DNA from: Limnephilus marmoratus | Lineage: Eukaryota > Arthropoda > Insecta > Trichoptera > Limnephilidae | Assembly: GCA_917880885.1 (NCBI GenBank) | Contig: OU862907.1 | Location: 65,715,072 to 65,779,071 of the forward strand | Direction: 5' to 3' | Length of the DNA stretch: 64,000 nt | Shown here: in pieces, positions 1 through 64,000 of the stretch | Layout: the number at the start of each line of letters is the position of its first letter | Position numbering within the stretch: position 1 is the first letter of the stretch | Position numbers and translations under genes: made by a program | The notes under the pieces: generated by a model | Seen by the model: the letters and a program-made list of their open reading frames with translations, nothing else | The model's database searches: none | Told to the model about the DNA's origin: nothing

Positions 1-800
1 AATTCCTACTTGTGATATTTAAAAAACACAATTATTAGAATAAGGACTGATGTATTATAGTACCTAAATACCTAATATATGTGTCCATCCACCAAATCTT
101 AGTGAAATCATTATTATACTTCAGATACTTAAAACAAGCCAACAATTAGAATAAGGAAATGAAGGAGTTTTAATTTTCGGTATATTTAGTTCCTAAAATA
201 TCTGTTTATCAACCAAATTTTCATGTAATTATTCGACTTATGATATTTAAAACAAGCCAATTATTAAAATAAGGAAATCAAGGAGTTTTCATTTTCGGTA
301 CATTTAGTTCCTAAAATATCTGTATATTTATCAGTCAAATCTTCGTGTAAAAATTCTACTTATATGATATTTAAAACAAGGCAATTTTTCGAATAAGTAC
401 AACGAAGGAGTTTTTGTTTTTGGCACATTTAGTGAGTAATAGCTTCATGTTTATTTACCTTTACCTAATTATGTAAATCTTTGTGTAAGAATACCTACTT
501 GTAATACAAAACATAATTAATAAAATAAAGACAATGCAGGAGTTTTTTTGCTTTTAGTACCTAATATTTATGTGTTTATCTACCAAATATTTGTGTCAGA
601 ATACTACCTGAGATATTTAAAACATGTTATTTATTAGAATAAGGAAATAAACAAGTTTTTGTTTTCGGTACATTTAATGCCTAAAGTATCTTATTATTTT
701 AATCAACCAAATCTTAGTGTAACAATGAAAACATTTTCGTATATTTAGTGCCAAAGATCAGTTGTATTTGTGTACCTATAAATATCTTGTTATTGAAATC
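1..800. repeat. tandem repeat, ~120-bp unit, about seven degenerate copies
   Basis: A block resembling AATAAGGAAATGAAGGAG followed by TTTCGGTA..TTTAGT and ..ATATTTAAAACAAGCC recurs. The AATAAGG landmark lies near 39, 149, 268, 390, 524 and 638, a spacing of 110-134 bp. Units are diverged and AT-rich, and the array starts outside the window. It looks like an intergenic minisatellite or satellite fragment. No coding capacity is credible here. Confidence 0.8.
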
Positions 801-1341
801 TTCATGGGATAATTGTACACCGAATGACAATTAAAGCATTTCTATTATTTTATACATTGAGTGCCTCATATTTCTTATGTGTTTGTTTATTTCTTACCTA
901 TTCGAGTTTTATTTTGTTTGAGCTTTGGATTGTCAATAAAAACGTTATTACTATTCGCACATTTTTAATGATTAGGTATCCCATTCATTTGTTTTTTTTT
1001 TTACCTAGATCAATTTCCAGTTATTTAATTTCAGCCCATTTTGTAACCCTTCTAATAATTTGGCCCAACTAAGTGGTACCTCAAATACTGGAATACATTT
1101 GTTATGAAGCTAAAAATGTGGTTAGTGGTTAGGATTGTTTTATGACCTCTTTTTTTTACAAGTCTGTATTGTGTAATAGACGTAAATCACATCCCATGTG
1201 TTCGAACATAGGATCATTCTTACAAAGAACTCGTCGTCTATTGTTTTATAATTTATAAAGAACTTGTAGCTATCTATTGTGTTTCAAAATCCTTCGAGTT
1301 AACTTTTTATTTTAAAATGTTGGATACTACACTTCTGTTAT
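801..1341. other. AT-rich stretch, nothing recognised
   Basis: The only longer ORF (824-1072) is low-complexity and hydrophobic by composition. No gene, RNA or repeat signature was recognised. Confidence 0.5.
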
Positions 1342-1445
1342 CACACGACGGCCTCTTGTGGTCGAGGGATAAGACTCTCAACTAGCGATCCGGATGTCGC
1401 AAATTTCAATTCCATCGTGCCCAAGTAATTTTTATTTTGGTAGAT
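1342..1445 (+). repeat. SINE B (tRNA-derived), head only
   Basis: The stretch has the tRNA-like 5' head seen in other copies of this family: an A-box-like TGGTCGAGGGATAAG, then a B-box-like region with TTTCAATTCCATCG, followed by AT-rich body. It is diverged and truncated; the body of another copy lies at 1890-2275. Confidence 0.6.
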
Positions 1446-1450
1446 TTGTT

Positions 1451-3212
1451 AATTTTGGGGGGCGGTTATGGGTACCGCCGTCCCGGGAACCATTTATTGG
1501 ATAACCACCATCTCTGCCATAGGTCACCCCGAGTGGTTCGCTACGTTTGGTGACTTAGCAAGGGTGCCCGGGTTCATGGGGTGAAGTTCGCCCAGGTCTT
1601 GGCGGCGGATACGACTGCCCACCTGTTGCGTGGCGAGAGAGAGACTGGTTAAGGGAGGCTTTTTGACCTTTCCAGCCGGACTCTCCCGACTCTCGCCTTG
1701 CACCGCAATTGGAGAGATAGATTCATACGTCCGTCACTCCCGGACACACTGACCCCCAGATTCCTACCCACCCCTCATACCCTTTTTCTTTCCAAATTTT
1801 CTATCCTTACCTTCCTTATAAAGACTCCTCCAAAGTGAAATTATTTTCCTCAGGGCCACCTGTGTGGAGCTAATCTAAAAATATATATACATATATTTCA
1901 CAACTTTAACCATTAAAAAAACGTACGTGTAGGTATATGTATTTTTTATGTTTAAATAGTGAAATAACACAGATCAATAAAAAAATATATTCATATAAAT
2001 ATATATACATGCTGTATTTGCGACACGTTCCAGAGTGGAAAATACTCTCAGTATCACCCTGATGTAAGACCGCCATTTCGAATTGAAGCATTGCTTGAAA
2101 TGGCTTTAGCCGTGGTTGTTGACTCGATCTGAATAGCCAGGTACTTACCAACCTTCATAACTGCATCCCCTTCCCGCTACATCCAGCCTCACAAAATTGG
2201 GTATGCTATGTATAGCCTGACTTGGTCCAGGCGGTTGGGAGCGGTTGGGACTCTTGTGCAGTATTAACATAAAAATAAAGTCACGTAAATCAATCCAATC
2301 TTTCGGGTCTGATCATACTAAATCTCCGATTTATATGCCGTAATAAATATGATAAAAATAATACGAGTGTATATTATATGGATAATTTGAATAGCATTGT
2401 TTTAGTGCAAAAACGTTTTACAATATATGTTCTCAGGGCCTACGAGGGGATGCTGTGTGGAGGGTCTTTTTGAGGAAAGAAAGAATAGGAAGTTCTAGGA
2501 TGGAAATAGGAATGAGGGGTGGGTAGGAATCTGGGGGTTAGTATGTATAGGAGTGACGGACGTAAGAAACTGTCCAACCGCGGTGCAAGGCAATGGGGTC
2601 GAGAGAGTCCGGCTGGAAAGGTCCAAAGGACTCCTTCACGCAGTCTCTCTCAATCCGGCCCGCCACGCAGCTGGTGGGCAGACTCATCCGTCGTCAAGAC
2701 CTGGACAAACCTCACCCCATGAACCCAGGCACTCCTGCTAAGTCACCAAATGTAGCGAACCACTTGGGGAGACCTTTTCACAGCTCCACACAGGAGGCCC
2801 TGAGGAAAATAATTCCCCTCAGGGCCTATGTCATTTTTGGGAAGGAAGTAGAGTAAGTTGTGGGAAGAAAAAGGTATGAGGGGTGGGTAGGAATCTGGGA
2901 GTCAGTGTGTCAAGGAGTGACGCACGTATGAATCAATCCCTCCCCACTGCGGGTAAAGCGATGTTCCGAGAGTCCTGCTGGAGAGGTCTACAGATCTTTC
3001 TCAACCAGTCTTTCCCGATCCGGCCTGCCACGCAGTTTGTGGGCAGACGCATCCGTCGCCAGGATCCAGACAAAACTCACAACGAGACAGAACCCGGCCA
3101 CCCCTGCTAAGTCACCAAACGTAGTGAACCACTTGGGGTGACCTATGGCAGAGGTGTTGGTTATCCAATAAATGGTTCCCGGATCGGCGGTACCCATACC
3201 CGCCTCTCAAAT
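1451..3212. repeat. SINE-like family A cluster: one + copy, two - copies
   Basis: Family A is a ~430-bp high-copy repeat. It starts near AATTTGGGAGGCGGG then GGGTACCGCCGCCCCGGG, and ends with a small hairpin (AGGCCCTGAGG / CCTCAGGGCCT) and GTGTGGAGCTAATGT plus poly(A). Here a + copy covers 1451-1877 and - copies cover 2435-2775 and 2776-3212. The whole block therefore begins and ends with the same outward sequence and could be misread as one palindromic transposon. Single copies elsewhere with an A-tail (6573, 37232) favour retroposition. Confidence 0.75.
1890..2275 (+). repeat. SINE B body and 3' part, inside the family A cluster
   Basis: It shares the family B body: GTTCCAGAGTGGAAAATACT, TGCTTGAAATGGCTTTAGCC and GGTTGGGACTCTTGTGC before an A-rich end. 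The head is missing. It lies between opposed family A copies. Confidence 0.75.
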
Positions 3213-4834
3213 AATAACTAATAAACGGAGGACCTATCTGATGACTAACGGTTGACGACTAGCAGCCAACAATAAAACACGCCTGAAACATTATTTAATA
3301 AGTATAATTGTCTGAAAACGTACGTTTTCATTGATGATTTTACGATGTTATTATTTTACAAAAACTTACTCTTGAAACTTGTTTCCCAACCAAGAAACAA
3401 ATTATTTCTAAAAAATTGTCGAATGTTATAAGAAACTATTTAAAAATCACACCCGAATATTTCGGTATCACTGCGAAAACATAGGACACATAAGCTAAAT
3501 CCATAAGTACCTACCTATCAAAGTTCAATGAATTGAAATGCTTTCCGATCTCCCTGTAATACCAAGCACGTTAGATAAAGTAACTTCACGCAAGAGTACG
3601 CGCTCTTGTCTAACATCCAGTGTCCTTTGTCCAATATCCAACTTTCGCAAACAAGAATTCGTCACTTTGGCCAACATCCAAATTAAAAACGTGTTTTCTG
3701 CGTAATTTTATACATTTAGAACATATTGTACTTAAAAAAAACAATTTGTAATACTTTAAAACATTTTAGTAGACTTACAATTTAGCTAATTTAATTTTAT
3801 ATGCCTTTTTCGTAAAAAAAACTTTAAAGCGCTGTTTCTCACGATTTACGTTTTGGTCTGTTGGAGTAAAACGAACTAAAGCGACGATCTGTCTCTCTCT
3901 GATTGAAAGAAACGTGATGGTTAGTTAGTTAGTTAAGTTATCTTCTTGTTTGAAATTATTTGTCTCAATTAACAAAATAAAAAATGGTTAATATGAAATT
4001 TTAACAGTAAAGTACTATTTTATCTTCTTTTCCTCAACTAAGTATTTTTTTTTTCTCCTTTAAATTATTTTACTTTTTCAGATATTTTTTGTCCTAGCAA
4101 TACCTGCCTGACGTATTACTTATTTAATGTGTGGTTATTATTGATTTACCATTCTTTTTTATTTACTTTTTACTGCTAGCTATACAATTTATTGCCATTA
4201 TTTTTGCATTATGTGAACATTTGTTATTGAGTTTTAATCTATTTTTTAATCTTATAGTCTCTATGTAATACTTAATATGTTTTTATCCTGATAAAGTCCA
4301 AATAAAATAAAGCAATAAAAAATGATAATTTTATTTTGTTTTGTAGGCAAAATTATAAAATAACTTGTGGTGAATTCGCTATTTCGTATTCTCATATTTG
4401 GGGATTTTGAACATTTATTGCGGGTTTTTAGAACTTAAGCGTTGGCATTGTTGGCAACCCTGTTAAGGATCCTTTCTTGGGGTAATTTTTTTATTACTCT
4501 GGCATCCCCAAACTAAAGTCAACCTTCAAAATATGAAAAAATTGAGACAAGTCATTTATTTATAAAAAAAACATGTAATAATATGCGATTGAAGTCGAAT
4601 CTATTTAATACGTCGCACATTCACGTGAGTAATGTAAAAATATTATATAATTGAGCGCCGGCATTTCAATGTGACTTTTCAAATGTGAGGTTATCTCCTT
4701 AATATTATTGAATATTGGGTTGATTGTCTCTATGTGACAGCTGTTTCGCTTTAATTACATGGTGTCACGCAACTACGATGCCATACGTCAAACTGGGAAG
4801 ACGACAGCACACAGTCATTACATTATTATTACCT
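3213..4834. other. no gene recognised
   Basis: AT-rich sequence without a long ORF of plausible composition. No transposon end, RNA gene or clear repeat boundary was seen. It is probably old, decayed intergenic DNA. Confidence 0.4.
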
Positions 4835-5515
4835 TAAATCTTACGATGGTATTTGAAAGAGAGAATACGAAAACAATGTACAATATAGTTGTGAATTATG
4901 AATACTTGTAGCAGGTGGATGAGTTTGTGTATTTGGGAAGTATGTTTACGAGAGAGGGAAGGCTGATAGAGATATTGAAAGAAGGGGAAATGCAGGTAAC
5001 TCCGTTAATGGAGGACTGAATGCCGTTGGCGCTAATAAAAAACTGTCCAAAGAAGCGAAGCTAGCAGTCCACAATGGAGTACTGGTACCTACCCTGATAT
5101 ATGGCAGTGAGGCATGGAACTGGCAGAGGAAGGATGAAAGTAGACTGAATGTTGTAGAAATGAGATCCCTGTGTGGCAAAACCATATTCGATCGTGTGAG
5201 AAACGTGCAAAGAATGCAAGGCTGATGTAAGCGTAATGAGTAAGATTAAGAAAGGAACGAAGGAGAAAGGTTTGGACATGTAGAGCGAATGAATGAGGAA
5301 AGGAGTGTAAGGTGAATATATGACGCAAATGTGAACGGTAGAAGAAGTCGGGGACACCCGAGAAATACATGGCATGACCAAGTGAATCAAATTCTTGATT
5401 CGGGTCATGTGAAGAGTCAGAATAATAGAAAAGCATGTATGTGACGATGTATGAATGTGAACGAGGCTAGGAGTGTGTGCCAAGATCGAGTTGCTGTGGG
5501 TAAGCGTGATGGTTA
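4835..5515 (+). pseudogene. RTE/jockey-type LINE fragment, C-terminal part of reverse transcriptase
   Basis: Broken reading frames give YLGSMF, then DRDIERR, a segment ending KLAVHNGVLVPT, then [17 protein letters not shown]. The end resembles GRRSRGHPRNTWHDQVN followed by the 3' tail. This is the post-catalytic region and C-terminus of a non-LTR retrotransposon ORF2, with stops and frameshifts. Closely related pieces lie at 7679-8070, 28866-30210 and 38966-39062. The clade is inferred only from general resemblance. Confidence 0.75.
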
Positions 5516-6000
5516 GTTACCTAGTTAGTTAAAACTTACGAAAGGTAAACTGTCTTTTGAAATCATTGGACACGCTTAAACCAATGACATTATATATTAT
5601 ACTGTAGACGCGTGGTAGAAATCTCAAAGTGGGCCAAAGCCAGAAGCAAGGCAATTGCATTGTACTCGATTTCTAGTACTTTAGTTCTAAACTGCCACTC
5701 GTCGAGTAAGGTCGTGTTTTACCAGTAGGTAAATTGCATTTAGAAAGCGTCAACATGCCCTTCTATGGGGACGTACGTTCGAGTACAATCAAGTACGATT
5801 TCCGTGGCCCCGGGATTTGACCATGTATTCAGGAGAACAGCGCAAAAATTAATTCATCATTAGAATATATCCATATTTTAACACATTTTTTAAACTCTCT
5901 CTCTGTGTTTGACTCAGTTTGATGTTTTCTGGGAGAATGTTGAATATTTTTGTGGTAAAGTATCTAAAGCTACGTTGACCAAAGGTTGTGAATGTTTTCT
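5516..6000. other. no gene recognised
   Basis: No coherent ORF or repeat boundary is visible. The following bases run into a Helitron-like repeat. Confidence 0.35.
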
Positions 6001-6002
6001 AT

Positions 6003-6705
6003 GTATAATAATGAGTTCTGGCACAGTGAAATTATGCATTGCTAACCATTCATCCGATTGCGATGAAACTTTGGTGATTTGATGTGTGAATTATGACATT
6101 TGTATAAAAAAATTGCAATAGGTGGCACGCGAGCTGTTTGAAAACTGAATGTACCGGGACTGAATGTATGAAATGCGGGAGGGGGGGAGGTTTGTGGGAC
6201 GGGGGAAGCGGGAGAGGGGAGTGGGGAAAAGGAAGGAAATTGGGGAGGCGGGAATGAGTACCGCCGCCCCGGGAACCTTTATTGGATAACCGACACCTCT
6301 GCCATAGGTCACCCCAAGTGGTTCACTACGTTTGGTGATTTAGCAAAGGTGTCCGGGTTCATGGGGTGAGGTTTGTCTAGGTCTTGGAGGCGGATTACCA
6401 GGATACACTGAACCCCAGATTCCTACCAACCCCTTAAACCCTTTTCCTTCGCAGAACTCTCATCTCATTCCTTTCCTTTAAAAAACCCTCTACACGGCAT
6501 CCCCAAAGATGCCATAGGCCTTGAGGGGAAATTATTTTCCTCAGGGCCTCCTGTGTGGAGCTCATGTAAAAAAAAAAGAGAAGGCGGAGTGGAAACGCTT
6601 GACGGGAAGGGGACGAATGGGAAAGGACATGCAATGGGAAACAATTTCTTTATTAAGTGGCATTGCAACGCACGCCGGAAACTCGCTAGTTTTAAATAAG
6701 TTTTT
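6003..6705 (+). mobile_element. Helitron-like family C copy interrupted by a family A SINE-like copy
   Basis: Family C is frequent here: GAACGACTGCACCAAATTGG, GAGCTCTGGCATTATGAAAT, CTGAATGTACCGGGA, a long G-rich purine tract, then GGGACGAATGGGAAAGGACA and an end near GCATGCCGGGAACCAGCTAG. The CTAG end suggests a non-autonomous Helitron. This copy is split by a family A insertion (about 6237-6573) that ends in poly(A), which supports family A being a retroposon. Confidence 0.65.
6237..6573 (+). repeat. SINE-like family A, single copy with poly(A)
   Basis: It begins near AATTGGGGAGGCGGGAATGA and GTACCGCCGCCCCGGGAACC and ends GTGGAGCTCATGT followed by ten A. The middle is shortened compared with the 1451 copy. 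It interrupts the G-rich tract of the family C repeat. Confidence 0.75.
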
Positions 6706-6761
6706 CAGGTCAAAATAAGAGGTCTTTATAATGTGTGTTTGTTTTCTTTTCAGATTAAAAT

Positions 6762-6809
6762 ATGGACCAAAACCGAAGAACCAACTCTAAAGTTTTTTTT
6801 ATAATGTAA
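6762..6809 (+). promoter_or_regulatory. possible upstream ORF in the COQ2 leader
   Basis: A short ATG-to-stop reading frame of 15 codons lies 21 bp upstream of the chosen COQ2 start. A pyrimidine tract ending in CAG at 6751-6753 could be a splice acceptor for a 5'-UTR exon, which would put this uORF into the mRNA. Without transcript data this is only a possibility. Confidence 0.25.
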
Positions 6810-6830
6810 TAAAAACTATAAATAATCGAA

Positions 6831-7293
6831 ATGTGGAAAAATTCCCAAAGAACGTTCGGATGCTCAGCACTTTTCTTCCAAAATGGGAAGAAGAGCTTCG
6901 ACACCTTTCACCAAGTTAAACAAATCATTTGCCATAGACAAAACTTAGCCATCACAAGTACACAATATAGATTTAATATACACGGTGATAATAGACTAAA
7001 TAATGCAGATTTATATAGAAGTATTCAAATTAGGAATAAGTCCAGTGTTGCCTGCGAGAAAAATCAAAAAATTCTCGCCGCGTTGCAAAATGTGGATGAA
7101 AAAGAAAATAAATTAAATTCGTCAAGTGACAAAGAAGAAGATAATGGAATTGTTTTGAAGGATGACAATGCAGCTATTAGAAAAAAAGATGGAGAATTGT
7201 TGCCTATTTTTAAGCATTTACCAAAGAATTTTATGTATATTGGGAGGAAAGTTGATCCATATGTTAAACTGATGAGAATAGACAAACCTATTG
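6831..7293 (+). CDS. COQ2: COQ2 coding exon 1
   Basis: The exon opens at ATG ([10 protein letters not shown]) and ends KLMRIDKPI plus one base, followed by GTAAGT. It carries the mitochondrial targeting region and the start of the UbiA domain. 463 nt, phase 1 at its end. Confidence 0.88.
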
Positions 7294-10200
7294 GTAAGTT
7301 CAATTTACATTATTTATTTATTTAACCTTATTTTATTTAATTATTTTAGGTTTTCGGAACAACTCATATATTATGTCTCATAGAAATCGTTGTGTCTCCC
7401 TTACTATCATAGTGAGAAATATAATTAAAACGGTGTTAGAAATAGAAAATACCACGCTTTGTATTCAAATATAAAAAAACTAGCTGCTCCCGACATGCGT
7501 TTCTATGCCATTTAATAAAAAAATTGTTGCTCTCTGCGTGTCCTTTCCCATTCGTCCTATTTCCCTTCTGCCTCCCCTTCCTCTCCGGCGTCCCCTTCCC
7601 CTCTCGCGTTCCCATTCCACCTCCTCCACCTTCCCTCTCCCCACTCCACTCCCCACTCAACCCCCCTGGCAATTTAAGGCATGGAACTGGCAGAGGAAGG
7701 ATGAAAGTAGACTGAATGCTGTACAAATGATATCCCTGAGACGTATGTGTGGTAAAAGCATGTACGATCGTCGATCATGTTAGAAATGTGGAGTTTCGCG
7801 AAGAATGCAAGGCTGATGTAAGCGTTATGAGTAAGATTAAGAAAGGGATGCTCAGATGATTTGGGTATATAGAGTGAATGAACGAGGAAAGGAGTGTAAG
7901 GAGAATATATGACGCAAATGTGAATGATAGAAGAAGTCGGGGACGCCCGAGGAAGACATGGCACGATCAAGTGAATCAGATACTTGAGTCGGGCCATGTG
8001 AAGAGTCAGAATAATAGAAGAGCATGTATGAGACGATGTGTGAATGTGAACGAGGCAAGGAGTATGATATTCAAAGTGATTCTATATAACAGCAAGACAG
8101 CTCTCCCGACTGGCATGACCATTGGTAAATTAGTTCTGCAAGCCGGTATAAATATTGTATTTGTATGCCTTGATGTCTTTAGTAGAATATATCAAACTGT
8201 CATTTAAGGGGTTGTCCTTTAATCACGTGAGGCTCGAAAGGGAGGGGGGGGGGGGGATTCGGAAAAATTCACGAAATATCACCAGGGGGGGGGGTATAAT
8301 GAGATATCACGTGTATTTATTTTTCGTGATAATATTCTGAAAATTTCAAAATACTTCGTACTAAAAAAATACACGTGATTTTGGGGGGGGTTAGTCTAAA
8401 ACCTCACCACATATCACCACGGGGAGGTTAAAAAGGTGCTAAAAAACATCACGTGATTAATAGACGACCCCTCTGAGGCATTTCAACACCCTTTTAAAAA
8501 GTCCTTAAAGTGGTGAAAAAAAAAATTAAATTGCCCCTAACCTATTTAACCCCACAGGCCTCGACCGTGTTTTGTCAGAGGGTCAAAATAAATGGAATAT
8601 TTCTGAACATATCCGAAAACTAAAAATTGTTTTTGAAAGGTGATAAAATACACTTATACAATTTTATAATTCGAAATAAACATAATTTTTGAAATGTGGT
8701 AAATATTTCCCTATCGAGTCCACGCTCAAAACACACTTTAAAAAATTAAAACAAATTGTAGGTACTAGATAGATTAGGTACCTACGGTTAGTAATAAGTA
8801 ATTCAGTAACCGGAATTGAAAAATATTGCATTTTAATGGTTATATTGTTATCTTTAAAAGCCGAAATGTCATTTCTCAAGGAACGCCATGGCCCATGTTG
8901 TTAATTACAACGGCAAACGTCTCACGTGATTTTTCGTGCTTATGAAACCGAAGAAAATAATGATCAATATGCATTATTTATCATTTCCAAAGATTGCAAT
9001 TCGTACTTACTATTGTCTAACTGACATAAAGTGATTTTTTCTTTTAAAAATGGGTATTTCATCGTCGTAATTAACAAAGCGGTCCTTGAAAAATGACATT
9101 TCGCATTATTAAATTTAAAAAAAAACATTAAAACGCAATATTTTTCAATTCTGGTTACTGAATAAGTATATTACTAACCATTATCTACCTAGTACAATTT
9201 ATTTTAATTTTTTAAGTGTGTTTTGAGCGTGGACTCGATAGGGAAATATTTACCAAAAATTTTACTTGCAAACATAAAAAAGTTTTAAAAATGGTTCAAC
9301 TGACGTTTTTTAAATTAAAATTACTTATAATGAAAAAAAAATTAAAACACAAAGGGTCCGCCAAATTACTTTTTTTTTTTTTTGAAAATGCTATAACAAA
9401 AAAATTCTGAATATTTTCTCAAATTTCTTTTTTTATTTGAAAGTACAATCCTTCCGGTTAATAATGGAAAATAATTTCATTCAAATGGCTGCCTCGGCTG
9501 GCCATGCAGTAGCCTACACGATCGGTCCAATTTTTAAGCACATTATCGATTGTGTGCAGCAGTATTTCACCAATGGCTTCACCACGAATATTGTCCTTTA
9601 AAGCGTCAATTGTCTCTGGCTTGTCGGCGTAACACTTATCTTTGAGGGCACCCCACAAATAATAGTCCAACGGTGTCAAATCGCAGCTCCGAGGTGGCCA
9701 AACGATTTATTTTTTTTCAATTTTTAAAAAATTCCAATTTTTGCACACATTTTGCAACATTACCATGATTCTCAAAGTAATGTCGCAATATTTCCCAGCG
9801 TTGTTCAAGCGTATACACAACCATATTCGTTCAGCGGAGGGGTAACACTAATTATCTGTCAAATCAGACATGAGCTAAGTGTTACCATTCACGAAATAAG
9901 CACTAGTTGAAAAAAAAAACGTTAGATGGCAGACCCTTTACATAATTTATTAAGCAATGTATTATAAACATTATCGTCAACTCAATTTTTTGTCGTTTAA
10001 TGTAAAAACGATTAATTAAAAAATTTCCAAAGTTTTAAATTTAGTATAGCAAAACATAGTATTTTCTCTTTCTAACACAGATACTTAAATAAATACGGTC
10101 AAAGAACTCTAAAATACCTTGTTCCAATCATTTACAACATGTTACCCAATTCAGTAAAAAGCTGTGAATTGAGTTTCAGAAGGAAATGTACGCTAAAAAA

Positions 10201-13200
10201 ATGGCCAAGTGAAAAAACTTTTTTTACTAACTCTGTTTTTTTCTTTCGTTTTAATGTTTTTCAATTAAATTTTATTAACAATTTTTTTTCCCAAAATTTA
10301 TGTATTTAGAGCGTAATAGGGCGTACCCGAAAGATTTTAAGCAGCGATTTCTGAGTATATTTGGAGTAAAAAATGTACGTGTCATTTTGTTGTCTGATGA
10401 CATTTTTTTTTCTATTTGTAAGGGATGTGTCCGCTACTTACACAGACTGTAACATAGGGGGCCGGTAAATCTATGTCAGCCGCTGGGTCTCTGGTGAAAT
10501 CAAAGACGAGTTCTGGTGAATTTCCGTCAAGAGATAGTCCGGTTTTGCAGAGAGATGAGTAGCCATTCGCGTTCAGTACTAGAGTGCCTGGTTACCGGGG
10601 CCGCACCGCTATTTATGCCAAAACCTCCTTGACCGAGTGGAGGCTTCGGTGCGACCCTATTCGTTCAATCAATTATGTTTCGAAGGTCATAACCTCCGCC
10701 ACAATTCACTTGGTGGACGTTCTGACCTTTTGGGCTACCCTTTTAGCTGTGTTCTCTCTGCCCACCAAAACCATCTCTCTCTAGCATGTTTATTATTGCA
10801 AATAATATAAAATATAAAAATATTTGTGCGTCCCCCGGCCCTACAATTTTCAGGGGATTTCAAAATATGTGACTTATAACTAGATTTACAACATTACTTA
10901 TCATCTAATCATGTAAAGTGGAGTTCGGCCTACCTTCTATTATCATTTATTCGTCAAATGATAGGTCGAACTCCTGTAAATCAAAAGAAAAACATTACAC
11001 AAAACAATATCAAATCATAAGCTACCGACCAAATGCTTATCTCCATTCTGATTGGTCGGCAGAGCGTCCACCGTGGCATGGTGTGGGTGGGCTCGGCAGC
11101 GGGGAGCGGAGGGGGAAACGGTACGGTGCTTTAGCGTCAATACGTAGCCCAGCCGTTTCCGCTAACATTCTATAATGCCAGATGCAGGGGAGGGTGCTCG
11201 CAGAGCCACGGGAAAAAAGGAAACGAGGAAGTTGAGCCAACACTCCTCATCTTCTATTTCTCCGATAAAGACGTCCGTCAGCGCCCTTGAGGTGATTTTC
11301 CACAAAAACGGCGCTATATAAATTAGCCAATTATTATTATTATTATTAGTAACACTATTAAAAACAATAAAAGTATTTTTCTGTCACACGCTGCAACTGA
11401 CTGATTAAAAGATACCGCATTTAAAGCCTCACAGACACTTGATAAGCGTTGCGTTGCGTTGCGTCTCGTACACATCGCGTATCGCTCAAATACGTCACGA
11501 CGGGAATGAAATAGCAATGGAAACAGTACCGCGGTATAATTTGAAAACATATTTTTTTGTTTTTAATAGACAAAAAATATCATCAGAAACCTTTTTTTTT
11601 ATTTATTGTTTTATAGTGATACCTCACAAGAGTCTCAGCTGCTCCCGTCTGGAGCCAGTGAGATTATGGCATCCCCAATTGGGGTATGTTGTGAGGCTGA
11701 AGGTAGCGGGGAGGGGAAGGAGATAGGGAAGAGGAAGGTGGAAAGTACCTGGCTATTCAGATCGGGTCACCAAACACGGCTAATGCCATTTCAAGTAATG
11801 TTTCAATTCTGAATGGTGGTCTTAAACCAGGGCGATACTAAGAGTATCTTCCACTGTGGAACGTGCCGCAAATATAGTATACCTATATTATTTTAAATGA
11901 ATAAATTGTGAAATTACACAAATTAATCAAATAAAATTTATTTTCCACGCCGGGATTCGATCCCGCGACCTTCGGTGTGCGAGTCAAGAGCCTTACCCTT
12001 TTACTTCAAATATGCTGAGAAATGGCTGGTTAAAATCCCTTGGGTACGTCCTGTTACACCCTGTATATATAATGTTTATATTTTATGTACCTGTCTCAAT
12101 TTAAAAAATAAAATAAAAATAAGAACCCATTGACAAACTGATATCAATCAGTTTAACCACTAGAGCGACAGCGCATTTTAAAACTTTTTTCTCCATTTGC
12201 TCGACATTGTCAGATCAGAGATCATTTTTTAAATTTTTCGCTAACATAAAAAAAATCATATCTTTGAATTTTAACATGGAAACATAAAAACTTATTATAG
12301 TGCTATATAGCCAATGAATTAACCTGTATTTACCGTTTATCTCATATTTGTAGGATTTATAAAAAAAATATTAAAAAATCGTAAAGTTTATAACTAGAGA
12401 TACCACAAATATTCGGCCTATTCGGCTACTTCATTATTCGGCCGAATGGTTCGCAATATTCGGCCGAATACCGAATACCAAATCATGAAAAAATGCGCAT
12501 TAATTTAATATTTATTGTCTTCAACCATAAATTTCATAATATTCCCAAATAGGTGATTTTTTATTAAATGGTGGCATTTCGTAAAGCTCTTCGCGAATAA
12601 ACAGATGTATTACACACTATAAGTAACACAATTTGATGTAACCATCAACAAATAATGCGTGTTGTGACACGAACTCCTCGCAAATGAAACAAATACGTAA
12701 TTAATACACGTACTTCAATGATTTAAGTCGGAACCTGTCACCCGCGAAACGCACCTCAGTCGTCGGCCGAGAGCCTAGCCGAATGTTCGGTATTCAGTAT
12801 TCGGCAAAATCACTATTCGTGGCATCTCTATTTATAACCGTGCAAATCTTGCGTGGTTGTTACTTTGTTTTCGATTTCTGTATACTGTCTGTGGTATACT
12901 TGATAATAAAAGGTGCATATCTATGGAAAAGGGACTAAATTTTAACCGTAAACAGCTGATCAGAAATTCTGCGTGAAAAAAATATTTAAAAAAATGATTT
13001 TTAACATTGTTATAAAATAGTCTAGGAAGTTCGGATTTGCACATCTATGATCATTATAGATAAAAACATTTCAATAGCTTCGTTTTAAGTCCAAAATAAC
13101 AAATGTGGGAGCTATAAATATTAGGTCCTTACATAAGAAAATTGGCATTTTGTATGGGAGGAACATAAAGTAGATTTTTTTAAATATAATATATTTATTT

Positions 13201-16200
13201 AATCAAAGTATGTACCATTGCTATCTATGCACTTTTGCCATCTCATAGGTAGTTCATCGATCCCTTTACTAAAAAAACCTTTCGGACGGGAATCAATAAA
13301 ATCTTTGAAGGCGGTTTGGACTGCCCCATCGGAGTTGAATTTTTTCCCTTGCAAGAAGTTATCCAAATTTCGAAAAAAATGTTAATCTGTTGGGGCAAGG
13401 TCCGGAGAGTACGGTGGATGTCTTAGACATTCCAATTGAAGCTCCTCTAATTTGGTAGCCGTCTGTTGTGCAGTGTGTGGTCTAGCGGTCAACGCGCGTT
13501 TGTTGATTTGCTTCACTCAATTCGTGAGGTACCTACCTTTCAAGCTTTTTCACCTTCCCAATTTGCTTCAAATGGATTAAAACAGTTTTATCACTAACAC
13601 CGCCGCCTGCAGCTAACTCGGACGTGGTTTACGATGGATCCGCTTCCACAATAGCCTTCAATTCTTCATTATCAACTTTGGTCTCCGGCCGTCCACGGGG
13701 CTTGTTCTGCAGGTAGAAATTTCCAGAACGAAAACGTTGGAACCAAAAATGCACTGTGTTTTCTTTTGCGGCACCGTCGCCATACACATCATTAATCCTT
13801 CGAGCCGTATCTGCAGCACTGGTGCCATGGTGGAACTCGTACTTGTAAATAACGCGATATTTCAAGTTTTCCATTTTGTAAACTAAGTGAAGCAAAGAAA
13901 AAATACAATTAAGGAAAAAACAAATGAATTATAATTTTCGAAACACAAATACATGAGTAAATAGCTGTATAAATTTGAATTTGGAATTCCTAACCAAAGA
14001 GAAGTATTCGAGATCAAAGTTGCCAGTACGGCAAAAAGCCAATTTCATTTGTAAGGACCTAATATTTTTCAAAAAAATGTTGCCGAATCAATGAGATAAT
14101 TGCCTTTTTAAACCGAAAAGCAATCGGAGACATTTAAAATGGTGCCAATATTTGGCAAAAATCGCTCCAGTGGTTAAAGGGACTTACTTTAAAAATGTAA
14201 ATAAATAATAAAGAAATTTATTAATAAATGATAGATTAATTCACTGGATTGATTGAATGAAAGAAATTTAAGTAAAAGAATTATTCATTGATTTATTAAT
14301 TAGAAGTGTTGATTATCTAATGAATGGTTACCGGGACGGCGGTACCCATACCCACCTCACAAATTGTAAATTAGATTATTACTGATGCAGCATCTGTGCA
14401 GGTACATGGCTGCTGTTCTGGCCGTGCGGCTGGTCCATCCTGCTGGCCTCCAGCCCGGAGGTGGCCTCCGCCTCCAGCACCCTGGGTATGTTGGGCCTCT
14501 TCTCTCTGGGGGCACTTGTGATGCGAGGGGCTGGATGTACAATCAATGATCTGTGGGATAGGGACATTGATGCCAAGGTAAATAAATTAAAATACTTGCG
14601 GCGTGCAAAAACTGTGTTTATCTAACTTACTCCATCCTTATACATTAACATAATTACTACTCATAATGAAACCCTAACACGGCGCTGTAGCGTCGCGTTA
14701 GCCTACACTGCTCAGGTTAAAAATCTTTACTCATAATCATAAATTTTCCCAATATTGCTCAACAGCTGGATTATGGGTTATGATTTTTTTACGGTAGCAA
14801 CACCCTGCTCCAAAGCTGAAAAATGCGGTCAATTTGGCATTTCGCGGCGTGTTGCCAACTTCACGTTTATTCATACGTCAAAATATTTATTCGGCGAGAT
14901 TGTTTTGTGTTTCACGTTTTAAAAATAACTAAGAATTGACACAAAGAACTTGGAGATTGGTAGATATTTTGCCACCCCGTTTATTGTTCACATCCAACTA
15001 CGGCCGTACCAAGTCAATCAAAAGTCTCATGTTAACTTTTGTAAATCTATATTTAGACCTAAAATCTCCTTCCGTAAGTGCCGCAAATTTTCGGTAACGG
15101 TGGTGCACGAATGCCGCGAATACGGTCAATATTTGCCAAAGCTCCATTCAAAACGTCAAGATTCTATAAAAGGTCGCCTTTTCGAAAGTTATACCTACTG
15201 CCGTAGGACTCCAGATACTAATATCTACAGCCTGTATGTCGGACGAATATCTACAGCTCATATGTTGAACTAATATCTACGAACTTCAGAGTGTTGACTA
15301 ATATCTACATAGCTAAGGTTGGACGAATATCTATGACGGTTCCAGTGTTGACTAATATCTACAGAGCGTAGGTTGAACTAATATCTGCAGAGCGTAGGTT
15401 GGACTAATCAGCTAAATGTTTCCAATAGTCCGATATTAGGGATTGTTACATACATACTTGATAAATTAAGTTTTTTAAACTGCATACGCAATATTACGTT
15501 ATTCCAATATGCTATACATAATTGCAAATCCAACCTCTGCCAGTGCTGTAGATATTCGTCAACACTTTGTTTCTCATAGATATTAGTTCGATTTTTTCAG
15601 TTTTTGCAATTACTGTAGATATTAGTAGACGCCTCCCTGCCGTAGTACTGAGTTAACCCTGGTGATCGGGTGATTTAAATTCTGACAGCTATTAAATCTC
15701 CCGTACAGCGACGGGGTAAGAAAACGCGCATGCGCGCGGTTGACTCACCATTATGAGTAACAATTTCACCTAGTGGTGTTACTTTACTTTGCGATTATGA
15801 GTAAGACTAAATATTTGGGTTTAATAATTGACAACTAGCAGTAAAAACCTGCGGAGCGGGTTAGGCGCTAGGCCCTGCGGACTGCTTTTGGTTGGACACA
15901 TTTAACTGATTATCTAAATTTTGGAATTTTATTATAGGTAGTAGCTGTTTCCCGGCAGCGTTGCAATGCCATTCAAAGAAATAAATTGTTTCTCCATGCA
16001 TGTCCTTTCCCCCCTGTCCTGTCCCCGTTCCCCTCCTGCGTCCACTTACCCTCTTACTTTCCCCAACCACCTTCTCCGCCTTCCCCCTCCCTCGTCACCC
16101 TCCCCCTCCCTCCTTCCCTCCCTGCCGCTAAAATCCCTCACTCGCGCGCTCCCTGTAGTAATTTTTTAAATTCAGATTTCATAACGCCAGAGCTTACCAT

Positions 16201-19200
16201 TATATATAGAAACACTTTTCTGCTAAAATGCATTGTTCTGTAAAAATTTTGAGTCAATCCGTCGATTACTTTCCGAGATTTGCGATCTCAAACATTTGGA
16301 ACCTAAATTTTTATATCTATAATATAATTATTATATAACTCAATTTGGGAGGCGGGATTGGGTACCGCCGCCACGGGAACCTTTATTGGATAACCAACAC
16401 CTCTGCCATAGGTCACCCCAAGTGGTTCGCTACGTTTGGTGATTTAGCAGGGGTGCCCGGGTTCATGGGGTGAGGTTTGTCTAGGTATTGGAGGCTGATG
16501 ACAAGGACACACTGAACCCCAGATTCCTACCCACCCCATAAACCCTTTTCCTTCCCAGAACTCTCCTCTCCTTCCTTTCCCCAAAAAAACCCTCCACACA
16601 GCATCCCCAAAGATGACATACGCCCTGAGGGAAATTATTTTCCTCAGGGCCTCCTGTGTGGAGCTCATGTAAAAATAAATAAAAATGAATCACTGAATGT
16701 GTTGCTAAGCGCATAACTTTCGAACGACTGCACCAAATTGGATAATTCTTTTTTTTGTGTGTTCGTTATTGTCAGGACAAGGTTTTTTTAAAACTTCCGG
16801 TGAGCTCTGGCATTATGAAATTTGTATTAAAAAATTGCTATTGGGTGGCACGCACGGAAGACGCTATTGCTATGGAAAACGGGAGGGAGGGAGAGATGGG
16901 GGAGGGGAATCTGGGGGGGTTCGCGGGACGTGGAAGGGGGGGGGGGGGGGGAGTGGGGAGAGGGAAGGTGGAGGTGACGGAGTGGGAACGCGAGAGGGGA
17001 AGAGGACGCAGGAGAAGAAGGGGAGGCGGAAGGGGAACGGGACGAATGGGAAAGGACACTCAGGGAGAAACAATTTCTTTATTAACCCCTCCGCAACGTA
17101 AGCGGATATAAGCGGTAGAAATAGGACAGCAGTCAAGTACAATATGCATGTTTATACGTCAGCGTGTGTGTTTCCATAGAAATCGTTCTAACTCCGTTAT
17201 TGTTTTAGTTACATCCCTAAAACAAAAAGTAAAAGGTCGATAGTAGATCAAGCTGTACATCCCTATCAAGTTGTCTATAGAAATACATAACAGGAATCAG
17301 CTGTCAGTCGCGTAGTTGACAAAAATATTTACCCGCGCAAATTTACTACCGGCGGCTCGTCCGCGCTCGACATTTTTAATTTTTATTAAATATTTTTATA
17401 TGATATGATAAAAAAGTGAGGTGACAAAAGTGTTTATTATACATTTATATAATAGAATAAGTATTGTTGTTTACATAATCTGTGATTTTAGTACCGTTTT
17501 CACTATTTTAAATGTTTGCGTTCTAAATTTTAATACAGGGTGCGGCAGAGAGGACGGACGGTTTTAAAAAAATCATAAAATAGTAAGTTCTCAACGAAAT
17601 AGCATTTGAGACAGTCTAGTGTGGAAAATCACATCAGGCATGTGGTGGCCGAAATCGTTGATGCAGTGCTGGAGGCGTTCTTGGAAGTTCGCGTAGAATC
17701 TCTCCGACATCGCTCTCTCAACTTGGGCGACTTCCACGTGAATTGCGTCCTTCAATTCGTCCAGAGTTCGAACTGTTCACTGAGCTCCTCTTGGTCTTCT
17801 GTTGATCAGTTCACCACGTCTGCGAAGTGATTCAACCCAACGAAGGATGGTGTTTCGAGAGGGAACAGCTCTATTCCGATGAATATTGAAGTGGCGACGA
17901 AACTCACGCTGTACGACGGTGACTGACTCATTATTTCGGACGAAACAATCATAGGCGAAAATGCGGTGCTCCAACGTCCACGGCTCCATGACGACAACTG
18001 GTAAAACAATACTAGGAACTCATGAGTCAAGCGGCACTTCCCTCACCTCTCTCGTAGACGGAGGGGGAGAGTACTACCCATCTCAAAAACGTCCATCCTC
18101 TCTGCCGCACCCTGTATTTACAAATGCTAATATTTATTTAAATGTAACCTTTCTAAAACAGTTTTTACTATTCGGCTACATTCAGAAATGTTTCATTTAT
18201 AGAACTTTAATTGTGAAGCGGTAATAACAAAAAGTTTTTGTAAAATGTCATTTCATTTGAGACAGTTTAAGTGCTTAAAGGGCGAATTTCGGAGGGGTTA
18301 AATGGCACAGCAACGCATGCCGGGGACCAGCTAATCTTATATAATCTCGTGTCACAATGTTTGTGGTCGCGCTCCTCCAAAACGGCTTGAGCGATTTTTA
18401 TGAATTTTTTTATGTATATTTGGTACGTATGAGAATAGGTCATCAAGTATATTTCATACCGCTAGGTGATTAGGTGTCCCGATCCAGAAAAAAAAATCAT
18501 ATTTTTTTGCGTAAAAGAGTAACAAACATACAAATTTCTTCTACTAATATTATAAAGGCGAAAGTTGGTCTGGATGTATGTTTGTTACTCTTTCACGCAA
18601 AAACTACTGAATGGATTTAAAAAATTGTCGCCTTGGAAACGATGTTTTTTTTTTCTTTTTTTTTAATTAAGCAATTCACCCTAAAAAGAGTGCTTTGTTG
18701 GTGTCGTACTTAATCCTTCTTCTTCTTTGATGGCGCTACAGTCCATATCGAGCTTTGGCCTCCTGCAACAGTCGCCTCCAACTCTTCCTGTCCTCAGCGG
18801 CTGACTTCCAATTTGGTACCTGGAGAAGCTGTGCTGCATCCCCTCTTACTTCGTCGTACTTAATATCTATCTAAAAAAAAATCATCGAAATGTATTTATG
18901 CACATTAACCTGAACGACTGCACCAAATTGAATAATTCTTTTTTTTTGTTCGTTATTTTGTACAAAACTTCCGTTGAGTTCTGACATTATGAAATTTGTA
19001 TAAAAAATTATAATAGGTGGCATGCGAGTAATTTGAAAACTGAATGTATCGGGAATGAATGCGAGTGGTGAGAGGGGGGAGGTGGTGTCGAGAGGGGAAA
19101 AGGGGAGGGGGGTGAGGGTGGGGGGAGGGGGTTCGGGGAGGGAGAGGGAAGGAAGGGGAAAGGGGAAGGATGGAGGAGGGTGTGGGGGAAGGGGTGGGTG

Positions 19201-22200
19201 GAGGTTGATGGGGGAGTGGAGTAGGGAGAGGGAAGGTGGAGGAGGCGGAGTGGGAAACCCCTAATACCATGCGAGCGAAGCCGCGGGGAAAAAGCTAGTG
19301 ATATAATAATTTTAAATAGGTACCTATATTAGGTACCAAATTTAATTGATTGTTCTTATAATATACAAAAATTAATATTTGTTATATACGAAAAATGAAA
19401 ATAAGATTAAAAAAAATTGGAATATGTGGCACGCGGGCTTTTTGAAAACTGAATGTACTGGGACTGAATATATGGAGGGGAGAGGAATGGAGACGCACGG
19501 GAAAGGATGTGCATAGAGAAACAATTTATTTCTTTGAATATGGCATTGCAATGCATGCCGGGAACCAGCTATTAGACAATATATATAAAAAATATTCAAT
19601 ACTACAAACTTTCAAATAAATACAGCTAAATAACTCGCATTTTAATATTTCAGCAACACATCAGAATTATATAAAAATCCCGAAATGTATTACCAAACAC
19701 ATTCAAAATACCAATCTGTTTCTAGGTATGACTTATTTCAACAACCTGCTGTTAAGTGCCTCCGTTCATGACGCTACTTACAAGCTACGCGATCCTCGTG
19801 AGCGTATCATACGCACCGATCGTAAGTACCCCCATACGATTTTGCTGGTGCCCGACGCGACGTCTATCGGTTTCCAATCAGTATCACGATACCGACAGTG
19901 CTGATCGCATGCGACGCGTCGCATCATTTGTGTCTGATACTTATTCGTTTGACGTTTGACAGAAATGGCGTAGGAACATGAAAGTAATGTTAGATTTGTT
20001 CTGGAAGTGGAAAAAATGGAGGCGTCTACTAATATCTACAGGAATTCCAAAAACTGAACAAATCGGACTAATATCTATGAGAACCAAAGTGTGGACGAAT
20101 ATCTACAGCACTGGCAGAGGTTGGATTTGCAATTATGTATAGCATATTGGAATAATGTAATATTGCGTATGCAGTTTAAAAAACTTATTTTATGTATGTA
20201 TTGTATGTAAAAATCCCTAATATCGGACTATTGGACACATTTAGCTGATTATTAAGGATTTGGGTATTTGTTTTAACAGCTTTCTTTATTTCGAGTGCTT
20301 CTAAATAATTTAGTCTGTTACCATGACCATTTCTATGTCAGTTAGGTTAGGTTAGGTTGTGGTGCCGTGTATTTCAAAATAAATAAATATCTTAGTATTA
20401 TTACCTCCATGTTTGTTCAATAAATTATTGTCCTCGTAAACAGCAAAATACGTAATATTATTCAAAGACTTCATGTGCGTACTTATAACGTTTAAGCCTT
20501 TACGTTATTAGTAATTACGTAATTGACCGCCCTCTGTAGATATTAGTCCAACCTACGCTCCATAGATATTAGTCATCACTGGGACCATCATAGATATTCG
20601 TCCGACCTTAGCTCTGTAGGTATTAGTCCTCACTCTGAAGTTCATAGATATTTGTCCAACATATGAGCTGTAGATATTCGTCCGACATACAGTATCTGTA
20701 GTTGAAAAAATGCATGTTTATATAACTATACTTTACCAGAATACGTAAGAAAGGATTTAGTGGAGAAGGCATGGATTGATGTTGAAAAAAAGTCATATGA
20801 CATCGCTTGACATCGTGTTTACTGCGCGGCTGCGCGTGAAAAATGATCAAGTTCAGTATATTTCGGGTAGCGCCGTGTACGGAGACCAGCATTAAAAAGT
20901 AGTATATCAGCAGGGTACTTGTGGTTGCGTCACAATTACGTAGATTGTAAGTATCTCCATGAACAGAGGGCCTAAATCTAAAAATTATCAAAAACTAGCT
21001 GACCCGGCCACGCATTGCTGTGGCTAATAAAACACAACGTCATCTACTGGATGGTTATCCAAACTTTATAGCCACCGCCGTTTTTGAGTTTATCGCGAAA
21101 TATATATTTATATTTAATTTATAATACGTAGAGATGGTGTGAAAGATTATAATAATGTGCATGAAATGCTTGGGGTAACTAACGTATTTACGAGTAAGTT
21201 AATAAGGATTAATACTGTATCCGTCTAAATAACTTTTCAATCACCGCAATGTACGTGACCATTTTTTTAGAAGATAGAATGGGTATAGTAAGCTATCCGT
21301 AAAATATAGATATATGCCTTCGCGGACTTTTTTGTAGATCTATAAAAGAGGAATATCCCACCATGCATTGTTTTGTTATATCCCCAAAGGATTAGGCAGC
21401 GTTTTCGATGAAAGCTACCAGGCGGCTTGACTTTTTCCGACACTTCTAACAATTATCGTTATGTTTCAACCAATTTACACAAATCCTTGACAAATTACAT
21501 ACCTAAACCTTCCTCACGAAACATTCTATCTATTGGTGAAAACCGCATGAAAATCCGTTTAGTAGTTTTCGAGTTTATCGTGAACAGACAGACAGACGGC
21601 GCGGGGGACTTTAATTTATAATTTGTAGAGATAATCATGAATTCTAACTTAAATTGACAAATTACCAGAAACTTCTGCAAGAGTTCTTATCTATTATTAT
21701 TATTTTTTTATCTTCAAATCTATTATTGTTAAATCTTGAATTTTTTGTACTTATCTTTTTGTTATCATTTGCAATATTTTATTATTTACTTATCAACTGA
21801 GTGATCATGCGAAATAAATTAATTTGCCTAGATTGCTTGAGATTTCGCAGAAGGTCATTTTTTAAATTTTTCGCCAACATTAAAAAAAATCATACCTTCA
21901 AATTTTAACATGGAGACATAAAAACTTATTATAGTGCTATATAGCCAATGAATTAACCTGTATTTTAACATTTATCTCATATTTGTAGAATGTATAAAAA
22001 AAATCGTAAAATTTATAATCGCGCCAATCCTGTGGGTTTTTTACTTGAAACTGCCGTGAGGGATACTTATTCGAGTCAACATAGAATATTTTCGATTTCT
22101 GTATGTTGTTTGTGGTATACTTGATAATGAAAGGTGCATATCTATGCAAAAATGACTTAATTTTAACCGTAAACAGCTGATCAAAAATTCGTTGTGAAAA

Positions 22201-25200
22201 AAATATTTTTAAAATTTATTTTTAACATCGTTCTAAAATAGTCTACGAAGTTCGATTTTGCGACATCTATGGTCATAATAGATAGAGAATTTCAATAGCT
22301 TCGTTTTAAAATAAATGGCCGACCAAGGAAATGTTTTAAATAATTACAATAAATGTTTTACGAATGGTAGGAAAATGTGGTCCATTTTTGGGCCGCTATC
22401 AATCGCAGAAAAATAAAAGTGGTCGCTCCAGTGAATAAACTAAATAGTGTTTGTCTATCTACTGTCACATCTATCAAGGACTTTGGGGTCACTCTAGACT
22501 GCAAACTTTCTTTCCGTGATCAGCTATAAAATATAAAAGATCATAGCACGTCAAATAACGCTCTACATACAATCCCTTTAGACCATTCACACCCTAAGCG
22601 GTTTATGCGCAGATCAACCAAAGCCAATACACATCTTACGCCGTAACCGCTCCTGAGGCGATATACGAAAAGTTATCTGCTCCCTTCTCCGCCAAAAACA
22701 GGAGAGGTGGTCATTTTAATTACGGAGCTGCCTAAACCGGCGGATGACAGATGTCAAATTGACAGATTCAGTACAAATAAATGTGCATTCCGTGGCCGCT
22801 CCCTAATTCATCTAAATTTTGCTACTAATAATTTAAATTTTTTATGATAATAATTTTGGTTTCAGGTGGAGCGTACAAAGAACCGGCCGCTTGTGAGCGG
22901 TGCTATCACTAAAAAGGCTGCGATTGTTTTCCTCGCGGCGCAATTGAGTGTAGGCCTCACCATCCTTCTGCAGCTCAACTGGTTCAGTATCGCCCTGGGA
23001 GCCTCCAGCATGGGTAGGCAGATAAAATCTTTATTTAACCCTTAAAAATCTATTTGTTCAGTTTTCGGAACAATTCATACAGGTCTCATAGAAATCTTTG
23101 TATCTCTCTTACTATCATAGTGAGAAATCCTACTAATATTATAAAGGCGAAATTTTGTATGGATGTATGTTTGTTACTCTTTCACGCTTAAACTACTAAA
23201 TGGACTTTAAAAATTCTTTCACTAATAGAAAGCTACATTATTTGCGAGTAATATAGGCTGTATATATAAGTAAGCTCTGGCGTTATGAATAAGCTCTGGT
23301 GCTTTGAAATCATTTGTCATATGTTTTCTGCCCCTAACAAAATCGAGTTATTGTAAACGTCAGAAGAAAAGCAAATCAAACGGTTGCCAATGGAAACAAT
23401 GTTGGCGTCGTAGTTAATATTAGGTCCTTACATATGAAATTGGCGTTTTGCCGTACTGGCAACTTTGATCCCAAATATCTTCTCTTTGGTTAGGAATTCC
23501 AAATTCAAATTTATACAGCTTTTTACTCATGTATTTGTGTTTCGAAAATTATAATTCATTTGTTTTTTCCTTAAATGTTTTTTTTCTTTGCGTCACTTAG
23601 TTTACAAAATGGAAAACTTGAAATATCGCGTTATTTACAAGTACGAGTTCCACCGTGGCACCAGTGCTGCAGAAACGGCTCGAAGGATTAATTATGTGTA
23701 TGGCGACAAGGTATGAAGAAAATACAGTGCGTTTTTGGTTCCAACGTTTTCGTTCTGGAAATTTCGACCTGCAGAACAAGCCCCGTGGACGGCCGGAGAC
23801 CAAAGTTGATAATGAAGAATTGGAAGCTTTTGACAAGGGAAAAAATTCAACTCCGATGGGGCAGTCCAAACCGCCTTCAAAGATTTTATTGATTCCCGTC
23901 CGAATGGTTTTTTTTAGTAAAGGGATCGATGAACTACCTATGAGATGGCAAAAGTGCATAGATAGCAATGGTACATACTTTGGTTAAATAAATATATTAT
24001 ATAAAAAAAAATCGACTTTATGTTCCTCCCATACAAAACACCAATTTCAAATGTAAGGACCTAAATCTATCTCTAAAAATGAATCGCAGAAATGTGTGTG
24101 GGCACATTACTTCCAAACGATTGCACCAAATTGGATAATTCTTTATTTTATATAAAACTACTGGTGAGCTCTGGCATTATGAAATTTGTATAAAAAAATT
24201 GCAATAGTGGCACGATAGCAGTTTGAAAACTGAATGTACCGGGAATTAATGTATGGAATGCGGGAGGGTGGAGGGGGGGAGGACTGACCCGGCCACGCAT
24301 TGCTGTGGCTATTGAAACACAACGCCATCTACTGGATGGTTACCCAACCTTTTAACTCACACCGCCATCTCTTAATTTGCATACAAATCAAATCCACACT
24401 GCCCGCTTGCAGCATGCTGGTCCACCACCTACAGACATTCTTCTTTAATTATATATTTCAACCAATTTACACAAAACCTTGACAAATGATATACCTAAAC
24501 CTTCCTCATGAATCACTCTATCTATTGGTGAAAACTGCATGAAAATCCGTTAAGTAGTTTTTGAGTTTATCGCGAACAAACAGACGCGGCGGAGGACTTT
24601 AATTTATAATATGTACAAAAACTTACCTCAAAAGAAGTATAATGAAAGAAAATTTCCGACAGCAATTTGAAATAAAATTATAAAACTTTGTGAATTTTTT
24701 AAGAATTAATTTTATATAAAACTACAAAAAAGTGAGTCGACAATACATTTTTCTAGTAAAAAATGTACTTGTTTTTTTTTTTTTTCCTTATCAGTAATTT
24801 TAGTTAGAAAAAACGTAAAGTGAGCCATTTTTAAAACTTTTTTATGTTTGCAAGCAAATTTTTATATTTCAAAAATTATGTTTGTTTGGAATATAAAATT
24901 TGAAAGCGTATTTTATCACCTTAGAAAAACAGTTTTTAGCTTTCGGATATGTTTAGAAATATTCCATTTATTTGCATTTTAAGTGGAAATATTTTGACCA
25001 TTTGAAAAATATATGTCAAATTTCTGAAGGTTAACCCTTTGCATTCAACATCCTAACACTTAGGGGACGGATCTCTGCATTTGCCGGCCTCCGTGGTTGA
25101 GGGGCAAGGCTCTTGACTGGCGATACGGAGGTTGCGGTTCAAATCCCGGCGTGCACAAACAAATTTTATTTGATTGATGATTGTGTTTTTATGATTCAAT

Positions 25201-28200
25201 CATTTAATAATAATATAAGGTATATTTGCGGCACGTTCCAGAGTGGAAGATACTCTCGTCCTTTTTTTTCTTTACATTAACTCCACATAATTTGCATAAT
25301 TTCATGATGCCAGAACTCACTATTGTATACAGAAAACATCGCGGGCATGGACACATCAAATCCCCAAAGTTTCATCGCAATCGGATGAATGGTGTAGGAA
25401 ATAATTTCTTGATGCCAGAGCTCACTATTTTATATAAAAACCATCACGGGCATGCGCACATCAAATCTCCAAAGTTTCATGGCAATCGGCTGAATGGTTT
25501 AGCAATGCAAAAACAACTCGGATACAAACATTTTATTTTTATATAATAATTTTTATATAATGAGTAATAGAACACAACAAGTCAAAATTAACAACCATAT
25601 TAGCAATCCACTTTTTTTTTTTTTATTAAGGAGAAAATACAGATACAGACGTCAATTAACAAGAATATACAAAACAATTAATAGAGAATTCGCCTGCATC
25701 CAAACTATTTCTCACGAATTAACATTAACAGCAGATGAAAACATATACAAATACTTTTACCTTTAAATACAGAAAAGACGTATGTATATACATAAGTAAA
25801 TATTATTTTACAAATAGAGAGATGAAAAAAAAAATTGCAATATCCTTATAAAAGTTTACAAATTGATTTTGGAAAAATTTCCGATAACATACGGAGTTCC
25901 ACAAGGAAGCATTCTAGGGCCCGTTCTTTTCACTATTTAAATAAATGAACTTTGCAGCATGGAAATAAACGGTGAAATAATTAGTTAGGCAGACGACACA
26001 GTTTTACTCTTTAAATCTAAGGATTGGAATAATGTATTTAACATAGAAAATTTAGAAATCACTAGAGTAAAAACATGGCTAGACTCAAACATACTTACAC
26101 TAAACATATCGAAAACAAAATTTACAACTTACAGTATAAACAGCACGGGACAACCAAAAAACAACACAAACACCATAAAAATACACGAATGTTTAAATAA
26201 CAACATCTGCAATTGCCCTTCTCTAGAAAAAACAGAACAGATAAAGTATCTAGGAATCGTAATTGACCATAACCTAAAATGTACACATCATATCAAACAA
26301 ATCACAAATAAACTCCTTAAAACAATACACATTTTCCTAAACATAAGGAACATATATAAAATAAAACAAATGAAAACAATATATTTTGCACTTTGTCAAT
26401 CAATAATAGAATATGGAATAATTGTCTGGGGAGGAGCAACAAACTCAGCTATCGTTCACTTAGAAATCGCACAGAAAACGATCTTAAAGGTAATTCTTAA
26501 AAAACATAGACTAACTGATACAGACCAAATATTCAACATTTGTGACGTACTAGATATACGCCAATTATACGTTAAAACTCTACTAAACTACATTTTCGAC
26601 CAAAAAAACAAATTTCAACAATCTCAAAATATCACTAACAGACCAATAAGACAATCGTACAAAAATAACATAAAAACTCCGACAGTGAATACAAGCTTTG
26701 GAAAAAGGCACTATAAATGTCATGCTATAAAAGCATTCATCAATCTTACCCTTGAAAATAAAATAGAAGAAAACAAAAATAAATTCATACTCAAAATTAA
26801 AAATTGGATTAAAGAACAAAAAAGACAATATTTCCAAAATCTCATAACATAAAAAGAATAAAACACATAAATGTAACACACAAAAAAAAATCACATCATT
26901 AAAAAAAATATTTTACCTAAATTATAAATTTTTATTTTTTATTTAATTTTAGCATTCTTTTTTTTTTTTTTTTTCTTATGCAGCATTATTTTAATATTAT
27001 TTTTAAAGTAATATGTATTAATTTTTATTTTATAAAAGTGAGCTACCCAGTGAGGCCGACATTGCTGAATTGTATTTAAAAATGTTAGATATTATGACAA
27101 ATAAATAAATAAATATATATAGATTTTTTCACTCACCCTTTTATGCATTATTATTCATGCTGTCTCACTCATACACGTCTTACGGTTTGAAAGACATATG
27201 CATGTATGAGTGAGACATATATTCATACCGTAAGACATATATGTTCACCACACTAACTTGCGAATTTTATTACAGTGCTGGTGGTGCTATACCCGTTGGC
27301 AAAGCGCGTCATGGATTGCCCGCAACTAGTGTTAGGGCTCGCCTTCAACTGGGGGGCCCTGCTGGGCTGGTCTGCCCTCAGAGGGGGCCTAGACCTCTCT
27401 GTCTGCCTGCCCCTGTATGCGGCCGGCGTCTGCTGGACCCTGCTGTACGACACGGTGTACGCTCACCAGGATCGCGAGCATGATGCGCTTATCGGCGTGC
27501 GTTCCACCGCGCGGTTACTGGCCGGGGATACGCCAAAGTGGCTGGCGGGATTCGGCGCCGGAATGTTGGGAGCACTAGCGCTTGCTGGGCATGCCGCACA
27601 ACTGCATTGGCCGTACTATGCTTGCCTGACCGCCGTAGGAGCCCATCTTGCCACACAGGTATTTTATTGTAATGTATTTAAAAAGTGATTTTTGTCATAT
27701 ATTGACGCCATTTTAAATGTCTCCGGTTGCTTTTCGGATAAAAATGGCCCATTATCTCTTGAATCGGAAAACATTTTTTTTTAATAATTGTAACTCCCAC
27801 GTTTGTTATTTTGAACTTAAAACGAAGCTATTGAAATGCTTTATCTATTATGACCATAGATGTTGCAAATCCGAACTTCGTAGACTATTTTAGAACCATG
27901 TTAAAAATAAATTTTTACAATATTTTTTTAACGCAGAATTTTCGATCAACGATTTTACAGTTAAAATTAAGTCCCTTTTCCATAAATATACACCTTTCAT
28001 TATCAAGTATACCACAGACAACATACAGAAATCTGAAATATTCTATGTTGACTCGAGTAAGTACCCCTGACGGCAGTTTCAAAGTAACAAACACGCAGGA
28101 TTCGCGCGGTTATAAACTTTACGATTTTTTAATGTTTTTTTTACAAATATGAAATCAAAGGTCAAATAAAGGTTAATTTATTGGCTATATAGCACTATAA

Positions 28201-28695
28201 TAAGTTTTTATATCTCCACGTTAAAATTCGAAGGCATGATTTTTTTAATGTTGGTGAAAATTTAAAAAAAATTACCTTCTGGGAAATCTCGAGCAATCGA
28301 AGCAAATTTATTTATTTCGCGTGATCGCTCCAGATCAAAAATGGCAGTGGTTTTTGGGCCAATCAGAGAGCCAGAAATAAAATATTCAACATCTTCGCCC
28401 CATATAAAATGTGAATTTGAATAACACAGTACCAAAGTTAGAGCCCTGTGGAATTCCTGAAAATTCATTATTGCAAATTTTAATGCTTTTTTTTGCTGTC
28501 TTCCAGATCGCCACGCTCAACATGGATGACCCCGGAGACTGCGCAGATAAATTTGTCTCCAACCGGATTGTGGGCCTGCTTGTATTCCTTGGCATTCTGC
28601 TTGGCAAGCATGATGTTCTGCTCTCTTACATTAGACCTCAGTCGGCGAGTGTCACTGCCACCGTCGCCATAGAAGATAAACTAATTGTTAACTAA
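6831..28695 (+). CDS. COQ2: COQ2, 4-hydroxybenzoate polyprenyltransferase, mitochondrial (five exons)
   Basis: The spliced CDS is join(6831..7293, 14402..14577, 22866..23013, 27276..27658, 28507..28695): 1359 nt, 452 residues. Every donor begins GT, every acceptor ends AG, and the phases agree (1, 0, 1, 0). COQ2 is a membrane UbiA-family enzyme of the mitochondrial inner membrane. It attaches the polyprenyl tail to 4-hydroxybenzoate in ubiquinone synthesis. Key motifs are visible: [14 protein letters not shown] before the first helix, the first Asp-rich motif NDLWDRDID (about 203-211), [21 protein letters not shown], and the second motif [13 protein letters not shown] (about 320-332). The first ~110 residues are polar, variable and rich in K, N and Q, as expected for a mitochondrial presequence region. 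Introns are 7.1, 8.3, 4.3 and 0.85 kb, all carrying transposons. The start is the first in-frame ATG of exon 1; a 5'-UTR exon is possible. Confidence 0.93.
7294..7678 (-). repeat. family C (Helitron-like) fragment in COQ2 intron 1
   Basis: From about 7360 the reverse complement of family C is visible: CTAGCTGCTCCCGACATGCG at its end, then TGCCATTTAATAAA, the C-rich tract and a break at about 7675, where a LINE fragment starts. The first 65 bp hold nothing recognisable. Confidence 0.6.
7679..8070 (+). pseudogene. LINE (RTE/jockey-type) C-terminal fragment
   Basis: The reading frame gives [25 protein letters not shown], then [20 protein letters not shown] and NNRRACMRR, with at least one frameshift. 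It is nearly the same segment as at 5105-5480, so it is a second truncated insertion of the same LINE family. It joins directly to the family C repeat on its left. Confidence 0.75.
8207..8472. mobile_element. short MITE with GGGGTYGTC...GACGACCCC ends
   Basis: The left end reads AAGGGGTTGTCCTTTAATCACGTGA; the right end is its imperfect inverse, TCACGTGATTAATAGACGAC then CCC. The interior has long G runs and further CACGTGAT motifs. No coding capacity and no clear target duplication were found, so the superfamily is left open. Confidence 0.6.
8560..9300. mobile_element. element with ~190-bp imperfect inverted arms
   Basis: The arm at about 8690-8890 (with CCCTATCGAGTCCACGCTCA and ATTCAGTAACCGGAATTGAA) returns inverted at about 9075-9270 (TGAGCGTGGACTCGATAGGG and TTCTGGTTACTGAAT). 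The flanking left part, with TTTCTGAACATATCCGAAAA, is related to the TTAA element at 17086-18297. It is non-coding, and its boundaries are uncertain. Confidence 0.55.
9440..9824 (-). pseudogene. IS630/Tc1-type transposase, internal deletion remnant
   Basis: On the minus strand the start [18 protein letters not shown] lies at 9824 downward, an N-terminal helix-turn-helix segment. After a break, the C-terminal DDE part follows: [17 protein letters not shown], then [20 protein letters not shown]. The middle, with the first two catalytic acids, is missing, so the copy cannot be active. Terminal inverted repeats were not delimited. Confidence 0.75.
9830..11290. other. intronic sequence, no gene recognised
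   Basis: The part at 10440-10790 is less AT-rich and holds a 66-codon ORF (10584-10784) with no recognised similarity. 11080-11240 is GC-rich. Either could be an old repeat, but no ends or paralogous copy were found in the window. Confidence 0.35.
11285..11348 (+). repeat. LINE 3' tail ending in (TTA)n
   Basis: The sequence GCCCTTGAGGTGATTTTCCA, then CGGCGCTATATAAATTAGCC, ends in a run of ATT repeats. The same tail with the same microsatellite occurs at 39328-39393 (+) and, inverted, at 61456-61535. This marks it as the 3' end of a LINE whose tail is a trinucleotide repeat. Confidence 0.65.
11590..12003 (-). repeat. SINE B (tRNA-derived), nearly full length
   Basis: Read on the minus strand, the tRNA-like head has the B-box-like GGATCGAATCCCGGCGTG. 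The family body follows (GTTCCAC.., TGAAATGGCATTAGCC, ..GACGGGAGCAGCTGAGACTC), then a poly(A) end, seen as poly(T) at 11590. The A-box end is degraded. Confidence 0.8.
12395..12830. mobile_element. hAT-type MITE with 8-bp target duplication
   Basis: The ends are TAGAGATACCACAAATATTC and, inverted, TAGAGATGCCACGAATAG. The exact direct repeat TTTATAAC flanks it at 12387-12394 and 12831-12838. An 8-bp duplication with TAGAGATG-type ends is the hAT signature. The interior is rich in ATTCGGCCGAATATTCGG-like repeats and is non-coding. Confidence 0.85.
13122..14061 (-). mobile_element. mariner (cecropia-like), internally deleted
   Basis: Boundaries are TA then GGTCCTTACATAAGAAAA, and TTTCATTTGTAAGGACC then TA. 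The transposase is on the minus strand. The N-terminal third is intact at 13875-13629 ([38 protein letters not shown]). The C-terminal end is at about 13200-13380, and the catalytic DD(34)D region is mostly lost. Family X copy 3 shows the unoccupied site near 27800. Confidence 0.85.
14326..14358 (-). repeat. family A terminal fragment
   Basis: Only the outer end of family A is present (GGACGGCGGTACCCATACCC). It lies 44 bp upstream of COQ2 exon 2. Confidence 0.6.
14402..14577 (+). CDS. COQ2: COQ2 coding exon 2
   Basis: The acceptor is CTGTGCAG before GTACATGG, and the donor is AAG/GTAAAT. It encodes [14 protein letters not shown] and ends with the first Asp-rich motif [11 protein letters not shown], which binds the polyprenyl diphosphate through Mg2+. 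176 nt. GC content is well above that of the surrounding intron. Confidence 0.93.
14578..15208. other. start of COQ2 intron 2, no gene recognised
   Basis: The ORF at 14950-15273 has no recognised similarity, and its 3' end overlaps the repeat beginning at 15209. The last 11 bases are the left target duplication of that repeat. Confidence 0.4.
15209..15636 (-). mobile_element. family S copy 1: element with clustered subterminal motifs
   Basis: This 428-bp element starts CTCCAGATACTAATATCTAC and ends GTAGACGCCTCC. Direct repeats CTGCCGTAGGA / CTGCCGTAGTA (10 of 11) flank it. A motif like GACTAATATCTACAG or GACGAATATCTACAG occurs seven times in the left part and three times inverted in the right part, about every 35-45 bp around a ~110-bp unique core. 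It is non-coding. Copies 2 and 3 are at 20018 and 63205. Confidence 0.75.
15637..15934. other. no gene recognised
   Basis: It contains a short piece of the family S core (GGTTGGACACATTTAACTGA at 15889-15908) and otherwise nothing recognisable. Confidence 0.4.
15935..16345 (-). repeat. family C (Helitron-like) copy, reverse orientation
   Basis: It begins near GTAGCTGTTTCCCGGCAGCG. The C-rich tract and the inverse of the GAGCTCTGGC..ATGAAAT block follow. ORFs in this stretch are products of the C-rich tract. Confidence 0.6.
16346..16676 (+). repeat. SINE-like family A, one copy
   Basis: It begins GGAGGCGGGATTGGGTACCG and ends with the hairpin and GTGGAGCTCATGTAAAAATA. It is internally shortened like the 6237 copy. 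Confidence 0.75.
17086..18297. mobile_element. TTAA-flanked (piggyBac-type) MITE, family D, with nested insertion
   Basis: The ends are CCCCTCCG and CGGAGGGG, and TTAA lies on both sides (17082-17085, 18298-18301). Uninterrupted family C copies show the empty site. Without the nested element at 17536-18114 it is ~630 bp and non-coding. A relative of its sequence is at 34108-36200. Confidence 0.8.
17536..18114 (-). mobile_element. IS630-type transposon, internally deleted, TA duplication
   Basis: The ends are CAGGGTGCGGCAGAGAGGA and its inverse, flanked by TA. On the minus strand 17989-17777 encodes an N-terminal helix-turn-helix region ([52 protein letters not shown]). The next part encodes a C-terminal end ([30 protein letters not shown]). 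The DDE core between them has been deleted. It is therefore a non-autonomous derivative that keeps both transposase ends. Confidence 0.85.
18337..18539 (+). repeat. Helitron-like 5' fragment
   Basis: It starts TCTTATATAATCTCGTGTCA and resembles the 5' end of the Helitron at 39524 (TCTTTATAAAAAAACTCGCG). It is cut by the next Helitron. Confidence 0.5.
18540..19298 (+). mobile_element. non-autonomous Helitron
   Basis: It starts TCTACTAATATTATAAAGGC and ends GCGAAGCCGCGGGGAAAAAG then CTAG, followed by T. These are the start and end of a lepidopteran-type Helitron. The interior contains a family C-like G-rich block (18880-19260) and a foreign block at 18715-18855 (CTTCTTTGATGGCGCTACAG). No Rep/helicase is encoded. 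Confidence 0.7.
19372..19580 (+). repeat. family C fragment
   Basis: It shows CTGAATGTACTGGGACTGAA, GGGAAAGGATGTGCATAGAG and GCATGCCGGGAACCAGCTA, a shortened family C repeat. Confidence 0.55.
19581..20006. other. no gene recognised
   Basis: The ORF at 19756-19959 has no recognised similarity. The stretch ends where the target duplication of the family S element starts at 20007. Confidence 0.35.
20018..20700 (+). mobile_element. family S copy 2, with internal insertion
   Basis: It starts GGAGGCGTCTACTAATATCT and is flanked by GTGGAAAAAAT / GTTGAAAAAAT (10 of 11). The left part has three AATATCTA motifs and the right part about six inverted ones. Relative to copy 3, ~280 bp are inserted after TTAGCTGATT (about 20256-20533). 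The right end lacks the outermost motif. Confidence 0.7.
20701..20994. other. no gene recognised
   Basis: Intronic sequence with an ORF on the minus strand (20991-20623) that runs into the repeat; no recognised similarity. Confidence 0.35.
20995..21631 (-). mobile_element. non-autonomous Helitron, complete ends
   Basis: On the minus strand it starts TCTCTACAAATTATAAATTA (from 21631). It ends with the hairpin GCCACAGCAATGCGTGGC, then CGGGTCAGCTAG, at 20995. The flanking bases are A on the 5' side and T on the 3' side, as expected for Helitron insertion between A and T. It does not encode a replicase. Related copies are at 24283, 39524 and 60163. Confidence 0.8.
21795..22434. repeat. family X copy 2 (TTAA-type MITE, without nested insertions)
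   Basis: It parallels 12157-14173 along its length (TTAAATTTTTCGCCAACAT, TAGTGCTATATAGCCAATGA, AACCGTAAACAGCTGATCA, TTCAATAGCTTCGTTTTAA) and ends GGTCGCTCCAGTGA. The terminal bases have decayed and no TTAA is visible. Confidence 0.7.
22490..22840 (+). repeat. unclassified repeat F, copy 1
   Basis: It shares CCGTAACCGCTCCTGAGGCG, TATACGAAAAGTTAT and ACAGGAGAGGTGGTCATTTT with the inverted copy inside 40436-40854. The ends are unclear, and it stops just upstream of exon 3. Confidence 0.55.
22866..23013 (+). CDS. COQ2: COQ2 coding exon 3
   Basis: The acceptor is TTTCAG and the donor is ATGG/GTAGGC. It encodes [15 protein letters not shown], conserved in the UbiA family after the first Asp-rich motif, and a hydrophobic segment to ..LGASSM. 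148 nt. Confidence 0.92.
23014..23420. repeat. start of COQ2 intron 3, Helitron-like 5' fragments
   Basis: At 23128 the start CTACTAATATTATAAAGGCG and the block ATGGATGTATGTTTGTTACT match the Helitron at 18540. Upstream, TCATAGAAATC..ACTATCATAGTGAGAAAT repeats a stretch also seen at 7378. No 3' end is present. Confidence 0.5.
23421..24063 (+). mobile_element. mariner (cecropia-like), deletion derivative
   Basis: The boundaries are TA then GGTCCTTACATATGAAATTG, and TTTCAAATGTAAGGACC then TA. The + strand transposase starts at 23609 ([15 protein letters not shown]) and includes [16 protein letters not shown] and [13 protein letters not shown]. It then jumps to the C-terminal segment [14 protein letters not shown]. 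The catalytic core is missing. It is a sister of the element at 13122, with its own deletion. Confidence 0.85.
24085..24282 (+). repeat. family C 5' fragment
   Basis: It shows CGATTGCACCAAATTGG, GAGCTCTGGCATTATGAAAT and CTGAATGTACCGGGAATTAA up to the G-rich tract, where the next Helitron begins. Confidence 0.6.
24283..24616 (-). mobile_element. non-autonomous Helitron, short copy
   Basis: Its 3' hairpin CCACGCATTGCTGTGG is next to 24290, and the 5' side at about 24616 reads ATATTATAAATTAAAGTCCT on the minus strand. The CTAG terminus is mutated. It is shorter than the 20995 copy. Confidence 0.65.
24617..25084. other. intron 3 sequence, no gene recognised
   Basis: 24830-24970 is distantly like family D (GCTTTCGGATATGTTTAGAA..TTCCATTTATTT). 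Otherwise AT-rich without features. Confidence 0.4.
25085..25262 (+). repeat. SINE B head and proximal body
   Basis: The tRNA-like head is well preserved: A-box-like GTGGTTGAGGGGCAAGG and B-box GGTTCAAATCCC, then GGCACGTTCCAGAGTGGAAG, where it is cut. This is the best RNA polymerase III promoter-like sequence of the family in the window. Confidence 0.75.
25263..25555 (+). repeat. two ~110-bp tandem copies of a Helitron-type segment
   Basis: GATGCCAGAACTCACTATTG..AAAGTTTCATCGCAATCGGA is followed by a diverged second copy, GATGCCAGAGCTCACTATTT..AAAGTTTCATGGCAATCGGC. The same text flanks the long-TIR element at 42990-43040 and 48007-48040. Confidence 0.55.
25556..27118 (+). pseudogene. LINE (jockey superfamily) reverse-transcriptase remnant, 5'-truncated
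   Basis: Reading frames give [16 protein letters not shown] (RT block), then a degenerate catalytic box with a stop in place of its first residue before ADD, then [18 protein letters not shown]. From 26370 a 160-codon C-terminal ORF has [12 protein letters not shown] and [15 protein letters not shown]. The insertion ends in an AAATAAATAAAT-type tail at about 27100-27118. It is not functional. The clade is inferred from the RT and C-terminal style. Confidence 0.8.
27160..27240. other. imperfect palindrome just upstream of exon 4
   Basis: CTCACTCATACA pairs with TGTATGAGTGAG. Outside it, CTTACGGTTTGAAAG is partly mirrored by ATTCATACCGTAAGAC. The hairpin ends about 35 bp before the COQ2 exon 4 acceptor. 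It is probably a small MITE remnant. Confidence 0.5.
27276..27658 (+). CDS. COQ2: COQ2 coding exon 4
   Basis: The acceptor is TTATTACAG and the donor is ACACAG/GTATTT. It encodes [31 protein letters not shown] and the second Asp-rich motif in [13 protein letters not shown], then further membrane segments. 383 nt, distinctly GC-rich. Confidence 0.94.
27684..28353 (-). repeat. family X copy 3 in COQ2 intron 4
   Basis: This is the reverse complement of the family X sequence (AACATTAAAAAAATCATGCC, TAGTGCTATATAGCCAATAA, ATTTTCGATCAACG, AACGAAGCTATTGAAATGC), ending CGCGTGATCGCTCCAG. It lacks the mariner and hAT insertions of the 12157 copy, so it gives their unoccupied sites. It fills most of the 848-bp intron. 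Confidence 0.7.
28507..28695 (+). CDS. COQ2: COQ2 coding exon 5 and stop
   Basis: The acceptor is TCTTCCAG. It encodes [16 protein letters not shown], then [16 protein letters not shown], the last helix, and ends KLIVN then TAA. NxxDxxDC followed by F.SN is the conserved C-terminal block of eukaryotic COQ2. Confidence 0.93.
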
Positions 28696-28865
28696 GTCAA
28701 AATATAAATACAAAATTTTTTGATTTGTGTAAAAAACAGTGTTAGAGCCAATTTACTTTTTCATACCTGAGAGATCAATGATTTTGGTTGATTGGTCAGA
28801 CATTTTCAAATACATACTAAGTTTTGAGATTATGAGGAAAGCAATACATATTCGAAAGCAGGTAA
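28696..28865. other. COQ2 3' region
   Basis: The likely 3' UTR. No canonical AATAAA was seen; AATATAAATACAAA at about 28700 is the nearest A-rich element. LINE-derived repeats begin at about 28866. Confidence 0.4.
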
Positions 28866-29570
28866 CTCTGTTAATGGAAGACCGAATGCCGTTGGTGATA
28901 ACTAAAAACTGTCCAAAGAAGCGAAGCTAGCAGTCCACAATGGAGTGCTGGTACTTATCCCTATTGACTCTAGGAAGGCTGATAGAGATACTGAAAGAAG
29001 GGTAAATGCACGTAATTCCATTAATGGAGGACTGAATGCCGTTGATGATAACAAAAAACTGTCCAAAGAAGCGAAGCTAGCAGTCCACAATGGAGTGCTG
29101 GTGCTCACCTCTATTGACTCTAGGAAGGCTGATAGAGATATTGAAAGAAGGGCAAATGCAGGTAATGACATTAATGGAAGAACGAATGTTATTGGCGCTA
29201 ACAAAAAACTGTCCAAAGAAGCTAAGCTAGCAGTCCATGATGGAGTGCTGGTACTTACCCCTATTGATTATGAAGGCTGATAGAGATATTGAAAGAAAGG
29301 TAAATGCAGGTAATTCCATTAACGGAGGACTGAATTCCGTTGGCACTAATAAAAAATGTTCAAAGAAGCGAAGCTAGCAGTCCACAATGGAGTGCTGGTA
29401 CTTATCCCTATTGACTCTAGGAAGGCTGATAGAGATATTGAAAGAAGGGTAAATGCAGGTAATTCTATTAATGGAGGACTGAATGCCGTTGGTGATAACA
29501 AAAAACTGTTCAAAGAAGCGAAGGTAGCAGTCCACAATGGAGTGCTGGTACTTACCTATTGAATCTAGGA
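28866..29570 (+). repeat. tandem array, five ~150-bp units from a LINE ORF
   Basis: The unit encodes ADRDIERRVNAGNSINGGLN then AVG.NKKLSKEAKLAVHNGV. The landmark GCGAAGCTAGCAGTCC lies at 28921, 29071, 29221, 29368 and 29518, a period of 150, 150, 147 and 150 bp. Spacing divisible by three keeps the reading frame open across units (for example 28945-29280). In normal copies of the LINE (5000-5090) the unit occurs once. The array is followed by the rest of the LINE C-terminal region. Confidence 0.85.
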
Positions 29571-30210
29571 CGAACAAAGTATGTATGAAGAATAAGTTAA
29601 TGATGAATGTAAGTCTAAAGTCATGGTGTTTGAAAGAGAGAGTTCCAAAACAGTGTGCAATATAGTTGTGAATGATGAATACTTGGAGCAGGTGGATGAG
29701 TTGGTGTATTTGGGAAGTATGTTTACCAGATATGGGAAGGATGATAGGGATATTGAAAGAAGGGTAAATGCAGGTGACTAAATGCCATTGGCGCTAAAGC
29801 TAGCAGTCCACAATGGAGTGCTGGTACCTACCCTGATGGAACTGGTAGAGGAAGGATGAAAGTAGACTGAATGCTGCATAAATGAGATCCCTGAGGCGCA
29901 TGTATGGTAAAATCGTCTGATAAATGTGGAGATCTGCAAAGAATGCAAGGCTGATGTAAGCGTAATGAGTTTGGACTGTAAGTAGAATTTATGACACAAA
30001 TATGAATGGTAGAAGAAGTCGAGGACGCCCGAGGAAGACATGGCACGATCAAGTGAATCAGATACTTGAGTCGGGCTATGTCAAGAGTCAAAATAACAGA
30101 AGAGTATGTATAAATGTGAACGAGGCAAGGAGTGTGTGCCAAAATCGAGTTGTTTGGCGATTCATCCTCTGCTTACCCCTGCAGAGAACGACTTGATGGT
30201 TAGTTAGTTA
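29571..30210 (+). pseudogene. LINE (RTE/jockey-type) C-terminal fragment
   Basis: Frames give VMVFERESSKTVCNIV, DELVYLGSMFTRYGK, then a deleted version of the amplified unit, then [20 protein letters not shown] and the 3' tail ending GATGGTTAGTTAGTTAG. Stops and gaps show it is dead. Confidence 0.75.
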
Positions 30211-30723
30211 GTATTCGAATGCTCACATTTAATATGTAAACACACGTGTCTGTGTGCTTACATATTAAATGTGCTGTAAAATAAGACCGGGAGGCATAAC
30301 GGTCCGGTACATTAGTAAGACATTTTGAAATATCCTACTAATGACTCAGAAAGCATCAAAATTTAGTTTAATTAATTATGGAACACTAACACATATAACT
30401 ACATACTCAACTGTAATTTAGATCTTTCAGCGATGTCTGACTAATCAACTGGACGATTGATATATTAAAATGTTTTCCGTATGGCTGTGAATTGACTTGC
30501 CGGCTTCCGCGTTACAACCCTTCTACAATATGGGTCTCAGGTTCACTCCTTTTTTCCTTTAAAAGCACCCTCTACCCAGCATCCTAAAAAATTACATTGA
30601 ACCCCATAGAATATTTAGTATCTCCTGTATGGATGTATACAAATCACAGCCAGAGTTGACACCAATCATACAAATGCATTACTTGCATATTAGAAAAAAA
30701 AAATTGCGTAATGTTAACCACTG
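30211..30723. other. no gene recognised
   Basis: Intergenic sequence. A partial inverted repeat (ACATTTAATATGTAA / TTACATATTAAATGT) lies at 30226-30272. Confidence 0.4.
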
Positions 30724-30726
30724 TCA

Positions 30727-31168
30727 AGCCGGGTACAGATTGCTGTAACGTAACATACAATGTAACACGCAATGAAAGAATTTGCCGTCCACATTGTCGC
30801 AATGTAACAGAATTCCCATAGTATGGACGCCTAGCGCGACCGAACCGTGCACACTACGCGCACAAACAGAGCATTACAACTTGTGCGCGCCGCAATCTGC
30901 CAAGTATCTGTTTTTTCATCGAACATAAAGGGGCGCGCGCAGTGTGCACGGAGCGTCAGTGTGGACGGGTTGTTTATGACTATACTGCAGAACGCGCGCG
31001 AACAATGGAGGACTTGTTCTCAGCAGACTGAGCTAGGTTCACTGCGCGCATGCCGGAAACAGATGCAAGTAGGTACATGCTCGGTTCGTGCGCATGCTGC
31101 GTCCACACTTATGAAATGTTCCTTTCATGTTACATTGCATGTTACGTTACAGCAATCTGTACCCGGCT
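30727..31168. mobile_element. MITE with 30-bp inverted ends, 3-bp duplication TCA
   Basis: It starts AGCCGGGTACAGATTGCTGT and ends with the exact inverse; matching continues through AACGTAACAT. TCA lies on both sides (30724-30726, 31169-31171). The interior is GC-rich with repeated GCGCGC and GTGCGCGC, unlike the surroundings, and is non-coding. A 3-bp duplication fits PIF/Harbinger or CACTA; neither is proven. Confidence 0.75.
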
Positions 31169-31552
31169 TCAGAATTCACACTATCATTGATGGTGATATA
31201 AATATAAATATTAGTTTTATTTGATTGTGCCATATTATCGTATCCGACTTCTTTCATCCACTTCTGCGTCTCTCTACACCCCTTTCATTGTCCATCTGCT
31301 CTACATGTCCAATGGCATGCAAGCATCCATTTCTTTATCTTATTCACTATTCCTAATCAAACCCTTGTTCCTTATTTGACTATTATTGTTAACTTGACTA
31401 TAAAAATAGATTATTGAAACAATTTAAATGAAATTCAAACAAATGTAATTATTATAAAAAAATCACAGAGTAGTTTGAATTCTTGACGAATCATTTCCAA
31501 TTTTAAAATATTTTTCTGTTAATGTGTAATATTGCTTGTCTGAATTCTTCAC
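31169..31552. other. no gene recognised
   Basis: AT-rich intergenic sequence without features. Confidence 0.4.
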
Positions 31553-32090
31553 ATAATCAGTTTGTATATTTAAATCGACACTTAAATTCAAAGCAAATTT
31601 GATTTCATTGTAATTTTATTTTATTAATTTGTGTTATATCACAATTAATTCTTTAAAAAATGATACATAGTATATTTGCGATGGAAGATACTCTCAGTAT
31701 CGCCCTGGTGCAAGACTGGTGCAAGATTTAAATATACTTTAAAGTTAAAGTTAAAGTATATTTAAATCGACACTTAAATTCAAAGCAAATTTGATTTCAT
31801 TGTAATTTTATTTTATTAATTTGTGTTATATCACAATTAATTCTTTAAAAAATGATACATAGTATATTTGCGATGGAAGATACTCTCAGTATCGCCCTGG
31901 TGCAAGACCACCATTCGGAATTGAAACTTTGCTTGAAATGGCTTTAGCCATGTTTGCTGACCAGGTCTGAATAGCCAGGTACTTCCCCACCTTCCTCTTC
32001 CCTGTCTCCTTTCCCTCCCCACTACCTTCAGCCTCACAAGATACCCTCATTGGGGATGCCATAGTCTCACTGGCTCCAGACGGGTATGCA
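31553..32090 (+). repeat. SINE B with a 192-bp tandem duplication
   Basis: The stretch from TAAATCGACACTTAAATTC to ATCGCCCTGGTGCAAGAC at 31571-31718 is repeated from 31763 with almost no change, giving an offset of 192 bp. The SINE body then continues (TTGAAATGGCTTTAGCC, GGGATGCCATAGTCTCACTG) and ends in poly(A) at about 32090. Confidence 0.8.
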
Positions 32091-32162
32091 TATAAAAAAA
32101 AAACAGAACAATCAAAATTAGTATTTTTGATATAATTTATTTTAATACCACATAAATATCCA

Positions 32163-32250
32163 ATTACTGTCTAGAACCAGTGGGACTATGGCAACCCCGA
32201 TTTGTGAGGCTGAAAGTATTGGGGAGGGAAAGGAAATGGGAAAGAGCATT
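32163..32250 (-). repeat. SINE B fragment
   Basis: Part of the 3' half (GGAGCC-like CTAGAACCAGTGGGACTATG, GAGGCTGAAAGTATTGGGGA), opposite in orientation to the copy just upstream. Confidence 0.55.
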
Positions 32251-32254
32251 TTCA

Positions 32255-33300
32255 ATTAGAGAGGCTGATGTGGGTACCGCCGCCTCGGGAATCATTTATT
32301 GGATACCAACACCTCTGTCATAAGTCACACCAAGTGATTCGCTATGTTTGTTGACTTAGCAGGAGTGCCCGGGTTTACGGGGTGAGGTTTGTTCAGGTCT
32401 TGGTGGGAGATGCGTCTGCCTTCCAACTGCGTGGCGGGCCGGTTGAGGGAGACTCCTTTACCTCTACAGCAGGACTCCCTCTATTCTCGGTGGAAGGGAT
32501 GGATTTATATGTCCGTCACTCCTGGACACACTGACCCCAGATTCCTACCCACCCTTCATACCTTCCTTTTTCTCCTTCCTTTCCTTAAAAAACCCTCCAC
32601 ACAGCATCCCAAAGATCAATCTAGCACCGCAGTGGGAGGGATGGATTCATAAGTCCGTCATTTCTGGGCAGATTGGACCCCAGATTCCTACCCAGAACTT
32701 ACTTTCATTTAAAAAAATCCTCCGTACAGCATCCTCAAAGATGACTTAGGCCCTGAAATTATTTTACTCGGTGCCTCTTGGGTGAATGAAAAAAAAACAA
32801 GGTTGACAATTGACTGATTATGCAGATCTGGTCACCAAATACAGCTTAAGCCATTTCAAGCAACATTTCTTTTTTTTACATTAGCTCCACACAAGAGGCC
32901 CTGAGGAAAATAACTCCCATCACGGCCTAAATCATCTTTGGGGATGCTGTGTGGAGGGTCTTTTTAGGAAAGAATGAGAAGAGGTTCTGGGGAGGAAAAA
33001 GGTATGAGGAGTGGGTAGGAATCTGGGGGTCAGTGTGTCCAGGAATGACGGACATATGAATCCATCCCTCCGACTGCGGTGCAAGGCAATGTTGCAAGAG
33101 AGTATAGCTAGAGAAGTCAAAATAACTTCCTCAACCACTCTCTTCCGATCCCGGACAAACCTCACCCCATGAACCCGGGCACTCCTGCTAAGTGACCAAA
33201 CGTAGCGAACCACTTGGGGTGACCTATGGCAGAGGCGTTGGTTATCCAATAAATGGTTTCCGGGGCGGCGGTTCACATACCTGACTACCAAATTTCTATT
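32255..33300. repeat. family A pair in inverted orientation
   Basis: A + copy (about 32255-32790) and a - copy (32870-33300) face each other across a ~80-bp gap that includes a SINE B piece. The outer ends are GGGTACCGCCGCCTCGGG and CCGGGGCGGCGGTTCACATA. The + copy has an internal partial repeat of its own body (about 32590-32740). Confidence 0.7.
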
Positions 33301-33475
33301 CTGAATGGTGGAGTTCTTTTATCAGGGCGATACTAAATGTTTGTACTATTATTTAACAGTTTTCTAAATATGTCGTTTGAATTTTATTTATATTGTTTCA
33401 ATAAGATTGTCTCCTAATTGTTTTTTTATTTTTATGAAAATGTATTTTAGTATGCAGCTATTATTTATATATTAA
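33301..33475. other. short spacer, nothing recognised
   Basis: It holds a 45-bp SINE B trace (CTGAATGGTGGAGTTC, GGGCGATACTAA) and AT-rich sequence. Confidence 0.4.
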
Positions 33476-33477
33476 TA

Positions 33478-33990
33478 AAAATGAATCGCCGAAATGTATG
33501 TACGCGCATAACTTCCGAACGTCCGCACCAAATTGCATAATTCTTTTTTTATTGTGTTCGTTATTGTCTGGTGAGTTCTGGCATTATGAAATTTGTATAA
33601 AAATAAATCGCCAAAATGTATGTACGCGCATAACTTCCGAACGACTGCACCAAATTGGATAATTCTTTTTTTGTTGTGTTCGTTATTGTCTGGTGAGCTC
33701 TGACATTATGAAATTTGTATAAAAAATTGCAATAGGTGGTATGCGAGCTGATTGAAAAATAAATGTACCGGGAATTAATTTATGGAAGGCGTGAGGGTGG
33801 AAAGGGGAACCAGGGAGGGGTGAGGGGAACCTGCGAGGGGGTGGGGGTTTTTGCGGGAGGGGATAGGTGGGCAGAGGGAAGGTGGAGGAGGCGGAGTGGA
33901 AACGCAAGACGAATGAGGAAGGACACGCAGGGAGAAACCATTTCTTTATTAAATGGCATAGCAACACGTGCCGGGAACTAGCTATTATTG
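33478..33990 (+). mobile_element. family C (Helitron-like) copy with duplicated 5' part
   Basis: The start AATGAATCGCCGAAATGTAT..TGGTGAGTTCTGGCATTATG at 33478-33602 is repeated at 33602-33725 (~123-bp direct duplication). The G-rich tract and TTTCTTTATTAAATGGCATA.. follow, ending GTGCCGGGAACTAGCTA. Confidence 0.65.
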
Positions 33991-34134
33991 TATATTTGTA
34001 AATTATGTGAAATTTCTTTGTAGGAGACAACTTTGTTATTAACCATTCAGGTATTTTGCGATTATTCAAGTTTTTTTGTTTTAAACGAACTGTCAGATTA
34101 ATAAAAACTCTGCGTTATTTCCGCTTCACAATTA

Positions 34135-35661
34135 CAGGGTGGCCACAAAAAACGGATTTCAAAATTCCCTGATAATTCCAGGTTTTCCAGGGCAGTTTCT
34201 ACATTTTTCCCTGATATGTTTAATTTGATATAAGGGGATATCGTTCGTTAGATAAATAATAAAGGGAATTCCGTCATCTATATCATTTATTATTTCCTTG
34301 CATCACAATAATCTATTATAAACAAAATACACTTGTTACAAATTTATGATATTTCACCTGAAGACTTTTTTCAATCTTTTGAAACAATACATAGAGATAT
34401 AATCATTAAAAAACTATCTAAAAATGGAATAAAGGGAAAGGTATTGAAACGGTTCAAGGATTATTTAACTAATAGATATCAAACCACAAAAGTGGGAGTG
34501 ACAAGATTACATTGGGAGTACCACAAGGGTCTGTTCTCGGATCTATTCTTTTTATAATGTACATTAATGATATGGGAAAAGTATATGGTAAAAGTATGGC
34601 AGACGACGCGTTGTTATATATAGCAGGAGAATATTATGAACTCATAATGAATCATTTAAACGAAGACCTACATAATATATCGATATTTCTGAATAAAAAT
34701 AAACTAAAATAGAATGTAAATAAAACTAAATCTATGAACATTGGAAAACGAGTAACGCAAACAAAAAAAGACATATAGACGGTGAAGTTTTGAAAGAAGT
34801 ATTTGAAATTAAATATTTGGGAGTAATAATTGACTCCAAATTGACTTTCGCTCAAAATACAAAACCAATTATTAAAAAGATAGCCAAAAAAATTTCACTG
34901 TTGGGAAGAATAAGAAGATTCCTTGACATAGTCTCCAGTAAAAATGTGTACAACGCAATCATTGTACCACACATAAATTACTGTAGCAGCATTCTATTCT
35001 TAGCCAACGACGGATTAATGAAACAAATGACAATTCTACAAAACAGAGCTATGAGAACTATATTGAAGAAAAATAGGTACACTTCAGTCAAGAAAATGTT
35101 GAAGGAGTTAAATATCTTGTAATTTAAACAAATTATTTACTTCAATACTATATTGTTAATCTACAAAATAATCAATGGCCATACGTCTATTGAATTCCTA
35201 AGAAAAATTGATAAACTACAAAGCAACAACATGAGACGAGGAAAAGAAATGAACTAAGACTCCCCTTCAGGAAAAAAACACAGAGTCATTGATGTACAGG
35301 GCATTGAAGATATTTGGAGAATTACCAGAAGAAATAAAATTGGAAGAGAGCATAAAGGCATTTAAAATAAATTGCGAAGATATGTGATTGATTTGGTATA
35401 GATGTGTTATTTTAAGTGTATGTATATATAAGGATTTTATTAGGACATAGATAACTATGTACCTATCTAAAATACCGCAAAAAAACAATAATAAAACAAC
35501 TTTGGGATTTCACAAATCGCAAAATAACGAATTTAGTTTTATTTTTGGAATTCCCTGATATTCTAAAAAAAATTTGAAATTCCCTGACATTTCCCTGATA
35601 ATTCCAGGTTCGGTAAAATTCCCTGATAATTCCAGGTTTTCCAGGTCTTGTGGCCACCCTG
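34135..35661. mobile_element. CAGGGTGGCCAC-ended transposon with 5-bp duplication AATTA
   Basis: The ends are CAGGGTGGCCACAAAAAACG and, inverted, CAGGGTGGCCACAAGACCTG. Subterminal ATTCCCTGATAATTCCAGG repeats occur on both sides. AATTA flanks it at 34130-34134 and 35662-35666. The family D copy at 18211-18216 shows a single AATTA at the unoccupied site. The interior holds LINE sequence, so this is either a composite or a MITE that took a LINE insertion. Confidence 0.75.
34333..35395 (+). pseudogene. LINE reverse-transcriptase remnant inside the CAGGGTGGCC element
   Basis: Broken frames give DIIIKKLSKNGIKGKVLKRF, GVPQGSVLGSILFIMYINDM, then MADDALLYIAG (the catalytic box begins M rather than Y). 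KYLGVIIDSKLTFAQNTKP and AIIVPHINYCSSILF follow. At least three stops or shifts break it. It resembles the RT of jockey-superfamily LINEs and belongs to a different family from the one at 25556. Confidence 0.8.
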
Positions 35662-36200
35662 AATTAAAGCTCTATAAATGAAACATTTCTGAACTTAGCC
35701 GAAAACTAAAAACTGTTTTTGAAAGGTTATGAAATAAGCTTTCAAATTGTTATATTACAAATAAATATTAAAATTTAGAAGGCAATCATAAAAAATTTGT
35801 AAAAATTACTCACGTGATGTTTTTATGTGAAAATGGTACTAAAATCACGGATTATGTAAAAAAAAAAATACTTTTTTTAGTTTATAAATGTATAATAAAC
35901 AATTTTGTCACCTCACTTTTTTACCATTTCATACAAGAATATTTAATAAAAAATTGACAATGTCTAACGGCACGTAGGCGATTTGGCGGGTGAAAACTGT
36001 TTCTACAAAATAAGTCTTTTCTATGCACTTCATATTGAATAGAGATGTGAAGCTTGATTCAATATGGATCTTCTACTTTTTGTTTTAGGGTTGTCACTAG
36101 AACAATAACAGAATTATAACGATATACGTGGGAACAAACGCATTAGTGTGAAAACACGCTTATTGTACTTGACTGCTATTGTTATATTGTCGTGTAAACA

Positions 36201-36560
36201 CGCTTACGGGTCGGAGTGGTTAATATTGGAAGCATTGAACTGTAAAAAGTTAATTTTATTTAAAAAATCTAAATTAAATAAATCAGCAGTATTATTAATG
36301 AATGTACTTTTTTATTTTAAATTACTTCTCTTTTCCTTCCATTTGTCCCCCAGTCACTCAGTGGAACTGCAGTCGTACCATTAGTGTAAGTTTCCTTGTG
36401 AGCTCTGGCGTCTTTCTTTCTTTAAGTCTTCCGTTATTGTAGGAAGATTGAAACGCACTAGGGCCGGTATTTTTTCCAGTATATGTTTCCACGATAAGAT
36501 TTCTTAACCTTTCCCTCATTCCTGCTACCCTGTTTCTAATTTCGCAAAACCGAAGAGGCA
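36201..36560. other. no gene recognised
   Basis: AT-rich sequence leading into the minisatellite; nothing supported. Confidence 0.35.
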
Positions 36561-36955
36561 AAGAAGGCAAGAACTAAGAAAAGATGAACCGAGGCAAGCC
36601 AAGAAGAGGCAAGAAGAGCCAAGGGAAACAAGAGACAAGTTGAACCAGGTAGAGGCAAAGAAGGTAAAAAGTACGAAAAGATGAACCGAGGCCAGCCAAG
36701 AAGGGCAAGAAGAGCCAAGAGAAACTAGAAGAAACAAGAAGAGACAAGTTGAACCAGGTAGAGGTAAAGGTAAGAAGTAAAAAAAGATGAACCGAGGCAA
36801 GCCAAGAAGGAGCAAGAAGAGTCAAGAGAAATTAGAAGAAACAAGAAGAGACAAGTTGAACCAGGTAGAGGCAAAGAAGGTAAAAAGTTATAAAAGATGA
36901 ACCGAGTCAAGCTAAGAAGGGCAAGAAGAGCCAAGAGAAACTAGAAGAGGCAAGT
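36561..36955. repeat. purine-rich minisatellite, ~97-110-bp units
   Basis: The unit contains AAGATGAACCGAGGCAAGCC, AAGAAGAGCCAAGAGAAAC and GACAAGTTGAACCAGGTAGA. The AAGATGAACC landmark lies at about 36581, 36678, 36784 and 36894. The + strand is almost all purine, so the opposite strand gives repetitive hydrophobic ORFs (LASVHLFL..LPGSTCL) that are by-products of the repeat. Confidence 0.8.
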
Positions 36956-36994
36956 TAAAGAGGAGGTCCATTCTAAATTCCAATATTGGTTTTA

Positions 36995-37236
36995 GGTTGC
37001 CAAGTATGAGATTTAGCAGGGGTGCCCGGGTTCATGGGGTGAGGCATGTCTAGGTCTTGGAAGCCGATGACCAGGACACACCGAACCCCAGATTCCTACC
37101 CACCCCTTAAACCTTTTTCCTTCCCAGAACTCTCCTTTCCTTAAACAAACCCCTCCACACAGCATCCCCAAAGATGACATAGGCCCTGAAGGAAATAATT
37201 TTTCTCAGGGCCTCTTGTGTGGAGCTCATGTAAAAA
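36995..37236 (+). repeat. family A 3' part with poly(A)
   Basis: It starts within the family (GATTTAGCAGGGGTGCCCGG) and ends CTTGTGTGGAGCTCATGTAA with 13 A, a 5'-truncated insertion. Confidence 0.7.
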
Positions 37237-37650
37237 AAAAAAAATGTATACCGGTCGATTAAACTCCAACCTCCTTCCCATCCTCAGAGCATGTGTTCCA
37301 AGTCTTAACAAATACTTCAAAAATAAAACGATGATTAATTTCATACATTTATTAATACATACATTATTATGTATTTGAATTTCAACTTTAACAATTTTTT
37401 AATCATTTTAAAACGTACTAATATATAAATAGGTTATGAAATGATGCATATTTATTTATCTACAGAAAGCCTCTATAAATGCGAAACATACCGAATATTT
37501 GAAAAACAAATGCCATGTTGCCAATTTACAAAAATAAAATTGACTCCACATAGGCCAATGAAATCGAATATCAGTTCCAACAAAGAAGTTGGATATTTGA
37601 AAATTTTTGATAAGTTTCATCAAAAGTAAGGAAAAATTGAGCTAATTTAT
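37237..37650. other. no gene recognised
   Basis: A 62-codon ORF (37441-37629) has no recognised similarity and is not considered a gene. Confidence 0.35.
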
Positions 37651-37654
37651 TTAT

Positions 37655-38500
37655 TTTTACGTTAGCTACGCACAGGAGACTCTGAAGAAAATAATTTCTC
37701 TCAGGGCCTGTGTCAACTTAGGGGATGCTGTGTGGAGGGTCTTTTTAAGTAAAAAGGAAGGAGTATGGAAAGGGTACTCCTGCCCCGGGAACCATTTAAT
37801 GGATAACCAACACTTCTGCCAAGTGGTTCACTATGTTTGGTGACTTAGCAGGGGTGCCCGCATTCATGGGGTCAGGTTTGTCTGGATCTTGGCAGCAAAT
37901 GTGTCTGCCCACCAACAGCATGGTAGGCCGGATCGGGAAAGACTGGTTGAGGGAGATCTTTTGACCTCTCCAGCAGGACTCTTTCGGAATGTTGCCATGC
38001 ACCGCAGTGAGAGGGATGGATTCATTCGTCTGTCACTCCTGGACACACTGACCCCCAGATTCTTACCCACCCCTCATACCTTTTTCCTTCCCAGAACTTC
38101 CTCTCCTTCTTTCCTCTAAAAATACCCTCCAAACTGCATCCCCAAAGATGGGATAGGCCCTGAGTGGAATTATTTTCCTTAGGGCCTCCTGTGTGGAAAT
38201 ATAATGTTAAAAAAAGGAGAGGAAATTTGGAAGGAAAAAGGTATGAGAGATGGGTAGGAATCTGTAAGTCAGTGTGTCCAGGAGTGACGGACGTATGAAT
38301 CCGTCCCTCCAACTGCGTTGCAAGGCGATAGATCGAAAGAGTCATGCTGGAGAGGTCAAAAGGCCTCCCTCAACCAGTCTCTCTGAATCCGGAAGATGGG
38401 CAGACTCATCCACCGCCAAGACCTAGACAAACCTTACCCCATGAACCCGGGCACCTCTGCTAAGTCACCAAACATAGCAAAACACTTGAGATGACCCACA
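37655..38500. repeat. family A cluster: -, +, - pieces
   Basis: 37655-37760 is a short inverted 3' piece. 37785-38205 is a near-complete + copy. 38210-38500 is an inverted copy lacking its 3' part. The second and third meet almost directly, at GAAATATAATGTTAAAAAAA. Confidence 0.7.
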
Positions 38501-38940
38501 CCTATCTAGTTTCTTATTTTAAAATAATTTAAATAGCTCGTCACGCATTTAGAGTTGACGCCAACAACAAAATCAGGATTGTGTGTATTAGTGCATATTT
38601 ATAAGCTTCCCACAGCGATGTCCTTGAGAAACATCACTGAGAAACAGCTTTTTGTCTTATTAACTAGAAAGGAACAACAAGTGTAAGTATACATAGATCC
38701 AACTTCAAGTGTCTTTATATTTCATTTCTAAAATCGAATATGTAACAAGTTTGAAACATGTTGTACGCAAGCAATGCATCTACGCGACACCTATACATAA
38801 TAGTAATTTATGTTTATTTAACAGCATTTTTTACAACATAATTTTATTTAATTTCTACACCACAAACAAAATGTCGTTATACAATACAATTACAATACAT
38901 AAAATTTTAAAATTCATTTATTGGTATAAATTAAAAAGCA
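38501..38940. other. no gene recognised
   Basis: AT-rich intergenic sequence. Confidence 0.35.
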
Positions 38941-38965
38941 TGAAAGAGTATAATGTGGTAGAGTA

Positions 38966-39062
38966 TAATATGCCTAGGAAGACATGGCACGACCAAGTCG
39001 ATCGAAAATTCAAGTCGGGCCATGTCAAGAATCAACAGAACACCAGAAGAGTATATCACGAT
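38966..39062 (+). pseudogene. short LINE C-terminal fragment
   Basis: It encodes [20 protein letters not shown] then NTRRVYHD, the same segment as at 7940-8020. It makes the 197-codon ORF at 38709-39302 chimeric and not a gene. Confidence 0.65.
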
Positions 39063-39194
39063 GTATTATTTTCAATTAAACGCAATTTTGATGATTTTGT
39101 AACATTGATACCTACGTGGCTGGTGCGAGTGCAGTTCCGGACTGCGATCTGCAGGACAAAGACTTATCTGAGGAGTGATTCTGTATTTTTTTTA

Positions 39195-39300
39195 TTTTTT
39201 TTTTACATTAACTCCACCCAGGAGGCCCTGAGGAAAGTAATTTCTCTCAGGACCTATGTCATCTCTGGAGGGTCTTTTTGTGGAAGGGAAGAAGTGAATT
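39195..39300 (-). repeat. family A 3' fragment
   Basis: Poly(T), then ACATTAACTCCACCCAGGAG and GGACCTATGTCATC, truncated. Confidence 0.6.
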
Positions 39301-39327
39301 GATCAATGTTGCAATTAGTTTGTTAAG

Positions 39328-39500
39328 ATAGCCCTTGATGTGATTTTTCACAAAAATGGCGCTCTACAAATTATCCAATTATTATTATTATAAGAGAATC
39401 CATCAACCGGACCGCCCGTTTCTCCACATAGTTGAGGGTTTTTTCAGGTATTTTGGGGCTTCAGACCAGAGGTGGCTGCCAAATTCAATTAAATTATTAT
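39328..39500. pseudogene. LINE 3' tail (+) abutting a LINE RT C-terminal fragment (-)
   Basis: 39328-39393 repeats the tail seen at 11285 (GCCCTTGATGTGATTTTTCA..TTATTATTATTA). Directly after it, the minus strand 39480-39395 reads HLWSEAPKYLKKTLNYVEKR then AVRLMDSL, a conserved RT C-terminal block. Confidence 0.6.
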
Positions 39501-39523
39501 TATTTAATTCTGGCTTGTAATTA

Positions 39524-39859
39524 TCTTTATAAAAAAACTCGCGTCACAATGTTTATTCGAGATAAACTTCGGAACTACTTAACCGATTTTGATGAAATTT
39601 GGCTTACTGTGTCTAATTTGGTCCAATATAAAGGATAGGATAGTTTTTATCTCGATTATTGACCTCAATATTTATTATTGTAAATTAAATATTTGTTTTA
39701 GGACAATGCTTTGTAATTATTTGTAAGATCCATAAGATTCTAACAGATGGCAGTGTGAATTAATTTATCGACCGAACACTTGGTTATCTAGCTTGGGTAA
39801 CCATCCAGTAGACGGGTTGTGTTTTGTTAGCCACAGCAATGCGTGGCCGGGTCAGCTAG
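39524..39859 (+). mobile_element. non-autonomous Helitron, complete 336-bp copy
   Basis: It starts TCTTTATAAAAAAACTCGCG after an A. It ends with the hairpin GCCACAGCAATGCGTGGC (39830-39847), then CGGGTCAGCTAG and a flanking T. It is non-coding. It lies 126 bp beyond the Dap160 stop codon, so it may fall within or just after that gene's 3' UTR. Confidence 0.8.
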
Positions 39860-39984
39860 TTGTATAAATATTTATATTATTTCTTTGAAACCTCTACTAC
39901 ATAGTTACACACTTACGAATAAATATAATTGGTAATACATAATGAAAAGGAATTATAGTTTTAATGTGTTTGCATCATTCACAT

Positions 39985-40052
39985 TCATCCATCGTTGACC
40001 AGTTTGGTGACGTAGTTGCTCGGGAAGAGGCCGGTCATGCCACGAAGTTCGC
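39985..40052 (-). CDS. Dap160: Dap160 last coding exon
   Basis: The acceptor is AATTGCAG on the minus strand. It completes a split Gly codon, then encodes [20 protein letters not shown] and G before TGA. 68 nt. It carries the C-terminal strand of the last SH3 domain. Confidence 0.88.
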
Positions 40053-43000
40053 CTGCAATTTAAAAAGTGAGGTTATTTTTTAATATGCAATTCTAAAATT
40101 GATTTTGGAATGCAATTTAAAAATTAATGCTGTCAATGTTGATAAATTTAACTACATATTGTTTTGATAAATCTAAATTTGATTTTGGAATACTATTTTA
40201 AAATGAATGCTCTCAATGTTGATAAATTTAACCATTGTTTTGATAAATCTAAATTTGATTTTGGAATACCATTTTAAAATGAATGCTCTCAATGTTGATA
40301 AACTAACTATTGTTTTGATAAATCTAAATTTCATTTTTGAATACCATTTTAAAATTAATGCTGTCAATGTTCCTAAATTTAACTATGTATTATTTTTATA
40401 ATTCTAAATTTGATTTTGGAATTCCATTTTTGTATGTGCCATACGCACAGATAAAAGCGCAAGCAGAAGTCTGTTGAACCGCGAACGCTTATGTGTTATA
40501 CTGTCACATGACTCTACCAAATATTTCTTCCTATGGTAGGACAGGGGGTCAGTTGAATTACAAAGCTGCCACGAAATACCATTTCTTTCTTTGTACTGAA
40601 TCCGTCAACTTGACAGCTGTCAACCGCCCGTTTAGGCAACTCCGTTATTAAAATGACCCCTCTCCTGTTTTCGGCGGAGAAAGGGTTGCATAACTTTTCG
40701 TGTATCGCCTCAGGAGCGGTTACGGTGTACGATCTGTATTATCTATGGTTGTTCGGCACATAAGCCGCTTAGGTGTGACAGGTCTGATGGGATTGTTTGG
40801 AGATCTTAATTTAGCGTGCGCTGATCTTTTATCTCTTATCTGCATGTGTGGCACCTAAAGTTAATGCTGTCAATATTATTAACTATGCATTATTTTGATA
40901 ATTCTAATATTGATTTTGGAATGCAAATTTAAAATGAATGCTGTCAATGTTAATAAATTTAACTATTGTTTTGATAATTTTAAAGTTGATTTTGGAATGC
41001 CATTTTAAGGCTGTCATACCAGCAAATCATAATTTCGATTCCGACTGCACCGCTCACACATCAGCCGTTGCAAGCGGACGTTTTTGGAACTAGATTTCGT
41101 TCCGCTAGAAGCCGGGTTTCACGTACCTATAGTTCACGCGAAGCTGGACCTACAGTATGGTTCAGATAAAGATGTTGAATTCTCGCTTCCAGAATTTTAA
41201 TAAGTAGTAGTTATTTGTAATTTGTGTATTGAAGTGCGTAGACATAAATAGATACATAAACACAGTAGGTATAAAGTAGATACCTACACAAAAAACAATT
41301 TGTTATATTTTTTTAATATTTTGGTTTTTGTTTTTTCATTTTATTTTACGGCCATTAGAGTGGAAGAATTGAAACGTTACTTGAAATGGCTTTAGCCGTG
41401 TTTAGTGACCAGATCTGAAAAGTCAGGTACTTCCCCACCTCCATCTTCCCTAACTCCTTCCCCTCCCCCACTACCTTCAGCCTCACAACATACCCCAATT
41501 GGGGGTGATAGTCCCACTGGCTCCAGACGGGAGCAGTTGGGACTCTTGTGCGGTATTCATGAAAAAAAGAGTACCTAATATTCAGTTGGATTGTAAAAAA
41601 TATCTCATTTTGAAATATTTATTCGTGTGCATAATTTTTAATTTTATATTTATGTGAATACCGCACAAGAGACCCAAATGCTCCCGTCTGGAGCCAGTGA
41701 GACTATGACATGACTATGGGGTATAGTATGAGGCAGAAGGTGGTGGGGAAGGGCAGGAGATGGGGAAGAGGAAGCGAAGAATTACTTGGCTATTCAGATC
41801 TGGTCACCAAACACGGCCAAAGTAATTTTTAGGAACGTTTCAATTCTGAATGGTGGTCTTACACCAGGGCGATACTAAAGTATCTTCCACTCTGGAACGT
41901 GACGCAAATATATTATTTTTATATGAAATAACCCAAATTAGTCAAACAAAATTTATTTGCCCACGCCGGGATTCGATCCCACGACATTCGGATTGCGAGT
42001 CAAGAGCCTTACCTCTTGACCACGCCGGCCGTCAATAAATAGTATCAGTAATTTGGAAGGCGGGTATGGGTACCGCCGTCCCGGGAACCATGTATTGGAT
42101 TATCAACACCGTACGGGTAGCCCGGGTTCATGGGGCGAGGTTTGTCAGGATCTCGGCGGCGGTGGAATCTGCCCCACCAACTACGTAGAAGGCCGGATCG
42201 GGAGAGACCTTTTTTTACAATCGCTCGACACATTGCCTATCTCTTCTTTGGGGATGCTGTGTGAAGGTTCGTTTCAGGGAAAGGGAGGAGAGGATCTTCT
42301 GAGAAGGAAAGGGTATTAGGGGTGGGTAGAAATGTGGGGGTCAGCGTGTCCAGGAGAGCGGATGTATGAATCCATCCCTCCCACTGCGGTGCAAAGCGAT
42401 GTTCCGAGAGAGTAAGGCTGGAGAAGTCAAAGGGACTCCCTCAACCACTTTCTCTAGATCCAACCTGCCATGCAGCTGGTGCGCAGACGCATCCGCCGCC
42501 AAGACCTGAAAAAACCTCACCCCATGAACCCAGGCACCCCTGCTAGTCACCAAACGTTGCGAACCACTAAGGATGACCTACGGCAGACGTGTTGGTTATC
42601 AAAAAAATGGTTCCCGGGGCGGTGGTACCCATACCCGATTCTCATGTTTGTTATTTTTGTAATACGAAAAATGGATATAAAAAAGCCTACCCCCCATCCC
42701 TCTCAACCCCCTCCCCCTCTCACCCCACAACCTCTAACCACCCTCCACCCCCCCGCCTCTTTTACCCCCCCCCCCTATATAAAAATCAATTGCTGTTTGT
42801 TAGTTTCACTAAAACTCGAGAACGGCTGGGCCGATTTAGCTGATTTTGGTTTTGAAATGTTTGTCGTAGTCCAGGAAAGGTTTAAACGTTGAGAAAATAT
42901 GGAAAAGTTGCGAGGAAGATAGTAAAATCAACAATTTAATTCTCCCATATAAACTGTTCTACATACTTTTCTGTGAATTGCTAACCGTTCATCCGATTGC

Positions 43001-46000
43001 GATGAAACTTTGGTGAGTTGTTGTGAGCACGCCCGCAAAGTAGTCCAGTCAATAAATGCTCCAAAAGGAGGTGTAGAGTGCGTGAGCAGGGACCTAAGCG
43101 ATTCCTCCAGAAACTTGTTTAGGGTGCTTAGGGTGTGAACATACTAAAAGTCCTGACGTCTTGGTTGTGAGCTAGGGGGAAGGGGGGGAGGGGGAGGTCC
43201 CAATTTTCGGGTTTCCGCTTATATCTCAAAAACGGTGCGTCACACATGAAAATTTCCTAAGGATAAGTAAAAAAAGCTCATAAAATTATCTACAACTTTT
43301 ATTCTTTACGTAATTTTCGAAATCACGTCCATTTTTGACTTACACGCTCCACAAATGTAGATATTTTTGAAAAAAATTATTTTACCTCACATTTTTCATC
43401 AAACATTCCTTCATATCGTCTAAAATATTCATCAAAGAAAGAAATTTATTTATAAGAAGTTGTAATAAATTTAATTCCCTTTTAGAATATATATACATAT
43501 GCAAATAAGTCTCCAACCAGTAAATATTTACAGCAATTTTAAGGTTTTGCGTAAAATGTCGTCATTTTCAGAAAAAGCTGTTTTTATCTTATTACTGACA
43601 CACCGACGTGCAACGACGATTATGCGACGCTCTTTTAGTAAGGCGTATGATCAGATATGACCATGGAAACCACATTGATGCTATCTAGAGATGCATGAAA
43701 AGTAATCATTCGGTACTGAAGTAATCGGTACTCACCAAGTAATCAAAGTACCGACTACTAAAAACGAAGAGTATCCGTTACTTTCGAAATGATTACTTTC
43801 ATTGATACCTCAAAATGATTACTTTCGATGCGGATACTTCAGTACCGATTACTTGGTTGTTATTTGTGCCGCTAGAGGCGCTCTACGTTAGAGCCAGCTG
43901 TTCATAAATAAACCACACTTTGTACCGATTACTTGGTCTTTTCTATTTGTGCCGCTGGAGGCGCTACCACGCCAGAGCCAGTTGTTCGAAGCGTAAACGG
44001 TTTAGGAACGGTATTGCCAGAGACAAAAAATATTGCGGTGTTTTCATCGGTAAAAAAACGCTTTCGGTCGATATTTATGTTTGCGTACCTTGCTATCTGA
44101 TCTAATTGTATATTATTGCTACCAATATATACTAAGTATTCAAGTTTTTGACGGTAGGTAACTACCAAAATTTTCAAACGGTGTAAAAAATATGATTATT
44201 AGATATTATTACGACTATAAAAAGTTTTCACAGTAATAATTTTAACACTGCTTTTTTCCTTCACACATTATAAGATTTAAATTTCTGTGGAGTTTACAAA
44301 AAAAAATACGATTATTATTATAAAGATAAATTTGGATAGTAGAAATTTCCGCTAAGTAAAAAGACCGCCTTTAACATCTATTATCATAGGTATAATATGA
44401 TATTATGTGAGATGTAAATAAATAATAAATAAAATGTATAAAAAATTACCATCAGCCTATAATAGTGTTTTATTAACTTATCCCAAAGCTAGAAAAATAA
44501 AAAAAAAACTGGCATGTAAAATTACTTTCGAATTTCAATGGAAAATGATAAGTACGTTAATCCAGTGTTAATATGTAATTTACGATCAAAATTGCCTACG
44601 TAAACAAAAAAAGAACCGGGATCTTGTTGTAACTATGGGGAATGGATTCCATTTCAGTTTGTTTATATTATTGTAATAAAATTGTAATTGTTAGTGATGC
44701 GATACTAATCCTTTCCATATTGTATTCATGACGGGACTCAAATTAATAACTGAAAATAAAATTGTTTTATTCGTTGAATGGTAAAATAGTGAAAGTTCAT
44801 CAGTCGTACGTACAGCTTTGCCAACGGCTAAATTAGCATGTTAACTTTAGTTCGTTGTTTACGAATTTGTGTCAGTTTTTATTACAATATTTGACTTTGT
44901 TTTTACGTAATAATATATTTAATCTGTGTGTTCATTTAAATTGTTTATAAAGTATTGTGTTTGGGCCGTTTGTGATCGTTGAAACTTTTGTGCAAATAAG
45001 TTTAATATTATCCAATCACGACTGATGAGGGATGCTGCAATATTTTGGTATGTACCTACACATAAAAATAATATATTATGTAGCTGTATTCCATATAAAA
45101 TATCTTCTCCCGTATTCTGATTGCTTGTATAAAATCAAAAATAAAGTTTAAAAAAAATCTAAACACACAAAACTCTTCAAAACATTCAAAATACCTATAA
45201 ATACCTAACGTAGAATCCTAATAATGCATAACCAAAGTACCTACGCGCTATTCACGCTAACGAAAAACACAAACGTCAAAATGTAACCAGTAACGATTTG
45301 TTTCTATTATAAAAGTATCCGGCGGTATCCGGAACCGAAAGTAGTCAAATGTAATCAAAGCATTCAGTAACGAATTGATACTAGTAGTCGGTAGTACCCG
45401 AAAGTAATCAAAGCATTCAGTAACGATTTGATACTTGCAGTAGTTACTACCCGAAAGTAATCAGTAACGATTACATAGTAACGATTACTTTTTGTGAAAG
45501 TAACGGATACCGACGGGTAGTAAAAGTACCGATATTGAACACTACTAATGCTATCATTCAAAAGCTGAGAAGGCATAACAGGAGGCAGAGGTATTTTGCA
45601 CAATGTACTAGAAGTGGTTAGTTGGTATGAGCGCAACTCATGAGATCTGCACTTCCCTTGAAGAGTATTGTGGAGTCTTCACGTCCAGTAACAACACAAG
45701 GACCTCGGACAAGCCCACCGAAGTAAAGATGCAGCAGACATTTTCAAACTCAGTCAGTGGTTTGATGCACATCCTCCCTTCCCACAAGCCAATGAAATAA
45801 TGTCAATTCCCAATGTCTTCTGTCAGCTCGTCGATAAAAAATCACGATGAAAAGGTTGCAGTTGACCCAACATTTCTGTTTCACCGGATGTGTATAAGCA
45901 AACGATCAGATGAGGATTTGAAGAAATTCTTTGAGTATGAGTTGGCCCCATTTCCCTTGGCACTGTTCAATGAAGGTGGGATGTGGAAGACAACTAAATC

Positions 46001-49000
46001 TGTCCTGTACAGCTTATTCGAGCCTACCAAAAAACTGGTCTACTGTCTCAGGTGAACATAGTTGTGGACGGAAAATTTCTACTACACAGAGTAATTTGGC
46101 AAAAAGATGCCTTCCTTGTCACAATTTGTGATCGTTACATCAACTACGTCAACCACCACTATCCTGGATGACTCACACTGTGGTATTTGATTGGTACCCA
46201 AACCCAGCCAACGGTACAAAATCACAATAACAGATGCGATGATACAGACTGAGAAGGTCAGCTGACATCAATTTGACTTGGAACACTTCAATACCCGTTA
46301 AAAAGGAAGATTTGTTATCCAATCCTACCAACAAAAGTAACTTCATCTCTTTACTACAGACGAAGCTTCGGGAGAATGGGATACAGACTCTTCAGGACAT
46401 GATGCTGACTTCCTTGTTGTGAAGATTGCTGTGGAACATTCCTCTCACAGTTTTGTGAGAAGCTTTCACTTCCTTTTGATTGCTTCCACTCCTCCCACCC
46501 AAGATATTCTGCTGCTGACAACGGACGACGGAAAACCAAAACAATGCCACTGTCCATCCAAAAGATGCAGCACCGTGCATTTGAACACATCCTGTTCTTA
46601 CATTCATTTACCGGCTGCGACACAACATCTGCAACTTTCAGGAGAAGCAAGGTGGGCTTCTCAAAATTGTACTTGGAGTCAGAATTCATCAAGCAAGCGG
46701 CAATGATCTTTATAACCCCTCCTCTACTCACGGCGAGGTTGAAGAGGCTGGAAATAAATGTTTCCTGAAATGGTATGCGGCGCCAAAAAGACAGACCTTC
46801 CTTAACCAGTACCGCTTTTAGTCGTTCACAGGGTTGGTGGCAAATATGAAGCCTGACATCAGCTCCCTCCCTCCAACAGAGAACGCAGTTAAACAGCATT
46901 CCCAGTGCACCGATTGAGCTGCCCCCTGAATAATGGGGGTGGAAACATGAAGGAGAGACCCTGATGCCAAATACAACAAAAGATCCACCAGCGCCGGAGG
47001 TCCTTCTAAATATGATATTTTGCCGCTGCACCAGGGATTGTGCAATTGGCAAATGTGGATGCCGAAAAGCAATGCTGACCTGTTCTGCAGCGTGTCTCCG
47101 AGTCTCCTGCCAAGGGAGATGCCTCAATAGCGTGCCTGTTGCCGAGGACGACGATGACGACGACATAGAGCCCATTCAGCAAGAACCATCCAATACTGAG
47201 GATGAAGATGCCATGGATGAACAACGCTTGCGAGGACCCCCACGTCCAAGGAGGATGAGAATGTAACATGATGTTATTGAGAACAGTGATAACAATGAGA
47301 TCTATAATTTTATGTGCTTAATGTAACGAAATAGAATAAACATTATGATTATAAAATACAATTATGTATTTTTCAAGTAATATGATTTTTACCTATTTTA
47401 TTTAATAACTGGTTTTAAAGTGTGGTCACACATATTATTAGGCGAACGAACAAGTGTGTGTCAGTAATAAGATAAAAACAGCTCTTTCTGAAAATGACAA
47501 CATTTTACGAAAAAACTTCAAATTGCTGTAAATGTTGAACGGTTGAAGATAAATTTACATATGTCTATATATTCTAAAAGAAAATTAAATTCTTTACAAC
47601 TTCTTTCGAATAATTTTTTTTCTTTGATGAATATTTTAGACGATATGAAGGAATGTTTGATGAAAAATGTGAGGTAAAATGATTTTTTTCGAAAATATCT
47701 ACATTTGTGGAGCGAATAACTCGAAAATGGCTGGGATTTCGAAAATTACGTATAGAATAAAAGTTGTAGATAATTTTATCAGCTTTTACTTATTATCAAA
47801 AAATTTTCCTCTGCGGCGCACCGTTTTTGAGATATAAGCGGAAACCCGAAAATTGGGACCTCCCCCTCCCCCTCCCCCCCCCTAGCTCACCACCTAGACG
47901 TCAGGATTTTTAGTATGTTCACATCCTAAGCACCCTAAACAAGTTTCTGAAGGAATCCCTTAGGTCCCTGCTCACGCACTCAACACCCCCTTCCTTGACT
48001 GGACTAAAGGTTTCTGTATATACTGGTGACCTCTGGCATTATGAAATTTGTATATAAAATTGCAATTGGTGCCACGCAAACTGTTTGAAAACTGAATGTA
48101 CCGGGAGTGAATGTATGGAATGCGGGAGGAGGTGGCGGATGGGAGAGGGGTGAAGGATGAGGGAGGGAAGGGGAGGGGGACAAGGGAGGGGAACTCGGGA
48201 GAGGGGGCCCGCGGGATGGGTTGGGGAGGGGAACCCGGGAGGTGGGAGGGGAACTCGGGAGGGGGGAGAGGAAAACGGGTGGGGTTTAAGGGATAGGGGA
48301 AGCGGGCGAGGGGAGTGAGGAGAGGGGAAGGGGACGTTGGAGAGGAAGGGGAGGCAGAAGGGGAACGGGACGAATGGGAAAGGACACGAGCTCTGGCATC
48401 ATGAAATTTGTATAATAAAATTGCAATAAGTGGCACACGAGCTGTATGAGAACTGAATGTATCGGGAATGAATGTATGGAATGCAGGAGGGGGGAGGGGA
48501 ACCCGGGAGGGTGGAGGGGAACTCGGGAGGGGAGAGGGGAATTCGAGAGGGGGATCCGCGGGAGGGAGGAGGTGATTATGGGAGGGGGGAGGGGAACTCG
48601 GGAGGGGGGATCGCGGGACGGAAAAGGGGGGGAGTAGAGTGAGGAGAAGGAAGGTGGAGGAGGAGTGGGAACGCGAAAGGGGAAGGGGACGCGGGAGAGG
48701 AAGGGGAGGTGGAAGGTGAACGGGACGAATGGGAAAGGACGCGCAGGGAGAAACAATTTCGTTATTAAATGGCAAAGGTTGGTACCCGGCATATATATAA
48801 ATGCTAATAAATGAAAATGAATCGCCGAAATGTATGTACGCGCATAACTTCCGAACGACTACACCAAATTGGATAATTCTTTTTTTGTTGTGTTTGTTAT
48901 TGCCAGGACAAGGTTTGTATATAACTACTGGTGAGCTCTGGCATTATAAAATGTGTATACTAAAAATTCAATGGGTGGCACGTGAGCTGTTTGAAAACTA

Positions 49001-52000
49001 AATGTACCAGAACTGAATGTATGGAATGCGGGAGGGGAGATAGGAACTTGGGTATTGGTGCCGCGGGTGGAAAGGGACGGGAACCAGGGAGGGGGAGGGG
49101 AACCTGGGAGGGGGGAAGGGAATTCGTGAGGGGAGTTGGCGGGACGGGGGAAGAGGAGTGGAGTGGGGAGTCGGAAGGTGGAGGAGGCGGAGTGGGAACG
49201 TTTGAGGGGAAGGGGACGCGGGAGAGGAAGGGGAAGCGGAAGGTGAACGGGACGAATGGGAAAGGACACGCAGGGAGAAACAATTTTTTGTTGAACGGCA
49301 TAGCAACGCATGCCGGGCACCAGCTAGTATATAAATGAAAATGAATCGCCGAAATGTATGTACGCGCATAACTTCCGAACCCATGCATGCCGGGTACCCG
49401 CTGTATATAATTTATTTATTTATTTATTTACGGACAAATAGTCCATTAACAATATAACAATAACACGAATAACAAGCGAGCCTAAAGGCCCGACCCGCCT
49501 AGCAATTGATCACTGTTCGCATCGATTACCGTTCGCATGTCATTTTTTGTAACCAGCACCACTTTTCGTAACAATCACCACTTTTCGTAACGATTCACCA
49601 GTTAACCCCATGTGTCGAGCATGCGTAAAGATGTTTTACTTTAAAAAAATGGGGCATTTGGGACTCTTGTTTTTTGTATCGTATAATAAGGGACAAATAA
49701 AAACATTTATTTTTAAATATAAAACTTTTTGCATAAAAATATTCAATGAAAATGAAATTCGGTCAACCCTGTAGATTTTACGAACGTGAAACAAGGAATT
49801 CGTATGTATTTACATTTCGTTTCCAAAATATTATTTCAAACTGTTGTAATTCAGAGCGACGCGGACACGTCCTCGTCTGGCCACGTTTCGGACCGTAATG
49901 AACTGCGAAATTTTGTGTTTCGGCGCTATGATAAAATCGTCAAATGCGAAGCTGTTAATTAATTAAAATTAAATGCTTCCCAAAATTATTTTTCGGTCAA
50001 ACTTATTTATGATTTGTTAATAATGTCTTAGCACAATAAGTATGTAAAAAAATATAAAATATATTAGTTTATAAGTGCGCAAATAAATACACAAATGGAC
50101 CAATTTTCGTCAAGAAACACATGTACGTACATATTTTTTAATGATTTTATTGAAACTAAAATTAAAATTCTAATACATAACTTTGCTAGATAATGTATTG
50201 ATTTATTTCACTGCATGATTACATTATTTGAAATGGGTGTGGTATAATACAAAAACTTTTTTGAAAATTTAACAAATCTGCCAACGACCTATGGAATAAC
50301 CTTATTATACTAAAAATTAAAAAAAAATCTAAAAATTTATTACATAACTATGCTAGATAAAAGAACAATCTTTCGAAATCCATTTATAATTTTTTGTGGA
50401 AAAGAGTCAATACGTCTAAAAACTTTTTTGAAAATGACATATTTCTGGGTTTCTCTACCTATGTCCTCTTAAAATGAATGCTGTCAATTTTATGGTTATT
50501 TCCTTTTGGGGTGTTATGCCGTGTTGCGCTACCTCCTCCTTTAGCCAACGTTTCGGACAGCGTTACAGTGTCCATCGCGGAGGTAGCGCAACACGGCATA
50601 ACACCCCAAAAGGAAATAACCATAAAATTTTTGGCCGTGAAAATCTAAAATCATATCCGAATGCTGTCAATGTTGATAAATTTAACTATGTATTATTTTG
50701 ATAATTAATGCTGTCAAAGTTAATAAATTTAACTAAGTATTATTTTGATAATTCTAAAATTGATTTCGGAATGCTATGTTAAAATTGTTGTCAACGTTGA
50801 TAAATTTAACTATGTATTAATTTGATAATTTTTTTAATGAACTAAATGAAATCAAAGTTAGCTTATTGTTGAATAAATGCCAAAGAGGTGACAACTAAAT
50901 GACATTTTTTTCTATTACTTATAATTAAAATTAAAATAGTTTTTACCTTGCCACCAAGCCGGGTCTTGGTCCCTGTTGGTGACGGCAATTATATCATCCT
51001 TCTCAAAACTCAGCTCGTCAGCATTTTGCGCCGTGTACGGATACAGCGCGATGACCTGCGCAACACACAAACAACAAACATACTTATTAATAGACAATTT
51101 TTTTTGTGAATATTGCACGAGAGATCTGACAGCTCCCCACTGTCTGGGGCCAGTAAGACTATGGCATCCCCTATTAGTGAGTAAGTTGTGAGGCTGAGGG
51201 TTGTGGGGAGGGGAAGGAGATGAAGAGATGAGGAAAATAATTCCCCTCAGGGCCTACGTCATCTTTAGGGATGCTGTATGGAGGATTATTTTAGGAAAGG
51301 AAGGAGAGGAAGTTCTGGGAAGAAAAAGGGTATTAGGAGTGGGTAGGAATCTGGGGGTCAGTGTATCCAAGAGTGACGGATGTATGAATCCATCTCTCCA
51401 CTGCGGTGCATGTTCCGAGAGAGTACGGCTGGAGAAGTCAAAGGGACTCCTTCAACCATTCTCACCGATCTGGCCTGCCATGCAGCTGATGGGCAGATGC
51501 ATCCACCGCCAAGACCCGGACAAACCTCACCCCATGAACCCAGGCATTCCAGCTAAGTTACCAAACATAGAGAACCACTTAGGGTGACCCATGGGAAAAG
51601 TGTTGGCAATCCAAATAAATGTTTCCCGGGGCGGCGGTACCCATACCCGCCTTCCAAATGACTTAAAGAAGTGGTTAAAACCATTTCAAGCAATAAATTT
51701 TTTTTTTTTTACATGAATACCACACAAGAGTCCCAACTGCTCCCTTCTGGAGCCAGTGGGACTATGGAATCCCCAGTTGGGGTATGTTGTGAGGCTGAAG
51801 GCAGTGGGGAGGGGAAGGAGATAGGGAAGAGGAAGGTGGGGAAGTACTTGGCTGTTCAGATCTGGTCACCAAACACGGCAGAAGCCATTTCAAGCAACAT
51901 TTCAATTCTGAATGGTGTTCTTACACCAGGGCGATACTGAGAGTATCTTCCACTCTGGAACGTGCCGCAAATACACTACATATTATTTTAAATGAATAAA

Positions 52001-55000
52001 TTGTGAAATAACACAAATTAATCAAATAAAATTTATTTGTCACGCCGGGATTCGATCCCGCGACCTTCGGAATGCGAGTCAAGCGCCTTACCGCTGCACT
52101 ACGACGGCCGTCAAACATATCGATACTGAATGGTGGTCTTTTACGAGACCTGTAAAAAATCGTGGGACAGTTTGAATTCTTGATAAATCAGTTACAATTT
52201 TTAAAATGCCACATTTAAAATAATTATCTGTAAAAAATATTTATTGGTTGGTACTTTATCGCTTGTATTAATTCTTTAAATATCAGTTCCAACTTTGAAA
52301 GTGACACTTAAATTCAATGCAAATTTGAGTTCAATGTACCAGATTTTACAAAGGGATAAAATTTCACGCACAAACAATTGAAATTAGTAAGTTTGGTATT
52401 ATTTTAAATTTCTAAGTCATCAAACGTAGTGAACCACTGACAGAAGTGTTGGTTATCCAATAAATGGCTCCCGGGGCGACGGTACCCATATCCGCTTCCC
52501 AAATTGATATTTAATATATTCTGTAATAACGGAATAGTTTGTTTAGTCTTACCTTGTCTATGACCTGTTCTTGAGACATAATATCCATCTTGGAGGACAT
52601 AACTGGAGTGGTCCTTCCGGAAGTTCTTCCTGTGGGCTGAAGGACCTGCGGGAAACAAGCAACAGGTCAGTGGAATTATCGCAATCAATTGTCTGATGAA
52701 AACACGGCACGATCAAAGAGACTAAAATATTCAATATTCGTAAATTATTTATATTGCAGACTGAAATATGTTTTCGTTATTTGTTTTTGGGGTGTTATGC
52801 CGTATTGTGCTACCTCCTTCTTTAGTCAACGTTTCGGACAGCGTTGCAGTGTCCATCATCAGGGCAGATCCGGTAGATGTGTGATCAATTTTAGAATTAT
52901 CAAAATAATACATAGTTAAATTTAGGAACATTGACAGCATTAATTTTAAAATGGTATTCCAAAATCAAATTTAGAATTATCAAAACAATAGTAAATTTTT
53001 TTCTTTTTTTTTGTTATTAGTTTTTGGGGTATCATGCCGTGTTGCGCTACCTCCTTCTTCAGCCAACGTTTCGGACAGCGTTGGCTAAAGAAGGAGGTAG
53101 CGCAACACGGCATAATATCCCAAAAACTAATAACAAAAATATTTTTGGCCGTGAAAATCTAAAATCGTATATAATAGTTGAATTTATCAACATTGACACA
53201 GATCTACCGGATCTGCCCTGATGATGGACACTGTAACGCTGTCTGAAACGTTGGCTCAAGAAGGAGGTAGCGCAACACGGCATAACACCCCAAAAACAAA
53301 TAACGAAAATACTTTTGGCCGTGAAAATCTTAAAATGTATATGAAATATGTATTTAAAAACAAAAATTGTTTTGTAAAAAACGAAAGTAGAATTAGCAAA
53401 AGGACCAATAATGTATTTTTAAAAATAGCAGTTTTATTCGTCCTCGTACATTTAATCTTCTACCAAAATACATTCAAATAGAGAATAATCTGATGTCGGG
53501 AGTACAGAGACGTTTCACTAAAAGGCCAACAACTTTGAAAGATCGGCGATATGAAGATATACTCAAGGAATTAAGATTACCAACCTTAAAAGATAGAAGA
53601 GAAAAGGGTGACTTGATCAAGACCTTCAAAATTTTATCTGGACACTACAGCTGCCCTGGCATCCAAGGAATCTTCACTACTAGTAAAAGTATAATTCTCC
53701 GTGGACACTCGAAAAAAATTACCAAAACGCCTTTTGCATCTAATCCTAGAAAACACTTCCTTGCAAATAGAGTGGTGGATGCTTGGAACAAACTCCCACA
53801 AAATGTCATCGATGCAACTAACATAAACCAATTCAAAGCTCTATTGGATTCATATTTGGAGAGAAGAAAGGACTAACTTAGTTAAAAATTTAAATTTACT
53901 GTCAAACTATTGTGAAATTAGATATGAGCGCATCAGCAGGATGCTGCCTGCTCATTATACAGGGTGTCCGGGGGTAAAGTGCATTAACTTCGGGAGGTGA
54001 TTCTACATTATGGTAGGAGTAAAAAAGATAAATAACTTTTTCTGAAATTCCAACTTTTTTTTTCCCATACAAAAAGAGATACCTACTAAAAATCCTTAGT
54101 GTAAGGTAGCACTTACCCAAGTTAGCTTGCTGGGCGCATTTGTTGCAACGTTGCTTGGTGTGATTTGGCCTGTATCCATGGAAACCGTTTGTAAACATAA
54201 CAAGACCGAGAATTTGACGTTTATACAGATCGTATGTTTTAAACCAAATGTAAAAAGATAACTGCAAAAATAACAATTGAAATAACAATTGAAGACATGC
54301 TTTTAACGATTAAATTGTTATAAACTAATTGAACACTTAACTAATGTCATCGCTTTTAACTAGTTTAACAAATTTTCAAAATGTCCACCTTCAACTTGTA
54401 AGCAAGCTCGTAAACGTGAAGTAATTATTATCAAATAGTACGTTGTGGCGTATTTCATTAATGAATGTCTGCCCGTTCTTTGTTGGTAAAGTAAGGCATT
54501 TACCTAATAATTCAATAACAAAATTACGCAGTATTGGCACAATAATTCAATGATACGCACAAATAAACACCATTTTTACAGCTAGGAAGGTTAGGCACGT
54601 CTACAACTAAGTAAACAAAAGTAAAACTGAAAAAAACACGCACTTAATGAAGTTGTTCCTTTAAGTCAGTCTTAATAAATACACACTAGATAAAGACACA
54701 TTAAATCAACAAGTTTTGACTAACAATAATAAAGTTTTTAAAGTGAAACACTACTACGCGAATAAAATTGTTACATTCGAATTCAACCCTGACACTGAGC
54801 GCTTGGAGCGGGGATTCGGCATTCGGCAACAGTGTAAAATAATAAAGCCGCCCGCACACGCCGGTCTAATTTTACCTTTTTACCAGAAAACTACCCCTAA
54901 ATGTTGGAATTTCGAAAAAACTTTTTTACTTGTACTATCATGTAGAATCACCTCCCGAAATTAATGCACTTTACCCCCGGACACCCTGTATAATAATAAT

Positions 55001-58000
55001 TATTATTATTATTATTATAATAAATATCAATTTACATAAAAGAATTTAAATGATGGCTGAAAGATGCAGATGTTGAAACATTGTTTCTATAAATCTGTAC
55101 CCGGGAAGCATACGGATGCAAGTCCAAAAGGGTTAATGTTCAGGAGAGCCAAAAAACTTTTTTTTCTGTAACTATGGTCTCATAACTTCTTTGGATATCG
55201 ATGCTGATAGATAACAAAGAAAGTAATTATTAAATCAATTAGTTTTGTTTTAACCGGTTATTTGCCGGAGACGCGCCGGCGCGCGCGTCATATGCGCATG
55301 CGCGAGAAAATAATTCAAATATTTGAATAATATTGTCGACGAAAAACTTTTGGTCTGCGATTTTGACCCTTCTATATACTGAATTTGTATGAAGAACAGT
55401 GTCAGAATCGCTTGCGCCATCATTACTTTAGGTGGTGCTAAAAGTTTCATTCACCTTGTCACCCTGGAATATTTTTAAAACGATTTCATCCATGACAATG
55501 CACTGTCATAAATTGCCGTGAATTTAACCGTCACAATTAATGCGTGTATCGCGAATAAAACATCGTAAAATCTATTAATTTACGTAATAAATGCAAGTAA
55601 TGTTATTTTGATAGATAGTTTATTGTGTTGTGAACGTGTTTCAGTCAATAAAATATACAATAGCTCAAAATTAATCAACAAAACATTCAATTCAAAGTTC
55701 AAACTGGTGCTTTTTTAGTGTTTTTTTGTGAAGTTTCGCGAATTTCCGCGAAATGGCCTGGCCTTTGACGGGTTAAAAATGAGCAAATAAAATGAAATAT
55801 TTTATACAAGGGTGGTCTGAAAAGTTTCCGACCTGAACATGAAGATGGCAGCACTTGTCAATAAAAGCTAATGAATGTAGTTGTGCATCTTTTGACAGTT
55901 ACTCACCAAAGTTTCGGCCATTTTAGATGCGCAGATTTTAGTTGACAGTCGTTTGAGTGTGTCGATGTGTGTGTTTTTATGACAATGGAAAAAATTGAGA
56001 ATCGAGCTGTTATTAAATTTTTGTTTTTTGTTTTTTGCGCAGTTTTTAGATAAGGGAACAAAAAGAAGTCGCTTGGGGCTAGATCTCGTGAGTAAGGCGG
56101 ATGATCAAGCAGTTCAAATCGTAATTCGTGGATTTTTGCCATGGCAACCGCTGAGGTGTGGGACGGCGCGTTGTCTTGGTGAAACAGGATTTTTGGTCTA
56201 ACATGAGCAAACGCGCGCGGGCAGCTTTCTCATGTCTAAATCTTGATTTAGCCTTAAAAAATATTGCTAAAAAAATGCTACAAAAAAACACTTGAGTCCT
56301 TCTGCTGTTATTTATGTTTAATTATTTATTATGACATGTGGTGTATTATGAAAGGATCAATGTTTGAAAATTGTTTACTTCTATAGAAAGCGTAGTAATG
56401 TTAGAGACAAAAGGATACTAACTACAAACACAATAAGGAGCCATCACATATTCCTCCAATATATCTAGAAGGAAATGAACTGCTTGTGGCCTCACAGGTT
56501 AAGTATCTGGGACTTATCCTAACCGAAGACATGAAGAATATAGAAGATATGGAACGACAAAGAAGAGCAATTAACATACGGGCCGGAATGCTCTCAAGGC
56601 GGTTCTACCACTGTAGCGAAAATGTCAGAAAATTACTATTCAAGACATACTGTACTGCCCTGTATACGTCTGAACTGTGGACACAATACCCAGCAGCGCA
56701 ATGGAATAAACCGAGGGTGTGCTACAATAATGCATATAGGCAACTTATGCAACTACCGAGGTTCTGCAGTGCCTCCACGATGTTCACCGAGGGGAGGGTG
56801 TACTCATTCCCAGCCTTACTTCGCCACCGACTAGCCAGCTTCTGGAGCAGGATACGGACTTCATCCAATATCATTGTCGTGGCTGCATCCGAGTGGCTCA
56901 GTTCCCCAATAAATTAGCGATGGATGCAGATGATGAGGCGACCTCCATGACGGACGATCCCAAAATATCTTTTTTTTTTTAATTCTGTCTGCTTATTATT
57001 TATTTTAATTTTATGCTTATTTTTTGTTATTTGTATTTTTCATTTTATGTTTTAATTAGGTACCTACCTAATATTTAAACATTTTTTTTTCTTTTATAGT
57101 TGTTTATGTAATATGCAAGACTGGGATTGCACTACCCTCCCAGTCACGCTGGAATAAAAACTTAAATAAATAAATAAATAAAATAATGGATTTGAGTAAT
57201 AATACTCAAAATGCAACTAAATCATAAAGATGCAAGTGCATGTACATCTTTCTGCGTCTAAGATAGTTGTTTTTTTTTACATTAACTCCACACAGGAGGC
57301 CCTGATGAAAATAATTTTCCTCAGGGCCTATGTCATCTGGTATGCTGTGTGGAGGGTCTTTTTGAGGAGAGGAAGGAATGAACATTGGTCAGTTGTAGGA
57401 AGGAGGAAACACAGAGGCCGGCAAATCATTCTACAGCAGAGCTGTTGAATACAAGAACGAGTCATGTGACTAATGTCAACTGAGTACATATGTTGGGCAC
57501 GCGTTTGGCGTGTTTCCTGACTATGCACCGGTGCCGAAGGGATCAATGACGCTAGTTCCTCGGAGCATCTTCCATTGTGATACCGGTAGAACAAGGATAG
57601 CATTCCCACCCGATGCATGTGCTCTAAAGATTGCAACCCGTCTGTTAAGATGGAAGAATCTATTAAACGGACCTAAGGTATTTTTCAGGTATATTGGAGC
57701 TCCAGACCAGAGGTAGCTGCCATGCCTCACACTGCTAGAGAGACGATGGCGCTTCTTCGAGATTTATTTTTATTTATTTATTTTTATTTAAGTACATAAA
57801 ACAGGCATTATGCCCAAAAATTTATATACATGGATGATTTAAATTACAAAAATTATAACAAAAATAATATCAGTAATAATTAGCTACTCGTAAATATGCA
57901 AAAGTGAATGACGAACAAGAATGAGTAAAAGGTAGAGTACAAAAGAATCACCAACAATTTATTATTGGCACCTGTGCTGATGGGACAATGATTTAGTAGG

Positions 58001-61000
58001 TACAATATTTCCTGTCTTTGAATAAAGGGCTTCATCACAATATCAGCTTTATACGATTGATGGTAAAATATATTTTTTGAAGTGATTGAATGGGTTATTC
58101 AAAATGTCAATTTCATTATTAGAGCAGTGTATAGTGTTATAATGTCTTAATGTTCGTGGTAAAGGGGAGAAATATCCTGTATTTGTGTGGTAGGTAGATA
58201 TATAGAAAATATCTTGCATCCTCCTTGTTGAATTTCTTGACGGTGTGTTAATGTTAATTTGGGATAAAATGTTTGGTGTATCAACTGATGCATGTATAAT
58301 TTTGTGCAGAAGCAATGAATCAGAAAGTTTCTGTCTTCCTGTCAGAGAGTGTAGTTTATAGTGTAGAATTCGGTCTTTATATTATTATTATTATTATATA
58401 ATGAGCAGGCAGCATTCTGCTGATGCGCTCATATCTAATTTCAATAGTTTGACAGGAAATTTTAATTTTCAAACTAAGTTAGTCCTTTTTTCTCTCCAAA
58501 TATGAATCCAATAGAGCTTTAAATTGGTTTATGTTAGTTGCATCGATGACATGTTGTGGGAGTTTGTTCCAAGCATCCACCACTCTATTTGCAAGGAAGT
58601 GTTTTCTAGGATTAGATGCAAAAGACGTTTTGGTAATTTTTTTCGAGTGTCCACGGAGAATTATATTTTTACTAGTAGTGAAGATTCCTTGGATGTCAGG
58701 GCAGCTGTAGTGTCCAGATAAAATTTTGAAGGTCTCGATCAAGTCACCCCTTTCTCTTCTATCTTTTAAGGTTGGTAATCTTAATTCCTTGAGTCTATCT
58801 TCATATCGCCGATCTTTCAAAGCTCTTGGTATTTTAGTGAAACGTCTCTGTACTCCCTCTATCAGATTTATATCCTTTGCGAAGTAAGGACTCCATATTT
58901 GGAAAGCATATTCCAGGAGAGGTCGCACATATGTTTTGTATATTTTTAACATCATGTCCGGTGTTAGGTCAAGGAATGCTTTCCTGATTAAATATGTTAG
59001 TGAGTTTGCTCTTTTCACAATCCCAGCGATGTGCGGTTCCCATTTTAAATCATGTGATATGGTAACTCCTAAGTCTTGTTGTAATGTCACTGCTTTATTT
59101 ATTTGTTCCTGATCACGAAGATGTGTTAGAATTAACATTAAAAATTATGTAAACGGGTCGGCATGATATAGATAACCATAATAAATCTGAAATGAAACGC
59201 CTGTTTAAGCAATGTGATTTAATCTTTCAAATTACAACCAGATAAGATTACGTATGATTGACTATGACTCGACAATCTAGTAAAATCAAAACTACGGGAC
59301 GTGGTCACTGCTCGAAGATGCCAGTCAAGTCGTATTTGACGCATGTTTTAAGTTAAATATTAGGAAGCTACTGTGGATGATAAAAGTTAAATTTACGGGC
59401 GCCAGTCGATTTGAATTAATATAAGAAGCATATTTGTAAAAAGCATTAACTTTGTGGCTCGCCATAAACTTTGCATTAAACTTTGCCAGGGACTGTGAGT
59501 TCCCCGAGGTTAGAGTCCTCAGTTTGGCAAGAAATATGTCCAAAGTATCTTAGGATACGTTGTAGGCGGATAGTTGAAAACCATCTGTGGGCCTAGCTCT
59601 TCCAGAATGGATAAATTAGGACGTTCGCTCATCGAAAAACTGAAAACAAACCGATCAACCTCCTGAATAAAATCGATATTTTTCTGATTTGACATATCGC
59701 AGATTACTCGAAAACTTGACAGTTTGTGAGCCGCTACCATGGCAACCTGTCGACAATGCAACTGAAATGCAACGTCAACAATGCAACGTTTCAGTTGCAT
59801 TGTTGACAGATTGACAGGTGGTAGTGGCACGTCAAGTTTTGTCATGTTTTGACATGTCAGATCAATGACGTTATATAAATAGACTCGCCATAGTCTCACA
59901 TACTCGCAAAATAATGTGGCAAGTAAGCAACACTCTTTTGTTTTCAGTAATTTCTTAATTCAAAAGTTATTCATGTATTAAAAGGATATGCCACTTCCAC
60001 ACCGAAGCCTAACTTCCAACTCGAACTTCCAACGCACGAACTGACGAAGGAAGGGTGCTTCTGAAACCGGTAGAGTGTTTATAAAATAAAGTGGTCTACA
60101 ACAAATTTGTATGTGTTTTTATTGTAATATAAGAAGTGCTATATTATCGACAAGTAGTAATTATTGACTGACCCGGCCACGTGTTGCTGTGGCTAATAAA
60201 ACACTTTGTAAAATCCAACCTTTGTAACCACAGGCGTCTTTGAGTTCATCACGAAGAGATCATCAGTGCGGTTTGCACGTGAGGTACTCGTAGCTCGTCG
60301 CCCATTTGATTGACTTCGACAATCTATGTCAGCTGGTCTTTTCCTTGGCATATTAAAACAGTAAATAAAGTTCTCACGCACTGACAAACTGATGATAGAA
60401 GATTTCAAATGGTAAAAAAATGACAGGTAACGTTTGACAGCGACTGAAATATGACAATCGGAATTCTTTTTTTTTTGGATTCCAATTCTAGATTATGTTG
60501 TGCTTCTGAAAGTAGGTAGAACAGTAGAACTGTTTATATGAGAAAATGAAATTTTTGTTTTTACTATCGTCCTGACAATTTTTTCATATTATCTCACCGT
60601 TTAAACCTTCCCTGGACTACGACAAACATTTCAAAACCAAAATCACCTAAATCGGCCCAGCCGCTCTCGAGTTTTAGCGAGACAAACAAACAGCAATTGA
60701 TAAGAATAATAAGATAAGAAGATATAATGTGTATAGTAAGCTATCCATAAAAGATATATATATGCCTTCGCGGACTTTTTTGTAGATCTATAAAAGAGGA
60801 ATATCCCACCATTAATTGTTTTGTTATATCCCAAAAGGATTAGGCAGCGTTTTCGATGAAAGGTACCAGGCGGCTGGACTTTTTTCCGACACTTCTAACA
60901 ATTATCGTTATGTTTCAACCAATTTACACAAATCCTTGACAAATTACATACCTAAACCTTCCTCACGAAACACTCTATCTATTGGTGAAAACCGCATGAA

Positions 61001-64000
61001 AATCCGTTCAGAAGTTTTTGAGTTTATCGCGAACAGACAGACAGACAGACAGAAAGACGGCGCGGGGACTTAACTTTATAATATATATTTTTTTTTTAAT
61101 TATTTATTGCAACATTTATTATAATTACAATTTTACAACAAATATATATATATATATATATATTTTTTTACAGGTATTTTTTTTTTACTACCCTTCCATT
61201 TAAAGCATTTGCTTGTGTATGGAAGGGGAGTGTACATAAATGCTATTAGTTATAAGTTAGTACTTAAATAATTAATTGTACATAAATATATGTGAGCTGC
61301 AGTATTTATTTGATAATGGTGTGAATTTTTTTAAAAAAAGAAAGAATGTAATGGAAAACTAAGGATATTTGTAAGATTAATTGACAGTAGTATTTTTCTT
61401 AAGAATATTTTTAAAATGTCTCTTGACAGAGAGCAGTATTATGTAGAGAAGATAAGTAATAATAATAATAATATTTGGATGATTTATATAGCGCCGTTTT
61501 TGTGAAAAATCACCTCAAGGGCGCTGTAAGTAAACCAATGGGTAATGAAATAAAAAAATATAAGTTACAAGTTACATACTGTGGGCCGTCACTCTCCGTT
61601 CGTAATGACAGATGTAGTTTTTTTTTTTATTATTAATCGGAGACGGTTTACATATATATAGTTCATGTGAGCACATAGGCCATAGACCCATTGTACTCCC
61701 ATACCCATCTCCCATTTTACCTCATTCCTTTGACAGTAACCCAGTCCCTTTTATAAAGTTCACCAGGATTGTCATTGGAGATGAAGCTACTTCTTCTGGT
61801 TCGACAATGTATCTTCCCAGGTCTCATTTCTCCTCTTCACTCCACTCCTCCTTGGTTCCCTGAAGGCCCCACGACGGAAGAGGGCTTCATCTCTCCTCTC
61901 CACTCCTTAGTTCCTCGAAGGCTCCACGACGGAGAGTCCACCTCCCCTTGGTTCCCTAAAGGCCCCACAAGAAAAGAGTCCACTCCACCTCGGTTCCATT
62001 TTCATCCAACATTTTCACAATTTTCGCATCGATTTTGTCGCTTTAAATATTAGCGCGCTCCTCTAACATTCGTAATTTCATATCTCTCCATCTTCTTCTT
62101 TTTGAGCCCGGTTACGGCGCCTTAAATACTGGGGTAGGTAGCTATCTGCTACAACGCGGCTCCTCCCCGCTCCTCCGCTTAGCCGTTACAGACAGATTCG
62201 AAATTTAAAACCTTATTCTGCCACCGAACACCCGTTATATGTAAATAAAATTTTAAGGGTTTGTATTCAGTTAGACAGGCACTGCCCCACATTACTGATA
62301 AATCTTAACCCGGCGAGCGTAAGGTTGGGTAAAATTTACGAGGCAATTCACGTGGATCGATAATTTGAGTTTGCCGAGCTCAATTGTTCCGTGCCCCCAG
62401 TAGCTGCGTGGGGGGAGGTAATGAAGCGACAAGAAACGAGGATTTAGTCATCCACCGGTCAGTGAGGCTGTTGGACGTCATCAAAGTCATCGGCGGGTGA
62501 GTTTTACCCACCTAGCGCTTGGTGTTATCATTATTATTAAGCAATAAGATTAGTTGTAGAAAAAAATATATATACAATTTGTATTTGTTATGATTTAAAC
62601 CTTAAAAGATATTTTTTATATAAAATGAACAATTAAGTGCCATAAGTTGAATTCTCTTAGAAAAATGTTGATTTGAATAAAAATGATAAAACTACTAATT
62701 ATAACACTCTTAAGCCCCATTCTGATTGAGCAAGTATTTTAGTCGAGTGGAGAGTATAGTAGTAACTAAACGCCGTCCGAACACCGTAATTTTAGTAGAA
62801 TGGGTGAGTCAGCTCTTTAGTAGATTCAATCCATTTCGTTCTATTTTTAGGGCAAGTACCCCCTCCATGCGTCCCTGTGCACTGGCGAGCGCGAAACGAC
62901 CATTTTAGCAGTGTTCATTTGTGAACGCACGGAAATGTCGTGGTGATAGAGCGAAGATGCTACCCTAAATTTATTTATTTATGCTTATATCAATCTCTTT
63001 TCGTGTCCATAGTTTATTTATTTTCATCTTACTAATTTATTCTTTCACCTCTTCTAAAATAAACTTAATTAGCGCATTTACTTTGCTTTGTAGCGCACGT
63101 CACCCGCCGTCATCTTGTAACGGGCGGCGGGCACAAATGTGCTCTACTTAAAAGTAATGCGAACGGTTTTCGGCGAGTCAAGTAACGAGTGTATTCGCTA
63201 CTTGGGAGGCATCTACTAATATCTACAGGAATTCCAAAAACTGAAAAAATCGAACTAAGATCTATGAGAACCTAAGTGTTGACGAATATCTACAGCTCAA
63301 ACTGTTGACTAATATCTATGAGAACCAAAGTGTTGACGAATATCTACAGCACTGGCAGAGGTTGGATTTGCAATTATGTATAGCATATTGAAATAACGTA
63401 ATATTGCGTATGCTGTCTAAAAAACTTAATTTATGTAAGTATGTATGTAAAAATCCCTAATATCGGACTATTGGACACATTTAGCTGATTAATCCAACCT
63501 ACGCTCTGTAGATATTAGTTCAACCTACGCTCTGTAGATATTAGTCAACACTGAGGCCATCATAGATATTCGTCCGACCTTAGCTCTGTAGATATTAGTC
63601 AACACTCTGAAGTTCGTAGATATTAGTTCAACATATGAGCTATAGATATTCGTCCGACATACAGGCTGTAGATATTAGTATCTGGAGTCGCTACTTGACC
63701 TACTACTTGATTAATGTGAACGTAACGTTATATTCTAATAACAAGTACTTAGAAAACAGGTAAAATAAGTATACTATCCAATTAAAAATAGTAATAACTT
63801 AAGAATAAAAAACTATCTAAGTAAGAATTTTGGGTGAAAATTACCCAACCTTACGCTCGATGTTACAAATTTAAAGTTGACGCTCGCCGAATTAATTTCA
63901 GCCTTTCCATTTAGATTTATAATGTAAGTGAAATAGTGGTTACCTTAACATAGCTGGCGGGGAACCAGCCCACCTGTCTCTTGTGTCCCTTGGCTTGAAG
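39985..64000 (-). CDS. Dap160: Dap160/intersectin, 3' part (four exons, 5' end beyond window)
   Basis: The CDS is complement(join(39985..40052, 50947..51055, 52553..52645, 63944..>64000)), with GT/AG at every intron and consistent phases. The 108 residues visible are the end of one SH3 domain ([19 protein letters not shown]), a 31-residue Ser/Thr/Met-rich linker (VLQPTGRTS...SQEQVIDK), and a full SH3 domain ([17 protein letters not shown] ... [19 protein letters not shown] then [11 protein letters not shown]) with the stop 7 residues after SNYVTK. The ALYPY, DELSF, WW, G-FPSNYV pattern and the order of domains fit insect Dap160. This scaffold binds dynamin and other endocytic proteins at synapses and at the cell cortex. 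The protein ends after the last SH3, with no RhoGEF extension, as in the short intersectin form. Introns are 11.3, 1.5 and 10.9 kb. Confidence 0.88.
40060..41010. repeat. minisatellite, ~75-80-bp unit, interrupted by element F2
   Basis: The unit has AATGCTGTCAATGTTGATAA, ATTTAACTATGTATTATTTT and TTGATTTTGGAATACCATTT. Landmarks lie at about 40130, 40210, 40286 and 40361. The array resumes at about 40859-41010 after a 419-bp insertion. The same unit flanks Penelope-like repeats at 50464-50840 and 52910-52990. Confidence 0.75.
40436..40854 (-). mobile_element. unclassified MITE F2 inserted in the minisatellite
   Basis: The ends are GTGCCATACGCACAGATAAA and, inverted, GTGCCACACATGCAGATAAG. The interior matches 22490-22840 in inverse orientation (CGCCTCAGGAGCGGTTACGG, AAAATGACCCCTCTCCTGTT). 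No target duplication was established. Confidence 0.6.
41011..41345. other. no gene recognised
   Basis: Dap160 last-intron sequence without features. Confidence 0.35.
41346..42034. repeat. two SINE B copies, tail to tail
   Basis: A + copy (body and 3' end, 41346-41575) and a - copy (41652-42034) face each other. The - copy has a good tRNA-like head: on the minus strand CGTGGTCAAGAGGTAAGGCT and GGGATCGAATCCCGGCGTG. Confidence 0.8.
42042..42650. repeat. family A pair in inverted orientation
   Basis: A 5' + piece (42042-42225) and a near-complete - copy (42240-42650). The outer ends are mirror images (GGCGGGTATGGGTACCGCCG / CGGTGGTACCCATACCCG). Confidence 0.7.
42778..43040 (+). repeat. Helitron-type sequence flanking the long-TIR transposon
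   Basis: CGAGAACGGCTGGGCCGATT and TTTGTCGTAGTCCAGGAAAG are shared with 60600-60700 (inverse). GATTGCGATGAAACTTTGGT leads to CACGCCCGCAAAG, where the transposon is inserted. The repeat continues at 48007 (AAGGTTTCTGTATATACTGG). The copy at 25430-25460 shows the joined sequence. Confidence 0.6.
43686..45547. mobile_element. non-autonomous hAT-type element, 8-bp duplication, inside the long-TIR transposon
   Basis: ATGCTATC flanks it exactly (43678-43685, 45548-45555). The ends are TAGAGATGCATGAAAAGTAA and, inverted, TAGTAGTGTTCAATATCGGT. Many copies of GTAATCGGTACT- or AGTAACGATTACTTT-like motifs cluster within ~250 bp of each end, as binding-site arrays often do. 1862 bp, with no transposase ORF. 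Confidence 0.85.
45680..47266 (+). pseudogene. decayed gene of the long-TIR transposon: FTGCDTTS protein with C-terminal Cys cluster
   Basis: Consecutive frames read [14 protein letters not shown], then [20 protein letters not shown] with [13 protein letters not shown] (45813-46055). [18 protein letters not shown] and [11 protein letters not shown] (46040-46170) follow, then [19 protein letters not shown] (46406-46460) and [19 protein letters not shown] (from about 46598). The end has [15 protein letters not shown] then nine cysteines spaced C-x-C-x3-C-x4-C-x-C-x6-C-x3-C-x4-C-x3-C (47021-47125) and an acidic run. Several shifts and stops break it. From memory this matches a widespread metazoan family of uncharacterised proteins. 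The order DG.LLH, DAD.L, and a GCDTTS helix suggests a PIN/FEN-like nuclease fold, which is an inference. The minus-strand ORF at 47175-46354 is an antisense shadow. Confidence 0.7.
48007..48800 (+). repeat. family C (Helitron-like) sequence, two partial units
   Basis: ACTGGTGACCTCTGGCATTA.. then a G-rich tract to 48385, then a second GAGCTCTGGCATCATGAAAT.. unit with its own G-rich tract to GGGAAAGGACGCGCAGGGAG. The long Pro-rich minus-strand ORFs (up to 267 codons) come from the G-rich tract. Confidence 0.65.
48801..49330 (+). mobile_element. family C (Helitron-like) copy, near full length
   Basis: It runs from AATGAATCGCCGAAATGTAT through the G-rich tract to GCATGCCGGGCACCAGCTAG followed by T. 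A second start is joined at 49333. The CTAG/T end fits a Helitron. The 3' hairpin is less obvious than in the 39524 family. Confidence 0.65.
49405..49640 (-). repeat. short 5'-truncated LINE 3' end
   Basis: ATTTATTTATTTATTTA followed by CGGACAAATAGTCCATTAAC and AGCGAGCCTAAAGGCCCGAC. The tail style matches the AAAT tails of LINEs at 27100 and 57165, in reverse orientation. Confidence 0.5.
49641..50460. other. no gene recognised
   Basis: AT-rich intron sequence. Confidence 0.35.
50461..50840. repeat. Penelope-like repeat fragment with 43-bp perfect palindrome, plus minisatellite
   Basis: GGTTATTTCCTTTTGGGGTG continues to ..GCTACCTCC and is exactly mirrored ~48 bp later. Between them lies CGTTTCGGACAGCGTTACAG then TGTCC, the inverse of a GGACA..TGTCCGAAACG motif. 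The ~75-bp minisatellite unit follows. Similar blocks are at 52775-53345. Confidence 0.6.
50947..51055 (-). CDS. Dap160: Dap160 exon, first part of the last SH3 domain
   Basis: The acceptor is GCGCAG and the donor is GCAAG/GTAAAA on the minus strand. It encodes [19 protein letters not shown], then [17 protein letters not shown] plus one base. ALYPY, DELSF and the WW pair are ligand-binding SH3 positions. 109 nt, with a SINE B fragment only ~50 bp upstream. Confidence 0.93.
51105..51656 (-). repeat. SINE B fragment followed by a family A copy
   Basis: 51105-51224 is SINE B (GTCTGGGGCCAGTAAGACTA, GAGGCTGAGGGTTGTGGGGA). 51225-51656 is a near-complete family A ending CGGCGGTACCCATACCCGCC. Both are on the minus strand. 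Confidence 0.7.
51700..52112 (-). repeat. SINE B, full length
   Basis: The head, read on the minus strand, is GACGGCCGTCGTAGTGCAGC, GGTAAGGCGCTTGACTC and GGATCGAATCCCGGCGTG. The full body follows to GAGCAGTTGGGACTCTTGTG and a poly(A) seen as poly(T) at 51698-51710. This is the most complete copy in the window. Confidence 0.85.
52415..52503 (-). repeat. family A terminal fragment
   Basis: AAGTCATCAAACGTAGTGAA to CGACGGTACCCATATCCGC, only the outer ~90 bp, 50 bp from the Dap160 linker exon. Confidence 0.6.
52553..52645 (-). CDS. Dap160: Dap160 linker exon
   Basis: The acceptor is CCCGCAG and the donor is ACAAG/GTAAGA on the minus strand. 93 nt, phase 0 at both ends, 31 residues from [13 protein letters not shown] to EQVIDK. 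It joins the two SH3 domains. Another frame stays open longer, but only this frame joins both neighbours without a shift. Confidence 0.85.
52775..53345. repeat. Penelope-like repeat cluster with hammerhead-like motifs
   Basis: Three related blocks alternate in orientation. Two contain CTGATGA, a short stem-loop (GGACA / TGTCC or TGTCT) and GAAAC: minus strand 52862-52831 and plus strand 53218-53249. A third (53020-53125) is a palindrome whose centre has lost the CTGATGA side. TTGGCCGTGAAAATCT follows the blocks. This arrangement resembles the terminal repeats of Penelope-like elements, known to carry hammerhead ribozyme motifs. No GIY-YIG or RT is present. Confidence 0.55.
53487..53959 (+). 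pseudogene. LINE (CR1-like) C-terminal fragment
   Basis: The 127-codon frame has [48 protein letters not shown] and [16 protein letters not shown] to LERRKD then stop. It is nearly identical to the C-terminal half of 59138-58479. Its 3' tail is a TAA-type microsatellite, now split by the insertion at 53960. Confidence 0.85.
53960..54988 (-). mobile_element. Tc1/mariner-type transposon with ~70-bp inverted ends, TA duplication, deleted transposase
   Basis: The ends are CAGGGTGTCCGGGGGTAAAG and its inverse, with similarity for ~70 bp, flanked by TA. It has landed inside the (TAA)n tail of a LINE. On the minus strand around 54500-54370, [10 protein letters not shown] is followed after a gap by [18 protein letters not shown]. 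These look like the two ends of a pogo/IS630-type transposase whose middle is gone. The ORFs at 54288-53902 and 54716-54964 are not recognised. Confidence 0.7.
55023..55803. other. no gene recognised
   Basis: 55255-55300 is unusually GC-rich (GCGCCGGCGCGCGCGTC, GCGCATGCGCG). Otherwise AT-rich. A small repeat may be present, but none could be delimited. Confidence 0.35.
55804..56295. pseudogene. mariner remnant, rearranged
   Basis: The left end GGGTGGTCTGAAAAGTTTCC is mariner-like, and + strand 55985 starts [13 protein letters not shown], a transposase N-terminus. Immediately after, the minus strand (about 56230-56010) carries the catalytic part: FTKT-like remains of FHQDNA, then [20 protein letters not shown] then DFFLFPYLK. 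The two parts are in opposite orientation, so an internal inversion or a head-to-head double insertion has occurred. Confidence 0.7.
56296..56439. other. spacer
   Basis: No feature recognised. Confidence 0.4.
56440..57182 (+). pseudogene. LINE C-terminal fragment with (AAAT)n tail
   Basis: The frame 56486-56914 gives [39 protein letters not shown] and [20 protein letters not shown] to SEWLSSPIN and stop. A 3' UTR with CACGCTGGAATAAAAAC and AAATAAATAAATAAA follows. It is 5'-truncated and belongs to a family different from the other LINEs in the window. The 143-codon ORF is open, so this may be a fairly recent insertion. Confidence 0.8.
57262..57375 (-). repeat. family A 3' fragment
   Basis: Poly(T), ACATTAACTCCACACAGGAG and CAGGGCCTATGTCATC, truncated at GAGGAAGGAATGAA. 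Confidence 0.65.
57376..57725 (-). pseudogene. LINE reverse-transcriptase C-terminal fragment
   Basis: The minus strand reads [40 protein letters not shown], and ends with the [12 protein letters not shown] block. [21 protein letters not shown] is the conserved C-terminal block of a LINE RT widespread in Lepidoptera. A related, shorter piece is at 39480-39395. Confidence 0.75.
57768..58330 (-). pseudogene. jockey-type LINE 3' end
   Basis: On the minus strand, 58315-58049 encodes [35 protein letters not shown] and FNHFKKYIL. The 3' UTR ends in an AAATAAAT-type tail, seen as TTATTTATTTATTTTT at 57766-57786. Confidence 0.65.
58379..59140 (-). pseudogene. LINE (CR1-like) C-terminal half, ~220 codons open
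   Basis: Minus strand 59138-58479 gives [80 protein letters not shown] and [16 protein letters not shown] to ERKKD. The fragment follows the RT catalytic region. The 3' tail is (TAA)n, seen as ATTATTATT at 58380. It is 5'-truncated but has no internal stop, so it is younger than most repeats here. Confidence 0.85.
59141..59995. other. no gene recognised; contains a palindrome
   Basis: The minus-strand ORF 59899-59519 (126 codons) has no recognised similarity. 59754-59806 has CAATGCAACTGAAATGCAAC and its inverse around GTTTCAGTTGCATTG, a MITE-like palindrome flanked by TTGACAG-type sequence. Confidence 0.4.
59996..60115 (+). repeat. possible Penelope-like end with a hammerhead-like motif
   Basis: CTGACGA (60041-60047) is followed by a stem (GGAAG / CTTCT) and GAAAC (60063-60067), the spacing of a hammerhead core. 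AAATAAAGTGGTCTACAAC follows. The family differs from the 52775 cluster. Confidence 0.4.
60163..61085 (-). mobile_element. Helitron-like copy, decayed ends
   Basis: The 3' hairpin region CCACGTGTTGCTGTGG lies at 60177-60192, with CTAG lost. The 5' side has TAAAGTTAAGTCCCCGCGCC on the minus strand. The interior matches 20995-21631 (TAGTAAGCTATCCATAAAAG, TGCCTTCGCGGACTTTTTTG, ACAAATCCTTGACAAATTAC) plus an added 60200-60720 part shared with 42778. Confidence 0.65.
61086..61614. repeat. LINE 3'-end debris and microsatellites
   Basis: (TA)n at 61145-61165 and T runs occur. 61456-61535 is the inverse of the LINE tail at 11285 (AATAATAATAATAAT then ATAGCGCCGTTTTTGTGAAA and AATCACCTCAAGGGCGCTG). Confidence 0.6.
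61615..62055. repeat. repeat with ~55-65-bp internal tandem units
   Basis: CCTTGGTTCCCTGAAGGCCC, then TTAGTTCCTCGAAGGCTCCA and CCTTGGTTCCCTAAAGGCCC recur with CACGACGGA and TCTCCTCT..CACTCC. It is preceded by a T run and may be a LINE or SINE 3' end in reverse orientation; the family was not recognised. Confidence 0.5.
62056..63194. other. Dap160 intron sequence, no gene recognised
   Basis: CTTCTTCTTTTTGAGCCCGG at 62092 resembles 18715 distantly. No ORF of interest and no delimited transposon. Confidence 0.35.
63205..63687 (+). mobile_element. family S copy 3, best preserved
   Basis: This 483-bp element starts GGAGGCATCTACTAATATCT and ends GATATTAGTATCTGGAG. The exact 10-bp direct repeat TCGCTACTTG flanks it (63195-63204, 63688-63697). 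Five AATATCTA motifs lie on the left and seven inverted TAGATATT motifs on the right of a core with GGTTGGATTTGCAATTATGT. It lies 257 bp from the nearest Dap160 exon. Confidence 0.8.
63944..64000 (-). CDS. Dap160: Dap160 exon, end of the penultimate SH3 domain (partial)
   Basis: It runs off the window end. The minus strand encodes [19 protein letters not shown] before the donor GTAACC, phase 0. The GWFPASYVK ending is the conserved SH3 C-terminus with the binding-surface Pro and Tyr. Confidence 0.9.

Follow-up and report, generated by a model that had tools for sequence, protein, structure and literature searches.

A probable AcademX-type deletion derivative carried as dead cargo in an amplified Kolobok-like repeat of Limnephilus marmoratus

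The element at positions 43041 to 48006 of the window (the whole 64,000-nucleotide stretch of L. marmoratus DNA analysed here) is very probably an internal-deletion derivative of an AcademX-type transposon that hitchhikes, already dead, in an amplified, TTAA-flanked, Kolobok-like carrier. The AcademX-type label follows from a nuclease-encoding protein with a DDE domain, from duplications of 3 to 4 bp and from length, as described in papers; it is a placement by published descriptions rather than by sequence match to Academ references. Kojima (2020) reportedly assigned the AcademX nuclease to the XPG type, and a literature search for Academ and XPG in one text found none.

Results

Structure and insertion site of the element

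The left terminal inverted repeat (43041 to 43603, plus strand) begins TAGTCCAGTCAA and the right one (47456 to 48006, minus strand) ends TTGACTGGACTA. Compared in inverted orientation, they were 89% identical over 540 bp, with TAGTCCAGTCAA starting both arms. An AAG target duplication lies at 43038 to 43040 and at 48007 to 48009 (duplications and insertions are given without strand). When the flanks were joined with a single AAG, the alignment to a related repeat near 25340 to 25500 spanned the join. Thus, the inverted arms of about 550 bp, the AAG duplication and the clean join of the flanks in the host repeat, all described in an earlier note on this DNA, were borne out. Over 560 bp, the left arm was identical at every one of the 40 places scored in the genome (out of 2374 candidates and including the window), and phage DNA searched with this arm gave no match. 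Elsewhere in the window, reverse-transcriptase-like frames at 25989 to 26852 and 58479 to 59144 are, by eye, probably LINE remnants.

An insertion at 43686 to 45547 is flanked by the 8-bp duplication ATGCTATC (43678 to 43685 and 45548 to 45555) and has the ends TAGAGATG/TAGTAGTG, which are hAT-like; the duplication length and the ends are those of a hAT-type element. Only the window copy was seen to carry it; the 28 others examined, all distinct, continue from 43685 straight to 45548 (in one of them, L005, the alignment covered 169 of 200 bases). The size of the element minus this insertion is 3096 bp.

A broken gene retaining the nuclease half of a larger protein

The earlier note's decayed frame with an FTGCDTTS motif and nine clustered cysteines was confirmed. 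It represents the C-terminal part of a family protein of about 1475 residues (45556 to 47266, plus strand) and is interrupted by in-frame stops, in the frames used, at 46228, 46240, 46819 and 46931, plus several frame changes. On the same strand, it contains the remains of an EXO1/FEN1/XPG-type nuclease (46040 to 46765, with FTGCDTTS at 46607 to 46630) and a C-terminal cluster of nine cysteines (47021 to 47122), most columns of which are nearly invariant in relatives. The GEDxDL motif of the family's nuclease was absent from all three forward frames of the window copy. Pfam analysis of the four broken gene pieces returned a single weak match at chance level, and a literature search for the letters FTGCDTTS found none.

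Similarity to the family protein starts a few bases past the left arm, at about residue 800 of 1475, indicating that both DDE aspartate motifs are missing and that the last motif alone remains. This last motif lies in a remnant at 43612 to 43686 (plus strand), detected by tblastn with P0002 residues 179 to 208 and P0121 residues 812 to 826; the matches are weak (E values of 0.014 and 0.89), yet their position and order fit. It reads DMTME in the window, where the family version is DMTIEQ, and the deletion places it nearly straight against the left arm. Judged by its sequence, the window copy is therefore an internal-deletion derivative with the DDE domain largely deleted and the nuclease half kept but broken.

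Domains and predicted folds of the family protein

In the family protein, a DDE domain with invariant D, D and E columns lies upstream of the nuclease. Its predicted fold is transposase-like and nearest to those of the P element and Hermes; plain Foldseek found nothing at E ≤ 0.001 with the DDE model, and with the long model it found one match only, Xrn2. The part carrying FTGCDTTS resembles EXO1/FEN1/XPG nucleases in fold and in its conserved acidic residues, among them the GCD of that motif, the difference being that here the nuclease is a domain of a transposon protein. The FEN family, one of those that the earlier note had proposed for a profile or structure check, was accordingly matched by an XPG/FEN-type nuclease. 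Its idea of the FTGCDTTS gene as the mobility protein held in part: the gene belongs to that protein, but it is not the transposase alone, as the DDE domain lies upstream. Pfam searches of family proteins detected only DUF6589, which exceeded its cut-off for two of six full or long members and for none of 10 others, and nothing relevant was found for DUF6589 in the literature.

Full-length and shortened relatives in the same genome

Among 150 scored matches of a genome search with the DDE segment (of 1709 candidates), eight lay in open frames of at least 1100 codons. The element at C5:59110365-59116514 is full length (6150 bp), begins TAGCCCAGTCAA and ends TTGACTGGACTA. Its arms measure about 570 bp (95% identity over 547 bp). 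TTA is duplicated on its flanks, and its reading frame has 1488 residues from first Met to stop; both ends were read, and the openness of the middle was taken from the frame of the DDE-segment search. Its arms gave no convincing match to those of the window beyond the ends, making it a distant cousin of the window element rather than its parent. About 40 of the 150 matches had a near-constant open frame of 311 to 313 residues, with most matching only as far as query residue 203 to 204; they look like a derivative shortened the opposite way, with the DDE part kept.

A search with the nuclease half gave 8363 candidates, and stops were present in all 101 that were scored as its closest relatives. 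These places (C11:39520253-39521488 and 100 others) hold near-equal copies with 1 to 5 stops each and open frames of 413 to 573 residues, suggesting that another, likewise dead derivative was amplified.

Independent insertions with 3- or 4-bp duplications

To leave out carrier copies, left and right ends were sought with flanking bases unlike the carrier's. This yielded 17 left and 22 right ends, forming seven same-strand pairs within 15 kb; these are undercounts, because the end patterns deliberately omit some flanking bases, mainly the base that adjoins each end in the carrier. Ends with no same-strand partner at 15 kb or less (10 of 17 left, 15 of 22 right) were left out, among them an arrangement on C28 with oppositely oriented ends, seen twice. 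Identical 3-bp flanks were found in five of the seven pairs (ATT, TAT, GAT, AAT and GAT); agreement has a chance of 0.09 per pair, giving a P value of about 1e-4. One pair was flanked on either side by ATAA, a duplication of 4 bp, and one had neither a 3-bp nor a 4-bp duplication. The element is thus a DNA transposon, as had been proposed, whose independent insertions have their ends in common and show duplications of 3 or 4 bp.

Three of the seven pairs span 3058 to 3108 bp, close to the length of the window element once its hAT insertion is subtracted (for example C1:34347958-34351065 and C6:10621492-10624596); another same-ended copy, at C25:20147614-20153951, measures 6338 bp. The three similar lengths suggest that a deletion derivative of about 3.1 kb was mobilised several times, as judged from copy length only. 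Four right ends (C1:61579018, C11:41333450, C19:38788118 and C25:26526856) have an ACAA flank in common, and the Academ-type element may therefore ride another amplified carrier.

The carrier and the order of events

The carrier extends from 41009 to 50468, about 7.6 kb without the hAT insertion, between TTAA duplications at 41005 to 41008 and 50469 to 50472. Both this young enclosing repeat and the nested hAT had been missed by the earlier note. Its boundaries are common to two other genome copies, 99.4 to 99.6% identical to it and with unrelated flanks beyond, and TTAA was present at the ends of all three copies. The carrier ends are GGCTGTCATACC/GAGGACATAGG, and TTAA plus the left end occurs in 444 exact copies in the genome. 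Kolobok elements have TTAA duplications and 5'-RR/YY-3' ends, unlike piggyBac, according to an excerpt of PMC9587614; the same duplication and the GG...TC termini of all three copies make the carrier Kolobok-like, a name given on ends alone. It differs from Kolobok in having no recognised transposase gene and so looks non-autonomous. Only two frames of at least 200 codons were found in it, both on the minus strand; one runs antisense to the gene and the other is rich in proline. The carrier represents a large recent burst of an apparently non-autonomous repeat. Inside it, to the right of the Academ-type element, G-rich units recur about every 360 to 500 bp from 47995 to 49380.

All four stop codons were present in 29 of 29 covering loci, comprising the window (L029), 27 further distinct copies and one duplicate (L032, a second entry of L022); L003 does not have that stretch, and L027 and L028 were outside the loci analysed. 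The carrier flank lies beside the block in 27 of the 28 distinct other copies examined. The exception, L031, departs from the window after 47272, to the right of the gene, and has the carrier left end at the expected distance; its right side may reflect another insertion or a rearrangement. The shared stops and the carrier flanks together indicate that the death of the gene preceded the spread of the carrier. The sequence of events was gene decay, carrier burst and, last, hAT insertion.

Discussion

We propose that the autonomous parent encodes one protein of about 1475 residues between inverted ends of about 550 bp. N-terminal Cys/His pairs would probably bind the ends and the DDE domain would cut and paste with 3- to 4-bp staggers, followed in the chain by an XPG/FEN-like nuclease and the C-terminal cysteine cluster. 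The deletion removed about the first 800 codons, including both DDE aspartate motifs, leaving the nuclease half, and copies of this length probably owed their movement to full-length relatives acting in trans. One derivative entered the TTAA-flanked Kolobok-like repeat at AAG, its gene then decaying. Amplification of the carrier, probably via a TTAA-specific transposase in trans, later produced at least 444 left ends and took the dead element along; hAT entry into the window copy was the final step.

That 43041 to 48006 is merely a part of the surrounding repeat would accord with the carrier flanks adjoining the block in all but one of the other copies. It is nevertheless extremely improbable: a related empty site aligns across the join, and the same ends occur elsewhere with other flanks and duplications, so we rejected a block native to the host repeat. 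The earlier note's proposal of a superfamily mobilised by a FEN/PIN nuclease protein alone is very improbable as well. Between the window arms, the nuclease half is indeed the sole recognisable gene; in full-length relatives, however, a predicted DDE fold with invariant acidic residues lies upstream, and a similarly ended full-length element in the genome has the whole protein frame, which refutes the general case. The window gene, moreover, was already dead when the carrier spread. Nuclease-only mobility was rejected on these grounds.

Alternatively, the family would be an unnamed superfamily of its own, separate from but related to Academ, with a fused DDE-XPG protein and long arms. Long arms in two divergent members and a predicted DDE fold closest to the P element and Hermes speak for it. 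Against it, an excerpt of PMC10045372 describes AcademX as nuclease-encoding with 3- or 4-bp duplications, and the 6.15-kb length is near the mean of 5565 bp given for curated bivalve Academ elements in the part of PMC10294476 consulted. We consider a separate superfamily unlikely, and the unnamed superfamily of the earlier note gave way to AcademX, with its combination of DDE domain, nuclease and 3- to 4-bp duplications. There is also a slight probability that the family is a distinct long-armed lineage, with DDE transposase, XPG nuclease and cysteine cluster as one polypeptide, in which nuclease-only derivatives were favoured as non-autonomous partners, their nuclease half acting in trans on transposition intermediates before its decay.

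The AcademX-type reading agrees best with the descriptions at hand. AcademX elements have a DDE transposase, a nuclease, inverted ends and 3- or 4-bp duplications (PMC10045372, in part), and a full length of about 5.5 to 6 kb (PMC10294476, in part). Here, an XPG-type nuclease and terminal inverted repeats bounding the gene were both found, and duplications of 3 or 4 bp occur in the window (AAG), in the C5 element (TTA) and in six of the seven independent pairs. The DDE domain is present in full-length members and largely absent from the window copy, which differs from AcademX in this loss and in its long arms, about 550 to 570 bp in the family. AcademH, of the same superfamily, encodes a helicase and makes 9- or 10-bp duplications, the two lengths being tied to the encoded nuclease or helicase (PMC10045372, same excerpt). 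It was rejected, as a nuclease stands in place of the helicase and the duplications are of 3 to 4 bp. An excerpt of PMC5199201 gives 3 bp for Academ and 7 to 8 bp for the P element; the P superfamily was rejected since duplications here are 3 to 4 bp, not 7 to 8 bp.

We know of no nuclease fusion in P element or hAT (Hermes) transposases. The FTGCDTTS/Tesmin-TSO1-like-CXC proteins are likely DDE-XPG fusion transposases of the Academ type. A large family that insect, coral and spider genomes list as uncharacterised thereby gains a probable name together with a domain map. The window also illustrates clearly how a transposon that is already dead can be multiplied as the cargo of another element. 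As dead cargo can be amplified in this way, neither copy number nor freshness of sequence is proof of a living gene.
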